Below, one piece after another: positions 1 through 64,000 of a DNA stretch of 64,000 nt. Source of the stretch: Streptomyces sp. NBC_01723. Its GTDB lineage: Bacteria; Actinomycetota; Actinomycetes; Streptomycetales; Streptomycetaceae. Both the position numbers and the translations under genes were made by a program. The stretch's first letter is position 1. Each line of letters starts with the position of its first letter. The stretch spans positions 7,800,001-7,864,000 of the forward strand of contig NZ_CP109171.1 of NCBI RefSeq assembly GCF_036246005.1, in the 5' to 3' direction. The notes below the pieces were generated by a model. That model saw only the letters and a list, made by a program, of their open reading frames with translations. It was not told where the DNA came from and searched no databases.

Positions 1-2480
1 TCGCACCGGGGCCACACGGCGTCGCTGGTGGTCCCGGCGGAGGTGCACGCGCAGCTGACGGCGTTGGCGCGGGAGCAGGGCGTGACCCTGTTCATGGTGG
101 TGCAGGCCGCGCTGGCCGTGCTGCTGTCCCGGCTCGGTGCGGGCGAGGACATTCCCGTCGGTACGGCTGTGGCCGGCCGTACGGATCAGGCGCTGGATGA
201 TCTCGTCGGCTTCTTCGTCAACACGCTGGTGTTGCGTACGGATGTGTCGGGGGATCCGACCTTCGGCGAGCTGTTGGGGCGGGTGCGGGAGACAAGCTTG
301 GCGGCTTTGGAGCATCAGGAGGTGCCGTTCGAGCGGTTGGTGGAGGTTCTGGCGCCGGACCGTTCGCTGGCGCGGCATCCGCTGTTCCAGGTCATGCTCA
401 CTCTGCAGAATCAAGGCCAGGCAAGGCTGGACCTCCCGGGTCTTCGGGTGGCGCCGGTGTCGGGTGGGTTGGGTGTCGCGAAGTTTGATCTTGATGTGTC
501 ATTGGGTGAGGTGACTGATGGTGAGGGCCGCCCGGTGGGGTTGCGGGGGTCGGTTACCGGGGCGGCGGATCTGTTCGATGCGGGGACCGTGGATGCGGTC
601 GCTGCTCGGTTGGTGAAGGTCCTGTCGCTGGTGGCCGCGGACCCGCAGGCTCGGGTGGGGCAGGTCCAGGTGCTGTCGGAGGCGGAACGGCACCAGGTGG
701 TGACCGGCTGGAACGACACCGCCGAGCCGGTGCCTGATGCGACGTGGGTGGAGTTGTTCGCGGAGCAGGTGGCGCGGCATCCGGGTGCGGTGGCGGTGGT
801 GTGTGGGGAGGTGGAGTTGTCGTACGGGGAGTTGGATGAGCGGGCCTCTCGGTTGGCGGGTGTCTTGAGGGCGCGAGGGGTGGGCTCGGAGTCGGTGGTG
901 GGGGTGATGTTTGAGCGGTCCGTGGATGCGGTGGTGGCGCTGTTGGGGGTGTGGAAGGCAGGGGGCGCCTATCTGTTCATCAATCCCTCCTATCCGGAAG
1001 AGCGCGTGGCGTTGCTGGTGGCGGAGGCCGGGCCCGTGTGCATGGTCACGGTCAGCAGCCTGACCGCTGGGTTGCCTGCTGCTCCGCCGGTGCCGGTGGT
1101 GGCGGTGGACGACCCGGCGGTAGTCACGGAACTGGCCCAGGTGGAGCCTACGGGCGTGCCGGTGCCGACTGAGCCCGGAGCGGCGGCATACGTGATGTTC
1201 ACGTCCGGATCGACGGGGCGGCCGAAGGGTGTGGTGGTGACCCAGCGGGATCTGGCTGAGTTGGTGGTGGATCAGTGCTGGGGACAACCGGGGCGGATGC
1301 TGGGGCACGGTCCGTACGAGTTCGATGCGTCGGTGCTTGAGACATGGGTGACGCTGGCTATTGGGGGAGCGGTGGTACTGGCTCCGGCCGGCAAGTTGGA
1401 TGCTGGTGTGTTGCGGTCGCTGGTAGCGGAGTACGGGCTCGACCGTGTGCATGTGACCGCGGGACTGCTGCGGATGCTGGTGGAGGAGGACCCCGGGTGC
1501 TTCGCCGGGGTGAGCGAGGTGCTGACAGGTGGGGACGTGGTTCCGTCGGCAGCGGTGTCGGCGGTGCTGGCGGCTGCTCCAGGGGCTGCGGTGCGGCAGG
1601 TGTACGGGCCGACCGAAATCACCCTGTGTGCTACCCAGATCCTGGTTGGGGACGCCGATGCGGTCCCGTCGGTGCTGCCGATCGGCCGACCGATGGACAA
1701 CACGCGTATCTACCTGCTCGACGCTGGTCTGTCGCCGGTTCTGCCCGGGGTTGCGGGTGAGCTGTACGTGGCCGGGACCGGGCTGGCCCGGGGGTATCAC
1801 GGTCGGCCGGACCTGACCGGGGAGCGGTTCGTAGCGTGCCCGCTGGGTGCGCCGGGTGAGCGGATGTACCGGACGGGGGACCTGGCCCGGTGGACCAAGG
1901 ACGGGCAGCTGGTGTTCATCGGCCGGGCGGACAACCAGGTGAAGGTGCGTGGCTTCCGGATCGAGCCGGGTGAGGTCGAGGCGGTGTTGGCTGCCCATCC
2001 GAGTGTGGCTCAGGCGGTGGTGATCGCCCGAGAGGACACGTCCGGTGACAAGCGGCTCACCGCATATGTGGTTCCCAGGAGTGGCAACGGTGTGCGTGAC
2101 GACCTGTCTGCGCGGTTGCGCGCGTACGTGGGTGAGCGGTTGCCGGACCACCTGGTCCCGTCCGCGGTAGTGGTACTGGACGGGTTGCCGTTCTCGGTGA
2201 ACGGCAAGGTGGACCGGGCGGCCCTGCCGGCGCCGGAGTACACGGGGGCCGGTGGCGGGCGGGCACCCGCGTCGGTGGCCGAAGAGCTGATGTGCGGTGT
2301 GTTCGCGGACGTCCTCGGCCTTGAACGAGTGGGGGTGGAGGACAGCTTCTTTGACTTGGGCGGGCATTCGTTGTTGGCGATGCGGTTGGTGTCGCGGGTG
2401 CGGTCGGTGTTCGAGGTGGAGTTGGGTGTGCGGGCCTTGTTCGAGGCTCCGACGCCGGCGGGGTTGTCGGTGCGGATTGC
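1..2480 (+). other. NRPS module 1: C (C-terminal half), A, T
   Basis: The C-terminal half of a condensation domain occupies about 1-690. It is almost the same as the corresponding part of module 4 (9580 onward). The adenylation domain runs about 736-2230, with core A3 ([11 protein letters not shown]) near 1198 and A10 (SVNGK) near 2194. The specificity residues I read are D, A, L, H, L, G, V, L, C; His at position 278 and the Leu/Cys ending are typical of hydroxyphenylglycine-activating domains. The carrier domain covers about 2260-2480. Confidence 0.85.
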
Positions 2481-5400
2481 AGGTGCGGGTGGTGCGCGGG
2501 TGGGCTTGGCTCGGTGGGAGCGGCCTGAGCGGGTTCCGTTGTCGTTTGCTCAGCGGCGGTTGTGGTTCTTGGCGCAGTTGGAGGGGCCGAGTGCGACGTA
2601 CAACATGCCGGTTGCGTTGCGGTTGGAGGGTGCGCTGGATGTTGGTGCGCTGCGGGCGGCGTTGGAGGATGTGCTGGGGCGGCATGAGGTGTTGAGGACG
2701 GTGTTCCCGGTGGTGGACGGGGAGCCGTATCAGGAGGTGTTGGCGCCTTCGGCGGTGGGTGGGGTGCTGCGGGTTGTGCGGGCTGGTGAGGGGGAGGTTG
2801 CGGGTCTGGTGGCGGAGGAGACCGGGCGCGGGTTCGATCTCGGGGTTGAGGTGCCGTTGCGGGCGTTGTTGGTTGAGGTTGGGGTGGATGTGCATGTGTT
2901 GGTGGTGGTGGTGCATCACGTTGCGGGGGATGGGTGGTCGATGGGGCCGTTGGCGCGGGACATCTCGGTGGCGTATGCGGCGCGGTGTGCGGGTGAGGCC
3001 CCGGGTTGGGAGCCGTTGCCGGTGCAGTACTCGGACTACACCCTGTGGCAGCGGGAGCTGCTGGGTGATGAGGGTGATCCGGGCAGTGTGCTGGCCGGCC
3101 AGGTGGATTTCTGGCGGGACGCGCTGGCCGGGGCACCGCAGGAACTGGCGCTGCCGGGTGACCGGTCGCGGCCGACGGTGGCGTCACATCGTGGTCACAC
3201 GGTGAGGGTGGAGGTCCCGGCGGAGGTGCACGCGCAGCTGACGGCGTTGGCGCGGGAACAGGGCGTGACGCTGTTCATGGTGGTGCAGGCCGCGCTGGCC
3301 GTGCTCTTGTCGAAGTTGGGAGCGGGGGAGGACGTTCCCGTCGGCACGGCGGTCGCCGGCCGCACGGACCAGGCCCTCGACGATCTGGTGGGGTTCTTCG
3401 TCAACACGCTGGTGTTGCGTACGGATGTGTCGGGGGATCCGACGTTCGGTGAGCTGTTGGGGCGGGTGCGGGAGACGAGTCTGGCGGCTTTGGAGCATCA
3501 GGAGGTGCCCTTCGAGCGGTTGGTGGAGGTTCTGGCACCGGACCGTTCGCTGGCGCGGCATCCGCTGTTCCAGGTCATGCTGGCGGTACAGAATCTGGGC
3601 CAGGCGAAGCTTGACCTGCCTGGGCTGCGGGTGGCGCCGGCGTCTGTCGGACAGGGGGCAGCGAAGTTTGATCTCGATGTGTCGTTGGGTGAGGTGGTTG
3701 ATGGTGAGGGTTGTCCTGGGGGGTTGCGGGGGTCGGTTACGGGGTCGGTGGATCTGTTTGATGCGGGGACGGTGGAGCGGATCGGTCGGTGGTTGGTGAG
3801 GGTCCTGTCGGTTGTGGTTGAGGATCCGCAGGTTCGGGTGGGGCAGGTTGAGGTGTTGTCGGAGGTGGAGCGGTATGACGTGGTGGCGGGGTGGAATGCC
3901 GCTGTCGAGCCGGTGCCTGAGGTGACGTGGGTGGAGTTGTTCGCGGAGCGGGTGGTGGGGGATCCGGGTGCGGTGGCGGTGGTGTGTGGGGAGGAGTCGT
4001 TGACTTATGGGGAGTTGGATGAGCGTTCTGGTCGGTTGGCGGGTGTGCTGGCGGGTCGGGGTGTGGGGTCTGAGTCGGTGGTGGGTGTGGTGTTGGGGCG
4101 GTCGGTTGATGTGGTGGTGGCGTTGTTGGGGGTGTGGAAGGCGGGGGGTGCGTATGTGTTTGTTGATCCGTCGTATCCGGTGGAGCGGGTGGGTGTGGTG
4201 TTGGCGGAGGCGGGGCCGGTGTGTGTGGTGACCGACAGGGCTTTGTCCGGTGGGTTGCCGGATGGGCTGGGTGTGCCGGTGGTGTGTCTGGATGATCCGG
4301 GGATGGCGTTCGCTGCGGTGGCGCGTCCTTTGCTTGGTGGGCGGGATGTGGCGGCGTATGTGATGTTTACGTCGGGGTCGTCGGGTGTGCCGAAGGGTGT
4401 GGTGGTGTCTCAGGGTGCGGTGGTGGGTTTGGTGGCGGCTTTGGGTCCGGTGCTGGGTGCTGGGCCTGGGGTGGGTGTGTTGCAGTTTGCGTCGTTTGGG
4501 TTTGACGGTTCGGTGCTGGATGTTGCGGTGGTGTTGGCGTCGGGTGGGCGTCTGGTGGTGGCGTCGGAGGCGGAGCGGGCGGATGTGGGGTTGTTGGCTG
4601 ATCTGGTGGTGCGGGAAGGGGTGGGGGTCGCGAGTGTGGTGCCTTCCCTCCTGGGTGTGGTCGATCCGGCGGGGGTGCCCGGTTTGGGGCGGGTGTTGGT
4701 GGGCGGTGAACTGTTGTCGGGTGAGGTGGCGCGGGTGTGGGCGGGTGGTGGCCGGGTGTTGGTGAACACGTATGGGCCGACGGAGGCGACGGTGATGGTC
4801 ACCGCCGGGCGGGTGCCGCGGGGTGGGGTGGGTGTGCCGTCGGTGGGTGGGCCGGTGGCGAATGCGCGGGTGTATGTGCTGGACCGGTTCCTTGAGCCGG
4901 TGCCGCCTGGGGTGGCGGGGGAGCTGTATGTCGCCGGTGTGCAGCTGGCCCGCGGGTATCACCAGCGACCGGGCCTGACCGGGGAACGCTTCGTGGCGTG
5001 CCCGTTCGGCGATTCAGGTGAGCGGATGTATCGGACTGGTGACCTGGCGCGGTGGACGGTGGACGGGCAGTTGATGTTCGTGGGCCGTGCGGATGATCAG
5101 GTGAAGGTGCGTGGGTTCCGGGTGGAGCCGGCCGAGGTCGAGGCCGTCCTGGCCACGCATCCCGGGGTGGGTCAGGCGGTGGTGGTCGCGCGTGAGGATG
5201 TGCCGGGTGACAAGCGGCTGGTCGCCTACGTCGTGCCCGAGGGCGACGGCCCGCTGGGCGGTGACCTGAGGCGCTTTACGGCTGAGCGGTTGCCGGAGTA
5301 CATGGTGCCGTCGGCGGTGGTGGTGCTCGACGGGCTGCCGTTGTCGGTGAACGGGAAGCTGGACCGTTCCGCGCTGCCGGCGCCGGAGTATTCGTCTGCA

Positions 5401-8400
5401 GGTGGGCGGGGTCCTGCCACGGTGGCTGAAGAGCTGGTGTGTCAGGTGTTCGCGGATGTCCTGGGTGTGGAGCGGGTGGAGGTGGAGGACAACTTCTTCG
5501 AGCTGGGTGGGCATTCGTTGCTGGCGGTGTCGTTGGTGCAGCGGTTGCGTGAGCGTGGGTTCGGGGTGTCGGTGCGGGTGTTGTTCGAGGCGCCGACGCC
5601 GGGGGCGTTGGCTGCTGCCGGCAGTGGCGGGGGTGTGGTGGAGGTGCCTCCGAATGGGATTCCTGAGCAGGGTGTGGAGGTGATTACGCCGGAGATGCTG
5701 CCGTTGGTGGAGCTGACGGCGGCGCAGATCGATTTGGTCTGCGAGTCGGTCGAGGGCGGCGCGGCGAACGTCGCCGACGTGTATCCGCTGGCACCTTTGC
5801 AGGAAGGCATCCTGTTCCACCACCTGCTGGCCGGGGTCGGTGCGGCAGACGTCTATTTGGTACCGATGGTGCTGGGATTCGACAGCCGTGAGCGGCTGGA
5901 CGCGTTCCTGGCGGCGTTGCAGCGGGTCGTGGACCGGCACGACATCTACCGCACCGGGCTCGTGTGGGAGGGACTGCCGGAGCCATTGCAGGTGGTCCGG
6001 AAGCGTGCGGTCATTCCGGTCACCGAGGTGTCGTTGTCGGACGGCGGAGATGCCAAGGCTGAGCTGTTGGCGGTAGCCGGTCGATGGATGGACCTGCGGC
6101 AGGCACCGTTGCTGCGGGCGCACGTGGCGGCCGAGCCGGGGAGGCCGGGTCGATGGGTGGCGTTGGTACAGGTTCATCACCTGTTGCAGGACCATACGGC
6201 GCTGGAGGTGGTGCTGGGCGAGGTCGGGGCGTTCATGGCCGGCCGCGGGGACGAGTTGCCGGTGCCGCTGCCGTTCCGGGACTTCGTGGCCCAGGCCAGG
6301 CTGGGAGTATCGCGTGCTGAGCACGAGGAGTACTTCTCAGGTCTGTTGGGTGATGTGACGGAGCCGACGCTGCCGTTCGGCCTGGCTGATACCCATGGGG
6401 ACGGGTCGACGGTAAGGTCGGCGCGGTGGAGGGTGGACGACTCCGTGGCGGAGCGCATCCGGGACCAGGCCCGCCGCTTGGGGGTGAGTCCGGCGACGTT
6501 GTTCCATGTGGCGTATGCGCGGGTGGTGGCGAGTCTGGCGGGGCGGTCGGATGTGGTGTTCGGGACGGTGTTGCTGGGCCGGATGAACTCCGGGCGGGGT
6601 GCGGACCGGACTCCGGGCCCGTTCATGAACACGCTGCCGGTACGGATGGATTTCGCGGGTCTTGATGTGGTGGGTGCGGTACGGGCGATGCAGGCCCAGT
6701 TGGCCGGCCTGCTGGTGCACGAGCACGCTCCGCTCGCCGTGGCGCAGAGGGGCAGTGCGGTACCGGCTTCGGCTCCGTTGTTTACGTCCCTGCTCAACTA
6801 CCGTCATGGCGGTCAGCCTCGTCGGGGTGGCGGGGGTGGTGGGAGGAGTGGTGGTCTTGCCGGGGTGGCGATGCTGTCGACCGAGGACCGGACGAACTAT
6901 CCGTTGTCGGTGTCGGTGGATGATCTGGGGGCCGCGTTCGGGCTGACGGCTGATGCGGTGGCGCCGGGGGATCCGGAGCTGGTGTGCGCGCTGCTGCAGA
7001 ACGCTGCCGAAAGCCTGGTCGAGGCGCTGGAGGGTGCACCGGAGACACCTCTGGGTGAGGTCGCCGTGGTGTCACCGCTCGTTCGCGAGCAGATCTTGAG
7101 TGAGTGGAATGATGTGCCTGTGGTGGGGGTGGTGGGTTCGGTGGTGGAGTTGTTTGGGGAGTGGGTGGTGCGGGATCCGGGTGCGGTGGCGGTGGTGTGT
7201 GGTGAGGAGAGTCTGACTTACGGGGAGTTGGATGAGCGGGCGGGTTGGTTGGCGGGGGTGTTGGCGGGTCGGGGTGTGGGGCCGGAGTCGGTGGTGGGGG
7301 TGTTGTTGGAGCGGTCGGTTGATTTGGTGGTGGCGTTGTTGGGGGTGTTGCGGGCGGGGGGTGCGTATTTGTTGCTGGATCCGTCGTATCCGGTGGAGCG
7401 GCGGGCGTGGATGCTGGCGGATGCGGGGCCGGTGTGTGTGGTGAGCAGTGGTGTGCTGGCGGGTGGGGTGCCGGGTGGGGTGCCGGTGGTGGAGGTGGGT
7501 GGTGGGGGTCTTGTGGTGGGGTCGGTGGTGGATGGGGTGTTGGATCCGGTGGTGGTGGGGTCTGGTGGGGCGGCGTATGTGTTGTATACGTCGGGGTCGT
7601 CGGGGGTGCCGAAGGGTGTGGTGGTGTCGCATGGGGGGTTTGCGGGTCTGGTGGCGGGTCATCGTGGGTTGTTGGGTGTGGGTCCGGGGTGTCGGGTGGC
7701 GCAGTTTGCGTCGGCGGGTTTTGACACGTTCGGGTGGGAGTGGTCGATGGCGTTGTTGACGGGTGCGGCGTTGGTGGTGGTGCCGCAGGAGGAGCGGTTG
7801 GGTGGGGAGTTGGCGGGGTTTTTGGCGCGGGAGGGGGTGACGCATGTGACGTTGCCGCCGGGGGTGTTGGCGTTGTTGGACGAGGGTGATGTGGATCCGG
7901 GTGTGGTGGTGGTGACGGCGGGTGAGGAGTGTCCGCCGGAGGTGATGGCGCGGTGGTCGCGGGGGCGGGTGATGTTCAATTCGTATGGGCCGACGGAGAC
8001 GACGGTGGATGCCACGTTGTGGCGGTGTGATCCGGATGCGGGTGAGGTGTTGATCGGTGGGCCGGTGTTCAGTACGCGGGTGTTTGTGCTGGATGGTTCG
8101 TTGGAGCCGGTGCCGCCGGGGGTGGTGGGTGAGTTGTATGTGGCGGGTGATGGTCTGGCGCGTGGGTATCTGCGGCGGCCGGGGCTGACGGGGGAGCGGT
8201 TTGTGGCGTGTCCGTTCGGGGGTGTGGGTGAGCGGATGTATCGGACGGGGGATCTGGCGCGGTGGACGGCGCAGGGCCGGCTGGTGTTCGCGGGGCGGGC
8301 GGATGATCAGGTGAAGGTGCGGGGGCACCGGATCGAGCCGGGTGAGATCGCCGCGGTGCTGACCGCGCATCCCGGGGTGGCCCAGGCGGCCGTCGTCGCC

Positions 8401-11400
8401 CGTGAGGACATTCCCGGGGACACCCGCCTGATCGCCTACATCGTCCCCGAAACCACCGCCACCGACCCAGCCGCAGCCACCGTGCCGGACACTGCCGTCC
8501 TGACCGCCGACCTGCGAGCCCACACCGCCGCCCGCCTCCCCGCCTACATGATCCCCGCAGCCTTCGTCTCTCTGCCCGAACTCCCTCTGACCATCAACGG
8601 CAAACTCAACCGAGCCGCACTCCCCACCCCCGAGTTTGCGGTGCTCGACACTGGGCGTGCCCCTGTGTCGGTGGCCGAGGAACTGATGTGTCAGGTGTTT
8701 GGTGAGGTGCTGGGTCTGGAGGGGGTGGGGGTTGAGCAGGACTTCTTCGAGTTGGGTGGACATTCGTTGTTGGCGATGCGGTTGGTGTCGCGGTTGAGGG
8801 GGGTGTTCGGGGTTGAGGTGGGTGTGCGGGAGTTGTTCGAGGCGTCGACGCCGGCGGGGTTGGCGGCGCGGATTGCGGGTGCGGATGCGGCGCGGGTGGG
8901 GTTGGTGCCGTGGGAGCGGCCTGAGCGGGTGCCGTTGTCTTTTGCTCAGCGGCGGTTGTGGTTCTTGGCGCAGTTGGAGGGGCCGAGTGCGACGTACAAC
9001 ATCCCGATCGCGCTGCGGCTGGAGGGTGTGCTGGATGTGGTCGCGCTGCGGGCGGCGTTCGGTGATGTGCTGGGGCGGCATGAGGTGCTGCGGACGGTGT
9101 TCCCGGTGGTGGACGGGGAGCCGTATCAGCAGGTTCTGACTGTCGGTGAGGTGGGTGAGGTGCTGCGGGTCGCGCGGGTGGCCGAGGGTGAGGTGGCGGA
9201 CCTGGTGGTGGAGGAGACCGGGCACGGGTTCGACCTCGGCGCGGAGGTGCCGCTGCGGGCGCTGTTGGTGGGGATCGATGAGGACGTGCACGTCTTGGTC
9301 GTGGTCGTGCATCACGTTGCGGGGGACGGATGGTCCATGGGGCCGTTGGCGCGGGACATCTCGGTGGCGTACGCGGCACGGCATGACGGCCGTGCGCCCG
9401 GTTGGGAGCCGTTGCCGGTGCAGTACGCGGATTACACCCTGTGGCAACGGGAGCTGCTGGGTGATGAGGGTGATCCGGGCAGTGTGCTGGCCGGCCAGGT
9501 GGATTTCTGGCGGGACGCGCTGGCCGGGGCACCGCAGGAGCTGGCGCTGCCGGTGGATCGGCCGCGGCCGGCGGTGGCCTCGCACCGGGGCCACACGGCG
9601 TCGCTGGTGGTCCCGGCGGAGGTGCACGCGCAGCTGACGGCGCTGGCGCGGGAGCAGGGCGTGACCCTGTTCATGGTGGTGCAGGCCGCGCTGGCCGTGC
9701 TCTTGTCGAAGTTGGGTGCGGGCGAGGACATTCCCGTCGGCACGGCGGTGGCCGGCCGTACCGACCAGGCCCTCGACGACCTGGTGGGCTTCTTCGTCAA
9801 CACGCTGGTGCTGCGTACGGATGTGTCGGGGGACCCGACCTTCGGCGAGCTGTTGGGGCGGGTGCGGGAGACAAGCCTGGCGGCGCTGGAGCACCAGGAG
9901 GTGCCCTTCGAGCGGTTGGTTGAGGTGCTGGCACCGGACCGTTCTCTCGCGCGGCATCCGCTGTTCCAGGTCATGCTCAATCTCCAGAATCTGGGCCAGG
10001 CCAGGCTGGACCTCCCCGATCTGCGGGTAGCGCCGGTGGCCGGCGGTCTGCGGGTGGCGAAGTTCGATCTCGATGTGTCATTGGGTGAGGTGACTGACGC
10101 TGAGGGTCGCCCGGTGGGGTTGCGGGGGTCGGTTACCGGGGCGGCGGATCTGTTCGATGCGGGGACCGTGGATGCGGTCGCTGAGCGGTTGGTGAAGGTC
10201 CTGTCGCTGGTGGCCGCGGACCCGCAGGCTCGGGTGGGGCAGGTCCGGGTGCTGTCGGAGGCGGAACGGCACCAGGTGGTGGCCGGCTGGAACGACACCG
10301 TCGTACCAAAGCCGGAGACGACCTGGCTGACGCTGTTCGAGGATCAGGTGCTGCGGGACCCGAGCGCTGTCGCGGTCGTGGATGGAAATGAACGTGTGTC
10401 GTATGGGGAGTTGGATGAGCGGGCGCACCGGCTGGCGGGGCTGCTGGCCGATCGAGGTGTGGGACCGGAGTCGGTGGCGGCGGTCATGCTGGAGCGGTCG
10501 GTCGAGCTGGTAGTGACTCTGCTGGCGGTGTGGAAGGCCGGTGCTGCCTATCTCCCCGTCGATCCGGACCATCCCTCTGAACGGCTCGCGTTCACGCTGA
10601 CCGACGCCCGTCCGTCCTGCGTGCTCACGACGCGGGCGCACGCTGGTGAACTTCCGGCAGATCTGAATGTCCCCGTGCTTGCCGTCGACGAGGCGGAGCC
10701 GGCTGGGAGGGATGACTGGACGCGTCCGGTCCTGACGGCCGGGCACGCGGCGTACGTGATGTATACGTCCGGATCGACGGGGCGGCCGAAGGGCGTGGTG
10801 GTCACCCACGGCGGCCTGGTCAACCACCTCCTCTGGGCACAGCGGGTGTTCGGGCTGGAGGCGTCGGACCGAGTGCTCCACAAGACGCCGTTCGGGTTCG
10901 ACGCGTCGGTCTGGGAGCTGTGGTGGCCGTTGGTGTCCGGGGCGGCGTTGGTGATCGCCGCGCCGGAGGGGCACCGTGATCCGGCCTACCTGGCGGAGTT
11001 GATGCGGCGTGAGGAAGTCACCGCCGCACACTTCGTACCTTCCCAGCTGTCGGTGTTCGTCGCCGAGGCCGCCGCGGTCGATTGCACGAGTCTGCGGATG
11101 CTGTTCAGCGGTGGTGAGGCGCTGACTGGCGCTCTGCGTCAACGGGTTACGAGCCTCTTGGACGTGGAGTTGCACAACGTCTACGGGCTGACGGAGACCA
11201 CGGTCGACTCGACGTCATGGCACGGCGGTACGAGTGAGGCGGCAGGTGGGACTGTCCCGATCGGCCGACCGGTCGACAACACCCGCGTCTATGTCCTGGA
11301 CCGGTTCCTTGAGCCGGTGCCGCCAGGTGTGGCGGGGGAGCTGTATGTGGCCGGCACGGGTCTGGCACGCGGATACCACGAGCGACCGGGGCTGACGGCG

Positions 11401-14400
11401 GAGCGGTTCGTGGCCTGCCCGTTCGGTGGTGCGGGTGAGCGGATGTACCGGACCGGTGACCTGGCGCGGTGGACCGCGGACGGGCAGCTGGTGTTTGTCG
11501 GCCGTGCGGATGACCAAGTGAAGGTCCGCGGCTTCCGGGTCGAGCCGGGTGAGGTCGAGGCCGTCCTGGCGGCACATCCCGAGGTGGCTCGAGCGGTGGT
11601 GGTCGCCCGCGAGGACACCCAGGGTGATGAGCGACTCGTCGCGTACGTCGTGCCCGACGGTGATGGTGGATGGGGCGACGAACTGTCCGGCGAAGTGCGT
11701 GCCTTTGGGAGCGCGCGGTTGCCGGAGTACATGGTGCCTTCTGCCGTCGTGGTGCTCGACCGGCTGCCGTTGTCGGTGAACGGGAAGCTGGACCGGGCGG
11801 CCCTCCCCGCGCCGGAGTATTCGTCTGCCGGGGGGCGGGGCCCCGCCACGGTGGCTGAGGAGCTGGTGTGCCGGGTGTTCGCGGATGTCCTGGGTGTCGA
11901 CCGTGTAGGGGTGGAGGACAACTTCTTCGAGTTGGGTGGGCATTCGTTGCTGGCGGTGTCGTTGGTGCAGCGGTTGCGTGAGCGTGGGTTCGGGGTGTCG
12001 GTGAGGGTGTTGTTCGAGGCGCCGACGCCGGGGGCGTTGGCTGCTGCCGGCAGTGGCGGGGGTGTGGTGGAGGTGCCTCCGAATGGCATCCCTGAGCAGG
12101 GTGTGGAGGTGATTACGCCGGAGATGCTGCCGTTGGTGGAGCTGACGGCGGCGCAGATCGACTTGGTCTGCGCGTCGGTCGAGGGCGGCGCGGCGAACGT
12201 CGCCGACGTGTATCCGCTGGCACCTTTGCAGGAAGGCATCTTCTTCCACCACCTGCTCACCGGCCCGGGTGAGGCGGACGTGTACCTCGTGCCGATGATG
12301 CTCGGCTTTGACAGTCGTGAGCGGCTGGACGCGTTCCTGGCGGCGTTGCAGCGGGTCGTGGACCGGCACGACATCTACCGCACCGGGCTGGTGTGGGAGG
12401 CGTTGCCCGAGCCGTTGCAGGTGGTTCGGAAACGTGCGGTTGTCCCGGTCACCGAGGTCGCCCTGACCGGGGGCGGTGACCCGCAGGCTGAGCTGCTCGC
12501 ACTCGCCGGACGCTGGATGGACCTGCGACGGGCACCGTTGCTGCGCGTACACGTGGCGGCCGAGCCGGGCAGTGAGCGGTGGCTCGGGTTGGTGCAGGTG
12601 CATCACCTGCTCCAGGACCACACCGCACTGCAGGTGGTGCTGGGCGAGGTCGCGGCGTTCATGGCCGGGCGCAGCGATGCTCTCCCTGAGCCGCTGCCGT
12701 TCCGTGACTTCGTGGCCCAGGCCCGACTGGGGGTCTCCCGCGCGGAGCACGAGGAGTTCTTCGCCGAGCTGCTGAGGGACGTGACGGAGCCGACGCTGCC
12801 GTTCGGCCTGGCCGATACGCGCGGCGACGGCACGGGTGTGCAGCAGGCGCGGCTGCGGGTGGATGACGGACTGGGAGAGCGGGTGCGGGAACAGGCCCGC
12901 CGTCTGGGGGTGAGTCCGGCGACGTTGTTCCACGTCGCGTATGCGCGGGTGGTGGCGAGTCTGGCGGGGCGCTCGGATGTGGTGTTCGGGACGGTGTTGC
13001 TGGGCCGGATGAACTCCGGGCGGGGCGCGGACCGGATTCCCGGACCGTTCATGAACACCCTTCCCGTGCGGGTAAACATGGCAGGTCTTGATGCGGTGGG
13101 TGCGGTGCGGGCGATGCAGGCCCAGTTGGCCGGCCTGCTGGTGCATGAGCACGCTCCGCTCGCCCTGGCGCAGAAGGCCAGCGGCGTCCCCGCCGCAGCC
13201 CCGCTCTTCACGTCCCTGCTCAACTACCGTCATGGCGGTCAGCCTCGTCGGGGTGGCGGGGGTGGTGGGAGGAGTGGTGGTCTTGCCGGGGTGGCGATGC
13301 TGTCGACCGAGGACCGGACGAACTATCCGTTGTCGGTGTCGGTGGATGATCTGGGGGCCGCGTTCGGGCTGACGGCTGATGCGGTGGCGCCGGGGGATCC
13401 GGAGCTGGTGTGCGCGCTGCTGCAGAACGCTGCCGAAAGCCTGGTCGAGGCGCTGGAGGGTGCACCGGAGACACCTCTGGGTGAGGTCGCCGTGGTGTCA
13501 CCGCTCGTTCGCGAGCAGATCTTGAGTGAGTGGAATGATGTGCCTGTGGTGGGGGTGGTGGGTTCGGTGGTGGAGTTGTTTGGGGAGTGGGTGGTGCGGG
13601 ATCCGGGTGCGGTGGCGGTGGTGTGTGGTGAGGAGAGTCTGACTTACGGGGAGTTGGATGAGCGGGCGGGTTGGTTGGCGGGGGTGTTGGCGGGTCGGGG
13701 TGTGGGGCCGGAGTCGGTGGTGGGGGTGTTGTTGGAGCGGTCGGTTGATTTGGTGGTGGCGTTGTTGGGGGTGTTGCGGGCGGGGGGTGCGTATTTGTTG
13801 CTGGATCCGTCGTATCCGGTGGAGCGGCGGGCGTGGATGCTGGCGGATGCGGGGCCGGTGTGTGTGGTGAGCAGTGGTGTGCTGGCGGGTGGGGTGCCGG
13901 GTGGGGTGCCGGTGGTGGAGGTGGGTGGTGGGGGTCTTGTGGTGGGGTCGGTGGTGGATGGGGTGTTGGATCCGGTGGTGGTGGGGTCTGGTGGGGCGGC
14001 GTATGTGTTGTATACGTCGGGGTCGTCGGGGGTGCCGAAGGGTGTGGTGGTGTCGCATGGGGGGTTTGCGGGTCTGGTGGCGGGTCATCGTGGGTTGTTG
14101 GGTGTGGGTCCGGGGTGTCGGGTGGCGCAGTTTGCGTCGGCGGGTTTTGACACGTTCGGGTGGGAGTGGTCGATGGCGTTGTTGACGGGTGCGGCGTTGG
14201 TGGTGGTGCCGCAGGAGGAGCGGTTGGGTGGGGAGTTGGCGGGGTTTTTGGCGCGGGAGGGGGTGACGCATGTGACGTTGCCGCCGGGGGTGTTGGCGTT
14301 GTTGGACGAGGGTGATGTGGATCCGGGTGTGGTGGTGGTGACGGCGGGTGAGGAGTGTCCGCCGGAGGTGATGGCGCGGTGGTCGCGGGGGCGGGTGATG

Positions 14401-16146
14401 TTCAATTCGTATGGGCCGACGGAGACGACGGTGGATGCCACGTTGTGGCGGTGTGATCCGGATGCGGGTGAGGTGTTGATCGGTGGGCCGGTGTTCAGTA
14501 CGCGGGTGTTTGTGCTGGATGGTTCGTTGGAGCCGGTGCCGCCGGGGGTGGTGGGTGAGTTGTATGTGGCGGGTGATGGTCTGGCGCGTGGGTATCTGCG
14601 GCGGCCGGGGCTGACGGGGGAGCGGTTTGTGGCGTGTCCGTTCGGGGGTGTGGGTGAGCGGATGTATCGGACGGGGGATCTGGCGCGGTGGACGGCGCAG
14701 GGCCGGCTGGTGTTCGCGGGGCGGGCGGATGATCAGGTGAAGGTGCGGGGGCACCGGATCGAGCCGGGTGAGATCGCCGCGGTGCTGACCGCGCATCCCG
14801 GGGTGGCCCAGGCGGCCGTCGTCGCCCGTGAGGACATTCCCGGGGACACCCGCCTGATCGCCTACATCGTCCCCGAAACCACCGCCACCGACCCAGCTGC
14901 AGCCACCATCGACCTCAGTCACCACGACACCACCGACCCAGATACCACCACCATCGACCCCAGTCACCACGACACCACCGACCCAGCCACCACCACCCTG
15001 ACCGCCGACCTGCGAGCCCACACCGCCGCCCGCCTCCCCGCCTACATGATCCCCGCAGCCTACGTCTCTCTGCCCGAACTCCCTCTGACCATCAACGGCA
15101 AACTCAACCGAGCCGCACTCCCCACCCCCGAATACGCCACAGCCGACACCGGACGTGCCCCGGCGACGGCCGCGGAAGACGCGATGTGCGAGGCCTTCGC
15201 CGAAGTCCTCGGTGTCGAACGCGTCAACGTCGACGACAACTTCTTCGACCTCGGCGGACACTCACTCCTGGCCGTGGCGCTGGTCCAACGACTGCGCCTG
15301 CGTGGCTTCAACCTCTCGGTCCGCGCCGTGTTCGAGGCCCCGACCCCCGCCGGCCTCGTCACCCGCCTCGACCTGCCCTACGCGGGCAACGAACTGGACG
15401 TGCTCCTCCCCATCCGGCCCGGCGGAAGCAAGCCGCCGTTCTTCTGCGTACACCCGGCCGGCGGACTTAGCTGGTGCTACATGCCGCTGTCCCAGTACGT
15501 GCCGGAGGAGTATCCGCTCTACGGGCTCCAGGCCCGGGGCGTCCGGGATTCGGGCGATCCGGCGGGCTCGGTCAAGGAGATGGCGGCGGACTACATCCGG
15601 TACATGCGGTCGGTCCAGGCGACTGGCCCATACCACCTGCTGGGCTGGTCGTTCGGTGGCATCATCGCCCACGAGATCGCGGTACAGCTGCGGGCGGCCG
15701 GCCAGGAAGTCGGGGCGCTGGTCTCCCTGGACGCGGTGCCACCGAAGCAGGGCGAAGAGAGGTCCGGCGACGAAGCGAGGGAAGACGCGCCCGGCCCGGA
15801 TCGCGGCGCGGCGGGGTCCGAGTCGGAGTTCGAGGGTGAGGAGAGGCATCGCAGGCCCGGCAACCTGCGCATGTTCCAGAACGCCGCCAGGCTCCTGCGG
15901 CAGCACGAGTTGGGTGTCTTCGACGGCGACCTGCTTCTTCTGTCCGCCGGTGAAGGAAAGCCGGAGGACGCCGCCCCCGGCGCGGCGGCCTGGGAGGAGA
16001 ACGTGTCCGGCCAGGTGACGGAGGCCCATCTTCCCTGCAGGCACACGGAGATGGCGCGCCCGGAGGTGCTGGCGCAGGTCTGGCGCGGTATCTCCGACTG
16101 GCTGGGCCGGGAGAACTCCGCCGACCCGGAAGACCTTGGCCGCTAG
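1..16146 (+). CDS. Nonribosomal peptide synthetase, five adenylation modules ending in a thioesterase (5' end outside window)
   Basis: The reading frame is open from the first base, so the start lies upstream. About 5,380 codons are present. Domain order is partial C, A, T, C, A, T, C*, A, T, C, A, T, C*, A, T, TE. Phosphopantetheine serines (GGHSL) are at 2368, 5515, 8764, 11944 and 15262. Ordinary C domains show HHVAGDG (2914 and 9310). The C* domains show [10 protein letters not shown] near 5782 and 12210 and HHLLQDH at 6175 and 12601, a form typical of dual epimerisation/condensation or D-acceptor domains, so residues 2 and 4 are probably D. The TE serine (GWSFGG) is at 15649, so this is the last synthetase of the line. 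My manual Stachelhaus codes: module 1 DALHLGVLC (4-hydroxyphenylglycine-like), module 2 DGLSVGTVM (unassigned), modules 3 and 5 DTWTVASVD (identical, perhaps aromatic), module 4 DAWHFGVVD (near a glutamate code). NRPS identity is certain; substrates are tentative. Confidence 0.98.
2520..5650 (+). other. NRPS module 2: C, A, T
   Basis: An ordinary condensation domain starts with [10 protein letters not shown] near 2545 and has HHVAGDG at 2914. The adenylation domain covers about 3918-5370, and the residues read in the pocket (D, G, L, S, V, G, T, V, M) match no code I remember. The carrier domain (Ser at 5515) is nearly identical at DNA level to that of module 4 and feeds a dual-type C domain, so its residue is probably epimerised. 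Confidence 0.85.
5680..8880 (+). other. NRPS module 3: dual E/C-type condensation, A, T
   Basis: The domain opens with [11 protein letters not shown] and [10 protein letters not shown] and has HHLLQDH at 6175, the His-motif variant with a final His instead of Gly. The adenylation domain (about 7117-8640) lies in the block duplicated in module 5. Pocket residues are D, T, W, T, V, A, S, V, D. The T domain (Ser 8764) differs from that of module 5, so the duplication stops before it. Confidence 0.85.
6784..8471 (+). repeat. Duplicated NRPS block, copy 1 (C* tail and A domain of module 3)
   Basis: This block equals 13210-14897 at a constant offset of 6,426 bp. I compared the translated proteins over the whole block and spot-checked DNA lines, and found no difference. 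The first mismatches are at 6783/13209 and 8472/14898. Third-position differences are abundant elsewhere between the two halves of the gene, so absolute identity here indicates recent duplication or gene conversion. Confidence 0.9.
8925..12080 (+). other. NRPS module 4: C, A, T
   Basis: This is an ordinary condensation domain (HHVAGDG at 9310) very like that of module 2. The adenylation domain (about 10318-11815) is clearly different from all others in the protein; its pocket residues D, A, W, H, F, G, V, V, D differ at one position from the Glu code DAWHFGGVD as I remember it from fengycin synthetases. The carrier Ser is at 11944. Confidence 0.85.
13210..14897 (+). repeat. Duplicated NRPS block, copy 2 (C* tail and A domain of module 5)
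   Basis: Second copy of the 1,688-bp block at 6784-8471. Because the whole adenylation pocket is inside it, modules 3 and 5 must load the same amino acid. Such long perfect repeats are also likely places for misassembly of short-read genomes. Confidence 0.9.
14903..14992 (+). repeat. Two 45-nt tandem repeats encoding a Thr/Asp/His-rich linker
   Basis: Two copies of a 15-residue unit ([15 protein letters not shown] and [15 protein letters not shown]) start at 14903 and 14948 and differ at few positions. They lie in the hinge between the main part and the C-terminal subdomain of adenylation domain 5. Module 3 has a much shorter linker at the same place, so the array was added after the block duplication. 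Confidence 0.85.
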
Positions 16147-16195
16147 CGGGACGTCAGCGAACCCACGAAAGCGAACGACAGACGGAGGCGACGAC

Positions 16196-16804
16196 ATGGC
16201 GACACGCTCGGCCGACTGGGAGTCGATATACCGGGCGGCGGAACTCGCGCCGTGGGAGGTCGGCCGCCCGCAGGCGGCGGTGGTGCGTCTCGCGGAGGCC
16301 GGTCTGCTGTCGTCCGGGCGGGTGCTCGACGCGGGCTGCGGCACAGGGGACCACACACTGCTGGCTGCTCTCCAGGGCGCTGACGCCACGGGCGTGGACT
16401 GCTCGGCGACCGCTGTCGGCAGAGCGCGGCGGAAGGCCGAGGAGCGCGGGGTGTCTGCTCGCTTCGAGGTCGGCGACGTGCTCGACCTCGCCGGCCTCGG
16501 AACGTCCTTCGACACGGTCGTCGACGTCGGGATGTTCCACGTCCTCGACGACGAGGAGCGCCGACGCTACGTGGAGAGTCTGGCGTCGGTGACGGAGCCG
16601 GGAGGCACGTGCTATCTGATGTGCTTCAGTGATCGCCAGGCCGGTGCGCTCGGTCCGCGCCGGGTACGGCAGGAGGAGCTGGTCGAGGCATTCGCGGAGG
16701 GGTGGAGGGTGGCCGACATCGCGGGGACGACCTTCGCGATCGCCCCGCGGTTCGGCGGCGAGGCCCACGCCTGGCTGGCGACCATCCACCGGGCGACCTC
16801 TTGA
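16196..16804 (+). CDS. Class I SAM-dependent methyltransferase
   Basis: A 202-aa protein with motif I VLDAGCGTG at residues 43-51 and a later acidic motif around VVDVGMFHVL, the Rossmann-fold layout of small class I methyltransferases. The N-terminal W(E/D) and WEVGRPQ pattern is common in actinobacterial family members annotated only as class I methyltransferases. I chose the ATG at 16196 because GGAGG at 16184-16188 sits 7 nt before it; a longer frame would overlap the NRPS stop. It follows the NRPS on the same strand by 49 bp and may be co-transcribed, so methylation of the peptide or a precursor is possible, but the substrate cannot be read from the sequence. Confidence 0.9.
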   Translation: MATRSADWESIYRAAELAPWEVGRPQAAVVRLAEAGLLSSGRVLDAGCGTGDHTLLAALQGADATGVDCSATAVGRARRKAEERGVSARFEVGDVLDLAGLGTSFDTVVDVGMFHVLDDEERRRYVESLASVTEPGGTCYLMCFSDRQAGALGPRRVRQEELVEAFAEGWRVADIAGTTFAIAPRFGGEAHAWLATIHRATS

Positions 16805-16877
16805 TCAACCCGTGTGACGGACCAGTCGATCACTCCGTGCGACAGCCTGGTCGGTCACCCCGTGCAATAGTCCGGCC
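16803..16877. repeat. Three imperfect 25-bp tandem repeats between convergent genes
   Basis: Units start exactly 25 bp apart at 16803, 16828 and 16853, with a common core of TCA, then CCGTG, then a run ending in about GTC. Neighbouring units agree at about 18 of 25 positions. The array begins inside the methyltransferase stop codon and lies downstream of both flanking genes. No function is known to me; a degenerate satellite or a mobile-element scar are options. Confidence 0.6.
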
Positions 16878-16943
16878 ACCCCGACGGCGAAGGCCCGCTG
16901 CCGCCCCCCTCTCGACCTGAAGTCGGCCGCGTCAAGGCTCGGT

Positions 16944-18023
16944 TCACGCCTGCTTGCGTGTCCTGGTCTGTGTCCGCTCGTCCAGTTCGCGGGCGAACTC
17001 GTACCAGGCCTCGGCATACTGCCGGGCCAGCTTCACGACGAGTTCCCGGCAGTGGGCCGGTACGGCGACGCTCAGTTCGGAGGACATGGTCATCGCGTTC
17101 TGCTGCAACAGGCGCAGCAAATTCCGGCCGTCCTCGTTGTGGCGTAGGGAAGGATCCCGCAATAGCTTTCTGAGGACCGGTGTGGGATCCGCCTGCTCCA
17201 GCCGCCGCAGCTTCCGCCCGGCGTCGTGACCGAGGTCCTGCTCCGTGCCGGCATCGGATCCCGAGCCCGCTTCCGCTCCGTCCTCCCGGCGACCGGGCGT
17301 GCCGCATCTCTCCGGTACGGGCAGTTCGCCGACCGCAAGGCGTTTGCGTACGTCGCTCACGGTCGCCGGTGAGATTCCGGCGATCCGCGCCACCTCCCGC
17401 AGCGAGGCGTCCGGACGCCGGGCCAGTACCTCCGCGGCCCTGAGGCGCCCCTCGGCCCGGTTGAGCGGGCGTGTCCTGCCGTCGCTGCCGACCCGGGCGC
17501 TCACCTGGGTCAGCGGGTCGGCCGAATCGCGCCGGATGGCCGCGACCGTCTTCGTCCCCAGACCGGAGGCGCGGGCGATGGCGCGGTCGGACATGTGGGG
17601 GTGTGAGGCGATGATGCGTGCTGCCGCCACTTTGCGGTCGGCGTGCGACAAGGGGAGACCGTGTGTCACATTGGCCGTGACGGCACGGAGGAAGGCGTCC
17701 TCGGGAGTCCCGTCGAAGAACTCGACCTCGATCCTCTCCTGCCCCCGTAACAGCGTGGCGAGCAGCCGGTGCATGCCGTCGATCACCCGCATGCTGTGGC
17801 GATCGACCAGGATGGGGGGCAGCGGCTCGTCCAACTCCGCCAGCCGGGTGACGTGTTCCTCGCTCTGCCCCGTCGAACGCGGTGAGTCGCCGGGCAGTAA
17901 GGAGGAGATGTGAATCGTCTGAACTCCCGCTGCGTACGACCCCACCCCGTTGGTGGCCCGAATCGAATCGTCGGCCGTTCCGCTGTCCGCTTCGTCTAGT
18001 AATCCGGTACGTGCCTCGTTCAA
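16944..18023 (-). CDS. StrR-type ParB/sulfiredoxin-fold transcriptional regulator
   Basis: A 359-aa protein with a ParB-like N domain (IDGMHRL at 81-87, FFDG near 102) followed by HGLPLSHADR and a helix-turn-helix at about 144-165. A second HTH-like segment (SLREVARIAG...TVSDV) is at 207-229. This is the layout of StrR, NovG and Bbr, pathway-specific activators of aminoglycoside, aminocoumarin and glycopeptide clusters. The start is TTG at 18023 with GGGAG upstream. It converges on the methyltransferase. I infer it activates the NRPS cluster. The 19-bp direct repeats at 18067-18104 lie directly upstream and could be an operator for itself or another factor. Confidence 0.9.
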   Translation of the reverse strand: MNEARTGLLDEADSGTADDSIRATNGVGSYAAGVQTIHISSLLPGDSPRSTGQSEEHVTRLAELDEPLPPILVDRHSMRVIDGMHRLLATLLRGQERIEVEFFDGTPEDAFLRAVTANVTHGLPLSHADRKVAAARIIASHPHMSDRAIARASGLGTKTVAAIRRDSADPLTQVSARVGSDGRTRPLNRAEGRLRAAEVLARRPDASLREVARIAGISPATVSDVRKRLAVGELPVPERCGTPGRREDGAEAGSGSDAGTEQDLGHDAGRKLRRLEQADPTPVLRKLLRDPSLRHNEDGRNLLRLLQQNAMTMSSELSVAVPAHCRELVVKLARQYAEAWYEFARELDERTQTRTRKQA

Positions 18024-18066
18024 GTTTCTTCACTCCCGCGGAGGAATCACTCAGGACACAGCTCTG

Positions 18067-18104
18067 TCGTGACGCTTGAAGGGCGTCGTGACGCTTGAAG
18101 GGCG
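18067..18104. promoter_or_regulatory. Perfect 19-bp tandem direct repeat upstream of the StrR-type gene
   Basis: TCGTGACGCTTGAAGGGCG occurs twice back to back (18067-18085 and 18086-18104), 44 to 81 bp upstream of the TTG start of the minus-strand regulator. Spacing of about two helical turns per unit puts both copies on nearly the same DNA face, as in operators for dimeric regulators. Classical StrR operators are inverted repeats, so this may bind something else. Confidence 0.55.
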
Positions 18105-18568
18105 TGGAGAGAGTCAGCGACGGTCGGCTCTCGACAGGACCTTGTCTCTGTCGGTGCCGGCGGCGCGAAGCCGTAACTGACGGGACGGTCGCGGTGGTCT
18201 GACAGCAGAACTGAGCCACGGGTGAACCATGAGCGCCTTCCCACCGCCGGGGGCACGGTGCCGTCTCGTTACGACGAACGGGGGTACGGACCATTGTTGA
18301 GACCTGTTGGCTTTCGTGTCTAGAGTGTGTCGCCCATGCGTTGGAGCATGGCGTAGTACTCCAGTTGCGCCTCGGCGGCTGTTCGCGGCTCGTCTCCGCC
18401 CCGCCTGCTCCCCTCCCATCCCCCTCCACTCATCTCCCGCTCCCCGCCCGGGGCTTCGGGGCAACATCCCCAAGAGCCGGCGCCTCCGTCGAACGGCGTT
18501 GACCGGATTGGTTTGACGCCTCTTTGTATAACCGCTATCTATTGGTGGTCGCTGAGGAGGGCGGTCTG
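18105..18568. other. Divergent intergenic region between StrR-type and PadR genes
   Basis: No convincing gene. It holds a short hairpin (CATGC ... GCATG near 18339) and, next to the PadR start, a comparatively AT-rich stretch (TTGTATAACCGCTATCTATT, 18524-18543) that probably carries the padR promoter or operator. Confidence 0.5.
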
Positions 18569-19111
18569 GTGCAGGACGTGGTGCTGGCGCTGCTGGTCAA
18601 GGAGCCGTCGCACGGCTACGACCTGCGCAGGCGGCTGGCGGCGGCGCTCGGACCGTTGGGAGAGACACTGAACGCGGGGCAGATCTACGTCACGCTCACC
18701 CGCCTGGAGAAGGCCGGACTGGTCGTCCAGGAACGTGAGGACGTGCCGGTGCGCGGCCCGCGACGCAAGGTGTACGCGCTGACCGCCACCGGGCAGGAGC
18801 GGGCGGCCGCGTGGATGACCGAAGGCGGCGGCCCCAAAGCGGACGTGGCGGAGTTCCACCTGAAGCTGGTGGCCGCCGGTGTCTCTGGTCTGGCCGACCC
18901 GGTCGCGCTCGTCGAGGCACGGCGGCGGGAACTGCTGCGCAGCCTCGCCGAAGCCCAGCACGCCGCTCTCCTGGAGGACACGGATTCAGAGGCCGGGCTG
19001 CTTCTGGAGGGCATCGCACTCCGGTTGCAGGCCGATCTGCGCTGGCTGGAGGCGTGCGAGCGGACCTGGTCCACCCGCGCCCCGCGTGGGAAAGGCGGAG
19101 CATTCGGATGA
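18569..19111 (+). CDS. PadR family transcriptional regulator
   Basis: About 180 aa. The N-terminal winged helix (VVLALLVKEPSHGYDLRRRL, then IYVTLTRLEKAGLV and a YALTATG wing) is the PadR signature, and the C-terminal part is a helical dimerisation domain. I prefer GTG at 18569, with GAGGAGG 8 nt upstream, over a TTG at 18524 that would give an atypical N-terminus. It overlaps the ABC ATPase start by 4 bp (ATGA), so this is one operon. PadR proteins usually repress an adjacent efflux system and are released by the exported drug, so this is a likely autoregulated repressor of the transporter. Confidence 0.93.
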   Translation: MQDVVLALLVKEPSHGYDLRRRLAAALGPLGETLNAGQIYVTLTRLEKAGLVVQEREDVPVRGPRRKVYALTATGQERAAAWMTEGGGPKADVAEFHLKLVAAGVSGLADPVALVEARRRELLRSLAEAQHAALLEDTDSEAGLLLEGIALRLQADLRWLEACERTWSTRAPRGKGGAFG

Positions 19112-19950
19112 CGAACGACGGTCGGCGGGCCAGGGGCCGCTCACGGCGCGGGGGCGCGGACGACGGTCCGGGCCCGGCACCGGTGGGGCACGGGTCCGGC
19201 GTCGGGGGCGACGTGCGCGCACCGGTACTGCGGGCCCTCGGTCTGACGCGGGTCTACGGTGAGGACGAGAGCGCGGTGTGGGCGGTCGACGGCGTCGACC
19301 TCGACGTACCCGCCGGGCAGACGCTCGCCGTGACCGGGCCCAGCGGCTGCGGCAAGTCGACGCTGCTCCAGCTCCTCGGCGGGCTCGACCGGCCCAGTGA
19401 CGGCGAGGTCTGGCTCGGCGGGCGGCGCATCGACGAGCTCGGCGAGCGGGCGCTGGCCAGGCTGCGGCGCCGCGCCGTCGGCTTCGTCTTCCAGGACTTC
19501 CATCTGATGGACGAGTTGACCGCCGCGGAGAACATCGAGCTGCCCGCGCTGCTGGCCGGCGCCTCGCCGCGGGCCGCCCGGAACCGCGCCGTCAATCTCC
19601 TGGACCGGGTCGGGCTCACGGACCGGGCCCGGCATCTGCCCTCAGAGCTGTCCGGTGGCCAGCGGCAGCGGGTCGCCATCGCCCGTGCCCTGGTCAACGA
19701 GCCGCTGGTGGTCCTCGCGGACGAGCCCACCGGCAACCTGGACAGCGCCGCGACCCACGACATCCTGCGGCTCTTCGACGAACTGCGCGCCGGCGGGCAG
19801 ACCCTGATCACGGTCACCCATGACGAGCGGGTGGCCGCCACGGCGGACCGCGTCGTCTCCCTGCGCGACGGCACGCTGGCCGGCGACACCCGCCTGGGCG
19901 GCGGTGGCAGCGGCAACGAGTTCGGCGCGCTGCTGAGCTGGGAGGGCTGA
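19108..19950 (+). CDS. ABC transporter ATP-binding protein (MacB/LolD type)
   Basis: A 280-aa ATPase with Walker A GPSGCGKST at 77-85, Q-loop near 129, signature LSGGQ at 181-185, Walker B and DEPTGN at 205-210 and the switch His in VTHD. GLTRVYGEDE at the start and the THDERVAATADRVVSLRDG end are typical of ATPases that pair with FtsX-like permeases. The first 38 residues are a low-complexity basic/Gly-rich extension. It sits between padR (4-bp overlap) and the permease (2-bp gap). Likely role: energising export or lipid extraction, perhaps self-resistance to the peptide made next door. Confidence 0.95.
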   Translation: MTNDGRRARGRSRRGGADDGPGPAPVGHGSGVGGDVRAPVLRALGLTRVYGEDESAVWAVDGVDLDVPAGQTLAVTGPSGCGKSTLLQLLGGLDRPSDGEVWLGGRRIDELGERALARLRRRAVGFVFQDFHLMDELTAAENIELPALLAGASPRAARNRAVNLLDRVGLTDRARHLPSELSGGQRQRVAIARALVNEPLVVLADEPTGNLDSAATHDILRLFDELRAGGQTLITVTHDERVAATADRVVSLRDGTLAGDTRLGGGGSGNEFGALLSWEG

Positions 19951-19952
19951 CC

Positions 19953-21734
19953 GTGGGACGCCTGCTGCTGATCTGGCGTCTGGCCGTGCGCGACATGCGT
20001 CGCCGTCCCGGTGAGTCCGTGATGTTCGTGGTCGCCGTCACCGCCGCCATCGCCTCGCTGACCCTGGGGCTCTCGACCAACGACGCCGTCACCACGGCCT
20101 ACCTGAAGACGCGCGAGGCCACCGAGGGCCCCGACATCGTCGCCATCACGACGGCCAAGGACCCCTCCGGCCTGGCCGGACGGCTGGAGCGGACCCCCGG
20201 GGTGGCCGAGCAGGCCGATCCGGTCTTCGCCTTCGAGACCAAGATCCGGACGAACGGCCACACCGCGCGCTCCGCGATCGAGGGACGCGGTGACGAACCG
20301 GCCAAGGTCGACCAGCCGCTGGTGACCTCCGGTTCGTGGGTGCGTGCCGGCGGAGCGGTGGTCGAGCGGGGCTTCGCGCAGACGCTCGACCTGCACGTCG
20401 GCGACCGCGTCACGATCAGCGGACGCGACTACCCCGTCGTGGGCCTCGCCATCAGCGCGGCCACCCCGGTCTATCCCTGGAACGACTGGGCCCAGGGGCC
20501 CGGGACGTCCGACTACGGCGGCGGCAGGATCTGGCTCACCGCCGCCGACACCCGCGCCGCCGCGGGCGACACGTCGGGCGTTCACCTGTTCCATCTGAAG
20601 CTGAAGGACCCGGCCGCGACCCTGGCATGGCGGGAAACCGTCTTCACCGACGAGCGCAGGGGCCCCGAATGGGTCAACACCCACCACTGGCAGGGCATCC
20701 TCCGTACCGACGCGAGCATGATCAAATTCGCTCAGCCCGCCCTGGTCGTCGGCGGCTGGCTGCTCGCCTCGGCCGCCCTCGTCACCCTCGCCGCGCTCGC
20801 CGCCGTACGCGCCACCCGCGACAACCGTCGTGCCGGGCTGCTCAAGGCCGTCGGCGCGGGCCCCGGCCATGTCGCCGCCGTCCTGCTGGCTCAGTACCTG
20901 CTGCTGACCGTGGTGGCCACCGCCCTCGGACTGACCGCCGGGACCCTGGCCGCGCCCGAACTGGCCGATCCCGGCGCCGGGTTGCTCAACACCGTCAGCG
21001 GCCCGACCACCGACACCGTCGTGGCCGCCGTGTTCCTCGCCGTCCTCGTCTCGCTGGCCGGCACGCTCGGCCCCGTCGTCCGCGCCGCCCGCTCCAGCAC
21101 CGTCCACTCCCTGGCCGACTCGGCGCATCTGTCCACCCACCACCCACGGCTGAACGCCATGACGGCGTACCTGCCCACCGCGCTCCTGGTCGGCATCCGG
21201 CTGCTCGCCCGCCGACCCGGCCGCGCCTTCCTGACCGCCTTCGGTACGGCGACCACCAGCCTGCTGATCACCGCGGTGCTCGCCTTCCACGCGGCACCCG
21301 ACACCAGTACCGCCTACGCGCCCGACAACCCCCTCGCGGCACGCAACCTCGTGACCAGCCAGGCGCTGCACGGCGTCACCCTCGTCCTGGTGGCGCTGTC
21401 CGCGCTCAACACGATCTTCCTCGGCTGGAGCACCGCCGTGCAGGCCCGACGCGCCCTGGCCATCACCCGCACCCTCGGCGCCACCCCCCGCCAGGTGGTC
21501 ACGGCCCTGTGCGCCGCCCAACTCCTGCCCGCTCTGCCCGGGCTGGTGGTGGGCATGCCGAGCGGACTGGTCGTGTACTGGCTGGTCAGCCCCGAGATGG
21601 CCATGCCCCCGACGACATGGCTGCTCGCCGCCGCACTCGGTGTCCTCCTGGCCGTCGGATCCCTGACCGCCCTGCCCGCCTGGATCCACACCCGCACCCC
21701 GGCCGGCCGCGCCCTCAACGCCGAACCGGCCTGA
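19953..21734 (+). CDS. ABC transporter permease, FtsX-like
   Basis: 593 aa with a GTG start. An N-terminal membrane helix (about residues 16-35) is followed by a large extracytoplasmic domain of about 230 residues. Three helices come near 265-385 in an FtsX-type domain (LLASAALVTLAALAAVRATRDN...LLKAVGAGPGHVAAVLLAQYLL). A second FtsX-like domain after GIRLLARRPGRAF has helices near 415, 465 and 530-580. This two-half layout matches actinobacterial 8-10-helix permeases of macrolide or lipoprotein exporters. Last gene of the padR operon; a hairpin follows at 21741. Confidence 0.93.
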   Translation: MGRLLLIWRLAVRDMRRRPGESVMFVVAVTAAIASLTLGLSTNDAVTTAYLKTREATEGPDIVAITTAKDPSGLAGRLERTPGVAEQADPVFAFETKIRTNGHTARSAIEGRGDEPAKVDQPLVTSGSWVRAGGAVVERGFAQTLDLHVGDRVTISGRDYPVVGLAISAATPVYPWNDWAQGPGTSDYGGGRIWLTAADTRAAAGDTSGVHLFHLKLKDPAATLAWRETVFTDERRGPEWVNTHHWQGILRTDASMIKFAQPALVVGGWLLASAALVTLAALAAVRATRDNRRAGLLKAVGAGPGHVAAVLLAQYLLLTVVATALGLTAGTLAAPELADPGAGLLNTVSGPTTDTVVAAVFLAVLVSLAGTLGPVVRAARSSTVHSLADSAHLSTHHPRLNAMTAYLPTALLVGIRLLARRPGRAFLTAFGTATTSLLITAVLAFHAAPDTSTAYAPDNPLAARNLVTSQALHGVTLVLVALSALNTIFLGWSTAVQARRALAITRTLGATPRQVVTALCAAQLLPALPGLVVGMPSGLVVYWLVSPEMAMPPTTWLLAAALGVLLAVGSLTALPAWIHTRTPAGRALNAEPA

Positions 21735-21740
21735 GAAACG

Positions 21741-21768
21741 GGTTCGGCCCTCGCGCAGGGGTCGAACC
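21741..21768. terminator. Hairpin between convergent permease and aldo/keto reductase genes
   Basis: GGTTCG (21741-21746) pairs with CGAACC (21763-21768), and CCCT (21748-21751) pairs with AGGG (21757-21760), with small internal bulges. It lies 6 bp after the permease stop and 33 bp from the stop of the opposing gene, so it could stop both. There is no U-tract, as is common in actinomycetes. Confidence 0.5.
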
Positions 21769-21801
21769 GGGGACGGCCCTCCTACAGCGAGTGGCGCAGG
21801 T

Positions 21802-22686
21802 TCAGCCGGGCAAGCGGTCGTCCAGCAGGCGCAGTTCCGCCTCGCTCAGCTCCAGCTCGGCCGCCTCGGCGGAGTCCTGGATCGACGCCGGGCGGCTGGC
21901 GCCCGGCACCGGGATCACTGCTGGGGATCGGGCCAGCAGCCAGGCCAGGGCGATCTGCTGGGGGCTGACGCCGCGCACGTCCGCGATGCGGTGGAAGGCT
22001 GTGCTCGCCGCGGTCGGACCGCGGGTGTCGTCGAGGGAACTCCGGGAGATGCCGCCCAGGGGGCTCCAGGGCAGGAAGGCCAGTCCCAATTTGGTGCTCA
22101 GCCGCAGCTCGGGCTCGCTGTCGCGAACCGCTGGTGAGTACTGATTCTGTACGGAGACGAGGCCGTCGCCGAGGATCGCGTGCGCCTCGTGAATCTGGTC
22201 GGCGCCGACGTTGGAGATCCCGGCTGCGCGGATGGTGCCGGCGTCGAGCAGCTCGCGCAGTGCCCCTACGGACTCCGCCCAGGGCACGGCCGGGTCCGGC
22301 TTGTGCAGCTGGTACAGGCCGATGGCCGCCACGCCCAGGCGCTTCAGGGACGCCTCGGCGGCGCGCTTGAGGTGGTCGGGCGTGGCGTCGACGGTCCAGC
22401 TGCCGTCGCCGGGGCGACCGCGCCCGCCCTTCGTGGCGACGATCAGGCGGGAGGTGTCCCCGCCGTATCGGGACAGGGCGCGGGCGATGAGGAGCTCGTT
22501 GTGGCCGGTTTCGCCGGGGTGCCAGTGGTAGCTGTCGGCGGTGTCGATGAGCGTGACCCCGGCGTCCAGGGCGGCGTGGATGGTGGCGACGGCCCGCTGT
22601 TCGTCCGGGCGGTGCTCGATGGACAGGGGCATGGCGCCCAGGCCGACGGCGCTCACGGCCGTGTCTCCGATGGTGCGGTACAGCAT
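21802..22686 (-). CDS. Aldo/keto reductase
   Basis: 294 aa, NADPH-dependent TIM-barrel oxidoreductase. GLGAMPLS, DTADSYHWHPGETGHNE (catalytic Asp and Tyr), the Lys in VATKGG, the His in LYQLHKPD and IPVPGASRP for cofactor binding are all present. The start is ATG at 22686; upstream frame extension would run into the next gene. It lies 14 bp behind the epimerase gene on the same strand, and both are divergent from the LysR gene, which suggests a small LysR-controlled operon of unknown substrate. Confidence 0.94.
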   Translation of the reverse strand: MLYRTIGDTAVSAVGLGAMPLSIEHRPDEQRAVATIHAALDAGVTLIDTADSYHWHPGETGHNELLIARALSRYGGDTSRLIVATKGGRGRPGDGSWTVDATPDHLKRAAEASLKRLGVAAIGLYQLHKPDPAVPWAESVGALRELLDAGTIRAAGISNVGADQIHEAHAILGDGLVSVQNQYSPAVRDSEPELRLSTKLGLAFLPWSPLGGISRSSLDDTRGPTAASTAFHRIADVRGVSPQQIALAWLLARSPAVIPVPGASRPASIQDSAEAAELELSEAELRLLDDRLPG

Positions 22687-22700
22687 GGCGTGTCCGTTTC

Positions 22701-23642
22701 TCAGGAGGTGGGGGAGGCGGTGACGGCGAGGGCTTCGGCGACGGCGTCGGGGAGCCAGTGGGTGATGTGGGAGAAGGGGAAGCCCAGTCCCCTCGCGCGG
22801 GCGTTGCTCATGGCGTAGTGACGGTCGAAGGAGAACGGCGAGGCCGGCTCGCCCGCGGCGACTCTGCGGTACACAGCCTTCCGGCCGCTCTGTGCGGCGA
22901 TGACGGCACCAAGGCCATAGACGTCGAGCAGCCCGTCGGAGCAGGCGTTGACCGGGCCGGTGGCATCGGTGAGCGTGGCAGCCCACGCCAGCAGCTCCGC
23001 CAACTCCTCGTAGTGGACGAAGACGGTGGGCAGCGCCTCGGCATGCGCGGTGATCCGTGCACCCTGGGTGATGCGCTCGGTGTAGTGGCTGAGCCGACCG
23101 GTGAACTCCGCCGCGCCGCCACCGAGGACGTGGGCGCTGCGGACTGCGGCGAAAGCGAACCCGTGGTGCCGGGTGAAGACGGCCTCCGCCTGGCGCTTGC
23201 CCTCGGCGTAATGCGCCCGCAGGTACGCCGGGTCGTGCCAGGGAAGGTTCATCCGGACCAGCCAGGTGGCCGGATCCACCATCTCCTCGGGTACCGATGT
23301 CCCGGGCGGGACCGCGGGCAGTGCGGCGGTCGCCGGGTCGTAGACCTCGATCGTGGAGGTCATGACGTAACGCCGGGTGCGGCCGCTGAAGGCACGGGCG
23401 GCGATCGCGGCCTGCACCGGGGTGTAGCAGACCTGGTCCACCACCACATCGAAGGTGCGAGATCCCAGCGCGGCGATCAGGCCGGCCTCGTCGTCACGGT
23501 CGGCAACCAGGTGCTCGACCCCTGCCGGCGGAGGGGTGGAGCCGCGGTTGATCACAGTGACCCGGTGGCCCGTCGTTTGCAGGCGCTGCACCAGAACGCT
23601 GCCGAAATAGCGGCTCCCGCCGATCACGCAGATCTTCTTCAT
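22701..23642 (-). CDS. NAD(P)-dependent epimerase/dehydratase-like (extended SDR) protein
   Basis: 313 aa. The N-terminus (KKICVIGGSRYFGSVLVQRL) is a Rossmann nucleotide-binding motif with GGSRYFG in place of the usual GGTGFIG, as in atypical extended SDRs related to isoflavone reductases and plant-type mRNA-binding epimerase homologues. MTSTIEVY carries a Ser, and the catalytic Tyr/Lys pair may be YAEGK near 170. First gene of the operon with the aldo/keto reductase; 70 bp separate its start from the divergent LysR start. Confidence 0.88.
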   Translation of the reverse strand: MKKICVIGGSRYFGSVLVQRLQTTGHRVTVINRGSTPPPAGVEHLVADRDDEAGLIAALGSRTFDVVVDQVCYTPVQAAIAARAFSGRTRRYVMTSTIEVYDPATAALPAVPPGTSVPEEMVDPATWLVRMNLPWHDPAYLRAHYAEGKRQAEAVFTRHHGFAFAAVRSAHVLGGGAAEFTGRLSHYTERITQGARITAHAEALPTVFVHYEELAELLAWAATLTDATGPVNACSDGLLDVYGLGAVIAAQSGRKAVYRRVAAGEPASPFSFDRHYAMSNARARGLGFPFSHITHWLPDAVAEALAVTASPTS

Positions 23643-23651
23643 GTGGCCATC

Positions 23652-23672
23652 CTGAAGACCTACAGTCTTCAG
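23652..23672. promoter_or_regulatory. Perfect 8-bp inverted repeat in the divergent LysR promoter region
   Basis: CTGAAGAC, a 5-nt spacer (CTACA) and GTCTTCAG form a perfect palindrome, 9 bp upstream of the epimerase start and about 41 bp upstream of the LysR start. Its size and its place in a 70-bp divergent region fit a LysR-type or repressor operator controlling both directions. Confidence 0.65.
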
Positions 23673-23712
23673 TAGAAGTGCCCAATTACTGGCTACGTGT
23701 TAAGGATTACTG

Positions 23713-24678
23713 TTGATCGATGTGCAGCGGCTCCGTGTCCTGCGGAGTGTGGCCGAACACGGCAGCTTCAACCGGGCGGCCGCGGCCCTCCACCTCACCC
23801 CCTCAGCCGTCTCCCAGCACGTGGCCGCACTCGAGCGCAGCCTCGGCGCCCAGGTCGTCGCACGCAGTACCCGCGGAGTCACTCTGACCCCGGCCGGACG
23901 GATCATGGTCGGGGCCGCCGAGTCGGTCGCCGCGGAGCTCGTACACGCCCAGCGGCAGGTCGATCAACTCGACAGCGGTCGCACCCAGATCACCATCGCC
24001 ACCTTCACCAGCGGCGGCAGGCTCCTCCTGCCCGGCGCACTCACCCGCCTGGCCGCCGCCCACCCCGACACCGTGGTCCACGTCAGGGAAGCCGAGCCCG
24101 AGGACAGTCTGCCCCTGGTCCGCCAGGGCGCCGTGGACCTCGCACTCGCCTACCACTTCGACGGCCCGCTGCCCGGCCGGCTCGGCCCGGCCTCCAGCCT
24201 GGTGTGGACGCCACTCCTCGAAGACCCTCTGCATGTGGTCCTGCCCGATACCCACCCCCTGGCCGGCCGGGACTCACTCGACATCGCCGAGCTGGCCGCC
24301 GCACCCTGGGTGCTGGGCTGCCTCAAGACCGAGACCTACCTGCGCCGTTACGCCGAACGTGCCGGATTCGACCCGGAGGTGCGCAGCACGACGACCGACT
24401 ACTTCTTCGCCCGCTCGCTCGTCGCCGCGGGCCTGGGAATCTCGCTGATCCCCTCCATCGCGCTGACCCCTCCAGTAGCGGGAGTACGCACCGTCCCCAT
24501 CGTGGCGCCGACGCCGACCCGGCACATCGGCGTCGCCGCCATCAGCCGCCGCACCCTGCCCCAGGCCATGACACTGATACGAGCCCTCCTGCAACAGGCA
24601 GCCGCACCGGACGGAGTCGACCCGCGCTCAACGACAGGTGGCCACGCAGACGGCCGAGTTGTTCCGCAGGTGGAGTGA
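23713..24678 (+). CDS. LysR family transcriptional regulator
   Basis: 321 aa. The first 60 residues are the LysR winged HTH (RLRVLRSVAEHGSFNRAA...SAVSQHVAALERSLG), followed by a two-lobe periplasmic-binding-protein-like effector domain (ITIATFTSGG, LVWTPLLEDPLHVVL, GLGISLIPS). The TTG at 23713 has AAGGA about 5 nt upstream. It is divergent from the epimerase/aldo-keto reductase pair and is presumably their effector-responsive regulator. The last 20 residues are Gly/Asp-rich and extend beyond the usual family end. Confidence 0.95.
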   Translation: MIDVQRLRVLRSVAEHGSFNRAAAALHLTPSAVSQHVAALERSLGAQVVARSTRGVTLTPAGRIMVGAAESVAAELVHAQRQVDQLDSGRTQITIATFTSGGRLLLPGALTRLAAAHPDTVVHVREAEPEDSLPLVRQGAVDLALAYHFDGPLPGRLGPASSLVWTPLLEDPLHVVLPDTHPLAGRDSLDIAELAAAPWVLGCLKTETYLRRYAERAGFDPEVRSTTTDYFFARSLVAAGLGISLIPSIALTPPVAGVRTVPIVAPTPTRHIGVAAISRRTLPQAMTLIRALLQQAAAPDGVDPRSTTGGHADGRVVPQVE

Positions 24679-24695
24679 TCCGCGTCAGGTCGACT

Positions 24696-25262
24696 TCACG
24701 ACCGCGGGGATCCCGTCGGGCCGAACATCACGCCCGCCAGCGCCCCGAAGGTGTCTTCGGGGTCGCGTCCGTCCAGCAGACCGTCAAGGTTGTGGGAGAG
24801 CAGCAGCGTCGCGAAACCATGGGCCATCGACCAGGCCGCCATGAAGCTGACGGCCGGATCCTCACCATGGCCCTCCACGGCCGTACGGAGCATGCTCCGC
24901 GTCTGTCGGCGCGCCGCGAGGAGTTCCGGGTCGTCGGGGCGCAGGAGCTCCGGTCGGAACATGATCTGGAAGTGCGCTGGGTGCGCGGCGGCGAAGCCCA
25001 CGTACCGGACGCCCAGGTCGCGCAGGTCCTCCGCCTCGCCGAGCGCGGCGGACAGGAAGCCGTAGCCCTCGGTGGCGATGGCGGTGAGAAGCCCCGCGCG
25101 GTCCTTGAAGTGGTGTGCGGGCGCGGCATGGGAAACGCCCGCGCGGCGGGCCAGGTCGCGCAGGGACAGGGCTGCCGGTCCTTCGGTCGCGATGACGTCG
25201 AGGGCCGCGGTCAGCACGGCCCGTCGCAGGTCTCCGTGGTGGTAGGAGCGCTCGGTGGGCAT
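24696..25262 (-). CDS. TetR/AcrR family transcriptional regulator
   Basis: 188 aa. The HTH (LSLRDLARRAGVSHAAPAHHFKDRAGLL) occupies about residues 33-60, and the C-terminal half resembles the WHG-type TetR ligand domain. It is divergent from the SCO6745-like gene; the 74-104 bp between them hold two copies of a 22-bp element (25278-25339), likely its operators. It probably represses the divergent gene and itself. The end lies 17 bp from the convergent LysR gene. Confidence 0.94.
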   Translation of the reverse strand: MPTERSYHHGDLRRAVLTAALDVIATEGPAALSLRDLARRAGVSHAAPAHHFKDRAGLLTAIATEGYGFLSAALGEAEDLRDLGVRYVGFAAAHPAHFQIMFRPELLRPDDPELLAARRQTRSMLRTAVEGHGEDPAVSFMAAWSMAHGFATLLLSHNLDGLLDGRDPEDTFGALAGVMFGPTGSPRS

Positions 25263-25277
25263 GGGAACAGCTTAGCG

Positions 25278-25339
25278 CAATCTAGTCATTGACAAGATGA
25301 GAGGTCGAAGGCACTCTCAATCTGGGCAATGACAACATG
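25278..25339. promoter_or_regulatory. Paired 22-bp operator-like repeats between tetR-type gene and SCO6745-like gene
   Basis: Two direct copies at 25278-25299 and 25318-25339 agree at 18 of 22 positions (CAATCT, then CA, then TGACAA, then ATG). Starts are 40 bp apart, about four helical turns. TTGACA at 25289 can serve as a -35 box toward the plus-strand gene. Position and spacing fit a cooperative TetR-family operator. Confidence 0.6.
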
Positions 25340-25366
25340 CAAGAGCAGCGAATAAGGGGAGCCACG

Positions 25367-26236
25367 TTGAGCAACGACCATGGCCGTACAAGGCAGATGT
25401 GGCACCTCCTGGAGCCCCTGCACGCCGTCCTCTATTTCGCGCCACAGGTGTTCGAGGAGGTCGAGTCACTCGGCTACGACACCGGTGAGCGCTGGCCGAG
25501 TTACTTCGCCTTGCGGGCGGCGCCGCTCGGGGCCCCCGGATCTCGTCAGGTGGCCTCCGCGTTCTACAGCTTCAGCCCGCGCATGGTCGCCGAACACATC
25601 CCCGCCGCCTGGGACGTCGCCGCACCGGACAAGGTGGTCCATGCCCGGATGCGCGGCATCGACCGGGCGTACCGCGCTCTCTTCGGTGCGCGGACGGACG
25701 GCCCCGAAGTCGCGGAGGCCGCCGCACTCGCCCGCCGGGCGGCGGAGGCCGTACACACCGAGGGCCGACCGCTCGCCGCCGCCAATGCCGCGCTGCCCTG
25801 GCCCCAGGAGCCGCACCTCGTGCTGTGGCAGGCCGCGACGATCCTGCGCGAGCACCGCGGCGACGGTCATCTCGCCGCCCTCCTGACCGCGGGCCTCGAC
25901 TCGGTGGAGGCGCTGGTGTCGTTCGCCGCGATCGGCGCGGCTGCGACGGATGTCTTCGCCAGTCGCGGTTGGAACGAGCAGGAGTGGGCGGCCGCCCGTG
26001 AACGGCTCCGCGCCCGAGGACTGCTGAACGCCGACCACACCGCGACCGACGCGGGCCGTGCCCTGCGTGCGAAGGTCGAGCGGCGCACCGACGAACTCGC
26101 CGCTGCCCCCTGGCAAACCCTCGGCGACGAGGACACCACGAAGCTCGCCGAACTCCTCGGCCCGCTCTGGCTGGAGGTCCTGGGCTCAGGCATGCTGCCT
26201 CGCGAGACCACACTCGGCATCGGAAGAATTGGCTGA
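25367..26236 (+). CDS. SCO6745-family protein (helix-turn-helix-like, function unknown)
   Basis: About 289 aa. It matches by pattern the actinobacterial family annotated SCO6745: RQMWHLLEPLHAVLYFAPQV at the start, YFALRAAPLG, AFYSFSPRMV, and a C-terminal winged-HTH-like part (WNEQEWAAARERLRARGLLNAD). Members often sit near TetR regulators, as here. I prefer TTG at 25367, with AGGGGAG 7 nt upstream, to the ATG at 25337, which overlaps the second operator-like repeat. Biochemical role unknown. Confidence 0.85.
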   Translation: MSNDHGRTRQMWHLLEPLHAVLYFAPQVFEEVESLGYDTGERWPSYFALRAAPLGAPGSRQVASAFYSFSPRMVAEHIPAAWDVAAPDKVVHARMRGIDRAYRALFGARTDGPEVAEAAALARRAAEAVHTEGRPLAAANAALPWPQEPHLVLWQAATILREHRGDGHLAALLTAGLDSVEALVSFAAIGAAATDVFASRGWNEQEWAAARERLRARGLLNADHTATDAGRALRAKVERRTDELAAAPWQTLGDEDTTKLAELLGPLWLEVLGSGMLPRETTLGIGRIG

Positions 26237-26292
26237 CCCGCCCTGCGATTCCGGTGTCTGCGTCGTGCCGGGTCCCCACGAGCCGGCGCTGT

Positions 26293-26778
26293 CTACCACC
26301 AGGCGGAGCATCTGGCCGCGGGTGCCGTGACCAGCGAGCCACAGACCCGGAACTGGTACGCGGGGTCGGTGCTGGTTCGCCGGAAGGGCGTGGTCAGGCT
26401 CTGTCCCGCGGACCGGACCGTGAAGGGGCCGCACTGGAGCCAGGGGGACACGGAGTCGGCGTTGTCCCAGCCGTTTGCCTTCCAGTCCATCCAGACCTTG
26501 TCGCCGGGCCGGGTCTGACCGCTGATCTTGCCGAAGCCGATCTGCGTGCTGCCGTAGACGCCCTTCTCGAGCGTGAAGTGGACGTTGCCGACCCAGAATT
26601 GCTGCGGCTTCTTGGCATCGCCCGAGGCGTTGTCCGGGTGGTCGCGGAAGCCGCGCTTGCCTCCCACGCAGTCGGAGGCCGCGGCCGCGGCGGGCTGCGG
26701 GGGCTGGGCGAGGACGACACCGGTCGCGACCGTGCACAGCGCCGCGACCGTGGCGAGGGTGGAACGTAGCAGGCGCAT
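26293..26778 (-). CDS. Small secreted protein with signal peptide, function unknown
   Basis: 161 aa. Basic N-terminus MRLLRS, a hydrophobic core to about residue 24 and an AxA-type site before ASDC mark a Sec signal peptide. The mature part of about 120 residues is rich in Trp, Gly and charged residues (FWVGNVHF, GYGS-like, WMDWKANGWDNADSVSPWLQCGPF) and has Cys at about 37, 118, 148 and 158 that could form two disulfides. This looks like a compact extracellular domain, but I recognise no family. It is flanked by an SCO6745-like gene (convergent) and decayed genes. Confidence 0.8.
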   Translation of the reverse strand: MRLLRSTLATVAALCTVATGVVLAQPPQPAAAAASDCVGGKRGFRDHPDNASGDAKKPQQFWVGNVHFTLEKGVYGSTQIGFGKISGQTRPGDKVWMDWKANGWDNADSVSPWLQCGPFTVRSAGQSLTTPFRRTSTDPAYQFRVCGSLVTAPAARCSAWW

Positions 26779-27032
26779 GAGAGTCGTCTCTTCCTGTCTG
26801 TGGAAGGAACCCCGTGATGAGGCCGGGACCTGGAGAACAACTCGAACATTAGGGACGAGGGGGAGCAGGCGGCACCTGAGAGTTGTCAGGGTGTCCGTAC
26901 GCCGTCGACGCGCTGCTGTGCGCGGACGGCCGGCGCAGCCGGCGCTTCCCCTGGTGCGACACCAGCCACCGCGCCAGATCCGCCGGGCCGGGCGACGGGC
27001 AGACGGCGAAGGACTGAGCTGCGCCAGGCGGT
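26779..27032. other. Intergenic region with possible gene debris
   Basis: No intact gene. On the plus strand a short frame near 26890-27016 reads like a protein tail (PYAVDALLCADGRRS, FPWCDTSHRA, then stop) and may be another truncated gene, in line with the two remnants that follow. I cannot assign it. Confidence 0.4.
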
Positions 27033-27237
27033 GCGCTCGCGCTGATGGACACGATGACGGTGGACGATCCGACCGTTCCGGGGCTCGAGGACGTGTACAC
27101 CAAGGCGCTCAGCGAGATCACCGTGGCGAAACGCGAGCACCGCGAGCCGCCGACCGAACAGGAGTCTGCCCAGCCTGAACGGGTGCTGGACCTGAATGCC
27201 GCGCTCAATGCGTCCGCCGCCCAGGTCCGGGATTCCG
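27033..27237 (+). pseudogene. C-terminal remnant of a Ku-type NHEJ protein
   Basis: The frame reads ALALMDTMTVDD, then GLEDVYTKALSEITVAKREH, then VLDLNAALNASAAQ. This is the pattern of the C-terminus of actinobacterial Ku (the final long helix, the AKREHRE-type run and the DLMAALxAS tail). The core DNA-binding ring is missing. After about 27240 the frame runs into unrelated sequence. Assignment from remembered family pattern only. Confidence 0.6.
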
Positions 27238-27259
27238 GCGTGAACGGTCACGTGCGACT

Positions 27260-27842
27260 CGCATTACCTACGGCCTGCTGAACCTGACCCGCCGCGACGG
27301 CGGTGACGCACCGACGGCGCTGGAGCCGGGGCGTCGGTATCGCGCCGGCGTGCACCTCAACAGCGTCGCCCAGGCGTTTCCCGCGGGTCATCGGATCCGC
27401 CTGTCCTTGTCGACCTCCTACTCGCCGCTGGCCTGGCCGCCGCCGCGGCCCGTCCGAGGGGACCCCTGCGCTGCGCACCACCCAGGTGACCCCGCCGGAG
27501 CAGCAGTGGGAAGTACGCCGCGAACTGGTCACGTACGGGTCCGTCCTGGAAATCGTCAAGGACGCCGGGACGGTCCGCTACGACGACGTCGACCTGGAGG
27601 TGGGGCGCCGGGCGGTCGAGCGGTACGGGGTGGTGGCCGACGACTTCACCTCCGCGACCGGGGAGTCCACCTGGACCATGCGTTTCCACCGGGATGACTG
27701 GGACACGGAGATCGTCACCCACACCGAACCCTCCTGTGATGATCGGGATTTCCACGTCTCGGCGACCCTGGATGCGTACGAGGGCCCACGGCGGGTCTTC
27801 CTCCGGACGTGGAACGAGTCTGTACCACGCGACCTCCTGTGA
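27260..27842 (+). pseudogene. Remnant of a CocE/NonD-type (X-Pro dipeptidyl-peptidase-like) hydrolase, C-terminal domain with internal deletion
   Basis: In one frame 27260-27460 reads ITYGLLNLTRRD...RAGVHLNSVAQAFPAGHRIRLSLST..SPLAWPPPRPV. In another frame 27471-27842 reads LRTTQVTPPEQQWEVRRELV...DDFTSATGESTWTMRFHRDDWDT...RVFLRTW. These are consecutive pieces of the galactose-binding-like C-terminal domain of CocE/NonD hydrolases. The catalytic domain is absent, about 20-75 residues are missing between the pieces, and the frame shifts at the junction. The gene is therefore dead. It is joined directly to the Ku remnant, indicating deletion of intervening DNA. Confidence 0.75.
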
Positions 27843-27896
27843 GCGGGTGCCGAGGCACGTGGCGCCGAATGTGAGTCCGGCCCGGTCAGACAGCCC

Positions 27897-28739
27897 TTAG
27901 CGCAGCAGGCGGGCCATTTGCTCGGCCGCCCGCACCGAGGCGTCTCCGCAACAGTTGTTGAACAGCACGTGGACCTGCTGCGCCTGCCCGGCCAGTTCAC
28001 GCAACCGGGAGGTCCACGATGCGAGTTCGTCCCGCGAGTAGGCGTACCGGAAGCGGTCCTCCTTGCTCCCTCGTCCCCAAGAGGCGCTGCGTCCGTGGAA
28101 CCGCACGACGGCCAGTCGCGACGCAGTCACGGGTGCGACTGGCGGCAGGGAAGAGGGCAGGCCCTGGACCATGTCGACGGCGACGGCGGTCATGCCGTGG
28201 TCCGCGAGCAGGGCGTGCGTCAACTCGGCTTGTCCTTCACGCCACCAGTCGGGATGCCGGAACTCCACAGCGACCGGCCAGCCGGCCGTCCGCCGCGCGG
28301 TCTGCGTCAGGATCCGCTCGGCCCGGGCGCCGGGCCGCAGCCACCGGGGGAACTGGAACAGCACGCTGCCAAGCCGTCCGGCCCGCCGCAACGGCCCTAC
28401 TCCCTCGGCGAATCGCGACCACACTTCGTCGAGCACGCCGCCGTCCTGCGCGTCGGCCGGCATCCCGCCCGGCATCACCGCCTCGCGGGTGGGGTGCCCG
28501 GTCAACAAGGAGAACGCCTTTACGTCGAAGGTGAATCCGTCCGGCGTGCGCTCCACCCACATCCGGCTGACCCGTTCTTGAGGCAGGGCGTAGTACGACG
28601 CGTCGGCCTCGACGACCGGAAACCGCTCTGCGTAGTACCGCAGTCGCCCCTCGGCGTCGCGCTGCCCGGCCGGATACCAGCCGCTGCGCACCAGTGCCGG
28701 ATCGGTCCACGAGCACGTGCCCACGAAGATGTCGCCCAT
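27897..28739 (-). CDS. DUF72 domain-containing protein (YecE-like TIM-barrel)
   Basis: 280 aa. FVGTCSWTDPALVRSGWYP at the start, YYAERFPVVEADASYYALP, FDVKAFSLLTGHPTR, LFQFPRWLRPG, VEFRHPDWW and HVLFNNCCGD are the conserved blocks of the DUF72/YecE family, a TIM-barrel of unknown activity. The final block normally reads NN(C/H)xG(D/Q)xA, intact here. The start at 28739 gives the standard family N-terminus. It is divergent from the zinc dehydrogenase 415 bp away. Confidence 0.93.
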   Translation of the reverse strand: MGDIFVGTCSWTDPALVRSGWYPAGQRDAEGRLRYYAERFPVVEADASYYALPQERVSRMWVERTPDGFTFDVKAFSLLTGHPTREAVMPGGMPADAQDGGVLDEVWSRFAEGVGPLRRAGRLGSVLFQFPRWLRPGARAERILTQTARRTAGWPVAVEFRHPDWWREGQAELTHALLADHGMTAVAVDMVQGLPSSLPPVAPVTASRLAVVRFHGRSASWGRGSKEDRFRYAYSRDELASWTSRLRELAGQAQQVHVLFNNCCGDASVRAAEQMARLLR

Positions 28740-29154
28740 AGGAGACCGGTACCCATGGGACACGAGTCTGCTCGTGCGGGGCCGCATGGCGTCGGCTCGG
28801 CCCCTGGCTCTTGCCGGGACGCATCTTCTCGCCCGGCCGTGAGCAGAGTTGCCCGCGAGGTCTACGCGCTGCGCAAGCGGAGTCGAAATCTCTCGCATCA
28901 TGTCCGACCCCTCGGCTGCGGGGAGCTGCCCGACGGCGAGTACACGCCGAGTCGCCTCCGGGGGCGGTTCCGCCAGGCTCTGGCTAGGGTAGACGTGCGG
29001 CCGGGCGCAGGGCCCGACGTGTGGCCCGCCCCTTGCGCCCGTGGATTGGTGCGGATGTGTATCGGTCGCCGGCCCAGGCCGTGCGCGCGCATGGCGTCGC
29101 CCCCACGGGAGACCCGCAAGGAGCCAAGCGTCGCTGCTACCCGAGGAGACCCCG
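28740..29154. other. Divergent intergenic region, DUF72 / dehydrogenase
   Basis: 415 bp without a credible gene. GGGTAG at 28987-28992 resembles a SigB-type -10, with GGTT 17 bp upstream; the spacing is one base longer than the usual 14-16. GGGTAC on the minus strand (28749-28754) lies just upstream of the DUF72 start but lacks a matching -35. Confidence 0.4.
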
Positions 29155-30339
29155 ATGCGAGCACTCACCTGGCACGGCAAGCGGGATGTCCGCGTGGAGA
29201 CAGTCCCCGACCCTGTGCTCGAGGATCCGACGGACGTCGTCGTGCGGGTGACGTCAACGGGTGTCTGCGGATCCGATCTCCATCTGTACGAGGTCCTGGG
29301 GCCCTACCTCGATCCCGGCGACATCCTGGGGCACGAACCGATGGGCATCGTCGAGGAGGTCGGCCAAGAAGTCACCGGACTGTCGGCGGGCGACCGTGTG
29401 GTGGTGCCGTTCAACGTCTCCTGCGGACGTTGCTTCATGTGCGACCGTGGACTGCATTCCCAGTGCGAGACCACCCAGGTCAAGGAACGTGGCACGGGCG
29501 CGGCGCTCTTCGGGTTCAGCAAGCTGTACGGCCAAGTACCCGGGGGGCAGGCGGAGTTCCTGCGGGTGCCGTTCGGCAACACCCTTCCCATCAAGGTGCC
29601 GGAAGGCCCTGCGGACGATCGCTTCGTCTTTCTCTCCGACGTCCTGCCCACCGCCTGGCAGGCCGTGGAGTACGCAGACATCCCGCCCGGCGGCACCGTG
29701 ACCGTCCTGGGGCTCGGACCCATCGGTGCCATGGCCGCCCGGATGGCGCTGCACCGCGGCGCGAGTCTCGTCGTGGGGGTGGACCTGGTGCCCGAGCGGC
29801 TCAGCCGCGCACACGCGGACGGTGTCAAAGCCCTGGACCTGCGCCGGTACGGCAAGGACCTGGGAGACAAGATCCGCGACCTGACCGAGGGGCGTGGCAC
29901 GGACGCCGTCATCGACGCCGTGGGCATGGAGGCACACGGAGCGCCCGTGGCCAAGGCGGCGCAGTGGGGCGTCGGCCTGCTGCCCGGTGCCGTGGCCGAG
30001 AAAGTCATGGACCGCGCCGGCATCGACCGGCTCAACGCCCTCCACGCTGCGATCGACATCGTCCGGCGCGGGGGCACCCTCTCGGTGGTCGGTGTCTATG
30101 GCGGCTCGCTCGACCCCATGCCGATCCTGACCATGTTCGACAAGCAGATCCAGCTGCGCATGGGGCAGGCCAACGTCAAGCACTGGGTGGACGAGCTGCT
30201 GCCGCTGCTGACCGACGAGGACCCCCTCGGGGTCGACGACTTCGCCACCCATCACATGACCCTGGAAGAGGGCCCCAAGGCGTACCAGATGTTCCAGGAC
30301 AAGGAAGACGGGATGATCAAGACGCTGCTCAGGCCCTGA
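29155..30339 (+). CDS. Zinc-dependent alcohol dehydrogenase (formaldehyde dehydrogenase-like MDR)
   Basis: 394 aa. GVCGSDLHLYE and GHEPMG carry the catalytic zinc ligands (Cys, His, Glu), and the four-Cys structural zinc loop is in CGRCFMCDRGLHSQC. The cofactor motif is GLGPIGAMAARMALHRGA, and an insert around residues 105-135 (KERGTGAALFGFSKLYG) with VFLSDVLPTAWQAVEY is typical of the glutathione-independent formaldehyde/polyol dehydrogenase branch. ATG at 29155 follows GAGGAG by 6 nt. Substrate unknown; the stress-type genes nearby suggest aldehyde detoxification. Confidence 0.94.
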   Translation: MRALTWHGKRDVRVETVPDPVLEDPTDVVVRVTSTGVCGSDLHLYEVLGPYLDPGDILGHEPMGIVEEVGQEVTGLSAGDRVVVPFNVSCGRCFMCDRGLHSQCETTQVKERGTGAALFGFSKLYGQVPGGQAEFLRVPFGNTLPIKVPEGPADDRFVFLSDVLPTAWQAVEYADIPPGGTVTVLGLGPIGAMAARMALHRGASLVVGVDLVPERLSRAHADGVKALDLRRYGKDLGDKIRDLTEGRGTDAVIDAVGMEAHGAPVAKAAQWGVGLLPGAVAEKVMDRAGIDRLNALHAAIDIVRRGGTLSVVGVYGGSLDPMPILTMFDKQIQLRMGQANVKHWVDELLPLLTDEDPLGVDDFATHHMTLEEGPKAYQMFQDKEDGMIKTLLRP

Positions 30340-30434
30340 CCGCCGAGCTCCGGACGACTTTTGGCACGGTGGCGCCCGGGGGCTGCGACGGTCTGGTCGA
30401 CCGTGCAACTGGAGTCGGCATCGCCGGAAAGCGC

Positions 30435-30638
30435 TCAGGCGTCGCGATGCCGGCCGTCTCCCTGCGCGTCCTCGCTCGGCGACAGCGCGTCTGCCGCCTC
30501 GCCGTCCCTGCCGCGCCGTGGCCCGTCGTCCACCACGCTCGTCTCGGCTTCCTCCACCTCGTGCAGCATCTCGTCGGCGGCGGTGGCGGTGTGCTCCTGG
30601 TCCTGGGCGGGCCGGTGCTTCGGATGGTGGGTGCTCAT
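30435..30638 (-). CDS. Small acidic hypothetical protein
   Basis: 67 aa, very hydrophilic and rich in Asp, Glu, His and Arg, no Cys and no membrane segment; probably disordered. AAGGAGA lies 5-6 nt before the ATG, which supports a real gene. It follows the 108-aa gene on the same strand by 78 bp and could be co-transcribed with it from the SigB-type promoter at 31102. No family recognised. Confidence 0.65.
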   Translation of the reverse strand: MSTHHPKHRPAQDQEHTATAADEMLHEVEEAETSVVDDGPRRGRDGEAADALSPSEDAQGDGRHRDA

Positions 30639-30715
30639 GGGTCTCCTTGATCGCGTGGTGACCGCCGACCGGGACGGCGGGCACCCAGGCTTCCTGCGGA
30701 CGCCGCAGGTTTCGT

Positions 30716-31042
30716 TCAGCGGCCCAGGGCCTTGGCCAGCTGCTGCTTGTTCATGGACGACCGGCCGTCGATGTTGCGCTTCTTGGCCTCCGCGTAGAGC
30801 TGGTCCTTCGTCGGACCCTGAGGCCCACTGTGGGAGCGCTCGCCGCCACGCTGTGAGGCGGACTTCCTGTCCCGCGTGGAAGTCTTGCTTGCCGTTTCCG
30901 ACTCGCCTGAACGGGCTCGCTCCTTGTTCACGGTGCGCGCCGCGATCTCCTTCGCACGGCCCTCGGAGGTGCCGCGCTTCTCCGCGCTTTCCTTGACGTG
31001 CTCGTACTGACGCTCACGCTTCTTGCCGGACCCCTGCGGCAT
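30716..31042 (-). CDS. Plasmid-stabilisation-like, KGG/Rho-N type small basic protein
   Basis: 108 aa, highly charged. The N-terminal half (KKRERQYEHVKESAEKRG, then RAKEIAARTVNKERARSGE) matches small Streptomyces proteins annotated as plasmid stabilisation protein. The C-terminal half (GPTKDQLYAEAKKRNIDGRS, then MNKQQLAKALGR) is a SAP/Rho-N-like helix-extended-loop-helix motif for nucleic-acid binding. AAAGGAG precedes ATG by 7 nt. Preceded by a SigB-type promoter, so probably a stress-induced nucleoid-associated or RNA-binding protein rather than a plasmid function. Confidence 0.8.
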   Translation of the reverse strand: MPQGSGKKRERQYEHVKESAEKRGTSEGRAKEIAARTVNKERARSGESETASKTSTRDRKSASQRGGERSHSGPQGPTKDQLYAEAKKRNIDGRSSMNKQQLAKALGR

Positions 31043-31101
31043 GACGTACTCCTTTCAGACCGGATGCGGTCCACCGGGCGGGCTGCCCGAGGACCTTCCG
31101 C

Positions 31102-31126
31102 GTACCCCGAGGTGGGCCCCTCACCC
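31102..31126 (-). promoter_or_regulatory. SigB-type stress promoter
   Basis: On the minus strand GGGT (31126-31123), a 15-nt spacer and GGGTAC (31107-31102) match the Streptomyces SigB consensus GNNT-N14-16-GGGTAY exactly. The -10 lies about 60 nt upstream of the 108-aa gene start. Confidence 0.65.
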
Positions 31127-31551
31127 AGGGCCTCCACTGGTCCCGTCTGACTTGGAGTCCTGCAAGGTGTGCGAGCAGATCGCGACCGAACGGGTGAGCA
31201 GGTCTGCGTCGGCAGTTTGGAGGGAGCAGCGTAAACGCACCCGGAGTCCCCCACTCACGTAGGCGATGCCCGGACCCAGCCTCGGTAGGCGCGCCCTGGC
31301 GGCCCGGGGCTTCCGGCCGTCGGCAAGGCCAAGTCGCTCAAGGAGGCGGTCGTCCTTGACGCCCGTCCTGTGCCACCGCCAAGAGTCACCGGACGGGCCA
31401 CTGCCATGGTCGTGAGAATCGCCGGCCCGACTTCAGGTCGAGCGCCTTCGCTCCTGACCACCGTCCAGACCGGGGCGGCCTCGGCGCGATTGCCGGGTGA
31501 CTCTCCTTCTTCACCGCGCGGGCGGAGAGAGGACACGGCCCTTCGGATCAC
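31127..31551. other. Intergenic region
   Basis: No convincing gene on either strand; open frames here lack ribosome binding sites and have biased, low-complexity translations. It separates two oppositely controlled units and ends in the terminator at 31552. Confidence 0.5.
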
Positions 31552-31590
31552 GGTGTGGCGGGCCGGGCCTTCCGCCGGGCCCGCCACACC
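31552..31590 (-). terminator. Strong hairpin downstream of the GH62 gene
   Basis: GGTGTGGCGGGCC (31552-31564) pairs perfectly with GGCCCGCCACACC (31578-31590): 13 bp, 13-nt loop. It starts 34 bp beyond the GH62 stop codon in the direction of its transcription. Confidence 0.8.
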
Positions 31591-31624
31591 GGCTCCCCCT
31601 CCGAGCCGGACCCGCGTCCTGCCG

Positions 31625-33091
31625 TCAGCGCTGCAGGGTCAGCAGACCCGGACGGTAGGGCAGGAGACCGTAGTCACCGCCGGAGTTGGGGCTGCGTCCC
31701 TGGTAAAGCAGTTTCAGATTGCAGGGATCGACGGTCATGGTCTGATCGGCGCTGGTGCGGATCAGCTCGCCGTGGCTGATGTCGTTGGTCCAGGTGGCGC
31801 CACTGTTGGCCTTGCCGGCGAAGGGGTTGCTCTCGGTCGCGGCCTGAGGTGTCCAGGAGCCGTTCAGACTGGTAGCCGTGAACGAGCGGAAGTACCGGCC
31901 CTGCGAGCCGATCGCCTCGACGATCATGAGATAGCGGTTCTGACCCTGCAGTTTGTAGACCTGCGGGGCTTCGAACAGGTTGTTCGTCGTATCGCTCATG
32001 ATCACCGTCGAGGTCGAGCCGAAGCTGCCCGGGAAGTTCCCTATCGGCATGCTGGCCCGGTAGATCTTGCCGTTGTCGCCGGCGAAGAACAGGTACATGT
32101 TCGTGCCGTCACCGATGAGTGCCTGGTCGATGGGACCCGTTCCGGAGCCGGAGATGCTTCCGGAGAAGAGCACCTGCTCGGACGACCAGCCGTTCGGGTT
32201 GGTGGGGTCGCTCGACGTCCGATAGGAGAAGGCGGTCCCGCCCCACTGGTAGGCGAGTACCCAGATGTTCTTCGGTGCGAAGTAGAAGAGCGTGGGTGCG
32301 ACGGTGGAGTTGTTCATCGTGTTCTGGCCGGCCGAGGCCATCTCCGACCAGTTGGTGAACAGGCCGAAGTTCATCGAACCCCACCTCGTTCCCGTGTCGT
32401 GCGTGGTGGCGTAGACGAGTTGTCTGCCGTTGTAGGGGGCGACGGTGAAGTCCTTGAGCGAGACCCACCCCTGTTTGGGCTGCGCCAGCGCGCCCGTCGA
32501 CGTCCAGCGGTAGTTCGACGGGAGGTCACACGAGCCGGGGGTGTCGGCGCCGACCTTGACGAGCTGCCACTGCTGGTTGGTGCCGCCCCAGTCGTCGTAC
32601 TGGACGATGTTCGCGTTGTCGGCGGTGGAGGCGCCCTGTACTTCGAGGGCCTTGTTGCTGTGCCGCGAGACGAGCCTCACGTAGCCGTCCGAGCTGTCGG
32701 CCAGTCGCCACTGCTGGTTGGTGCCGTTCAGGTCGGTCCACTGCACAATCGAGCCGCCGTTCGCGGTGGACCAGTTGTGGACGTCCAGTACCTTGCCCGA
32801 GTGGCGGGACTTGATGCGGTAGTAGCCGTCTCCGGAATCGACGAACTGCCACTGCTGCTGGTTCTGGTCGTTCTTGGTCCACTGGGTGATGCGGGCGCCG
32901 TCACCGGTCGCCATGTTGTAGACGTCCAGGGCCTTGCCACTGTTGCGGTTGACCAGCACGTACGAGGCGTTGGGGTCTATGGTCGCGGCCTCGGCGGGCT
33001 GGGCGCCGAGGAAGGCCGCCACCAGAAGCAAGGGCGCGAGAACCCCGAGTAAGCGTCTTGAGCGGACCGGGGACGGGTGGCGAAGCCACAT
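31625..33091 (-). CDS. Secreted GH62 alpha-L-arabinofuranosidase with N-terminal CBM13
   Basis: 488 aa. The signal peptide covers about residues 1-36 (AQPAEAA). Next is a ricin-B/CBM13 beta-trefoil of three repeats with QQW motifs (QQQWQF, NQQWRL, NQQWQL) at about 40-178. The catalytic domain of about 300 residues is GH62: [83 protein letters not shown]. It should remove arabinose side chains from arabinoxylan outside the cell. In S. lividans AbfB, as I recall, the CBM is C-terminal, so the N-terminal position is a difference. Divergent from the GH10 xylanase, its natural partner. Confidence 0.95.
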
Positions 33092-33170
33092 CAGAGGGCC
33101 TCCTTTGGGGGCGGGGTGGGGCGCCGCCGATGAACCGCGGAGCGGCAGCCGCGCCGGGGCGCAGAGGATT

Positions 33171-33181
33171 CGAAACTTTCG
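33171..33181. promoter_or_regulatory. CGAAACTTTCG palindrome upstream of GH62 gene
   Basis: Perfect 11-bp palindrome 80 bp upstream of the GH62 start. GAAA/TTTC palindromes of this form are described upstream of Streptomyces xylanase genes as repressor or regulator sites. A half-matching copy (CGAAAGTTGCG) is at 33369. Confidence 0.6.
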
Positions 33182-33387
33182 GTTCGCTCTCGGATCTGTG
33201 ACGCCACAAGCTAGGAAGGTGGAGACCTCCGGTCAAGGGCTGTCGCCGATCTGTCCGCAAACAGCTCCTCGCCGAGCGTGATGAGCATGTGCGTCACCTG
33301 CGGACCACCAGGTGGTCGGCGACAGCGGCTCGCTGGTCCAGGGGTTCCACCGGCTTGGGGTGGGTCTCCGAAAGTTGCGATCGGAAG

Positions 33388-33401
33388 CGGAAATGTTTCC
33401 G
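33388..33401. promoter_or_regulatory. CGGAAATGTTTCCG palindrome in the xylanase/arabinofuranosidase divergent region
   Basis: Perfect 14-bp inverted repeat (6-bp arms, TG centre) about 300 bp from the GH62 start and 417 bp from the GH10 start. It keeps the GAAA/TTTC core of the site at 33171. TTGACG at 33413 could be a -35 toward the xylanase. The remaining 726-bp region shows no convincing gene. Confidence 0.5.
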
Positions 33402-33787
33402 ATGCAAGAGGATTGACGAGCCACCGACACCTCCTCAATCATCTGTCTGGCAACCCGACCGAAGGCCGAGATGTCGAACTGTGCGGGTCCTGGGCGGACT
33501 GTGCCGTATGCAGAGCCGTGCACGACCGCCCGAGAGATCCGCGCGCCAAAGCACCTGCGCCACTCCGCATTTCGTTCCGATGAGGCTCGCACCGACACAT
33601 CCTGACTCTCCGTGCAGTCGGAGAGGGATGCGACGCCGTGTGACGGCCTCCCGGCTGAGCCGCGCTGGAGTACACCCGTGCCTGGGTCGAAAGACCGCTG
33701 CCGCCCGGCGTACCTCATTCGCCGGCGACCGGGCCCGTCCGTGCCGATTGAGACCCACCCGGGTCCCATGACCGCGGTGTCCGGTGA

Positions 33788-35248
<1,461 letters not shown>

Positions 35249-35278
35249 CCGGCCCTGCACGAAGACATCGCTGATGGT

Positions 35279-35315
35279 CGCGAGGGCCGCCGCCGCCACG
35301 GCGGCGACCCTCGCG
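35279..35315 (+). terminator. Hairpin after the xylanase gene
   Basis: CGCGAGGGCCGCCGCC (35279-35294) pairs with GGCGGCGACCCTCGCG (35300-35315) with 15 of 16 pairs and a 5-nt loop, 30 bp after the stop. Confidence 0.8.
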
Positions 35316-35465
35316 AACAGCACGGCCCGGTGAGGGCGACGTGCTCGGTCGCGGAGCACTCGGCTTGTGGCGCGGGAGTCGGGAAGGCCGGCCATGTGCC
35401 GGTGTGAGTCCTTCAACACCCGGCGGCAGCTGACCCGGCATGCCCGTCCATGTGGTCTCCCGGCA

Positions 35466-35551
35466 ACGCCCTTGACCTGCAGAAGCAGGCAGGGAGCGGA
35501 CGAATCGGGAGTCTCGCCATGTTCCGGACCATGTTCAAGTCCAAGATCTAG
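35466..35551 (+). pseudogene. Truncated second copy of the panD leader and first ten codons
   Basis: ACGCCCTTGACCTGCAGAAG and the following bases to 35497 repeat the panD leader element at 39873-39905 with a single A missing. After 21 nt comes ATG and the peptide MFRTMFKSKI, then TAG. Intact panD reads [28 protein letters not shown] is identical in both. This is a panD 5' end cut off after codon 10, either a decayed paralogue or the scar of a recombination or insertion event that displaced the intact gene 4.4 kb downstream. Confidence 0.75.
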
Positions 35552-36162
35552 TATCTGGGTGTTTGTGCAGGTCAGAGGCTTGATAGCTCCGCTCAGGTCA
35601 GCAAACGGTCAGCATCGGGCGCGGGAGCGTTCCAGCCGGCTTGACCAGGTGGCCGCCATGATGGGGGACCTGGACACAGGTGCCTGGCTCCCGGTTGGGA
35701 GGTTCGCTGAGTTACTCGACAGCACGTCCCCGGCACGTGTCCTGAGTGAGTGGGCTGTCGGGGCCGAAGCGGCGTGCCTTATGGATGCCGCTTGCCCCCT
35801 CCGGCCGCTACCGCGACCTCGGCCGCCCCGGTGTCCTTCTCGTCCCCTGCGCTGGCGTCATGGGCCTCGGCTTCGGCACCGTCGTCATTTCCGAGACCGA
35901 AGCCGCAGCCGACTCCGCCGCGGCGGCCCTCCGCGTGACCTGCTGCGTCATGATCACCCGCGCCCGCGCTCGGAGCCGGTCCCAGGTCTGCAGGGCAGCC
36001 GGCTGCCGCGTCACCTGGTGGCTGCACGGGTAGACCATGATGCGCTGAGCGACCACTGAGGGAGATGTCCGAGGGAAGGGCGGGCGGCCGCCTGACCTGT
36101 CCTTACGACAGGGGACCTCCGTATCCGCCATGCCGCCGCCTCGCAGCAGCGATACTGGATGC
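35552..36162. other. Non-coding or degenerate region
   Basis: About 610 bp without a supported gene. One plus-strand frame (about 35746-36033) contains a protein-like run (YRDLGRPGVLLVPCAGVMGLGFGTVVISETEAAA) but has no ribosome binding site and loses this character at the end, so it may be a decayed gene. Confidence 0.4.
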
Positions 36163-36525
36163 ATGGACACGACGATCACCGCCCCCCGCGCCGAGGTGCT
36201 GCGGGACCGCTACCGCAGCCGACTGCCCGAGCGCTTGCAGGAGCTGGCCGGCCCCGTCGAGGGCGACGTGGCCCTGCCGCTCCACATCGTCTGGTCCGGG
36301 CGGACGAGCTACAGCCTTGACCGTCCGAAATCCCGCATGACGCTGTACCGGACCGTCCTCGCCGAAGGACTGAGTGAGGACCTGGTGGCACTCCTGCACC
36401 ACCGGCTGCTCGCCGAGCAGTGGCCCGTGCTGCGGCGCTTGATCAGTCCCTACATCCGCGAGGTCTGGGAGGACGCCTTCCCCGAGCTGCTCCGCGCCGC
36501 TCCGGCCGACACGACCGCCGCGTGA
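36163..36525 (+). CDS. Small protein paired with AbiEii-type toxin, putative antitoxin
   Basis: 120 aa, no signal peptide. PRAEVLRDRYRSRLPERLQELAGP is followed by LPLHIVWSGRTSYSLDRPKSRMTLYRTVLAEG and LVALLHHRLLAEQWPVLRRLISPYIREVWEDAFPEL, an all-alpha/beta layout without an obvious HTH. Its stop overlaps the GTG of the nucleotidyltransferase gene (GTGA), the tight coupling usual for toxin-antitoxin pairs. It differs from classical AbiEi, so antitoxin status is inferred from context only. Confidence 0.75.
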   Translation: MDTTITAPRAEVLRDRYRSRLPERLQELAGPVEGDVALPLHIVWSGRTSYSLDRPKSRMTLYRTVLAEGLSEDLVALLHHRLLAEQWPVLRRLISPYIREVWEDAFPELLRAAPADTTAA

Positions 36526-37181
36526 AGCTCACTCCGCTCCAAGAGCGTCTCCTCGCCGACATCCTCGACCTCGGCTCCCCTTACCCGCTGGTCCTCACCG
36601 GCGGATACGCCGTGCAGGCCCACGGCCTGGTCGAACGCTTCAGCCGTGACCTCGACGTCGCCACCGAGAATCCCGCTCCGATGCATGAGATCGTCGCCTC
36701 ACTCACGGCAGGCCTCAGCGCGCGCGGATGGCGGACCACGCACGTCCAGACCGATCCGCTCAGCGGCCGGTTCCTCGTCACCGATCGGGACACCGGCGAG
36801 GAGTGCGAGGTCGACGTCCTCAAGGAGGCGTTCTGGGCTCCGCCTGCCCAGACCCCCTACGGCCCGGTGCTTTCCCTCGATGACGTGATCGGCACCAAGG
36901 TCCGTGCCCTCGCCGACCGCGGCACCGTCCGCGACCTCATCGACGTCCAGGCTGCCTCCCGCCATCGCTCCACCGCCGACCTCGAATCCCTGGGCCGGCG
37001 TCGCGCCCACGACCAGTTCAGCCTCGAAGACCTCCGGGACCGGCTCGTCGGCGCGGACTGGTACGAGGATGAGGACTACACCGCTTACGGGCTCACCTCC
37101 CGGCAGATCGAAGAACTCAAGGCGTGGGCGCTGGAGTGGGCGGAGGATCTGGGTGCGCGGATTCATGACGAGAACGCCTGA
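36522..37181 (+). CDS. AbiEii/AbiGii-like nucleotidyltransferase toxin
   Basis: 219 aa. LVLTGGYAVQAHGLVERFSRDLDVAT is the GG...(D)xD nucleotidyltransferase core, with the metal-binding Asp pair in SRDLDVA and a third acidic residue in EVDVLKE. LDDVIGTKVRALADRGTVRDLIDV is the second conserved AbiEii block. Type IV toxins of this kind transfer nucleotides to RNA (pyrimidines onto tRNA in the studied MenT proteins) and can abort phage infection. Translationally coupled to the preceding 120-aa gene. Located in the segment between truncated and intact panD. Confidence 0.9.
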   Translation: MKLTPLQERLLADILDLGSPYPLVLTGGYAVQAHGLVERFSRDLDVATENPAPMHEIVASLTAGLSARGWRTTHVQTDPLSGRFLVTDRDTGEECEVDVLKEAFWAPPAQTPYGPVLSLDDVIGTKVRALADRGTVRDLIDVQAASRHRSTADLESLGRRRAHDQFSLEDLRDRLVGADWYEDEDYTAYGLTSRQIEELKAWALEWAEDLGARIHDENA

Positions 37182-37328
37182 GAGGCGGTCACGCGTCCAT
37201 TCCCTCTACCGCCGTTGCAGCGAGAGGATGCGGTGTAGTCGGCAGTGTTAACCCGGGAGCCGTCCACAGTGGGTGGCTGCCCCGCACGGCGGATGTACAG
37301 GGCAGCCGAGCGATACGCCGCAGTGGAC

Positions 37329-37637
37329 TCAAGGCGAAACCGGGCTGCGATAACGGTCAAATACTGCATCCCGCTCCCACTCCCAGGCCCAGTCAGGGTC
37401 CCGATGGTGGAACTTGGTAACGGCCAGCTCGAAGAATTGGTCGGAAGGCTTCCGGCTGGATCCATTGACTACCAGTGCTGACAGCATCGGCTCGGGACCC
37501 GTGCTGTCCCCCCGGCAGACGTCTGCCGGCAGAAGCGACATCATCCGGCCGTGGTAGTGCACCCGGTGCTCCGGTGCCACGGCCTCGCTCAGCGCCTTGT
37601 AGGCGTCGGTCCGGCCCTCTCGGGCCCACCCCTTCAT
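37329..37637 (-). CDS. Hypothetical protein, 102 aa
   Basis: ATG at 37637 with GGAGGGGG about 6 nt upstream. YKALSEAVAPEHRVHYHGRMMSLL, then PMLSALVVNGSSRKPSDQFFELAV, then DPDWAWEWERDAVF read like a compact alpha/beta domain with conserved-looking Trp and Asp residues. I have no firm family; the SALVV...PSDQFFELA pattern recalls a segment seen in unnamed actinobacterial proteins. It converges on the AbiEii-like gene and belongs to the same accessory segment. Confidence 0.7.
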   Translation of the reverse strand: MKGWAREGRTDAYKALSEAVAPEHRVHYHGRMMSLLPADVCRGDSTGPEPMLSALVVNGSSRKPSDQFFELAVTKFHHRDPDWAWEWERDAVFDRYRSPVSP

Positions 37638-37978
37638 GTGAGCCCCCTCCAGCCGACTGGAGCGACACGGTATCGACTCGGCGCGGTGCTGAGGTTAGAT
37701 CTGGAAAAGTTGCCCGGGCGCCGCCTCGGAGGCGGGGGGAGCGGGGACGCTCACCGCGACGTCCGGCGCGCCCTTCGATTGTCAGTGCCGCCTCCTACGG
37801 TGGGTCTGATGCAGGTTCGGGTGACGCTGCCGTCCTTCGGGGTGGGTAAGCGAGGCCATGCGTTGCATCGCCCGCGCCTACACCGTCACCGCGAGTCGAG
37901 GCCCACGCACCTGGCCGTCAGGTGGTTTGGTTGTCCGCCCAGAGGCCGTCCGGACGGACCTGTCGTCTCAGAGGCGCG
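37638..37978. other. Intergenic region
   Basis: About 340 bp, no supported gene. It lies upstream of the 102-aa gene and downstream of the 462-aa gene, both on the minus strand, and should contain the promoter of the former. No clear hairpin or repeat was seen. Confidence 0.4.
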
Positions 37979-39367
37979 CTAGCGAGTCGAGCACGCGCCG
38001 GGTTCCTCGTTCTGCCCCGGCAGCAGTCGCAGGGCGAAAACGGAGCCGTCGGCGTGGACGGAGACGGGGCCGCCCCAGTTCTTGTCGAAGGTGAGGGAGG
38101 GGCGGACGTCGCGGCTCGCGTGGACGAGGGCGCGGTACTCCTCGACGTCGCCTCTGGCGAGAAGTCGGAAGACTTCCTTGTCCACGCCGGAGAACGCCTC
38201 GGCGCGGGGGCCGTTGAGTCGGAAGACGTGGTCGGTGCCGACGTACTCGGTGCCGAAGAGGGTGTGGGCCGCGTCCTGAATGCTCATGCTGGCCGCGTGT
38301 TCGAGACCGGTGAAGCGTTTGCGGCCCTGCCGGTCGGTCAGGTGGCGGGCGGTTGCGTGGCCGGAGCCGGTGAAGGCCATGAGGCCCGCCGCGGTGGTGT
38401 GGGCCAGGGCCTCCTGGAACCAGGCGTAGTCTTTCGGCTGCACGTGGCAGCCCCGTACGGGCTCCGGTGCCATCAGGCCCTCGGCCGGCGGGTGGATGTG
38501 CGGCATCACGTTCGCCTGGAACGGCGGGGCGTTCAGGTTCGCTTCCCGGCCCTCTGCCGGGGACAGTCGCCCGCCACTGCCCGGTGCCTTGAGGGCGTGG
38601 ACGGTCATCGTGCCGCCGTCCGTAGGGAGTTGTGTACTGAACAGCAGACCGGGGGTCTCGTTCCACGCGCCGATGTGGACTGCTTCGGCATGGGCCGAGG
38701 CGGAGGCCAGCTGGTCGGCGGAGGTGGCGGAGTCGCTGTGGTTGCCCTTGCAGACGAGGGGGATGACGAGGGGCGGCTCGCCCGGCCGCCAGACCTCGGC
38801 AAAGTACTGGGGCCGGTAGCGGTACTTCACCTTCTCGCCCTTGTCCCTGCTGTTGAGGGCCCAGCCCGCGCGTAACGCCGTGTCGGCGGGGACGATTGTC
38901 ACCGAATGGTCGGGGAAGCGGCTGCCCAGCATGTGCTCGGCGAGCGTGAGTGCGAATCCGACGCCAAGCTCGCCGGACTGCAGCGACTTGTAGTGGTCCG
39001 CGATGCGGTGGCCTTCGTCGGTGAGGCCGAGGAAGGAGTCACGACCGCCGGCCAAGGCCTGGGTGTACTTGAGTGCGCCCCAGTGCTCCGCCAGCCCCCG
39101 GCCCGCCCCCCGCCACGACAGGGCAGTGGCCCGGGCGAGGGTGTGCAGCACGTCCCAGAGGGTCACTTCGAACTGCCGGGGCAGCTCCGTCGGCAGGATA
39201 GGGACGAGGGCGGGCTTCCGGCGGAGCGGCTCGAGCACATTCTCCTTGCGTTTCTTGTCGTCCGCCGCGATGGCGGCCGTCACCTTCCCGACGAGCGCAT
39301 CGTCCGAGTGGACGGATACGTTCGAGGGTCGGGTCAGGTCTAGGAGTACTTCCTCGGTCGGCTTCAA
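37979..39367 (-). CDS. Hypothetical 462-aa protein, possible PD-(D/E)XK-like fold
   Basis: I do not recognise a named family. No signal peptide or membrane helix. Residues 60-130 look helical (FEVTLWDVLHTLARATALSWRGAGRGLAEHWGALKYTQAL, then FLGLTDEGHRIADHYKSLQSGE). The centre (GVGFALTLAEHMLG, YRPQYFAEVW, VIPLVCKGNHSDSATSADQL at about 135-220) resembles the order of a restriction-endonuclease-like core, Asp/Glu, beta strand, xxK, QL helix, but Cys206 stands where the acidic residue before Lys207 is expected. Later blocks (NAPPFQANVMPHIHPPAEGLM, AWFQEALAHTTAAGLMAFTGSG) are unassigned. Position next to a toxin-antitoxin pair makes a defence role possible. Confidence 0.75.
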   Translation of the reverse strand: MKPTEEVLLDLTRPSNVSVHSDDALVGKVTAAIAADDKKRKENVLEPLRRKPALVPILPTELPRQFEVTLWDVLHTLARATALSWRGAGRGLAEHWGALKYTQALAGGRDSFLGLTDEGHRIADHYKSLQSGELGVGFALTLAEHMLGSRFPDHSVTIVPADTALRAGWALNSRDKGEKVKYRYRPQYFAEVWRPGEPPLVIPLVCKGNHSDSATSADQLASASAHAEAVHIGAWNETPGLLFSTQLPTDGGTMTVHALKAPGSGGRLSPAEGREANLNAPPFQANVMPHIHPPAEGLMAPEPVRGCHVQPKDYAWFQEALAHTTAAGLMAFTGSGHATARHLTDRQGRKRFTGLEHAASMSIQDAAHTLFGTEYVGTDHVFRLNGPRAEAFSGVDKEVFRLLARGDVEEYRALVHASRDVRPSLTFDKNWGGPVSVHADGSVFALRLLPGQNEEPGACSTR

Positions 39368-39872
39368 CAGCCCTCCTTCACGGTGTGCGCAAGCGGTTCA
39401 CCATCGGGCTGGACCGTACGGAAGGGAGGAACGGCGCACGCAAGTGCGCAGAGGCGCGTGACCTTGGCTTCGGCCCGGGCGGGCCGGCGTCGGCGCCTTG
39501 GCCTCGCTCGCGAGTTCCGCGTTGCCGAGGGGCCTCGGGCGGCAGGGCCCAGCGAGCCGACTTTCGGAGCGGTCGAGCGTCGACCGGTTGATGGTCAAAG
39601 GAGCCGTGCTCCGTGAGCCAGAGCGAGGTCGGTGCCCGACAGATCGGTGGTGCTTGGGCGCACGTCATCCGTGTGTGCAGAGGAGTCTCCCGCATGCCTG
39701 ATGGCTCATCAGGTAAGTCGGCATCCGGTCAGCATGAGTCCCCGCACGTTCCGGGGCGATCGTCCCAACAGGTGCCGGTGCGAAGGGAAAGCCCAGGTGG
39801 GAAAGCCGTCCAGCCCGACCGGAGCGATGTTCCTCACAAACATCGAACGGGGGTGTCGGTGTAAAGTCGAGG
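39368..39872. other. Upstream region of panD
   Basis: About 500 bp with no supported gene. CCTGATG (39697-39703) and CATCAGG (39707-39713) form a 7-bp hairpin with a GCT loop. The region is rich in short G/C-paired stems (for example CCCCG...CGGGG near 39754) and could be a long structured leader, but I see no match to a riboswitch class. Confidence 0.45.
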
Positions 39873-39905
39873 ACGCCCTTGACCTGCAGAAAGCAGGCAG
39901 GGAGC
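39873..39905 (+). promoter_or_regulatory. panD leader element, repeated at 35466
   Basis: A 33-nt stretch beginning ACGCCCTTGACCTGCAGAAA with an internal CCTGC/GCAGG stem. It lies 19 nt before the panD start and recurs almost unchanged (one base missing) before the truncated panD copy. Conservation of the leader together with the codons suggests it belonged to the duplicated unit. Confidence 0.5.
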
Positions 39906-39924
39906 CGTCTCAGAGGAGTCCCAA

Positions 39925-40344
39925 GTGCTGCGTACTCTGTTCAAGTCCAAGATCCACCGCGCCACCGTCACCCAGGCCGACCTGCACTACGTCGGTTCCG
40001 TGACCATCGATGCCGATCTGCTCGACGCCGCCGACCTGCTGCCCGGGGAACTGGTGCACATCGTGGACATCACCAACGGGGCCCGGCTGGAGACGTACGT
40101 CATCGAGGGGGAGCGGGGGTCCGGGGTGGTCGGGATCAACGGGGCCGCCGCGCATCTCGTGCACCCCGGTGACCTGGTGATCATCATCAGCTACGCCCAG
40201 GTCACCGACGCCGAGGCCCGGGCGCTGCGGCCGCGGGTCGTGCACGTGGACGGCGACAACCGTATCGTCGCCCTGGGTGCCGACGCGTCCGAGCCGGTGC
40301 CCGGTTCGGACCAGGAGCGCAGCCCGCAGGCCGTGTCGGTCTGA
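39925..40344 (+). CDS. panD: Aspartate 1-decarboxylase proenzyme
   Basis: 139 aa. It makes beta-alanine from aspartate for pantothenate and coenzyme A. Gly24-Ser25 in HYVGSVTID is the autocleavage site that yields the pyruvoyl group; Lys9, His11 and Tyr22 of the active site are in place, as is [12 protein letters not shown] and [22 protein letters not shown] at 39925 follows AGAGGAG by about 6 nt. The C-terminal 20 residues are longer than the usual family end. It stands alone, without panB or panC, and is followed 31 bp later by a GNAT gene. Confidence 0.97.
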
Positions 40345-40375
40345 CGTACCGATCCAGGGGACGAGGAGCGTGACC

Positions 40376-40720
40376 GTGAGCGACATCGAGATCCGTGACG
40401 ACCGGGCGGCGGGCCGGCTGGAGGCGTTCGCGGCCGGCGAGGTCGTCGGCCGGGTCGAGTACTTCGTCCTGGACGCTCCCGAGCGGGCCCTCGTCCCCGT
40501 CCACACCGTCGTCGAACCGGCGCATGAGGGCCGCGGCATCGCGGGCTCGCTGGCGCGTGAGCTGTACGCCCTGGCATGCCGCGAGGGCGTCGCCGTCGCT
40601 CCGCTCTGCCCCTACGTCGTGAAGTGGGCCGAGCGCCATCCCGAAGAGGCGCCCGCCGCCGATCCGGAGCTGCTGCGCGCGGCCAAGGAGTGGCTCGTGG
40701 CGAATCCCGAGCGCTTCTGA
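40376..40720 (+). CDS. GNAT-type N-acetyltransferase (small YjdJ/YidJ-like family)
   Basis: 114 aa. VEYFVLDAPERALVPVHTVVEPAHEGRGIAGSLARELYALACREGVAVAPLCPYV is the short acetyltransferase fold with the acetyl-CoA loop HEGRGIAGSL. Of two GTG codons I chose 40376, because GAGGAG lies 7 nt upstream, rather than 40370. Likely co-transcribed with panD and the racemase-like gene. Substrate unknown. Confidence 0.9.
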   Translation: MSDIEIRDDRAAGRLEAFAAGEVVGRVEYFVLDAPERALVPVHTVVEPAHEGRGIAGSLARELYALACREGVAVAPLCPYVVKWAERHPEEAPAADPELLRAAKEWLVANPERF

Positions 40721-40769
40721 ACTGGACGGTAGACAACCGACGAGGGCGAGGGACGAAAGGAGCGCGCGC

Positions 40770-41438
40770 TTGCTGGCACTGCTGCACACCTCGCCCGTCC
40801 ACGTCCCGGTCTTCGACGCCCTGCGCGACGCGGCGCACCCGGGTCTGGAGCTGCGGCATCACGTCGACGCCGGGTTGCTGGAACGGGCGCGGCGCGAGGG
40901 GCCCGAGGCGGTGACGGACGCCGTGCGTGGCGTGGTGCGGCGGGCCGTGGGGGAGGGGGCGAGGGCCGTGCTGTGCACCTGCTCCACCATCGGTGCCGTC
41001 GCTGAGGGCGCCGCCGACGAGGCCGGGGTGCCCGTGCTGCGGGTCGACCGGCCCATGGCCGCCGCCGCGGTGGCCGCCGGCCCACGCGTCGTCGTCCTCG
41101 CCGCCCTGGAGAGCACGCTCGCTCCGACGGCGGCCCTGGTCGAGGAGGAGTCCCGGCGCGCCGGCCGTGCCGTGCGGCTGCGGACCCGGCTGGTCGAGGG
41201 CGCCTGGGCGCGGTTCGAGGCCGGTGACACCGAGGGCTTTCTGCGGCTGGTGGCCGAGGCCGCCGAGGCCGTCACCGGTGCCGACGTGATCGTCCTGGCC
41301 CAGGCATCCATGGCGCCGGCCCGGGACTCGGCCCGAACCCGCCTCCCGGTGCTCGCCAGCCCCGCGCCCGGACTGGCCGCCGGAGCGGAGGCGGCGCGCC
41401 TCGGCCACCTGGGCCCGGGGGTTCATGCGGGGGAGTGA
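40770..41438 (+). CDS. Asp/Glu racemase-superfamily protein
   Basis: 222 aa. HTSPVHVPVFDALRD at the start and two conserved Cys/Ser-type loops: VLCTCSTIGAVAEGAADEAGVPVLRVDRPMA (nucleophile Cys in CTCSTIG) and VIVLAQASMA, where the second catalytic Cys of true racemases is replaced by Ala or Ser. Loss of one Cys suggests a decarboxylase- or isomerase-like relative, or a non-racemising member. The TTG start at 40770 has AAAGGAG 7 nt upstream. Confidence 0.88.
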   Translation: MLALLHTSPVHVPVFDALRDAAHPGLELRHHVDAGLLERARREGPEAVTDAVRGVVRRAVGEGARAVLCTCSTIGAVAEGAADEAGVPVLRVDRPMAAAAVAAGPRVVVLAALESTLAPTAALVEEESRRAGRAVRLRTRLVEGAWARFEAGDTEGFLRLVAEAAEAVTGADVIVLAQASMAPARDSARTRLPVLASPAPGLAAGAEAARLGHLGPGVHAGE

Positions 41439-41512
41439 GTGCGGCGGCGGGCGTCGGGTAGGCGGGGGACAAGTCCAGAGCCGACGTCGACGACTGGCCG
41501 GAGGACAGCGCC

Positions 41513-41809
41513 ATGACGAACCCGTATCCGGATCCCGTTCCGCCGGGGCCCACTCCGGGGCCCTCACCAGGTCCGGACCCGGAGCCCCCACAGCCGCACC
41601 CCGACCCGGTGCCGCCACCGAGCCCGGGCCCGGAACCGACCCCGCCGCCTCCGCCCCCGGGGCCCGGCCCGGAACCCACGCCGCAGCCCCCGGGGCCCGG
41701 CCCGCAGCCGACACCGCAGCCGCCGGGGCCTCCCGAGCCCTCGCCGTCACCGATCCCGCCGGGACCGGAGCCGGTGCCCAGCCCGGAACCGGGACCGCCC
41801 CTCACCTGA
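41513..41809 (+). CDS. Proline-rich low-complexity protein
   Basis: 98 aa, about half Pro with Gly, Ser, Glu and Gln, built from PGPEPTPQPP-like units. GGAGG stands 7-8 nt before ATG. No signal peptide or hydrophobic segment, so probably a disordered cytoplasmic protein, or a spurious frame in repetitive DNA. The gene end faces the complex terminator at 41841. Confidence 0.5.
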   Translation: MTNPYPDPVPPGPTPGPSPGPDPEPPQPHPDPVPPPSPGPEPTPPPPPPGPGPEPTPQPPGPGPQPTPQPPGPPEPSPSPIPPGPEPVPSPEPGPPLT

Positions 41810-41840
41810 GGGACGCCCGAGCCGACCGGGGCAACCAAGG

Positions 41841-41948
41841 CGAAGGGGCCGGTGGACGAGTCCCGCCGCGGTCTCACCGCGTCTCGTCGCGGTCTCACTC
41901 ACCGCGATCTCACCGCGGTCTCACCGCGGCCGTCCACCGGCCCCTTCG
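41841..41948. terminator. 18-bp perfect inverted repeat enclosing tandem 11-bp repeats, between convergent genes
   Basis: CGAAGGGGCCGGTGGACG (41841-41858) pairs exactly with CGTCCACCGGCCCCTTCG (41931-41948). The 72-nt loop is a degenerate array of CGCGGTCTCAC-like units (about five copies). It lies 31 bp after the proline-rich ORF and 27 bp from the end of gnd, so it can end both transcripts. Confidence 0.75.
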
Positions 41949-41975
41949 GCCTGCCCCGCCCCGCCCCGCTGCGCG

Positions 41976-43415
41976 TTACGCCGTGACCTCCGACCGGTCC
42001 CCGCCCCACAGCGTGTGGAACGCGCCGTCCCGGTCCGTCCTCCGGTACGTGTGCGCGCCGAAGAAGTCCCGCTGCCCCTGCGTCAGCGCCGCGGGCAGCC
42101 GCTCGGCGCGCAGCGCGTCGTAGTAGGCGAGGGCGGCGGCGAACCCGGGCGTCGGCACGCCCTGCCGGGTCGCGGCGACCAGGACCTCGCGCCAGTCGTC
42201 CTGGGCGGCGGCGATCTCCTGCGCGAACGTCTCGTCCGACAGCAGGCTCGGCAGGTCGGGTCGGGCGTCGTACGCGGCGCGGATGCGGTCCAGGAAGGCC
42301 GCGCGGATGATGCAGCCGCCGCGCCAGATCGCGGAGACCGCGCCCAGGTCGATGTCCCAGCCGTACTCCTCACTGCCCGCCGCGATCTCGTGGAAGCCCT
42401 GCGTGTACGAGACGATCTTCGACGCGTACAGGGCCTGCTCGACGCGGTCGGCGAAGGCGGCCGCCTCCGACTCGCCGAGCGCCGACGCCTTCGGACCCTC
42501 CAGCCCCCGCGAGGCCTCCCGCAGCGCCGCGTGCCCGGACAGCGACCGGGCGAAGACGGCCTCCGCGATACCGGACACCGGCACGCCCAGGTCCAGCGCG
42601 ATCTGCACCGTCCAGCGGCCCGTGCCCTTCTGCTCCGCCTGGTCGACCACCACGTCCACGAACGGCTTGCCGGTCTCCGCGTCCACGTGCGACAGCACCT
42701 CGGCGGTGATCTCGATCAGGTACGAGTCCAGCCGGCCGGTGTTCCAGGTGCGGAAGATGTCGGCGATCTGCGCGGGGGAGTACCCGGCGACGTCGCGCAG
42801 CAGCTGGTACGCCTCGCCGATCAGCTGCATGTCGGCGTACTCGATGCCGTTGTGCACCATCTTCACGAAGTGCCCGGCACCGTCGGGGCCCACGTGCGTC
42901 ACGCAGGGCGCCTCGTCCGCCGCCTTCGCGGAGATCTTCTCCAGCATCGGGCCCAGCGACCCGTACGACTCCTTCGAGCCGCCCGGCATGATGCTCGGGC
43001 CGTGCAGCGCGCCCTCCTCGCCGCCGGAGATGCCCGTGCCGACGAAGTGGATGCCCTGCTCGCGCAGTTCGCGTTCCCGGCGCCTGGTGTCCGCGAAGTG
43101 GGCGTTGCCCCCGTCGATGATCATGTCGCCCGGCTCCAGGAGCGGGGCGAACTCCTGGATCACCGCGTCGGTCGGGTCACCGGCCTTGACCATGATCACC
43201 AGGCGTCGGGGCCGCTCCAGCGCCGCCACGAACTCCTTGGCGGTCTCGGTCGCGACGAAGTCGCCCTCGCCGCCGAACTCCTCCACCAGCGCGTGCGTGC
43301 GCGACGCCGTGCGGTTGTGCAACGCGACCGTGTAGCCGTTGCGGGCGAAGTTGCGGGCGAGGTTGCGGCCCATGACCGCGAGACCCGTGACGCCGATCTG
43401 CGCTGTACTGCTCAT
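41976..43415 (-). CDS. gnd: 6-phosphogluconate dehydrogenase, decarboxylating
   Basis: 479 aa, full length for the long-chain (dimeric) form. IGVTGLAVMGRNLARNFARNG is the NADP-binding motif (GLAVMG), HNRT the cofactor-specificity loop, GGNAHFADT and FVGTGISGGEEGALHGPSIMPGG the substrate motif, GHFVKMVHNGIEY the catalytic Lys, and GCIIRAAFLDRI with the RTDRDGAFHT tail are all intact. It oxidises 6-phosphogluconate to ribulose 5-phosphate and CO2 with NADPH production. AGGAG precedes ATG at 43415. Divergent from the Rpf/M23 gene, an arrangement I recall from S. coelicolor. Confidence 0.98.
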   Translation of the reverse strand: MSSTAQIGVTGLAVMGRNLARNFARNGYTVALHNRTASRTHALVEEFGGEGDFVATETAKEFVAALERPRRLVIMVKAGDPTDAVIQEFAPLLEPGDMIIDGGNAHFADTRRRERELREQGIHFVGTGISGGEEGALHGPSIMPGGSKESYGSLGPMLEKISAKAADEAPCVTHVGPDGAGHFVKMVHNGIEYADMQLIGEAYQLLRDVAGYSPAQIADIFRTWNTGRLDSYLIEITAEVLSHVDAETGKPFVDVVVDQAEQKGTGRWTVQIALDLGVPVSGIAEAVFARSLSGHAALREASRGLEGPKASALGESEAAAFADRVEQALYASKIVSYTQGFHEIAAGSEEYGWDIDLGAVSAIWRGGCIIRAAFLDRIRAAYDARPDLPSLLSDETFAQEIAAAQDDWREVLVAATRQGVPTPGFAAALAYYDALRAERLPAALTQGQRDFFGAHTYRRTDRDGAFHTLWGGDRSEVTA

Positions 43416-43498
43416 TGGGATGGCTCCTAGTGACCTTGGTGTCGGTGGTGCCGGTCGTGTCCGCCAGTATGGCCGGTTCCGCCCCGTGACCATCCTGA

Positions 43499-46214
<2,716 letters not shown>

Positions 46215-46441
46215 CGGCTGATCCTCTGCGTGAGGCGGGGGCACTGGGCCCGGCGCGGCGAACGGTCGTCTTCCATGGACAACACGATGCCGCCTCAGGG
46301 TCTTCCCGTCGTCGTCCCTGAGACTTCATTGGGTCCTACTACCGATGGAGTACGACGACCCCCTCGTCCTCCCCAGGGTGGGCGACTTTCGTCAGGTACC
46401 CCTGGTCGCGACCCCTACGGGGCTTGATAGTACTGCTCTCC

Positions 46442-47380
46442 GTGGACCTCGACCCCGCCCTCGCCGCACTCCGCCCGCTCGGCGGCTTCTTCGTCCTGCA
46501 CGCGTCCCGGCCGTTGCCGCCCCGACCCCTTCCCGCCCTCGCGCACGCCTATGCACCGGATTACGGGGACACCAGCCCGGACGTTCATGTTCCGGTTCCG
46601 CCCGGCGGCCCGCCGGGCGACCTCCTGGCCGACCCCCTCGCCCACCGCGTCCGGAGGGTGGCGGACGCCCTCCGCGCCCCCGAGGCCCGGGTCGCCGCCT
46701 CCGTCGCCCAGCAGGGGCTCGCGGCCCGCCTGTGGTCGGTGGCGCTGGCCTGCGCCGCCCTCACGGGCCGGGTCCCCGACCTCGCCCCGGACCTGCTGCG
46801 CTGGGACCCCGACGCCACCGCCCCCGACGACCTCTGGCTCGCCGAGGTGCGGTCCGCGCGGCCGGCGGACACCACCGCCCTCGCGGACGTCGTGCTCACC
46901 GCCCACCTGGCGCCCCTGACGGCCGCCGTGCACGACAGGTACGGCGTCGCCACCGGGCTGCTGTGGGGCAACGCGGCCTCCGCGCTGGCAGGCGCCGGCC
47001 GGGAACTGGACCGCTGGGCCCGCCGCCACGGCCGTACGGACGCGGCCGGGCGGGCCGGGGCCCTGACCGCCGGACTGCTCGTCCACCCCTTGCTCGCCGG
47101 GACCGGCACCCTCACCGGCACGGCCTTCCGGCGCCGCAGCTGCTGCCTGTACTACCGGGTGCCCGGAGCCGGCGTGTGCGGCGACTGCTGCTTCCCGCAG
47201 CCGCCGGGATCGCAGCCGCCGGGATCGCAGCCGCCGGGAGCGCGGCAGCCGGGAGCGCGGCAGCCGGGAGCGCCGCTGCCGGGAGCGCGGCAGCCGGGAG
47301 CGCGGCAGCCGGGATCGCAGCCGCCGGGATCGCCGCTGCCGGGATCTTCCCGGTCTCCGCAGGCCCCGCGCTCTTCCTAA
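46442..47380 (+). CDS. (2Fe-2S)-binding FhuF-like protein with repetitive C-terminal tail
   Basis: About 312 aa. The body (LWSVALACAALTGRVPDLAPDLLRWDP, ADVVLTAHLAPLTAAVHDRYGVATGLLWGNAASALAGAGREL) and the Cys cluster CC-x10-C-x2-C in CCLYYRVPGAGVCGDCC identify a ferric-siderophore-reductase-like (FhuF C-terminal) iron-sulfur protein. Normally the protein ends soon after the cluster; here about 65 extra residues of PPGSQ/RQPGA repeats follow. The start is uncertain: GTG 46442 or TTG 46424; neither has a strong ribosome binding site. It may release iron from siderophores or serve as an electron carrier. Confidence 0.82.
   Translation: MDLDPALAALRPLGGFFVLHASRPLPPRPLPALAHAYAPDYGDTSPDVHVPVPPGGPPGDLLADPLAHRVRRVADALRAPEARVAASVAQQGLAARLWSVALACAALTGRVPDLAPDLLRWDPDATAPDDLWLAEVRSARPADTTALADVVLTAHLAPLTAAVHDRYGVATGLLWGNAASALAGAGRELDRWARRHGRTDAAGRAGALTAGLLVHPLLAGTGTLTGTAFRRRSCCLYYRVPGAGVCGDCCFPQPPGSQPPGSQPPGARQPGARQPGAPLPGARQPGARQPGSQPPGSPLPGSSRSPQAPRSS
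47198..47347. repeat. 15-bp minisatellite, ten units, at the end of the FhuF-like gene
   Basis: Ten consecutive 15-bp units of the form C(A/G)GC(C/A)GCCGGGA(T/G)CG, starting every 15 bp from 47198. They encode pentapeptides QPPGS, RQPGA and PLPGA. The third position of each unit pattern is preserved, so slippage or unequal crossing-over probably created it recently. Confidence 0.92.
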
Positions 47381-47435
47381 GGCGCCGCGTCTGGGTGACC
47401 ATGAAGGGACCAGCCGCGAAGACGGGAGGTTCCGG

Positions 47436-48599
47436 GTGCGTGTGGGACTGCTGACCCGGGAGTACCCGCCGGACGTGTACGGGGGCGCGGGTGTCCACGT
47501 CGAGTTCCTCGCCCGGGAACTCGCCCGCCTCGTCGACCTCGACGTGCACTGCTGGGGTGAGGGCCGCACCGACGGCGTGCTGCGCCACCGCCCCTGGTCC
47601 GCGCTCGACGGCGCCAACGACGCGCTGCGCACCTTCTCCGTCGACCTGGCCATGACCGCCGCCCTCGAAGGCCGCGAACTGGTCCACTCCCACACCTGGT
47701 ACGCCAACCTGGGCGGCCACCTCGCCAAGCTCCTGTACGGCATCCCGCACGTGGTCACCGCCCACTCGCTGGAGCCCCTGCGCCCCTGGAAGGCCGAGCA
47801 ACTCGGCGGCGGTTACGAGCTGTCCGGCTGGGCCGAGCGCACCGCCGTCGAGTCCGCCGACGCCGTCGTCGCCGTGTCCGGAGCGATGCGCGAGGACATC
47901 CTCGGCTGCTACCCCGCGCTGGACGCCGCCCGCGTGCACGTCGTGCACAACGGCATCGACACCACCCTCTACCGGCCCGACCCCGGCACCGACGCCCTGG
48001 ACCGGATCGGCCTGGACCGCTCCCGCCCGTACGTCCTGTTCGTCGGCCGCATCACCCGCCAGAAGGGGGTCCCGCACCTGCTGCGCGCGGTGCGGGACAT
48101 CGACCCGGCCGCCCAGGTCGTGCTGTGCGCCGGCGCCCCCGACACTCCCGAGATCGACCAGGAGTTCCGCGACCTCTACGCCGGGCTGAGCCGCGCCCGC
48201 GAGGGCGTGCACTGGATCCCGCGCATGCTGCCGCGCCCGGAGGTGATCCAACTCCTCACGCACGCCGCCGTGTTCGTCTGCCCCTCCGTGTACGAACCGC
48301 TGGGCATCGTCAACCTGGAGGCCATGGCCTGCGGCACGCCGGTCGTGGCCTCCCGGGTCGGCGGCATCCCCGAGGTCGTGGCGGACGGTGAAACGGGTGT
48401 GCTCGTCCCCAGGACCGAGGGAGGGGACGACGCGTTCGAGGCGGGCCTCGCGCGGGCGCTGGACTCCGTCCTCGGCGACCCGGCGACCGCCCGGCGGATG
48501 GGTGAGGCGGGCCGCGAGCGGGCGGTGGAGGAGTTCGGCTGGGACGCGGTCGCCCGCCGCACGGTCCGGCTCTACGAGGAGATCCTCAAGCAGGCTTAG
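47436..48599 (+). CDS. glgA: Glycogen synthase / maltose-1-phosphate synthase, actinobacterial GT4 type
   Basis: 387 aa, GT-B fold. GLLTREYPPDVYGGAGVHVEFLARELARL is the N-terminal glycine loop, HSHTWYANLGGHLAKLLYGIPHVVTAHSLEPLRPWK the acceptor side, VGRITRQKGVPHLLRAV the donor domain start and EPLGIVNLEAMACGTPVVAS the E-x7-E motif. Actinobacterial proteins of this type (GlgM) make alpha-maltose 1-phosphate from ADP-glucose for the GlgE pathway. GTG at 47436 follows GGGAGG by 7 nt. glgC, which makes ADP-glucose, follows 51 bp later, so the two should form an operon. Confidence 0.95.
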   Translation: MRVGLLTREYPPDVYGGAGVHVEFLARELARLVDLDVHCWGEGRTDGVLRHRPWSALDGANDALRTFSVDLAMTAALEGRELVHSHTWYANLGGHLAKLLYGIPHVVTAHSLEPLRPWKAEQLGGGYELSGWAERTAVESADAVVAVSGAMREDILGCYPALDAARVHVVHNGIDTTLYRPDPGTDALDRIGLDRSRPYVLFVGRITRQKGVPHLLRAVRDIDPAAQVVLCAGAPDTPEIDQEFRDLYAGLSRAREGVHWIPRMLPRPEVIQLLTHAAVFVCPSVYEPLGIVNLEAMACGTPVVASRVGGIPEVVADGETGVLVPRTEGGDDAFEAGLARALDSVLGDPATARRMGEAGRERAVEEFGWDAVARRTVRLYEEILKQA

Positions 48600-48650
48600 G
48601 CGTCCCGCCCGGGGGCAGCCGAGGGTGAACGAGGGTGAGGGGAGCGGCCC

Positions 48651-49871
48651 ATGCGTCGTGGAGGTCCTTCGGTGCTCGGCATCGTGCTGGCGGGCGGAGA
48701 GGGCAAGCGACTGATGCCCCTGACCGCGGACCGCGCCAAACCCGCGGTCACCTTCGGCGGCACCTACCGGCTGGTCGATTTCGTACTGTCCAACCTGGTC
48801 AACGGCGACATCCTGCGGATCTGCGTCCTCACGCAGTACAAGTCGCACTCCCTGGACCGGCACATCACCACCACGTGGCGGATGTCCAGCCTGCTCGGCA
48901 ACTACGTCACCCCGGTCCCCGCGCAACAGCGTCTCGGCCCGCGCTGGTACCTGGGCAGTGCCGACGCGATCCTCCAGTCCCTGAACCTCGTGCACGACGA
49001 ACAGCCCGAGTACGTCGCGGTGTTCGGCGCCGACCACGTGTACCGGATGGACCCGCGGCAGATGGTCGCCCAGCACATCGAGTCCGGCGCCGGCGTGACC
49101 GTCGCCGGGATCCGTGTCCCACGCGGCGAGTCGTCGTCCTTCGGCGTGATCACTCCCGGCTCCGACGGCCAGACCGTCACCGAATTCCTGGAGAAGCCCG
49201 AGAACCCGCCCGGACTCGCCGACGACCCCGAGTGCGTCTTCGCCTCGATGGGCAACTACGTCTTCACCACCAAGGCCCTCGTCGAGGCCCTGCACCGGGA
49301 CGCCGGGGACGAGAACTCGGTGCACGACATGGGCGGTTCGATCCTGCCCGAGCTCACCGACCGGGGCGAGGCCGCCCTCTACGACTTCAGCGCCAACCAC
49401 GTGCCGGGGGAGACCACCCGGGACCAGGGGTACTGGCGGGACGTGGGCACCCTCGACGCCTACTACGACGCCCACATGGACCTGATCGCCGAACGGCCCG
49501 CGTTCAACCTCTACAACCGGGACTGGCCCCTCTACACCCACTCCGCGCAGCTCTCGCCCGCCCGCTTCAACGCCGGCGGCATCGCCAGCGAGTCGATCAT
49601 CAGCGCGGGCTGCCTGATCCGCGGACAGGTCACCCGCTCCGTGCTCTCGCCGGGCGTGGTGGTCGACCCGGGTGCGGTGGTCCAGGGCTCGGTGCTGCAC
49701 GACAACGTGCACATCGGCCGGGGCGCGGTGGTGCGCGGGGCGGTGCTGGACAAGAACGTCGACGTGCCCCCGGGAGCGACGATCGGCGTCAACCCGGACC
49801 GGGACGGCGAGTTGTACACGGTCTCCAGGGGCGGCGTGATCGCGCTCGGCAAGGCGCAGCGGGTGCCCTGA
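48651..49871 (+). CDS. glgC: Glucose-1-phosphate adenylyltransferase
   Basis: 406 aa. [40 protein letters not shown] is the nucleotidyltransferase signature; [14 protein letters not shown] carries the metal Asp, FLEKPENP the sugar-phosphate Lys region, and [19 protein letters not shown] the DVGT motif. A left-handed beta-helix of hexapeptide repeats ([25 protein letters not shown]) closes the protein. It makes ADP-glucose for glgA just upstream. Full length. Confidence 0.97.
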
Positions 49872-49900
49872 CGGCCGGACGGTTGGCGGGCCCCTGGGGC

Positions 49901-49984
49901 TGTTGTCATGTCCCTGGACGCGAAGCGGAATCCGTGTTGTCATGCCTCTGCTGCTGTTACATCGTTGTATGACATCGATGTCAT
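49901..49984. promoter_or_regulatory. Direct repeats and 16-bp palindrome upstream of the GH2 gene
   Basis: TGTTGTCATG occurs at 49901 and 49935. ATGACATCGATGTCAT (49969-49984) is a perfect 16-bp palindrome ending 38 bp before the GH2 start. All three share the TGTCAT or ATGACA core. The layout is that of a repressor operator with half-sites, consistent with sugar-controlled expression of the GH2-GH92 pair. Confidence 0.65.
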
Positions 49985-50022
49985 GAGCCATCGGCCACCA
50001 CCCGTTCCCAAGGAGAGGGTCC

Positions 50023-52638
50023 GTGCGCACCAAACGACTCAGAGACAAACTCGCGCTGCTCCTCGTCGCCGCGCTCGGCGCGGCGGGTCTCGCCGCCGTA
50101 CCGGCCGCGCACGCGGCGGACGCGGCCGCCGACGAGATCCAGGGTCTGAAGGGCGAGTACTACACCCAGTCCGCCCCCGGCGCCTTCGACTTCCACGAGC
50201 TCAAGGCCACCGGCTTCGACCCGCAGGTCGACTTCGGCACCCTGGAGCCGCGACTCGCCTTCGCCACCGGGCAGTCGGACGACGTCAGCGTCCGCTGGAC
50301 CGGCAAGCTCGTCCCGGAGACGACCGGCGCCCACACCTTCTCGATCACGGGCGACAACGGCTTCCGCCTCTGGGTGGGAGGCCGGCTCGCCGTCGACCAC
50401 TGGGTCGACGACTGGGACCGCGAACAGACCTCCGCGCCCGTCGAGCTGACGGCGGGGCAGTCCTACGACATCAAGCTGGAGTACTTCGAGCACTTCGGCG
50501 GCTCCAACCTGCACCTGCGCTGGACCGAGCCCGGCGGCGCCAAGGAGGCGATCCCGCAGTCGGCCTTCCGCCTGCCCGACGGCTTCGACTACAACGGCGC
50601 CACGGCGACCACCGTCCAGTCCACCGGCCGCACCCTCAGGCTGGACTTCGCGAGCCCCCTCGCCGCCGCCCCCGGCGGTCTGACCGACCACCTCGAAGCG
50701 GTGATCGGCGGCGCCAAGTGGCCCCTCGGCGAGGCGAAGGTCGACCCGGCCGACCCCAGTGCCCTGCTCGTCGCCCTCGGTGAACCCGTCGTCGGCAACA
50801 AGAACGGCGACGCGCCCGGCACCGCCGACGTCCGCTACGACGGCGAAGGCGGCCTCACCGACGCCGTTGGCAACGTTGTCAACGCCTTCTGGAGCAGCGG
50901 CGGCAACCACTCCACCTACGAGCTGCGTACCGACTGGGCCGACGAGGTGGGACCGGACAACGCCCTCCCGGAGTACCCGCGACCGCAGTTGACCCGGGAC
51001 GAGTGGCAGAACCTCAACGGACGCTGGCAGTTCGCCGCCGCCGAGGCCGGTGAGACTCCGCCGGTCGGCAAGGACCTGAAGGAGCGCGTCCTCGTCCCGT
51101 ACCCGGTGGAGTCCCAGCTCTCCGGTATCCAGCGGCACGAGGACCGCATGTGGTACCGCCGCACCTTCACCGTGCCCCGCGACTGGCACATCGGCTCCGG
51201 ACAGCGCCTCAAGCTCAACTTCGGTGCCGTCGACTGGCAGTCCGAGGTGTACGTCAACGGCACGAAGGTCGCCGACCACAAGGGCGGTTACGACAAGTTC
51301 AGCGCCGACGTCACCGACGCGCTGAAGCCGGGCCGCGCCCAGGAGCTGATCGTCGGCGTCTACGACCCGACCGACGCGGCGGACGGCGAGAACCCCCCGG
51401 TCGGCAAGCAGCGCCTGGACCCGAGCGGCATCTGGTACACGCCCAGCTCCGGCATCTGGCAGACGGTCTGGATGGAACCGGTCGCCCGCGACCACGCCGA
51501 ATCCCTCAAGCTGACCCCGCACGTGGACGGGGCGGCGGGCACCCTGACCGTCGAGCCGAAGGGCGTGCGCGACGGCGTTCCGGTCAGGGCGACGGCGTAC
51601 GCCGGGCACCGCAAGGTCGCCACGGTGAGCGGCCGCACCGGTGAGCCGCTGACCCTGCGGATCCGCGACCCGCGCCTGTGGTCGCCCGACGACCCATTCC
51701 TGTACGACCTGAAGGTCACCGTCGGACACGACCGCGTCGAGAGCTACTTCGGGATGCGCTCCATCGCCGTCGAGAAGGTGGACGGCGTACCCCGCACCGT
51801 GCTCAACGGCGAACCGGTCTTCATGATGGCCACCCTGGACCAGGGCTTCTGGCCGGACGGCCTGCACACCGCTCCCACCGACGAGGCCCTCGCCCACGAC
51901 CTCGAGCTGCACAAGCGACTCGGCTTCAACTCGGTGCGCAAGCACATCAAGGTCGAACCCGACCGCTGGTTCTACTGGGCCGACCGGCTGGGCCTGCTGG
52001 TGTGGCAGGACATGCCCGCGATGACCGCGGGGAAGAACCCGTCGGCCGCCGCCCGCGCCGAGTACGAACGCGAGATGAAGGAGATGATCGACGAACACGT
52101 CAGCCACCCGTCGGTCATCATGTGGGTCACCTTCAACGAGGGCTGGGGCCAGTACGACATCAAACGCGTCGCCGAACAGGCCAAGGCCTGGGACCCGACC
52201 CGCCTCGTCAACAACCAGTCGGGCCTGAACCTGGGGGCCGACGGCGGCGCCGGCGACATCATGGACGAGCACGGCTACCCGAGCCCCGCCCTGCCGCCGT
52301 CCCCGGACGGCGAACGCGCCCTGGTCTCCGGCGAGTACGGCGGCCTGGGCCTCGCGGTACCGGGTCACGCCTGGTCCGTGCAGCAGTCGTACGTCGACGT
52401 CGACCCGCAGACCTACACGGACGACTACCTCACCAAGCTCGACGAGGTCCGCGCCCTGGCCTGCCGGGGCGGCAACGGCGCCGTCTACACCCAGATCTCG
52501 GACGTCGAGGGCGAGCTGAACGGCCTGACGACGTACGACCGCAAGGTCCTCAAGCCGGACGTCGAGCGGGTGAAGGCCGCCCACGAGGCACTGATCCGCG
52601 ACGCGTCGCAGCCCGCCCCGGCGGGCTGCACCGGCTGA
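50023..52638 (+). CDS. Secreted GH2-family glycoside hydrolase with N-terminal PA14 domain
   Basis: 871 aa. Signal peptide about 1-31 (KLALLLVAALGAAGLAAVPAAHA). A PA14 carbohydrate-binding domain (GLKGEYYTQ, TGAHTFSITGDNGFRLWVGG, about 40-190) is followed by the GH2 sugar-binding domain (MWYRRTFTVPRDW), an Ig-like domain and a TIM barrel with acid/base Glu706 in TFNEGW and probable nucleophile Glu771 in SGEYGG. Family members cleave beta-galactosides, beta-mannosides or beta-glucuronides. The GH92 mannosidase 48 bp downstream favours a role in degrading mannose-containing glycans. AAGGAGAG precedes the GTG start. Confidence 0.93.
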   Translation: MRTKRLRDKLALLLVAALGAAGLAAVPAAHAADAAADEIQGLKGEYYTQSAPGAFDFHELKATGFDPQVDFGTLEPRLAFATGQSDDVSVRWTGKLVPETTGAHTFSITGDNGFRLWVGGRLAVDHWVDDWDREQTSAPVELTAGQSYDIKLEYFEHFGGSNLHLRWTEPGGAKEAIPQSAFRLPDGFDYNGATATTVQSTGRTLRLDFASPLAAAPGGLTDHLEAVIGGAKWPLGEAKVDPADPSALLVALGEPVVGNKNGDAPGTADVRYDGEGGLTDAVGNVVNAFWSSGGNHSTYELRTDWADEVGPDNALPEYPRPQLTRDEWQNLNGRWQFAAAEAGETPPVGKDLKERVLVPYPVESQLSGIQRHEDRMWYRRTFTVPRDWHIGSGQRLKLNFGAVDWQSEVYVNGTKVADHKGGYDKFSADVTDALKPGRAQELIVGVYDPTDAADGENPPVGKQRLDPSGIWYTPSSGIWQTVWMEPVARDHAESLKLTPHVDGAAGTLTVEPKGVRDGVPVRATAYAGHRKVATVSGRTGEPLTLRIRDPRLWSPDDPFLYDLKVTVGHDRVESYFGMRSIAVEKVDGVPRTVLNGEPVFMMATLDQGFWPDGLHTAPTDEALAHDLELHKRLGFNSVRKHIKVEPDRWFYWADRLGLLVWQDMPAMTAGKNPSAAARAEYEREMKEMIDEHVSHPSVIMWVTFNEGWGQYDIKRVAEQAKAWDPTRLVNNQSGLNLGADGGAGDIMDEHGYPSPALPPSPDGERALVSGEYGGLGLAVPGHAWSVQQSYVDVDPQTYTDDYLTKLDEVRALACRGGNGAVYTQISDVEGELNGLTTYDRKVLKPDVERVKAAHEALIRDASQPAPAGCTG

Positions 52639-52686
52639 GCACCCGCACCACGAACCGCACGGCAGAACCTCCGGAGGGCACCGCAC

Positions 52687-55005
52687 ATGAGAGTCACCCG
52701 GCGTCTGCGGCTCTGCGTGGCCGGGGTGGTGGCAGCGTCCGCGCTGCTCACCGCCCCGGCGGCGCAGGCCGCCCCGACGGCCGACCAGCACCTGACCGAC
52801 CTGGTGAACCCGTTCATCGGGACGGAGAACGAGGGCAACACCTATCCCGGCGCCGCCGTGCCCTTCGGCATGGTGCAGTTCTCGCCGGACACCGGCCACA
52901 ACACCGGCTACGACCACTCCGACACCCACATCCGCGGCTTCTCCCTGGTCCACCTCTCCGGCGTCGGCTGCGGCCTCGGCGGTGACCTGCCGGTGCTGCC
53001 GACCACCGGCGACGTCACCGAGACGGACTACGCGAAGTACGCCGCCTCCTTCAGCCACGAGGACGAGGAGGCGAGTCCCGGCTACTACCGCGTCGGCCTC
53101 GACTCCGGCGTCGAAGCGGAGCTGACCGCCACCGAACGCACCGGAGTGCAGCGCTACACCTTCCCGGCCACCGGCAAGGCCAACGTCCTGCTCAACGCGG
53201 GCCAGTCGCTGCACAAGAACATCTCCACCAAGGTCGAGGTGCTCGACAGCCGCACCGTACGGACCGCGATCACCGGCAGCGGCTTCTGCCAGGACACCGA
53301 GCCCTACACCGTCTACACGATCACCCGCTTCGACCGGCCCTTCGCCTCCCACGGCACCTGGGACGACGGCACCGTGACCGCGGGCTCGAAGACCGGCGGC
53401 GAGGGGGCCTACGTCCGCTTCGACACCACGAAGGACCGCGCCGTCGAGGCCACCACCGCCCTGTCCTACGTGGACGCGCGGGGCGCCGCGCTCAACCTCC
53501 GCGCCGAGGGCGGACGCTCCTTCGACGCCGTGCGCCACGGCGCGCAGCGCACCTGGGAGAAGCGGCTCGACGACGTCCGGGTCCGGGGCGGGGACGACAC
53601 CCTGCGCCGCACCTTCTACTCGTCCCTGTACCGGTCCTTCCTGGCGCCCAACGTCGGCAGCGACGTCGACGGCCGCTACACCGGCTGGGACCAGGAGGTC
53701 CACCGCGCCAAGGGCTTCACGTACTACCAGAACTGGTCCCTGTGGGACACCTACCGCACCCAGTCCCAGCTCCTCGCCCTCCTCGCGCCCCGGGAGGCAC
53801 GGGACATGGCGATCTCCGTCATCAAGATCGACGAGGAGAGCGGCTGGCTGCCCAAGTGGGGCTATGGCACGGTCGAGACCAACATCATGACCGGCGACCC
53901 GGTGACGCCCTTCCTCACCAACGCCTACCAGCAGGGCCTGCTGCACGGCTGGGAGGAGCGGGCCTACCGCGCGCTGAGGAAGAACGCCGACGGGGTGCCG
54001 CCCGCGGACTCGCCGGCCGTCGGCCGGGAGGCCAACCGCGAGTACCTCGCCGACGGCTTCGCGCCGTACGTCAAGGGCCGCCCGCACGCCAAGCCGGGCG
54101 ACTCCGACTACGACCACGGCGCCTCCGCGACCCTGGAGTACGCCCTGTCCGACGCCATGCTCGCCCGGATGGCCGGCGACCTCGGCCACCACGCGGACGC
54201 GAAGCGGTACGCCGAGCGGGCCCAGAGCTACCGCGACGTCTTCGACCCCTCGACCGGGTTCTTCCGCGCCCGCGACGCCGAGGGCGCCTTCACCGGGCCG
54301 GCCGACCCGGCGCAGAGCGAGGGCTTCCACGAGGGCACGTCCTGGCAGTACCAGTGGCTGGTGCCGCAGGACCTGCCCGGCATGATCGACCTCATCGGCG
54401 GGACCGAGGCCGCCAACGACCGGCTCGACTCCTTCTTCGCCTACGACCAGCTGCTCGCGGACCCGGCGAAGACCGCCCGCGAGGTGTGGGTGAACGGGCC
54501 GTACGACTACTACAACGCCGACAAGTACAACCCCCAGAACGAGCCCGACCTGATCGCCCCGTACACCTATCTGTCGACCGGGCAGCCCTGGAAGACCACC
54601 GACGTGGTGCACGCGGCGCTCACCCTGTTCACGGACACGCCGACCGGCATGACCGGCAACGACGACCTGGGCACCATGTCCGCCTGGAACGTGCTGTCCT
54701 CGATCGGGATCTTCCCGATCCAGCCCGGTTACGACACCTGGGGCCTGTCCACCCCGGTCTTCGACCGCGTCGACCTCACCCTCGACCGCCGCTACTACCC
54801 GCGCGGCGCCCTGACCGTCACGGCGCCCGGCACCTCGGACACGGATCGGTACGTCCAGTCGGCCCGCACCGACGGCGCGGCCTACGACCGGACGTACCTC
54901 ACGACCGACGCCCTGCGCTCCGTCCGGTCGCTCGCTTTCACGGTCGGCCCGCACCCGTCCGGGTGGGGAACCTCGGCACAGGCGGTGCCACCGCCGCTGA
55001 CGTGA
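52687..55005 (+). CDS. Secreted GH92 alpha-mannosidase
   Basis: 772 aa. Signal peptide about 1-28 (AGVVAASALLTAPAAQA). VNPFIGTENEGNTYPGAAVPFGMVQFSPDTG is the GH92 N-terminal domain. The alpha6/alpha6 barrel has WDTYRTQSQLLALL, GWLPKWGYGTVETNIMTGDPV (metal and substrate residues), ATLEYALSDAMLARMA, EGTSWQYQWLVPQD and the catalytic Glu/Asp region GNDDLGTMSAWNVLSSIGIFPIQPG. GH92 enzymes are calcium-dependent exo-alpha-mannosidases acting on N-glycan or yeast mannan. Second gene of the operon with the GH2 enzyme; a strong terminator follows. No CBM, so probably free in the medium. Confidence 0.96.
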   Translation: MRVTRRLRLCVAGVVAASALLTAPAAQAAPTADQHLTDLVNPFIGTENEGNTYPGAAVPFGMVQFSPDTGHNTGYDHSDTHIRGFSLVHLSGVGCGLGGDLPVLPTTGDVTETDYAKYAASFSHEDEEASPGYYRVGLDSGVEAELTATERTGVQRYTFPATGKANVLLNAGQSLHKNISTKVEVLDSRTVRTAITGSGFCQDTEPYTVYTITRFDRPFASHGTWDDGTVTAGSKTGGEGAYVRFDTTKDRAVEATTALSYVDARGAALNLRAEGGRSFDAVRHGAQRTWEKRLDDVRVRGGDDTLRRTFYSSLYRSFLAPNVGSDVDGRYTGWDQEVHRAKGFTYYQNWSLWDTYRTQSQLLALLAPREARDMAISVIKIDEESGWLPKWGYGTVETNIMTGDPVTPFLTNAYQQGLLHGWEERAYRALRKNADGVPPADSPAVGREANREYLADGFAPYVKGRPHAKPGDSDYDHGASATLEYALSDAMLARMAGDLGHHADAKRYAERAQSYRDVFDPSTGFFRARDAEGAFTGPADPAQSEGFHEGTSWQYQWLVPQDLPGMIDLIGGTEAANDRLDSFFAYDQLLADPAKTAREVWVNGPYDYYNADKYNPQNEPDLIAPYTYLSTGQPWKTTDVVHAALTLFTDTPTGMTGNDDLGTMSAWNVLSSIGIFPIQPGYDTWGLSTPVFDRVDLTLDRRYYPRGALTVTAPGTSDTDRYVQSARTDGAAYDRTYLTTDALRSVRSLAFTVGPHPSGWGTSAQAVPPPLT

Positions 55006-55030
55006 GCACAGACGCCCCATGAGTCCCAGC

Positions 55031-55060
55031 AGTCCCGCCCCTGCCAAAAGGGGCGGGACT
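55031..55060 (+). terminator. Intrinsic terminator after GH92 gene
   Basis: AGTCCCGCCCCT (55031-55042) pairs perfectly with AGGGGCGGGACT (55049-55060), 6-nt loop, followed by TTAATC. This is a textbook rho-independent form, rare in this GC range. Confidence 0.92.
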
Positions 55061-55171
55061 TTAATCTCTTGTTAACTGTGCGTAGCTTGATCGTACTTGA
55101 CCGTAATCGTCGGAGGACGATTGACTGCTTGTCCACCCGTTGTCGACGCGTCGTCCCTGCGAGGCAGACCC

Positions 55172-56512
55172 TTGACTCCCGATCCGCTCGCTCCCCTCGA
55201 CCTGGCGTTCTGGAACATCGAGTCCCCCGAGCACCCCATGCACCTCGGCGCGCTCGGCGTCTTCGAGGCCCAGTCGCCCACCGCCGGCGCCCTCGCGGCC
55301 GACCTGCTCGCCGCCCGCGCGCCCGCGGTGCCCGGACTGCGGATGCGGATCCGGGACACCTGGCAGCCGCCGCTGGCGCTGCGCCGCCCGTTCGCGTTCG
55401 GCGGCGCCACCCGCGAACCCGACCCGCGTTTCGACCCGCTCGACCACGTACGGCTGCACGCCCCGACCACGGACTTCCACGCCCGGGCCGGCCGCCTGAT
55501 GGAACGGCCCCTGGAACGCGGCCGGCCCCCGTGGGAGGCGCACGTCCTGCCGGGCGCGGACGGCGGCTCCTTCGCCGTGCTGTTCAAGTTCCACCACGCC
55601 CTCGCCGACGGCCTGCGCGCCCTCACCCTCGCCGCGGGCGTTCTCGATCCGATGGACCTCCCCGCCCCCCGGCCCCGCCCCGAGCAGCCCCCGCGCGGGC
55701 TCCTGCCGGACGTGCGGACCCTGCCGGACCGGCTGCGCGGCGTCCTGTCCGACGCGGGCCGCGCGCTGGACATCGGGGCCGCCGCGGCCCTGTCCACCCT
55801 CGACGTGCGCTCCTCGGCCGCGCTCACCGCCGACTCCTCCGGCACCCGGCGGATCGCGGGCGTGGCGGTCGACCTCGACGACGTGCACCACGTGCGCAAG
55901 ACCACCGGCGGCACCGTCAACGACGTACTGATCGCGGTCGTGGCCGGCGCCCTGCGCCGCTGGCTGGACGAGCGCGGCGACGGCAGCGAGGGCGTCGCGC
56001 CCCGCGCCCTGATCCCCGTCTCCAAGCGCCGCCCGCGCACCGCCCACCCGCAGGGCAACCGGCTCTCCGGGTACCTGATACGGCTTCCGGTCGCCGACCC
56101 CGACCCGCTGTCGCGCCTCGGCACGGTCCGGGCCGCCATGGACCGCAACAAGGACGCCGGACCGGGCCGGGGCGCCGGAGCCGTCGCACTGCTCGCCGAC
56201 CACGTCCCGGCGCTCGGCCACCGGCTCGGCGGCCCGCTGGTCTCGGGCGCCGCCCGGCTCTGGTTCGACATCCTCGTCACCAGCGTGCCCCTGCCCAGCC
56301 TCGGGCTGCGGCTCGGCGGCCACCCGCTCACCGAGGTCTACCCGCTGGCGCCGCTGGCCCGTGGCCACTCCCTGGCGGTGGCCGTCTCGACGTACCGCGG
56401 ACAGGTCCACTACGGCCTGGTCGCGGACGCGAAGGCGCTGCCCGACCTCGACCGGTTCGCGCTCGCCCTCGCCGAGGAGGTGGAGACGTTGCTCACGGCG
56501 TGCGGTCCCTGA
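55172..56512 (+). CDS. Wax ester synthase / diacylglycerol acyltransferase (WS/DGAT)
   Basis: 446 aa. PLDLAFWNIESPEHPMHLGAL at the start and KFHHALADGLRAL (HHxxxDG active site, His at about 141) define the bacterial WS/DGAT family; NDVLIAVVAGALRRWL and TSVPLPSLGLRLGGHPLTEVYPLAPLARGHSLAVAVSTYRGQVHYGLVAD are the later conserved blocks. It esterifies diacylglycerol with acyl-CoA for triacylglycerol storage. I prefer TTG 55172 because it gives the usual family N-terminus; longer versions starting from 55097 or 55121 are possible. From memory it corresponds to SCO0958, a DGAT of S. coelicolor. Confidence 0.93.
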   Translation: MTPDPLAPLDLAFWNIESPEHPMHLGALGVFEAQSPTAGALAADLLAARAPAVPGLRMRIRDTWQPPLALRRPFAFGGATREPDPRFDPLDHVRLHAPTTDFHARAGRLMERPLERGRPPWEAHVLPGADGGSFAVLFKFHHALADGLRALTLAAGVLDPMDLPAPRPRPEQPPRGLLPDVRTLPDRLRGVLSDAGRALDIGAAAALSTLDVRSSAALTADSSGTRRIAGVAVDLDDVHHVRKTTGGTVNDVLIAVVAGALRRWLDERGDGSEGVAPRALIPVSKRRPRTAHPQGNRLSGYLIRLPVADPDPLSRLGTVRAAMDRNKDAGPGRGAGAVALLADHVPALGHRLGGPLVSGAARLWFDILVTSVPLPSLGLRLGGHPLTEVYPLAPLARGHSLAVAVSTYRGQVHYGLVADAKALPDLDRFALALAEEVETLLTACGP

Positions 56513-56552
56513 CCCCGGCGGGTTTGGTTCCGGGCCCGGCGCTGAATAAAAT

Positions 56553-56569
56553 CCGCTGTTCGACAGCGG
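56553..56569 (+). terminator. Small hairpin between WS/DGAT and SDR genes
   Basis: CCGCTGT (56553-56559), loop TCG, ACAGCGG (56563-56569): a perfect 7-bp stem 40 bp after the acyltransferase stop and 48 bp before the SDR start. It may attenuate or end the upstream transcript. Confidence 0.45.
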
Positions 56570-56616
56570 TCGCGTCATGGAGCGCCGCGACGGTGACCCA
56601 GGGAACGGCAGCGGCG

Positions 56617-58110
56617 ATGACGGTGACACAGGACGGTGCGGCGAGCACGGACGAGGCGGTGTACGGCCCCGGGATCGACCCGGAGCGGCTGGCCGTCTGC
56701 CTGAGCGTGCTGGAGGAACTCGACGGGCTCGACGTCGACCACCCGGACGCGATCCGGGTGCGCCGGGCCACCTCGCACATCTACCGCATGGTCAAGCAGC
56801 GCCGCCGCCAGGACCGCCGGGCCGCCAAGACCGCCCACGACAAGGCGGTCACCGAGGCCACCGCCACGGGCTCCGCCGAGCGCATCGACGACGAGACGGA
56901 GGGCCTGCTGCCCTCCTCCCGCACCGAGCAGGGGCGGATCGCCGGGATACTGCAGCGCCCCCGCTCCTGCTACATCTGCAAGCAGCGCTACGTCGAGGTC
57001 GACTACTTCTACCACCAGCTCTGCCAGACGTGCGCCGCCGAGAACCGCGAGCGCCGCGAGGCCCGCGCCGACCTCACCGGCAAGCGCGCGCTGCTCACCG
57101 GCGGCCGCGCCAAGATCGGCATGTACATCGCGCTGCGGCTGCTGCGCGACGGCGCGCACACCACGATCACCACCCGTTTCCCCAAGGACGCCATCCGCCG
57201 CTTCAAGGCCATGGACGACTCCGCGGACTGGCTGCACCGCCTCGAGGTCGTCGGCATCGACCTGCGCGACCCCGCGCAGGCCGTGGCCCTCGCCGAGCGG
57301 GTCACCGAGCCGGGACCGCTCGACATCCTGATCAACAACGCCACGCAGACCGTGCGGCGCCTGCCCTCCGCGTACGCCGCGCTCGTCGAGGGCGAGGATG
57401 CCCCGCTGCCCGCCGGTGAGCTGCCCGCCCACCACGTCATCGGCGCCTTCAACTCCGGTGCGGTGGACGGGCTGACCGCGCTGCCCGTCGGCACCTCCGG
57501 GCTCGACGCGCAGAAGGTGGCCGACCTCGCCCTGGTCGCCGGCCACGCCAGCGTGGTCCGGCACCGCGAGGGCACCGCCATCGACGCGGGCGGTCTCGTC
57601 CCGGACGTCGTCGACTCCAACACCTGGGTGCAGACCATCGAGCAGATCTCCCCGGTGGAGCTGCTGGAGACCCAGCTGTGCAACTACACCTCGCCGTTCA
57701 TCCTCATCAGCGCCCTCCGGCCCTCGATGGCCGAGGCCGCGCGCAGGGCGCCCAACGGCCGCGCCTACGTCGTCAACGTCTCCGCGATGGAGGGGGTGTT
57801 CGCCCGCGGCTACAAGGGCGCCGGGCACCCCAACACCAACGCCGCCAAGGCCGCGATGAACATGGTGACGCGGACCAGCGCCCAGGAGATGTTCGACACC
57901 GACCGGATCCTGATGACCTCCGTGGACACCGGCTGGATCACCGACGAGCGTCCGCACTACGACAAGCTCCGCCTGGCCGAGGCCGGCTTCCACGCCCCGC
58001 TCGACCTGGTCGACGGCGCGGCCCGGGTCTACGACCCCGTCGTGCGCGGCGAGGCGGGCGAGGACCTGTACGGCGTCTTCCTCAAGGACTACGCGCCCGG
58101 CAAGTGGTGA
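56617..58110 (+). CDS. SDR-fold protein with N-terminal four-cysteine zinc module and no canonical catalytic tyrosine
   Basis: 497 aa. Residues 1-110 are helical and charged (LAVCLSVLEELDGL, IYRMVKQRRRQDRRAAK). Then CYICKQRYVEVDYFYHQLCQTC gives C118, C121, C136, C139, a zinc-ribbon-like knuckle. From 156 an SDR Rossmann fold starts (KRALLTGGRAKIGMYIALRLL, DILINNATQTVRRLP, AYVVNVSAMEG). The catalytic Ser389 and Lys411 are present, but the YxxxK Tyr is replaced (TNAAK, Thr407), and an insert of about 90 residues lies between strands 4 and 5. The start at 56617 is an ATG after a string of possible starts. It may be a redox enzyme with a changed active site or a binding protein. Confidence 0.85.
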   Translation: MTVTQDGAASTDEAVYGPGIDPERLAVCLSVLEELDGLDVDHPDAIRVRRATSHIYRMVKQRRRQDRRAAKTAHDKAVTEATATGSAERIDDETEGLLPSSRTEQGRIAGILQRPRSCYICKQRYVEVDYFYHQLCQTCAAENRERREARADLTGKRALLTGGRAKIGMYIALRLLRDGAHTTITTRFPKDAIRRFKAMDDSADWLHRLEVVGIDLRDPAQAVALAERVTEPGPLDILINNATQTVRRLPSAYAALVEGEDAPLPAGELPAHHVIGAFNSGAVDGLTALPVGTSGLDAQKVADLALVAGHASVVRHREGTAIDAGGLVPDVVDSNTWVQTIEQISPVELLETQLCNYTSPFILISALRPSMAEAARRAPNGRAYVVNVSAMEGVFARGYKGAGHPNTNAAKAAMNMVTRTSAQEMFDTDRILMTSVDTGWITDERPHYDKLRLAEAGFHAPLDLVDGAARVYDPVVRGEAGEDLYGVFLKDYAPGKW

Positions 58111-58132
58111 CCAAGGGGCCGGTCAGGTCCCA

Positions 58133-58160
58133 GGGGGGTCGTTGGTCGAAACGACACCCC
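58133..58160. terminator. Hairpin between convergent SDR and HD-like genes
   Basis: GTCGTT (58138-58143) pairs with AACGAC (58150-58155); after one mismatch GGGG (58133-58136) pairs with CCCC (58157-58160). It lies 22 bp after the SDR stop and touches the stop codon of the minus-strand gene, so it can serve both. Confidence 0.6.
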
Positions 58161-58600
58161 TAGTCCACGGCGCCCAGACGCGAGTTGCGGGCCGCCGTCA
58201 GCTCCAGCACGGTGCGCCAGTCCTCCAGGACCCCGGCGTCGAAGACGGCGGTGCGCGCCTCCTCGGCCGCCTGGTGCAGGCCGGCCAGGTCGTCGTCGTG
58301 CGCCCACGCCTCCGGGTGGGCGGCCCGGCGCAGCAGCCGGGAGACGCGCGCGCCCAGCAGCGGCCGTACCGCGTCGGCGGTCCGGACGGCCGGGGCGCCG
58401 GGCCACAGCAGCCGGCCCACGGGCGCCACCAGACCGGCGACCTGGAGCTCCTTGTCGGCGGGCCGGCGCCGCCGCAGCAGCGCCGCGGTCCGCAGCGCGT
58501 GCCCGTGCAGGTCCACGGTCTCACCGCCGTACTCCCCGGACCGCTCGCCCCGGCAGGCGTACAGCAGGTCCATCAGCTCCTCGACGCTGCGCAGTTCCAT
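58160..58600 (-). CDS. Degenerate HD-domain-like protein
   Basis: 146 aa. The N-terminal half follows the pattern of small HD phosphohydrolase-like proteins (VDLHGHALRTAALLRRRRPADKELQVAGLVAPVGRLL), but where the metal-binding His-Asp pair should stand (AALLHDIG in active relatives) it has AP (A59-P60). It is therefore probably inactive as a hydrolase and may bind a ligand. GGGAGGA precedes ATG at 58600. The middle (AVRPLLGARVSRLLRRAAHPEAW) is also reminiscent of the HD family. No neighbour suggests a pathway. Confidence 0.75.
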   Translation of the reverse strand: MELRSVEELMDLLYACRGERSGEYGGETVDLHGHALRTAALLRRRRPADKELQVAGLVAPVGRLLWPGAPAVRTADAVRPLLGARVSRLLRRAAHPEAWAHDDDLAGLHQAAEEARTAVFDAGVLEDWRTVLELTAARNSRLGAVD

Positions 58601-59072
58601 GTCCCGGTCCTCCCGCGAGACAGCCGTTGCCGACGGGCAGCAGACCATGGCGAGCTTGCGCCGCAGCCAACGGCGACTGAACGGCGCGACCGTGGCCGCC
58701 GACATTCGAAGGAGCGGTCGGCGGTTGGGCCGAACGGGTGAGCACCGCACCGTGCGGATGGGGAGGAATCCCGGCAGACTGGTGCCAACTGCGCGCGCGA
58801 CGAAGGGCAATGGTTCTCCCATGTTTTGAGCCCCATAGAGCGCACCCCCGCTCATTTGGTTAGTCTGGGTCGGACGGACCGCAGCACAGGGCACTACCCA
58901 CACCCGAGGTCCGTCCGGGGGCAGCCGGTGACACAGCGGTCTGCTCTCCTGCGAGGTACCGGCGCCACCGCGTCTGTAGTGCATCTCGACCCACACCCGA
59001 GCGGGGGCCTGGTGCCGGGCGGAAGACTGGCCGACAGGCCCCGAGGGTGATCCGACACATAAGGAGTGCGCG
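58601..59072. other. Divergent intergenic region with 10-bp inverted repeat
   Basis: No gene seen. CGGACGGACC (58871-58880) and GGTCCGTCCG (58908-58917) form a perfect 10-bp inverted repeat with a 27-nt loop, about 155 bp upstream of the 58-aa ORF; it could be a regulator site or an RNA stem in its leader. Confidence 0.5.
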
Positions 59073-59249
59073 GTGACACCGGAGACGACGACGAGCCCAG
59101 AGCAGCGACCCAAGGAACGCACCGAGCGTGCGCGCCGCCGGCCCGGCGAGATCGGCAGCCTCGACGTGTGGGCGCGGTCCGCCCCGATCCGCCTCGCGGG
59201 CTACGAGGACGATCTGGCCGAGCCCCACATCCTGCCCAGCGTGGACTGA
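59073..59249 (+). CDS. Small 58-aa protein, function unknown
   Basis: GTG start at 59073 with AAGGAG 6 nt upstream. The first 25 residues are Thr, Glu, Arg-rich and look disordered; the end reads GEIGSLDVWARSAPIRLAGYEDDLAEPHILPSVD, with a mix of hydrophobic and acidic residues that suggests a short binding motif or a peptide core. No Cys, no membrane segment. It is too short for routine gene finders. Context (GNAT and amidase following) gives no clear role. A ribosomally made peptide precursor is possible but no modification enzyme is adjacent. Confidence 0.65.
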   Translation: MTPETTTSPEQRPKERTERARRRPGEIGSLDVWARSAPIRLAGYEDDLAEPHILPSVD

Positions 59250-59304
59250 GCCCGCGCCGCCCCCTGGCAGCCGCCGGACGCATGGGCGTGCGAGACTCAC
59301 GCCC

Positions 59305-59787
59305 ATGCTGATCAGGGAAGCCGCCCCCGGCGACTGGCCGCGCATCTGGCCCTTCTGGCACCGCATCGTCGCCGCCGGCGAGACCTACGCCTGGGACCGG
59401 GACACGTCCGAGGAGGACGCCCGGTCCCTGTGGATGAACCCCGCCAAACGCGTCTACGTCGCCGAGAACGACAGCGGCGCCGTCGTCGCCTCCGCCTACC
59501 TCACTCCCAACTACGGGGGCCCCGCCGCCCGCGTCGCCAACGCCGGCTTCATGGTCGACCCGGACCGGGCCGGCCGCGGTACCGGCCGGGCCCTGGCCGA
59601 ACACGTCCTGGCCGCCGCCCGCGCCGAGGGGTACCGGGGCATGGTCTTCAACGCCGTCGTCGAGACCAACCCCGCCGTGCGGCTGTGGACCTCGCTGGGC
59701 TTCACGATCCTGGGCACCGTGCCGGACGCCTTCGACCACCCGCGCCACGGCCTGGTCGGCCTGCACATCATGCACCGCGCCCTGTAG
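59305..59787 (+). CDS. GNAT N-acetyltransferase
   Basis: 160 aa. IREAAPGDWPRIWPFWHRIVAAGETYAWDRDTSEEDAR at the start, ANAGFMVDPDRAGRGTGRALAEHVLAAARAEGYRGMVFNAVVETNPAVRLWTSLGFTILGTVPDAF with the acetyl-CoA loop R-x-x-G-R-G-T-G-R. The pattern is like phosphinothricin/L-methionine-sulfoximine acetyltransferase relatives, but several residues differ, so substrate is open. ATG at 59305 has no strong ribosome binding site. A hairpin follows the stop directly. Confidence 0.92.
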   Translation: MLIREAAPGDWPRIWPFWHRIVAAGETYAWDRDTSEEDARSLWMNPAKRVYVAENDSGAVVASAYLTPNYGGPAARVANAGFMVDPDRAGRGTGRALAEHVLAAARAEGYRGMVFNAVVETNPAVRLWTSLGFTILGTVPDAFDHPRHGLVGLHIMHRAL

Positions 59788-59817
59788 CCCGGTGGACCGC
59801 CCCGTCACTCCACCGGG
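59788..59817. terminator. Hairpin between convergent GNAT and amidase genes
   Basis: CCCGGTGGA (59788-59796) pairs perfectly with TCCACCGGG (59809-59817). It starts at the base after the GNAT stop and overlaps the last codons of the amidase gene, serving both directions. Confidence 0.7.
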
Positions 59818-61148
59818 GCCGTCCGCCGCCAGGGCCGCAGCGCCTCGATCCGCTCCGCCAGCTCCAGCAGCGCCGCCTCCGACCCGGGACGCCCGGCCAA
59901 CTGGACGGCGCAGGGGGCGCCCGACGGCAGGGAGCCGACCGGCACCGTCATCGCGGGCCAGCCGGTGAGGTTCCACGGCGGAGTGAAGGGCGAGTACGCC
60001 GAGTTGGCGGCGATGTTGCGCAGCCAGCCCCGCTCGTGCCAAGGGCCCGCCTTGGGGGAGCGGCGGGCCAGCGCGGGCGTGAGCAGGACGTCGTACTCCG
60101 CGAAGAAGGGCTCCAGGCGCCCGCGCAGCGCGTCACGGGCCGCGCCGGTGGTGACCCTGCGGACGAAGGGCCGCCCGAGAGCCGCGTGCACCCGGGTGCG
60201 CCGGGCCAGCCGCCGCCGGTCGAGGTTGCGGGCGTCCACCGACGTACCCGCCGTCCAGTGGGTGAGCGCGGTCACGCTGAGCGACGCCGGATAGGACGGG
60301 TCCGCCCGCCGCACCAGGTGCCCCGCCCGCATCAGCACCCCGGCAGCCTCCCGGACGGCGTCCGCGTAGGGGCGGGAGACGGTGACACCCGCCAGGGGGC
60401 TGCGCAGGGAGGCGGCGACGCGCAGGGCGCCGGAGTCCGCCCGGCGGGGCGCGGAGGTGTCCGCGAGGACGGCGAACATGAGGCGGGCGTCCTCGACGGT
60501 GGTGGCCAGCGGCCCGTTCTCGGACATGCCGAACCAGTCGCCCTCGCCGATGCCGGCCGGCACCACGCCGTGGCCCGGCTTGAGGGTGACCAGACCGCAG
60601 TTGGCCGCCGGTATCCGCAGCGAACCCATGCCGTCGTTGCCCAGCGCGAGCGGCACCATCCCGGCGGCGACCGCGGCGGCGCTCCCTCCCGAGGAACCGC
60701 CCGCTGAGCGGGCCGGGTCCCACGGGTTGCGGACCGTGCCGTGCACGCCTTCGCTGGTGCCGAACACGCACAGCTCGGGCACGTTGGTCAGGCCCACCAC
60801 CACCGCGCCGGCCGCCCGCAGCCGCGCGACGGTGACGTGGTCGGCCCCGGCCGGCGTGTCCGGGGTCGCCGCCGAGCCGACCCGGGTGGACTCGCCGCGC
60901 ACCGCGAGATTGTCCTTGACCGCCACCGGTACGCCGGCCAGCGGCAGTTCGCCGAGATCTCCCCGGGCCCCGGTCTCCTCGGCCTCGGCGAGCGCCGCCT
61001 CGGCGCGCACCGTGCGGAAGGCGCCGACGCGGCCGTCGAGCCGCTCGATCACGGCCAGGTGCTCCGCCACCACCTCGCGGGGGGTGGTCCGCTTCTCGCG
61101 GACGGCGGCGGCGATCTCTGCGGCGGTGCGGCCTGCCCAGTCGGTCAC
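59805..61148 (-). CDS. Amidase-signature family hydrolase
   Basis: 447 aa. VAVKDN (Lys78), SAGGSSGGSAAAVAAG with the cis-Ser at about 152-153 and GNDGMGSLRIPA with nucleophile Ser176 form the Ser-cisSer-Lys triad. FAEYDVLLTPAL and NLTGWPAMTVPVG are later conserved blocks. The spacing is as in AtzF/GatA relatives, but no GatB or GatC is present, so this is a free-standing amidase. Substrate unknown. Upstream 112 bp to the LacI gene on the same strand hold no feature I recognise. Confidence 0.95.
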   Translation of the reverse strand: MTDWAGRTAAEIAAAVREKRTTPREVVAEHLAVIERLDGRVGAFRTVRAEAALAEAEETGARGDLGELPLAGVPVAVKDNLAVRGESTRVGSAATPDTPAGADHVTVARLRAAGAVVVGLTNVPELCVFGTSEGVHGTVRNPWDPARSAGGSSGGSAAAVAAGMVPLALGNDGMGSLRIPAANCGLVTLKPGHGVVPAGIGEGDWFGMSENGPLATTVEDARLMFAVLADTSAPRRADSGALRVAASLRSPLAGVTVSRPYADAVREAAGVLMRAGHLVRRADPSYPASLSVTALTHWTAGTSVDARNLDRRRLARRTRVHAALGRPFVRRVTTGAARDALRGRLEPFFAEYDVLLTPALARRSPKAGPWHERGWLRNIAANSAYSPFTPPWNLTGWPAMTVPVGSLPSGAPCAVQLAGRPGSEAALLELAERIEALRPWRRTAPVE

Positions 61149-61260
61149 GAGGGCTCCTCGGGGTGCGGTGGAACGGGATTACCGGCGAGTACGCAGACAG
61201 CACTCTGCCCCTCCGTCCACCTCCGCGTCGAGGCCCCGGCGCAACCCCGGGCCGCCCGGC

Positions 61261-62307
61261 TCAGGACGACCGGGCCGGGCCCGTGCTGTCCCGCTCGATC
61301 AGCCGCGGCACCGGCACCCGCACCGTGCGGGCCGGGCCGCCGTCCAGCAGGGCGGTCAGCTCGGTCGCCGCCGTCCGGCCGAACTCCACGCTGTCCCGGG
61401 AGAGGGCGGACAGCCACGGCTTGACCATGCGGCACAGCGCCGAGTCCTCCCAGGCCACCACGGACACGTCGGCCGGCACCGAGAACCCCAGCTCGGCCGC
61501 GGCGGCGACCCCGGCGACGGCCATCACGTCGTTGTCGTAGATCAGCGCGGTCGGCGCGGCGGGGGCCTCCAGGACCCGGCGGGTCACGGCGGCGCCCTCC
61601 GCGTCGGAGTAGTCGGTGGTCACCGACTCGACCTCGGTCAGGCCCCGCCGCCCGGCCTCGGCCCGCAGGGCACGGATCCGTCGCTCGGTGTGGGCGAGGC
61701 CGGGCAGACCGGCGATGTGCGCGATCCGCCGGTGGCCGAGCGCGTACAGCCCGTCCACCAGCGCGGCCATCGCGCCCGCGTCGTCCGCCCACACCGTCGA
61801 CAGTCCCGGATGGCGTTCGTCCGGCGCGCCGCCGATCACCACGGCGGGCAGCCCGAGTCCGTCGAGCAGGTCGGGGCGCGGATCGTCGGTGCGCGGGTCG
61901 ACCACCAGGACGCCGTCCACCCGGTGTTCGGCCCACCAGCGCCGGTAGACCGCGCACTCGTCCTCGACGTCCCGCGCCACCTGGAACAGCAGGCCCAGAT
62001 GACGCCGCGCCAGCACCTCCTGGATGCCGGAGACCAGTTGCAGGAAGAAGGAGTCCACGCCCAGGGTGTGCGCGGGCCGGGCCAGTACGAAGCCGACGGT
62101 CGCCGCGCCCTCCCCGGACAGCGCCCGTGCGGCCGTGCTGGGCCGCCAGCCGAGTTGTTCGGCGACCCGGCGGACCCGGTCCCGGGTGATCTCGGAGACC
62201 CCCGGCCGGTCGTTCAGCGCGAACGAGACCGCGCTCTCGGATACCCCGGCCCGCCGAGCGATGTCCTTCATCGTCGGCCGGCGCGCGGCGGGCCGCTTGG
62301 CCGGCAT
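61261..62307 (-). CDS. LacI family transcriptional repressor of sugar uptake
   Basis: 348 aa. TMKDIARRAGVSESAVSFALNDRPGVSEITRDRV (about 12-45) is the LacI HTH, LGWRPSTAARALSG the hinge helix, followed by a periplasmic-binding-like effector domain (VDGVLVVDP, GHRRIAHIAGLPG, DVMAVAGVAAAAELGFSVPADVSVVAWEDS). It is divergent from a sugar ABC importer operon and the 242 bp between them hold AGCGC-centred operator-like sites (62363-62462). It should repress the importer in the absence of its sugar. Confidence 0.95.
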   Translation of the reverse strand: MPAKRPAARRPTMKDIARRAGVSESAVSFALNDRPGVSEITRDRVRRVAEQLGWRPSTAARALSGEGAATVGFVLARPAHTLGVDSFFLQLVSGIQEVLARRHLGLLFQVARDVEDECAVYRRWWAEHRVDGVLVVDPRTDDPRPDLLDGLGLPAVVIGGAPDERHPGLSTVWADDAGAMAALVDGLYALGHRRIAHIAGLPGLAHTERRIRALRAEAGRRGLTEVESVTTDYSDAEGAAVTRRVLEAPAAPTALIYDNDVMAVAGVAAAAELGFSVPADVSVVAWEDSALCRMVKPWLSALSRDSVEFGRTAATELTALLDGGPARTVRVPVPRLIERDSTGPARSS

Positions 62308-62362
62308 GCGCGCTCCCTTCTTCGGAACGTGAACGAAAGCGCCTTCTGGTCAGGGCAAGCTA

Positions 62363-62462
62363 AAGCGCTTGAGTGAAAAGATCCTAAAGCGCATTAGTCG
62401 AATCTGCCAAGTGGTTCTGTGCACCGCTCTGACCTGGACTAATGTCGCCTCAATCGCATTAG
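62363..62462. promoter_or_regulatory. Three LacI-type operator-like sites upstream of the sugar ABC operon
   Basis: AAGCGCTT (62363-62370) is a perfect palindrome; CTAAAGCGCATTAG (62384-62397) is nearly one, with CTAA/TTAG ends; and CAATCGCATTAG (62451-62462) repeats the right half. The central CG is typical of LacI-family operators. The last site lies about 90 bp before the importer start, suitable for covering its promoter. This region is also locally AT-rich. Confidence 0.7.
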
Positions 62463-62549
62463 TTCCCGTGAATCCATTGACTTTCCCCGAACGCGCCGTG
62501 CATGGTCGCTGCCATCCAGCCGCCGACGTCCTTCAGGAGACGTGTCACC

Positions 62550-63842
62550 GTGCCCACCTCGCGCAGAACATTCGCCGTCGCCGCCGTCGCCGCCCTCGTC
62601 CTCCCGCTCAGTGCCTGCGGTTCCGGAGGTGACGGCGGGGGCTCGACCGACGCCTCGGGCAAGGTCGAGGGCGACATCACCTTCCAGACCTGGAACCTGC
62701 GGGCCAACTTCAAGCCCTACTTCGAGGACCTGATCGCCGACTTCGAGAAGAAGTACCCGGGCACCGAGGTCAAGTGGGTCGACCAGCCCGGCGAGGGCTA
62801 CGCCGACAAGATCAGCGCCGACGCCGCCGGCGGCACCCTGCCCGACGTCGTCAACGTCTCCCCGGACCTCGTCGCCCCGCTCGCCAAGGCGGGCCTCGCC
62901 CTCGACCTGGACAAGGCCGCCGGCCAGTACGAGAAGGAGTACCTGGAGGGCGCCTGGGCCAGCCACCGGATACCGGGCATGGAGGGCACGTACGCCTTCC
63001 CCTGGTACCTCAACACCGGCCCGCTCTTCTACAACAAGTCCCTCTTCGAGAAGGCCGGACTCGACCCCGAGCAGCCGCCGAAGACGTACGACGAGGTCTT
63101 CGACGCCGCACTGAGGATCGCGGACAAGACCGGCGGCGACGTCGCCACGCTCGCCAACGTCCCCACCATCGAGGACTTCGGCCGCTACGGCGTACCGCTG
63201 ATGAACAAGGAGGGCACCGCCTTCACGTTCAACGACGCCAAGGGCGTCCAGCTCCTCACCCGGTACAAGGAGCTGTACGAGGCCAAGGCGCTCGACTCAC
63301 AGGCGCTGACCGCCACCCCCGAGTCCTCGGGCAAGAAGTTCCTCACCGGGGCCGTGGCGATGAACCCGGGCAGCGCGCTCGACCTCGCCAACTTCAAGAA
63401 GCAGGCGCCGAACCTGTACAAGAACATCGGCATCACCGACCAGATCACCAGCACCGGCCACGTCAACATGTACGTGATGGGCCTGATGGTGAACGCGCAG
63501 AGCCAGCGCAAGCCCGCCGCGGTGGCCTTCGCGCACTTCGTCACCGACGCCGCGCACCAGATGTCGTTCGCCAAGCAGGTCGCCATCTTCCCGAGCACCG
63601 CCGGTTCCCTGGACGACCCGTACTTCACCAAGGAGGACGGCACCGACGAGACCCGTGTCCGCGTCGCCGCCGCCAAGTCGCTGAAGGACGCGGTCAACTA
63701 CACGCCGGTGCTGTTCAGCGAGCAGATGAAGACCGAGCTGCGCAACGAGGTCGCCAAGGCGCTCCAGGGCAAGCAGAGCCCCGAGGAGGCCCTGGACAAC
63801 GCTGTCAAGGCGTGCGACCGGCTCCTCCAGCAGCAGGGCTGA
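62550..63842 (+). CDS. Sugar ABC transporter substrate-binding lipoprotein
   Basis: 430 aa. The N-terminus is a lipoprotein signal (RRTFAVAAVAALVLPLSAC, lipidated Cys23) and the mature protein is a cluster-type B (MalE-like) binding protein: ITFQTWNLRANFKPYFEDLIADFEKKYPGTEVKWVDQPGEGY, LPDVVNVSPDL, FPWYLNTGPLFYNKSLFEKAGLDPEQPPKTYDEVF. The GTG at 62550 follows AGGAG by about 10 nt, a little long; an upstream ATG at 62502 would give an atypical N-terminus. First gene of the operon, 6 bp before the permease. Sugar not predictable by eye. Confidence 0.94.
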   Translation: MPTSRRTFAVAAVAALVLPLSACGSGGDGGGSTDASGKVEGDITFQTWNLRANFKPYFEDLIADFEKKYPGTEVKWVDQPGEGYADKISADAAGGTLPDVVNVSPDLVAPLAKAGLALDLDKAAGQYEKEYLEGAWASHRIPGMEGTYAFPWYLNTGPLFYNKSLFEKAGLDPEQPPKTYDEVFDAALRIADKTGGDVATLANVPTIEDFGRYGVPLMNKEGTAFTFNDAKGVQLLTRYKELYEAKALDSQALTATPESSGKKFLTGAVAMNPGSALDLANFKKQAPNLYKNIGITDQITSTGHVNMYVMGLMVNAQSQRKPAAVAFAHFVTDAAHQMSFAKQVAIFPSTAGSLDDPYFTKEDGTDETRVRVAAAKSLKDAVNYTPVLFSEQMKTELRNEVAKALQGKQSPEEALDNAVKACDRLLQQQG

Positions 63843-63848
63843 GACGTC

Positions 63849-64000
63849 ATGGCGAGTCCCACCGTCACCGGCACCCGACGTGTACGGCGCCAACTGCCTT
63901 CCAGCCCCTGGCTGTTCGCCGCCCCCGGGCTGCTGATCACCGGCGCGTTCATCCTCTACCCGTTCGTCTCGACGCTCGTCAACTCCTTCACCGACCGCCG
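63849..64000 (+). CDS. Sugar ABC transporter permease (3' end outside window)
   Basis: Only the first 50 codons are present. ATG at 63849; a basic cytoplasmic N-terminus (RRVRRQLPSSPW) and the first transmembrane helix with LFAAPGLLITGAFILYPFVSTLVNSFTD, the standard opening of MalF/UgpA-type permeases. Co-transcribed with the binding-protein gene. Confidence 0.92.
   Translation, partial: MASPTVTGTRRVRRQLPSSPWLFAAPGLLITGAFILYPFVSTLVNSFTDR

Follow-up and report, generated by a model that had tools for sequence, protein, structure and literature searches.

A probable integrase-less integrative element between two panD starts in Streptomyces

The window analysed here, a stretch of 64,000 nucleotides from Streptomyces sp. 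NBC_01723, holds two copies of a short leader followed by the start of panD, a gene that acts in the synthesis of coenzyme A. How did this gene come by a second, truncated beginning, and what is the DNA between the two? A first reading made from the letters alone, called hereafter the sequence-only reading, had offered two origins: an element could have entered at panD and made the gene whole again at one end, or a local duplication could have been followed by insertion. The first of these was borne out, as a footprint of this kind, its element end conserved, was found in 53 genomes of our genus sample. We conclude that positions 35549–39954 are very probably an integrative element, which entered the panD core by means of a tyrosine integrase and is now a non-autonomous, CIME-like member of a family using the panD site. 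Its features are given in Table 1.

Table 1. Positions of the features of the panD locus, numbered from the first letter of the window
Feature	Position	Strand	Remarks
Leader hairpin, old (left) panD start	35466..35498	+	upstream region class B-like
Truncated panD start, MFRTMFKSKI-stop	35519..35551	+	final 3 nt very probably element-derived
attL core TTCAAGTCCAAGATC	35534..35548	+	exact copy
Probable integrative element	35549-39954 (4.4 kb)		inserted inside the 15-bp core TTCAAGTCCAAGATC, panD codons 6-10
CAGGTCAG	35568..35575	+	19 nt past core, conserved among junctions
P' arm-like tandem GGTCAGCA sites	35596..35614	+	at 35596 and 35607; pair with 0 mismatches
120-aa toxin partner, putative antitoxin	36163..36525	+	family-less; overlaps toxin start
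AbiEii-type toxin, 219 aa	36522..37181	+	PF08843, E 4.7e-17; integrase near here in related elements
102-aa frame, doubtful gene	37329..37637	-	
462-aa protein	37979..39367	-	widespread actinobacterial family, unknown function
P arm-like site GGTCAGCA	39727..39734	+	213 nt 5' of right core
Leader hairpin carried by element	39873..39905	+	class A
Intact panD	39925..40344	+	PF02261; codons 1-10 very probably element-derived
attR core TTCAAGTCCAAGATC	39940..39954	+	exact copy

Two panD starts of different classes around a 4.4-kb segment

The repeat is as the sequence-only reading had described it: the core is exact at both places, the left frame is closed and the right panD is intact. The repeat of the target gene is present at both ends of the segment, and the gene is whole at one of them. 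A search of the complete 8.85-Mb genome revealed only two exact copies of the core, both at panD, and a third match with one mismatch; within the window, four matches with three mismatches or fewer were present, versus 0.33 expected from shuffles. When the 30 nt of the left copy were fused to the panD body, a full PanD frame resulted.

Aligned with each other, the two copies agree at 79% over no more than 86 columns, and the likeness stops at the leader. The left copy with its upstream sequence matches one class of panD starts from other species (79–82% over 146–156 nt; 78–82% for the best eight listed), whereas the matches of the right copy are with a second class of Streptomyces starts (up to 93% over 153 nt). 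Since the two ends belong to different allele classes, a simple local duplication does not explain the copies of the window. Had the panD start been duplicated locally and unrelated DNA then been inserted, leader and start would likewise be present in two copies, but given these classes, and a conserved element end that follows the truncated copy in 65 junctions (see below), we consider such an origin highly improbable.

In the mechanism that we propose for the element, a tyrosine integrase would have recombined inside TTCAAGTCCAAGATC, at codons 6–10 of panD. The crossover would have severed the old panD start, left behind as the left copy and closed by a stop supplied by the element, and would have joined the panD body to an upstream region, a leader and ten codons from the element's right end. 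The right copy, whose upstream region resembles that of other panD genes, is probably the one that drives panD.

The genes of the element had been read as an AbiEii-type pair and two orphans. Compared with AbiE, a type IV toxin–antitoxin system, the toxin has the AbiEii domain; its 120-aa partner matches no family, and no AbiEi-family antitoxin was thus recognized beside it. The 102-aa frame indeed lacks a family match, and its status as a gene is doubtful, as its score on a coding measure of our own was the lowest of those listed for the window frames. The 462-aa protein turned out not to be an orphan: of 7995 candidates scored, 284 were related to it at E≤0.001. Its structural model has a mean pLDDT of 79 and a pTM of 0.86, and a fold search with it found nothing in the PDB at E≤0.001. 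The same protein lies beside the AbiEii pair in G111 and, at partial length within the stretch read, in G124.

A scan of four element frames gave no match to a TraB/FtsK-type transfer protein or to Rep, so that the element does not class as an AICE. No trace of an integrase was found in the stretch 33000–44000 (tblastn, E≤1), the element included, nor was one found in the genome at E≤1e-30 among the 5 of 15 first-look candidates that were scored. The loss of an integrase, which the sequence-only reading had guessed, fits.

That reading had also looked to relatives for an empty site, where the xylanase region would join panD directly. Neither the use of the xylanase (GH10) gene as anchor nor G277, a genome of the same species, revealed an empty site that carries the left flank seen in the window; G277 shared only one 3.2-kb block with this upstream flank at the filter used. 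The xylanase had to be abandoned as a left anchor, since its homologue (86–92% identity) lies away from panD in nine relatives. Comparison of the flanks upstream of left junctions with those of intact panD genes revealed mostly shared right-end modules or short stretches, and no clean empty site. In the window, GH62 and GH10 genes with ricin-type lectin domains adjoin the island (31625–35248).

The panD start as a probable integration site across Streptomyces

The exact core was found in 276 of 392 genomes of the genus. In 31 of the 392 it occurred at least twice on one strand of one contig, at distances of 4.4 to 136 kb, and in some genomes three or four cores stood in a row; in G277, two cores at panD enclose an interval of 37.7 kb. 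A junction pattern, AAGATCT-N18-CAGGTCAG, was present in 54 of the 392 genomes and its reversed control in none. After fetching, 48 of these 54 proved to have the panD core with at most three mismatches, four matches lay away from the consensus and were likely due to chance (G243, G297, G153, G239), and two genomes had no core within three mismatches (G130, G363). Five genomes added by other routes (G131, G269, G293, G299, G301) brought the number with junctions to 53. In a sample of the family, the pattern was found in 5 of 121 genomes, namely 4 of 28 within the genus and 1 of 93 outside, the latter being unlike the consensus.

The 65 junctions fetched from the 53 genomes are a non-random set, picked for paired cores, the pattern or an integrase, and four of them have less than 2.5 kb readable downstream. 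Two of 67 matches, with the core TTCCAGCCCAAGAAC, were taken as chance and dropped, which lowered the class with neither integrase nor AbiEii from 21 to 19. The element end is conserved among the 65 and shared at the same site: CAGGTCAG stands 19 nt past the core, and a pair of GGTCAGCA sites, 11 bp apart, comes next at about +48 and +59. The pair is present in 60 of 65 junctions with at most 4 mismatches out of 16, and is perfect in the window. Similar pairs were observed 5' of intact panD, at about −249/−238, −224/−213 or −149/−138, where the window has one exact site. The GGTCAGCA sites, which we take to resemble the P and P' arms of a lambda-type attachment site, are putative integrase-binding sites. 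Their use as a mark of a present element only was rejected: pairs also precede panD genes without a junction, and they do not therefore mark element-bearing genomes alone.

Judged from these genome comparisons, the start of panD is a site that has been entered repeatedly across Streptomyces. The leader/panD fragment also flanks other islands, a point that the sequence-only reading had raised; it recurs at panD, often with an integrase just inside the junction. This integrase is a tyrosine recombinase of 370 aa (PF00589), which begins 169–187 nt past the core at panD-site junctions; its carriers include S. toxytricini JCM 4421, S. zaomyceticus JCM 4864 and S. pilosus JCM 4403. Among full-length integrases of at least 78% identity, 26 of 26 loci had the core (at most two mismatches) 183–201 nt before the start, versus 0 of 13 among full-length relatives at 46–70%, in a tally that drew on two locus sets sharing some genomes for the 26 and excluded partial integrases from both groups. 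Immediately upstream of one of the 13 distant relatives (L151), a leader and start of panD are present, without the core. In phage and plasmid records, all matches of the panD integrase were below 60% identity (23–28% among the matches listed), and no relative was found in viral contigs.

The left end of the element takes several forms. An intact integrase was found at 16 of the 65 junctions, a remnant at 17 (two of them more than 2 kb from the junction), the AbiEii pair without integrase at 13, the window included, and neither at 19. Integrase and AbiEii pair were never found together: the pair, once partial and in each case free of integrase within 2.5 kb, occurred at 13 of the 65 junctions and at 0 of the 33 with an integrase. 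Because it has the AbiEii pair in place of the integrase at its left end, the window element could not excise by itself. We infer that a foreign integrase moves it; this would be the enzyme of a relative, or the element would move together with a neighbour.

The distribution of the AbiEii module bears on this point. In eight hosts where both could be compared, the module was 93.8–96.8% identical to that of the window, versus 77.8–88.5% for the panD region, which was aligned over 350–1402 nt; four further hosts had no comparable panD stretch. With the module more alike between hosts than the panD regions, the integrase-less AbiEii form seems to have spread between species. Over its full length and at 93% identity or more, the module was present in 24 of 392 genomes, the window's own among them. 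Among the other 23, it was at most 9 kb from a panD core or junction in 20 (one core having three mismatches); the remaining three were G332, G142 and G017, and in G017 the module shares an 8.1-kb contig with fragments of integrase. Five copies checked at 86–91% identity were not near a core. The shortest core-to-core interval around the pair was 2.3 kb, in G108, and at three loci (L044, L046, L070) a single unbroken match at 90–91% ran from the left panD copy into the AbiEii region.

These data have to be weighed against two other accounts. The window segment could be the decayed and immobile remainder of an autonomous island, its integrase lost in place and integrase-less forms in general being immobile. 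The integrase remnants at 17 of 65 junctions agree with such decay, and the 19 junctions with neither integrase nor AbiEii imply that many elements may simply be decayed; AICE decay with retained repeats is moreover described for Streptomyces in PMC9513070. We nevertheless regard this account as rather doubtful, since a pair free of integrase traces recurs at 13 of 65 junctions, is more alike between hosts than the panD regions, and is reached by the unbroken match from the left panD copy at the three loci above. The modules could also have spread by homologous recombination between panD regions, without an integrase. The conserved panD body on one side, the right-end modules common to several genomes and the homology offered by core arrays would favour this, yet it appears unlikely in view of the highly variable upstream flanks and of a crossover point that coincides with a 15-bp core adjoining an integrase. 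Movement by a related integrase is preferred over homologous exchange.

The panD leader: host or element DNA

If elements entering at panD bring a new 5' end with them, to whom does the leader belong? Leaders were classed by our own rules in 89 Streptomyces panD starts, a non-random set that includes element-bearing genomes picked earlier: 84 had the hairpin leader, which is the element type, and five (G036, G043, G048, G069, G086) were of the GGCGCGTACC class. In 28 genomes of other genera of the family (L306–L333), 16 starts were panC–panD-like, which is our own assumption from a motif, six were of the GGCGCGTACC class, five had the hairpin leader and one was different. In Streptomyces, an arm-like pair accompanied the hairpin leader in 58 of 83 cases and the GGCGCGTACC-class start in 0 of 5; outside Streptomyces the figures were 3 of 5 for the hairpin, 1 of 6 for GGCGCGTACC, 0 of 16 for the panC–panD-like and 0 of 1 for the other start. 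The GGCGCGTACC class is itself a second conserved panD leader, GGCGCGTACC ... GCGCGACC, shared by the 6 of 28 genomes from other genera and the 5 of 89 Streptomyces.

The hairpin is strong, with z scores of −5.3 for the left leader and −3.9 for the right one, both on short stretches. An Rfam search of 35000–40500 assigned the leader to no family and gave one chance-level match elsewhere. One half of the leader, TGACCTGC, recurs inverted as GCAGGTCA across the core.

Leader class was then set against panD phylogeny. The tree requires 36 changes of class, versus 37–52 (median 44) in 200 shuffles; being slightly below any shuffle, this is close to random, with some signal of descent remaining. 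Class A leaders were found in 17 of 27 genomes with junctions versus 12 of 62 without (Fisher test, p 1.4e-4). In 27 genome pairs the leaders were at most one base apart over panD bodies 84–92% identical (median of all pairs, 84%), which fits a repeated replacement of the panD start. Among the left copies, 62 of 65 had the hairpin leader and 0 of 65 a GGCGCGTACC-class start, so that a first insertion into an unconverted panD was not caught.

We tentatively suggest, as a reading that could well prove wrong, that integrative elements have taken over the panD upstream region and leader in nearly the whole genus. Each integration would swap the 5' end of the gene, the control of panD would be a mobile trait, and small AbiEii cassettes without an integrase would be carried about as satellites by the elements' integrase. 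On this reading the leader would consist of mobile-element DNA, in part an attachment site, and would not be a host riboregulator. It is almost an even prospect, however, that leader and sites are host-owned and were acquired by the elements from an early Streptomyces panD, the genus-wide leader not being mobile DNA. Host ownership agrees with the frequency of the leader (84 of 89 starts in Streptomyces, 62 of 65 left copies) and with the absence of a GGCGCGTACC-class left copy among the 65, as well as with the strong hairpin and a number of tree changes slightly below that of the shuffles. Less easily reconciled with it are the other leader of five Streptomyces and 6 of 28 other genomes, with the arm-like pair absent in 10 of these 11, the same kind of arm-like sites preceding related integrases at other genes, and the near-identical leaders over diverged panD bodies in 27 genome pairs. 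Should the takeover by elements hold, the sequence that governs a central metabolic gene has been replaced time and again by mobile DNA throughout a genus, and the in-trans movement of integrase-less islands becomes directly testable.

Relation to known elements and other contents of the site

The window element would work like the SXT ICE at prfC and the dusA-specific islands (IMEVchUSA3). It differs from them in its target, panD in Streptomyces, in its lack of an integrase, and in belonging to a site whose integrase is only distantly matched in phage and plasmid collections. A search of the open-licence literature found no report of panD as an integration site. Cis-mobilizable elements (CIMEs), as characterized in PMC5704250, keep both att sites, have lost integrase and transfer genes, and accrete in tandem; TR1/TR2 of Streptomyces is treated as a case of this type in PMC8369830. 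The window element is alike in keeping attL and attR while integrase and transfer genes are absent (four frames scanned; tblastn). It departs from the CIME in that one integrase-less AbiEii type recurs here in many species, with a putative mobilisation. Integrases, accretion and decay are documented for the actinomycete ICEs (AICEs) of Streptomyces in PMC9513070 and PMC3218068; of the insertions given in the former, 36 lie in tRNA genes, against 14 in genes that code for proteins. The insertions so described are mostly in tRNA genes, whereas the window element sits in panD and has no recognised transfer or replication gene. The panD start would be a Streptomyces integration hotspot of a kind that surveys based on tRNA sites or on integrases would tend to miss, and its integrase, core and ends could become an integration tool.

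Seven integrases 47–49% identical to that of panD (L155, L157, L158, L160, L161, L163, L164) show the same GGTCAGCA/CAGGTCAG layout on their upstream side, beside other sequences. Their neighbours are a frame starting with MFYYLLK, presumably plsC-like, a frame starting with MKMLIFVAEF, and a third frame on the opposite strand, which we take to be pirin-like. These relatives possibly form a wider integrase family specialised on protein genes.

The panD site may also be a defence hotspot. The element of G250 (L064) carries Gabija-like genes, for GajB- and GajA-like proteins, together with a methyltransferase and a PDC-S18 protein, and that of G238 (L072) carries pPIWI-RE genes.
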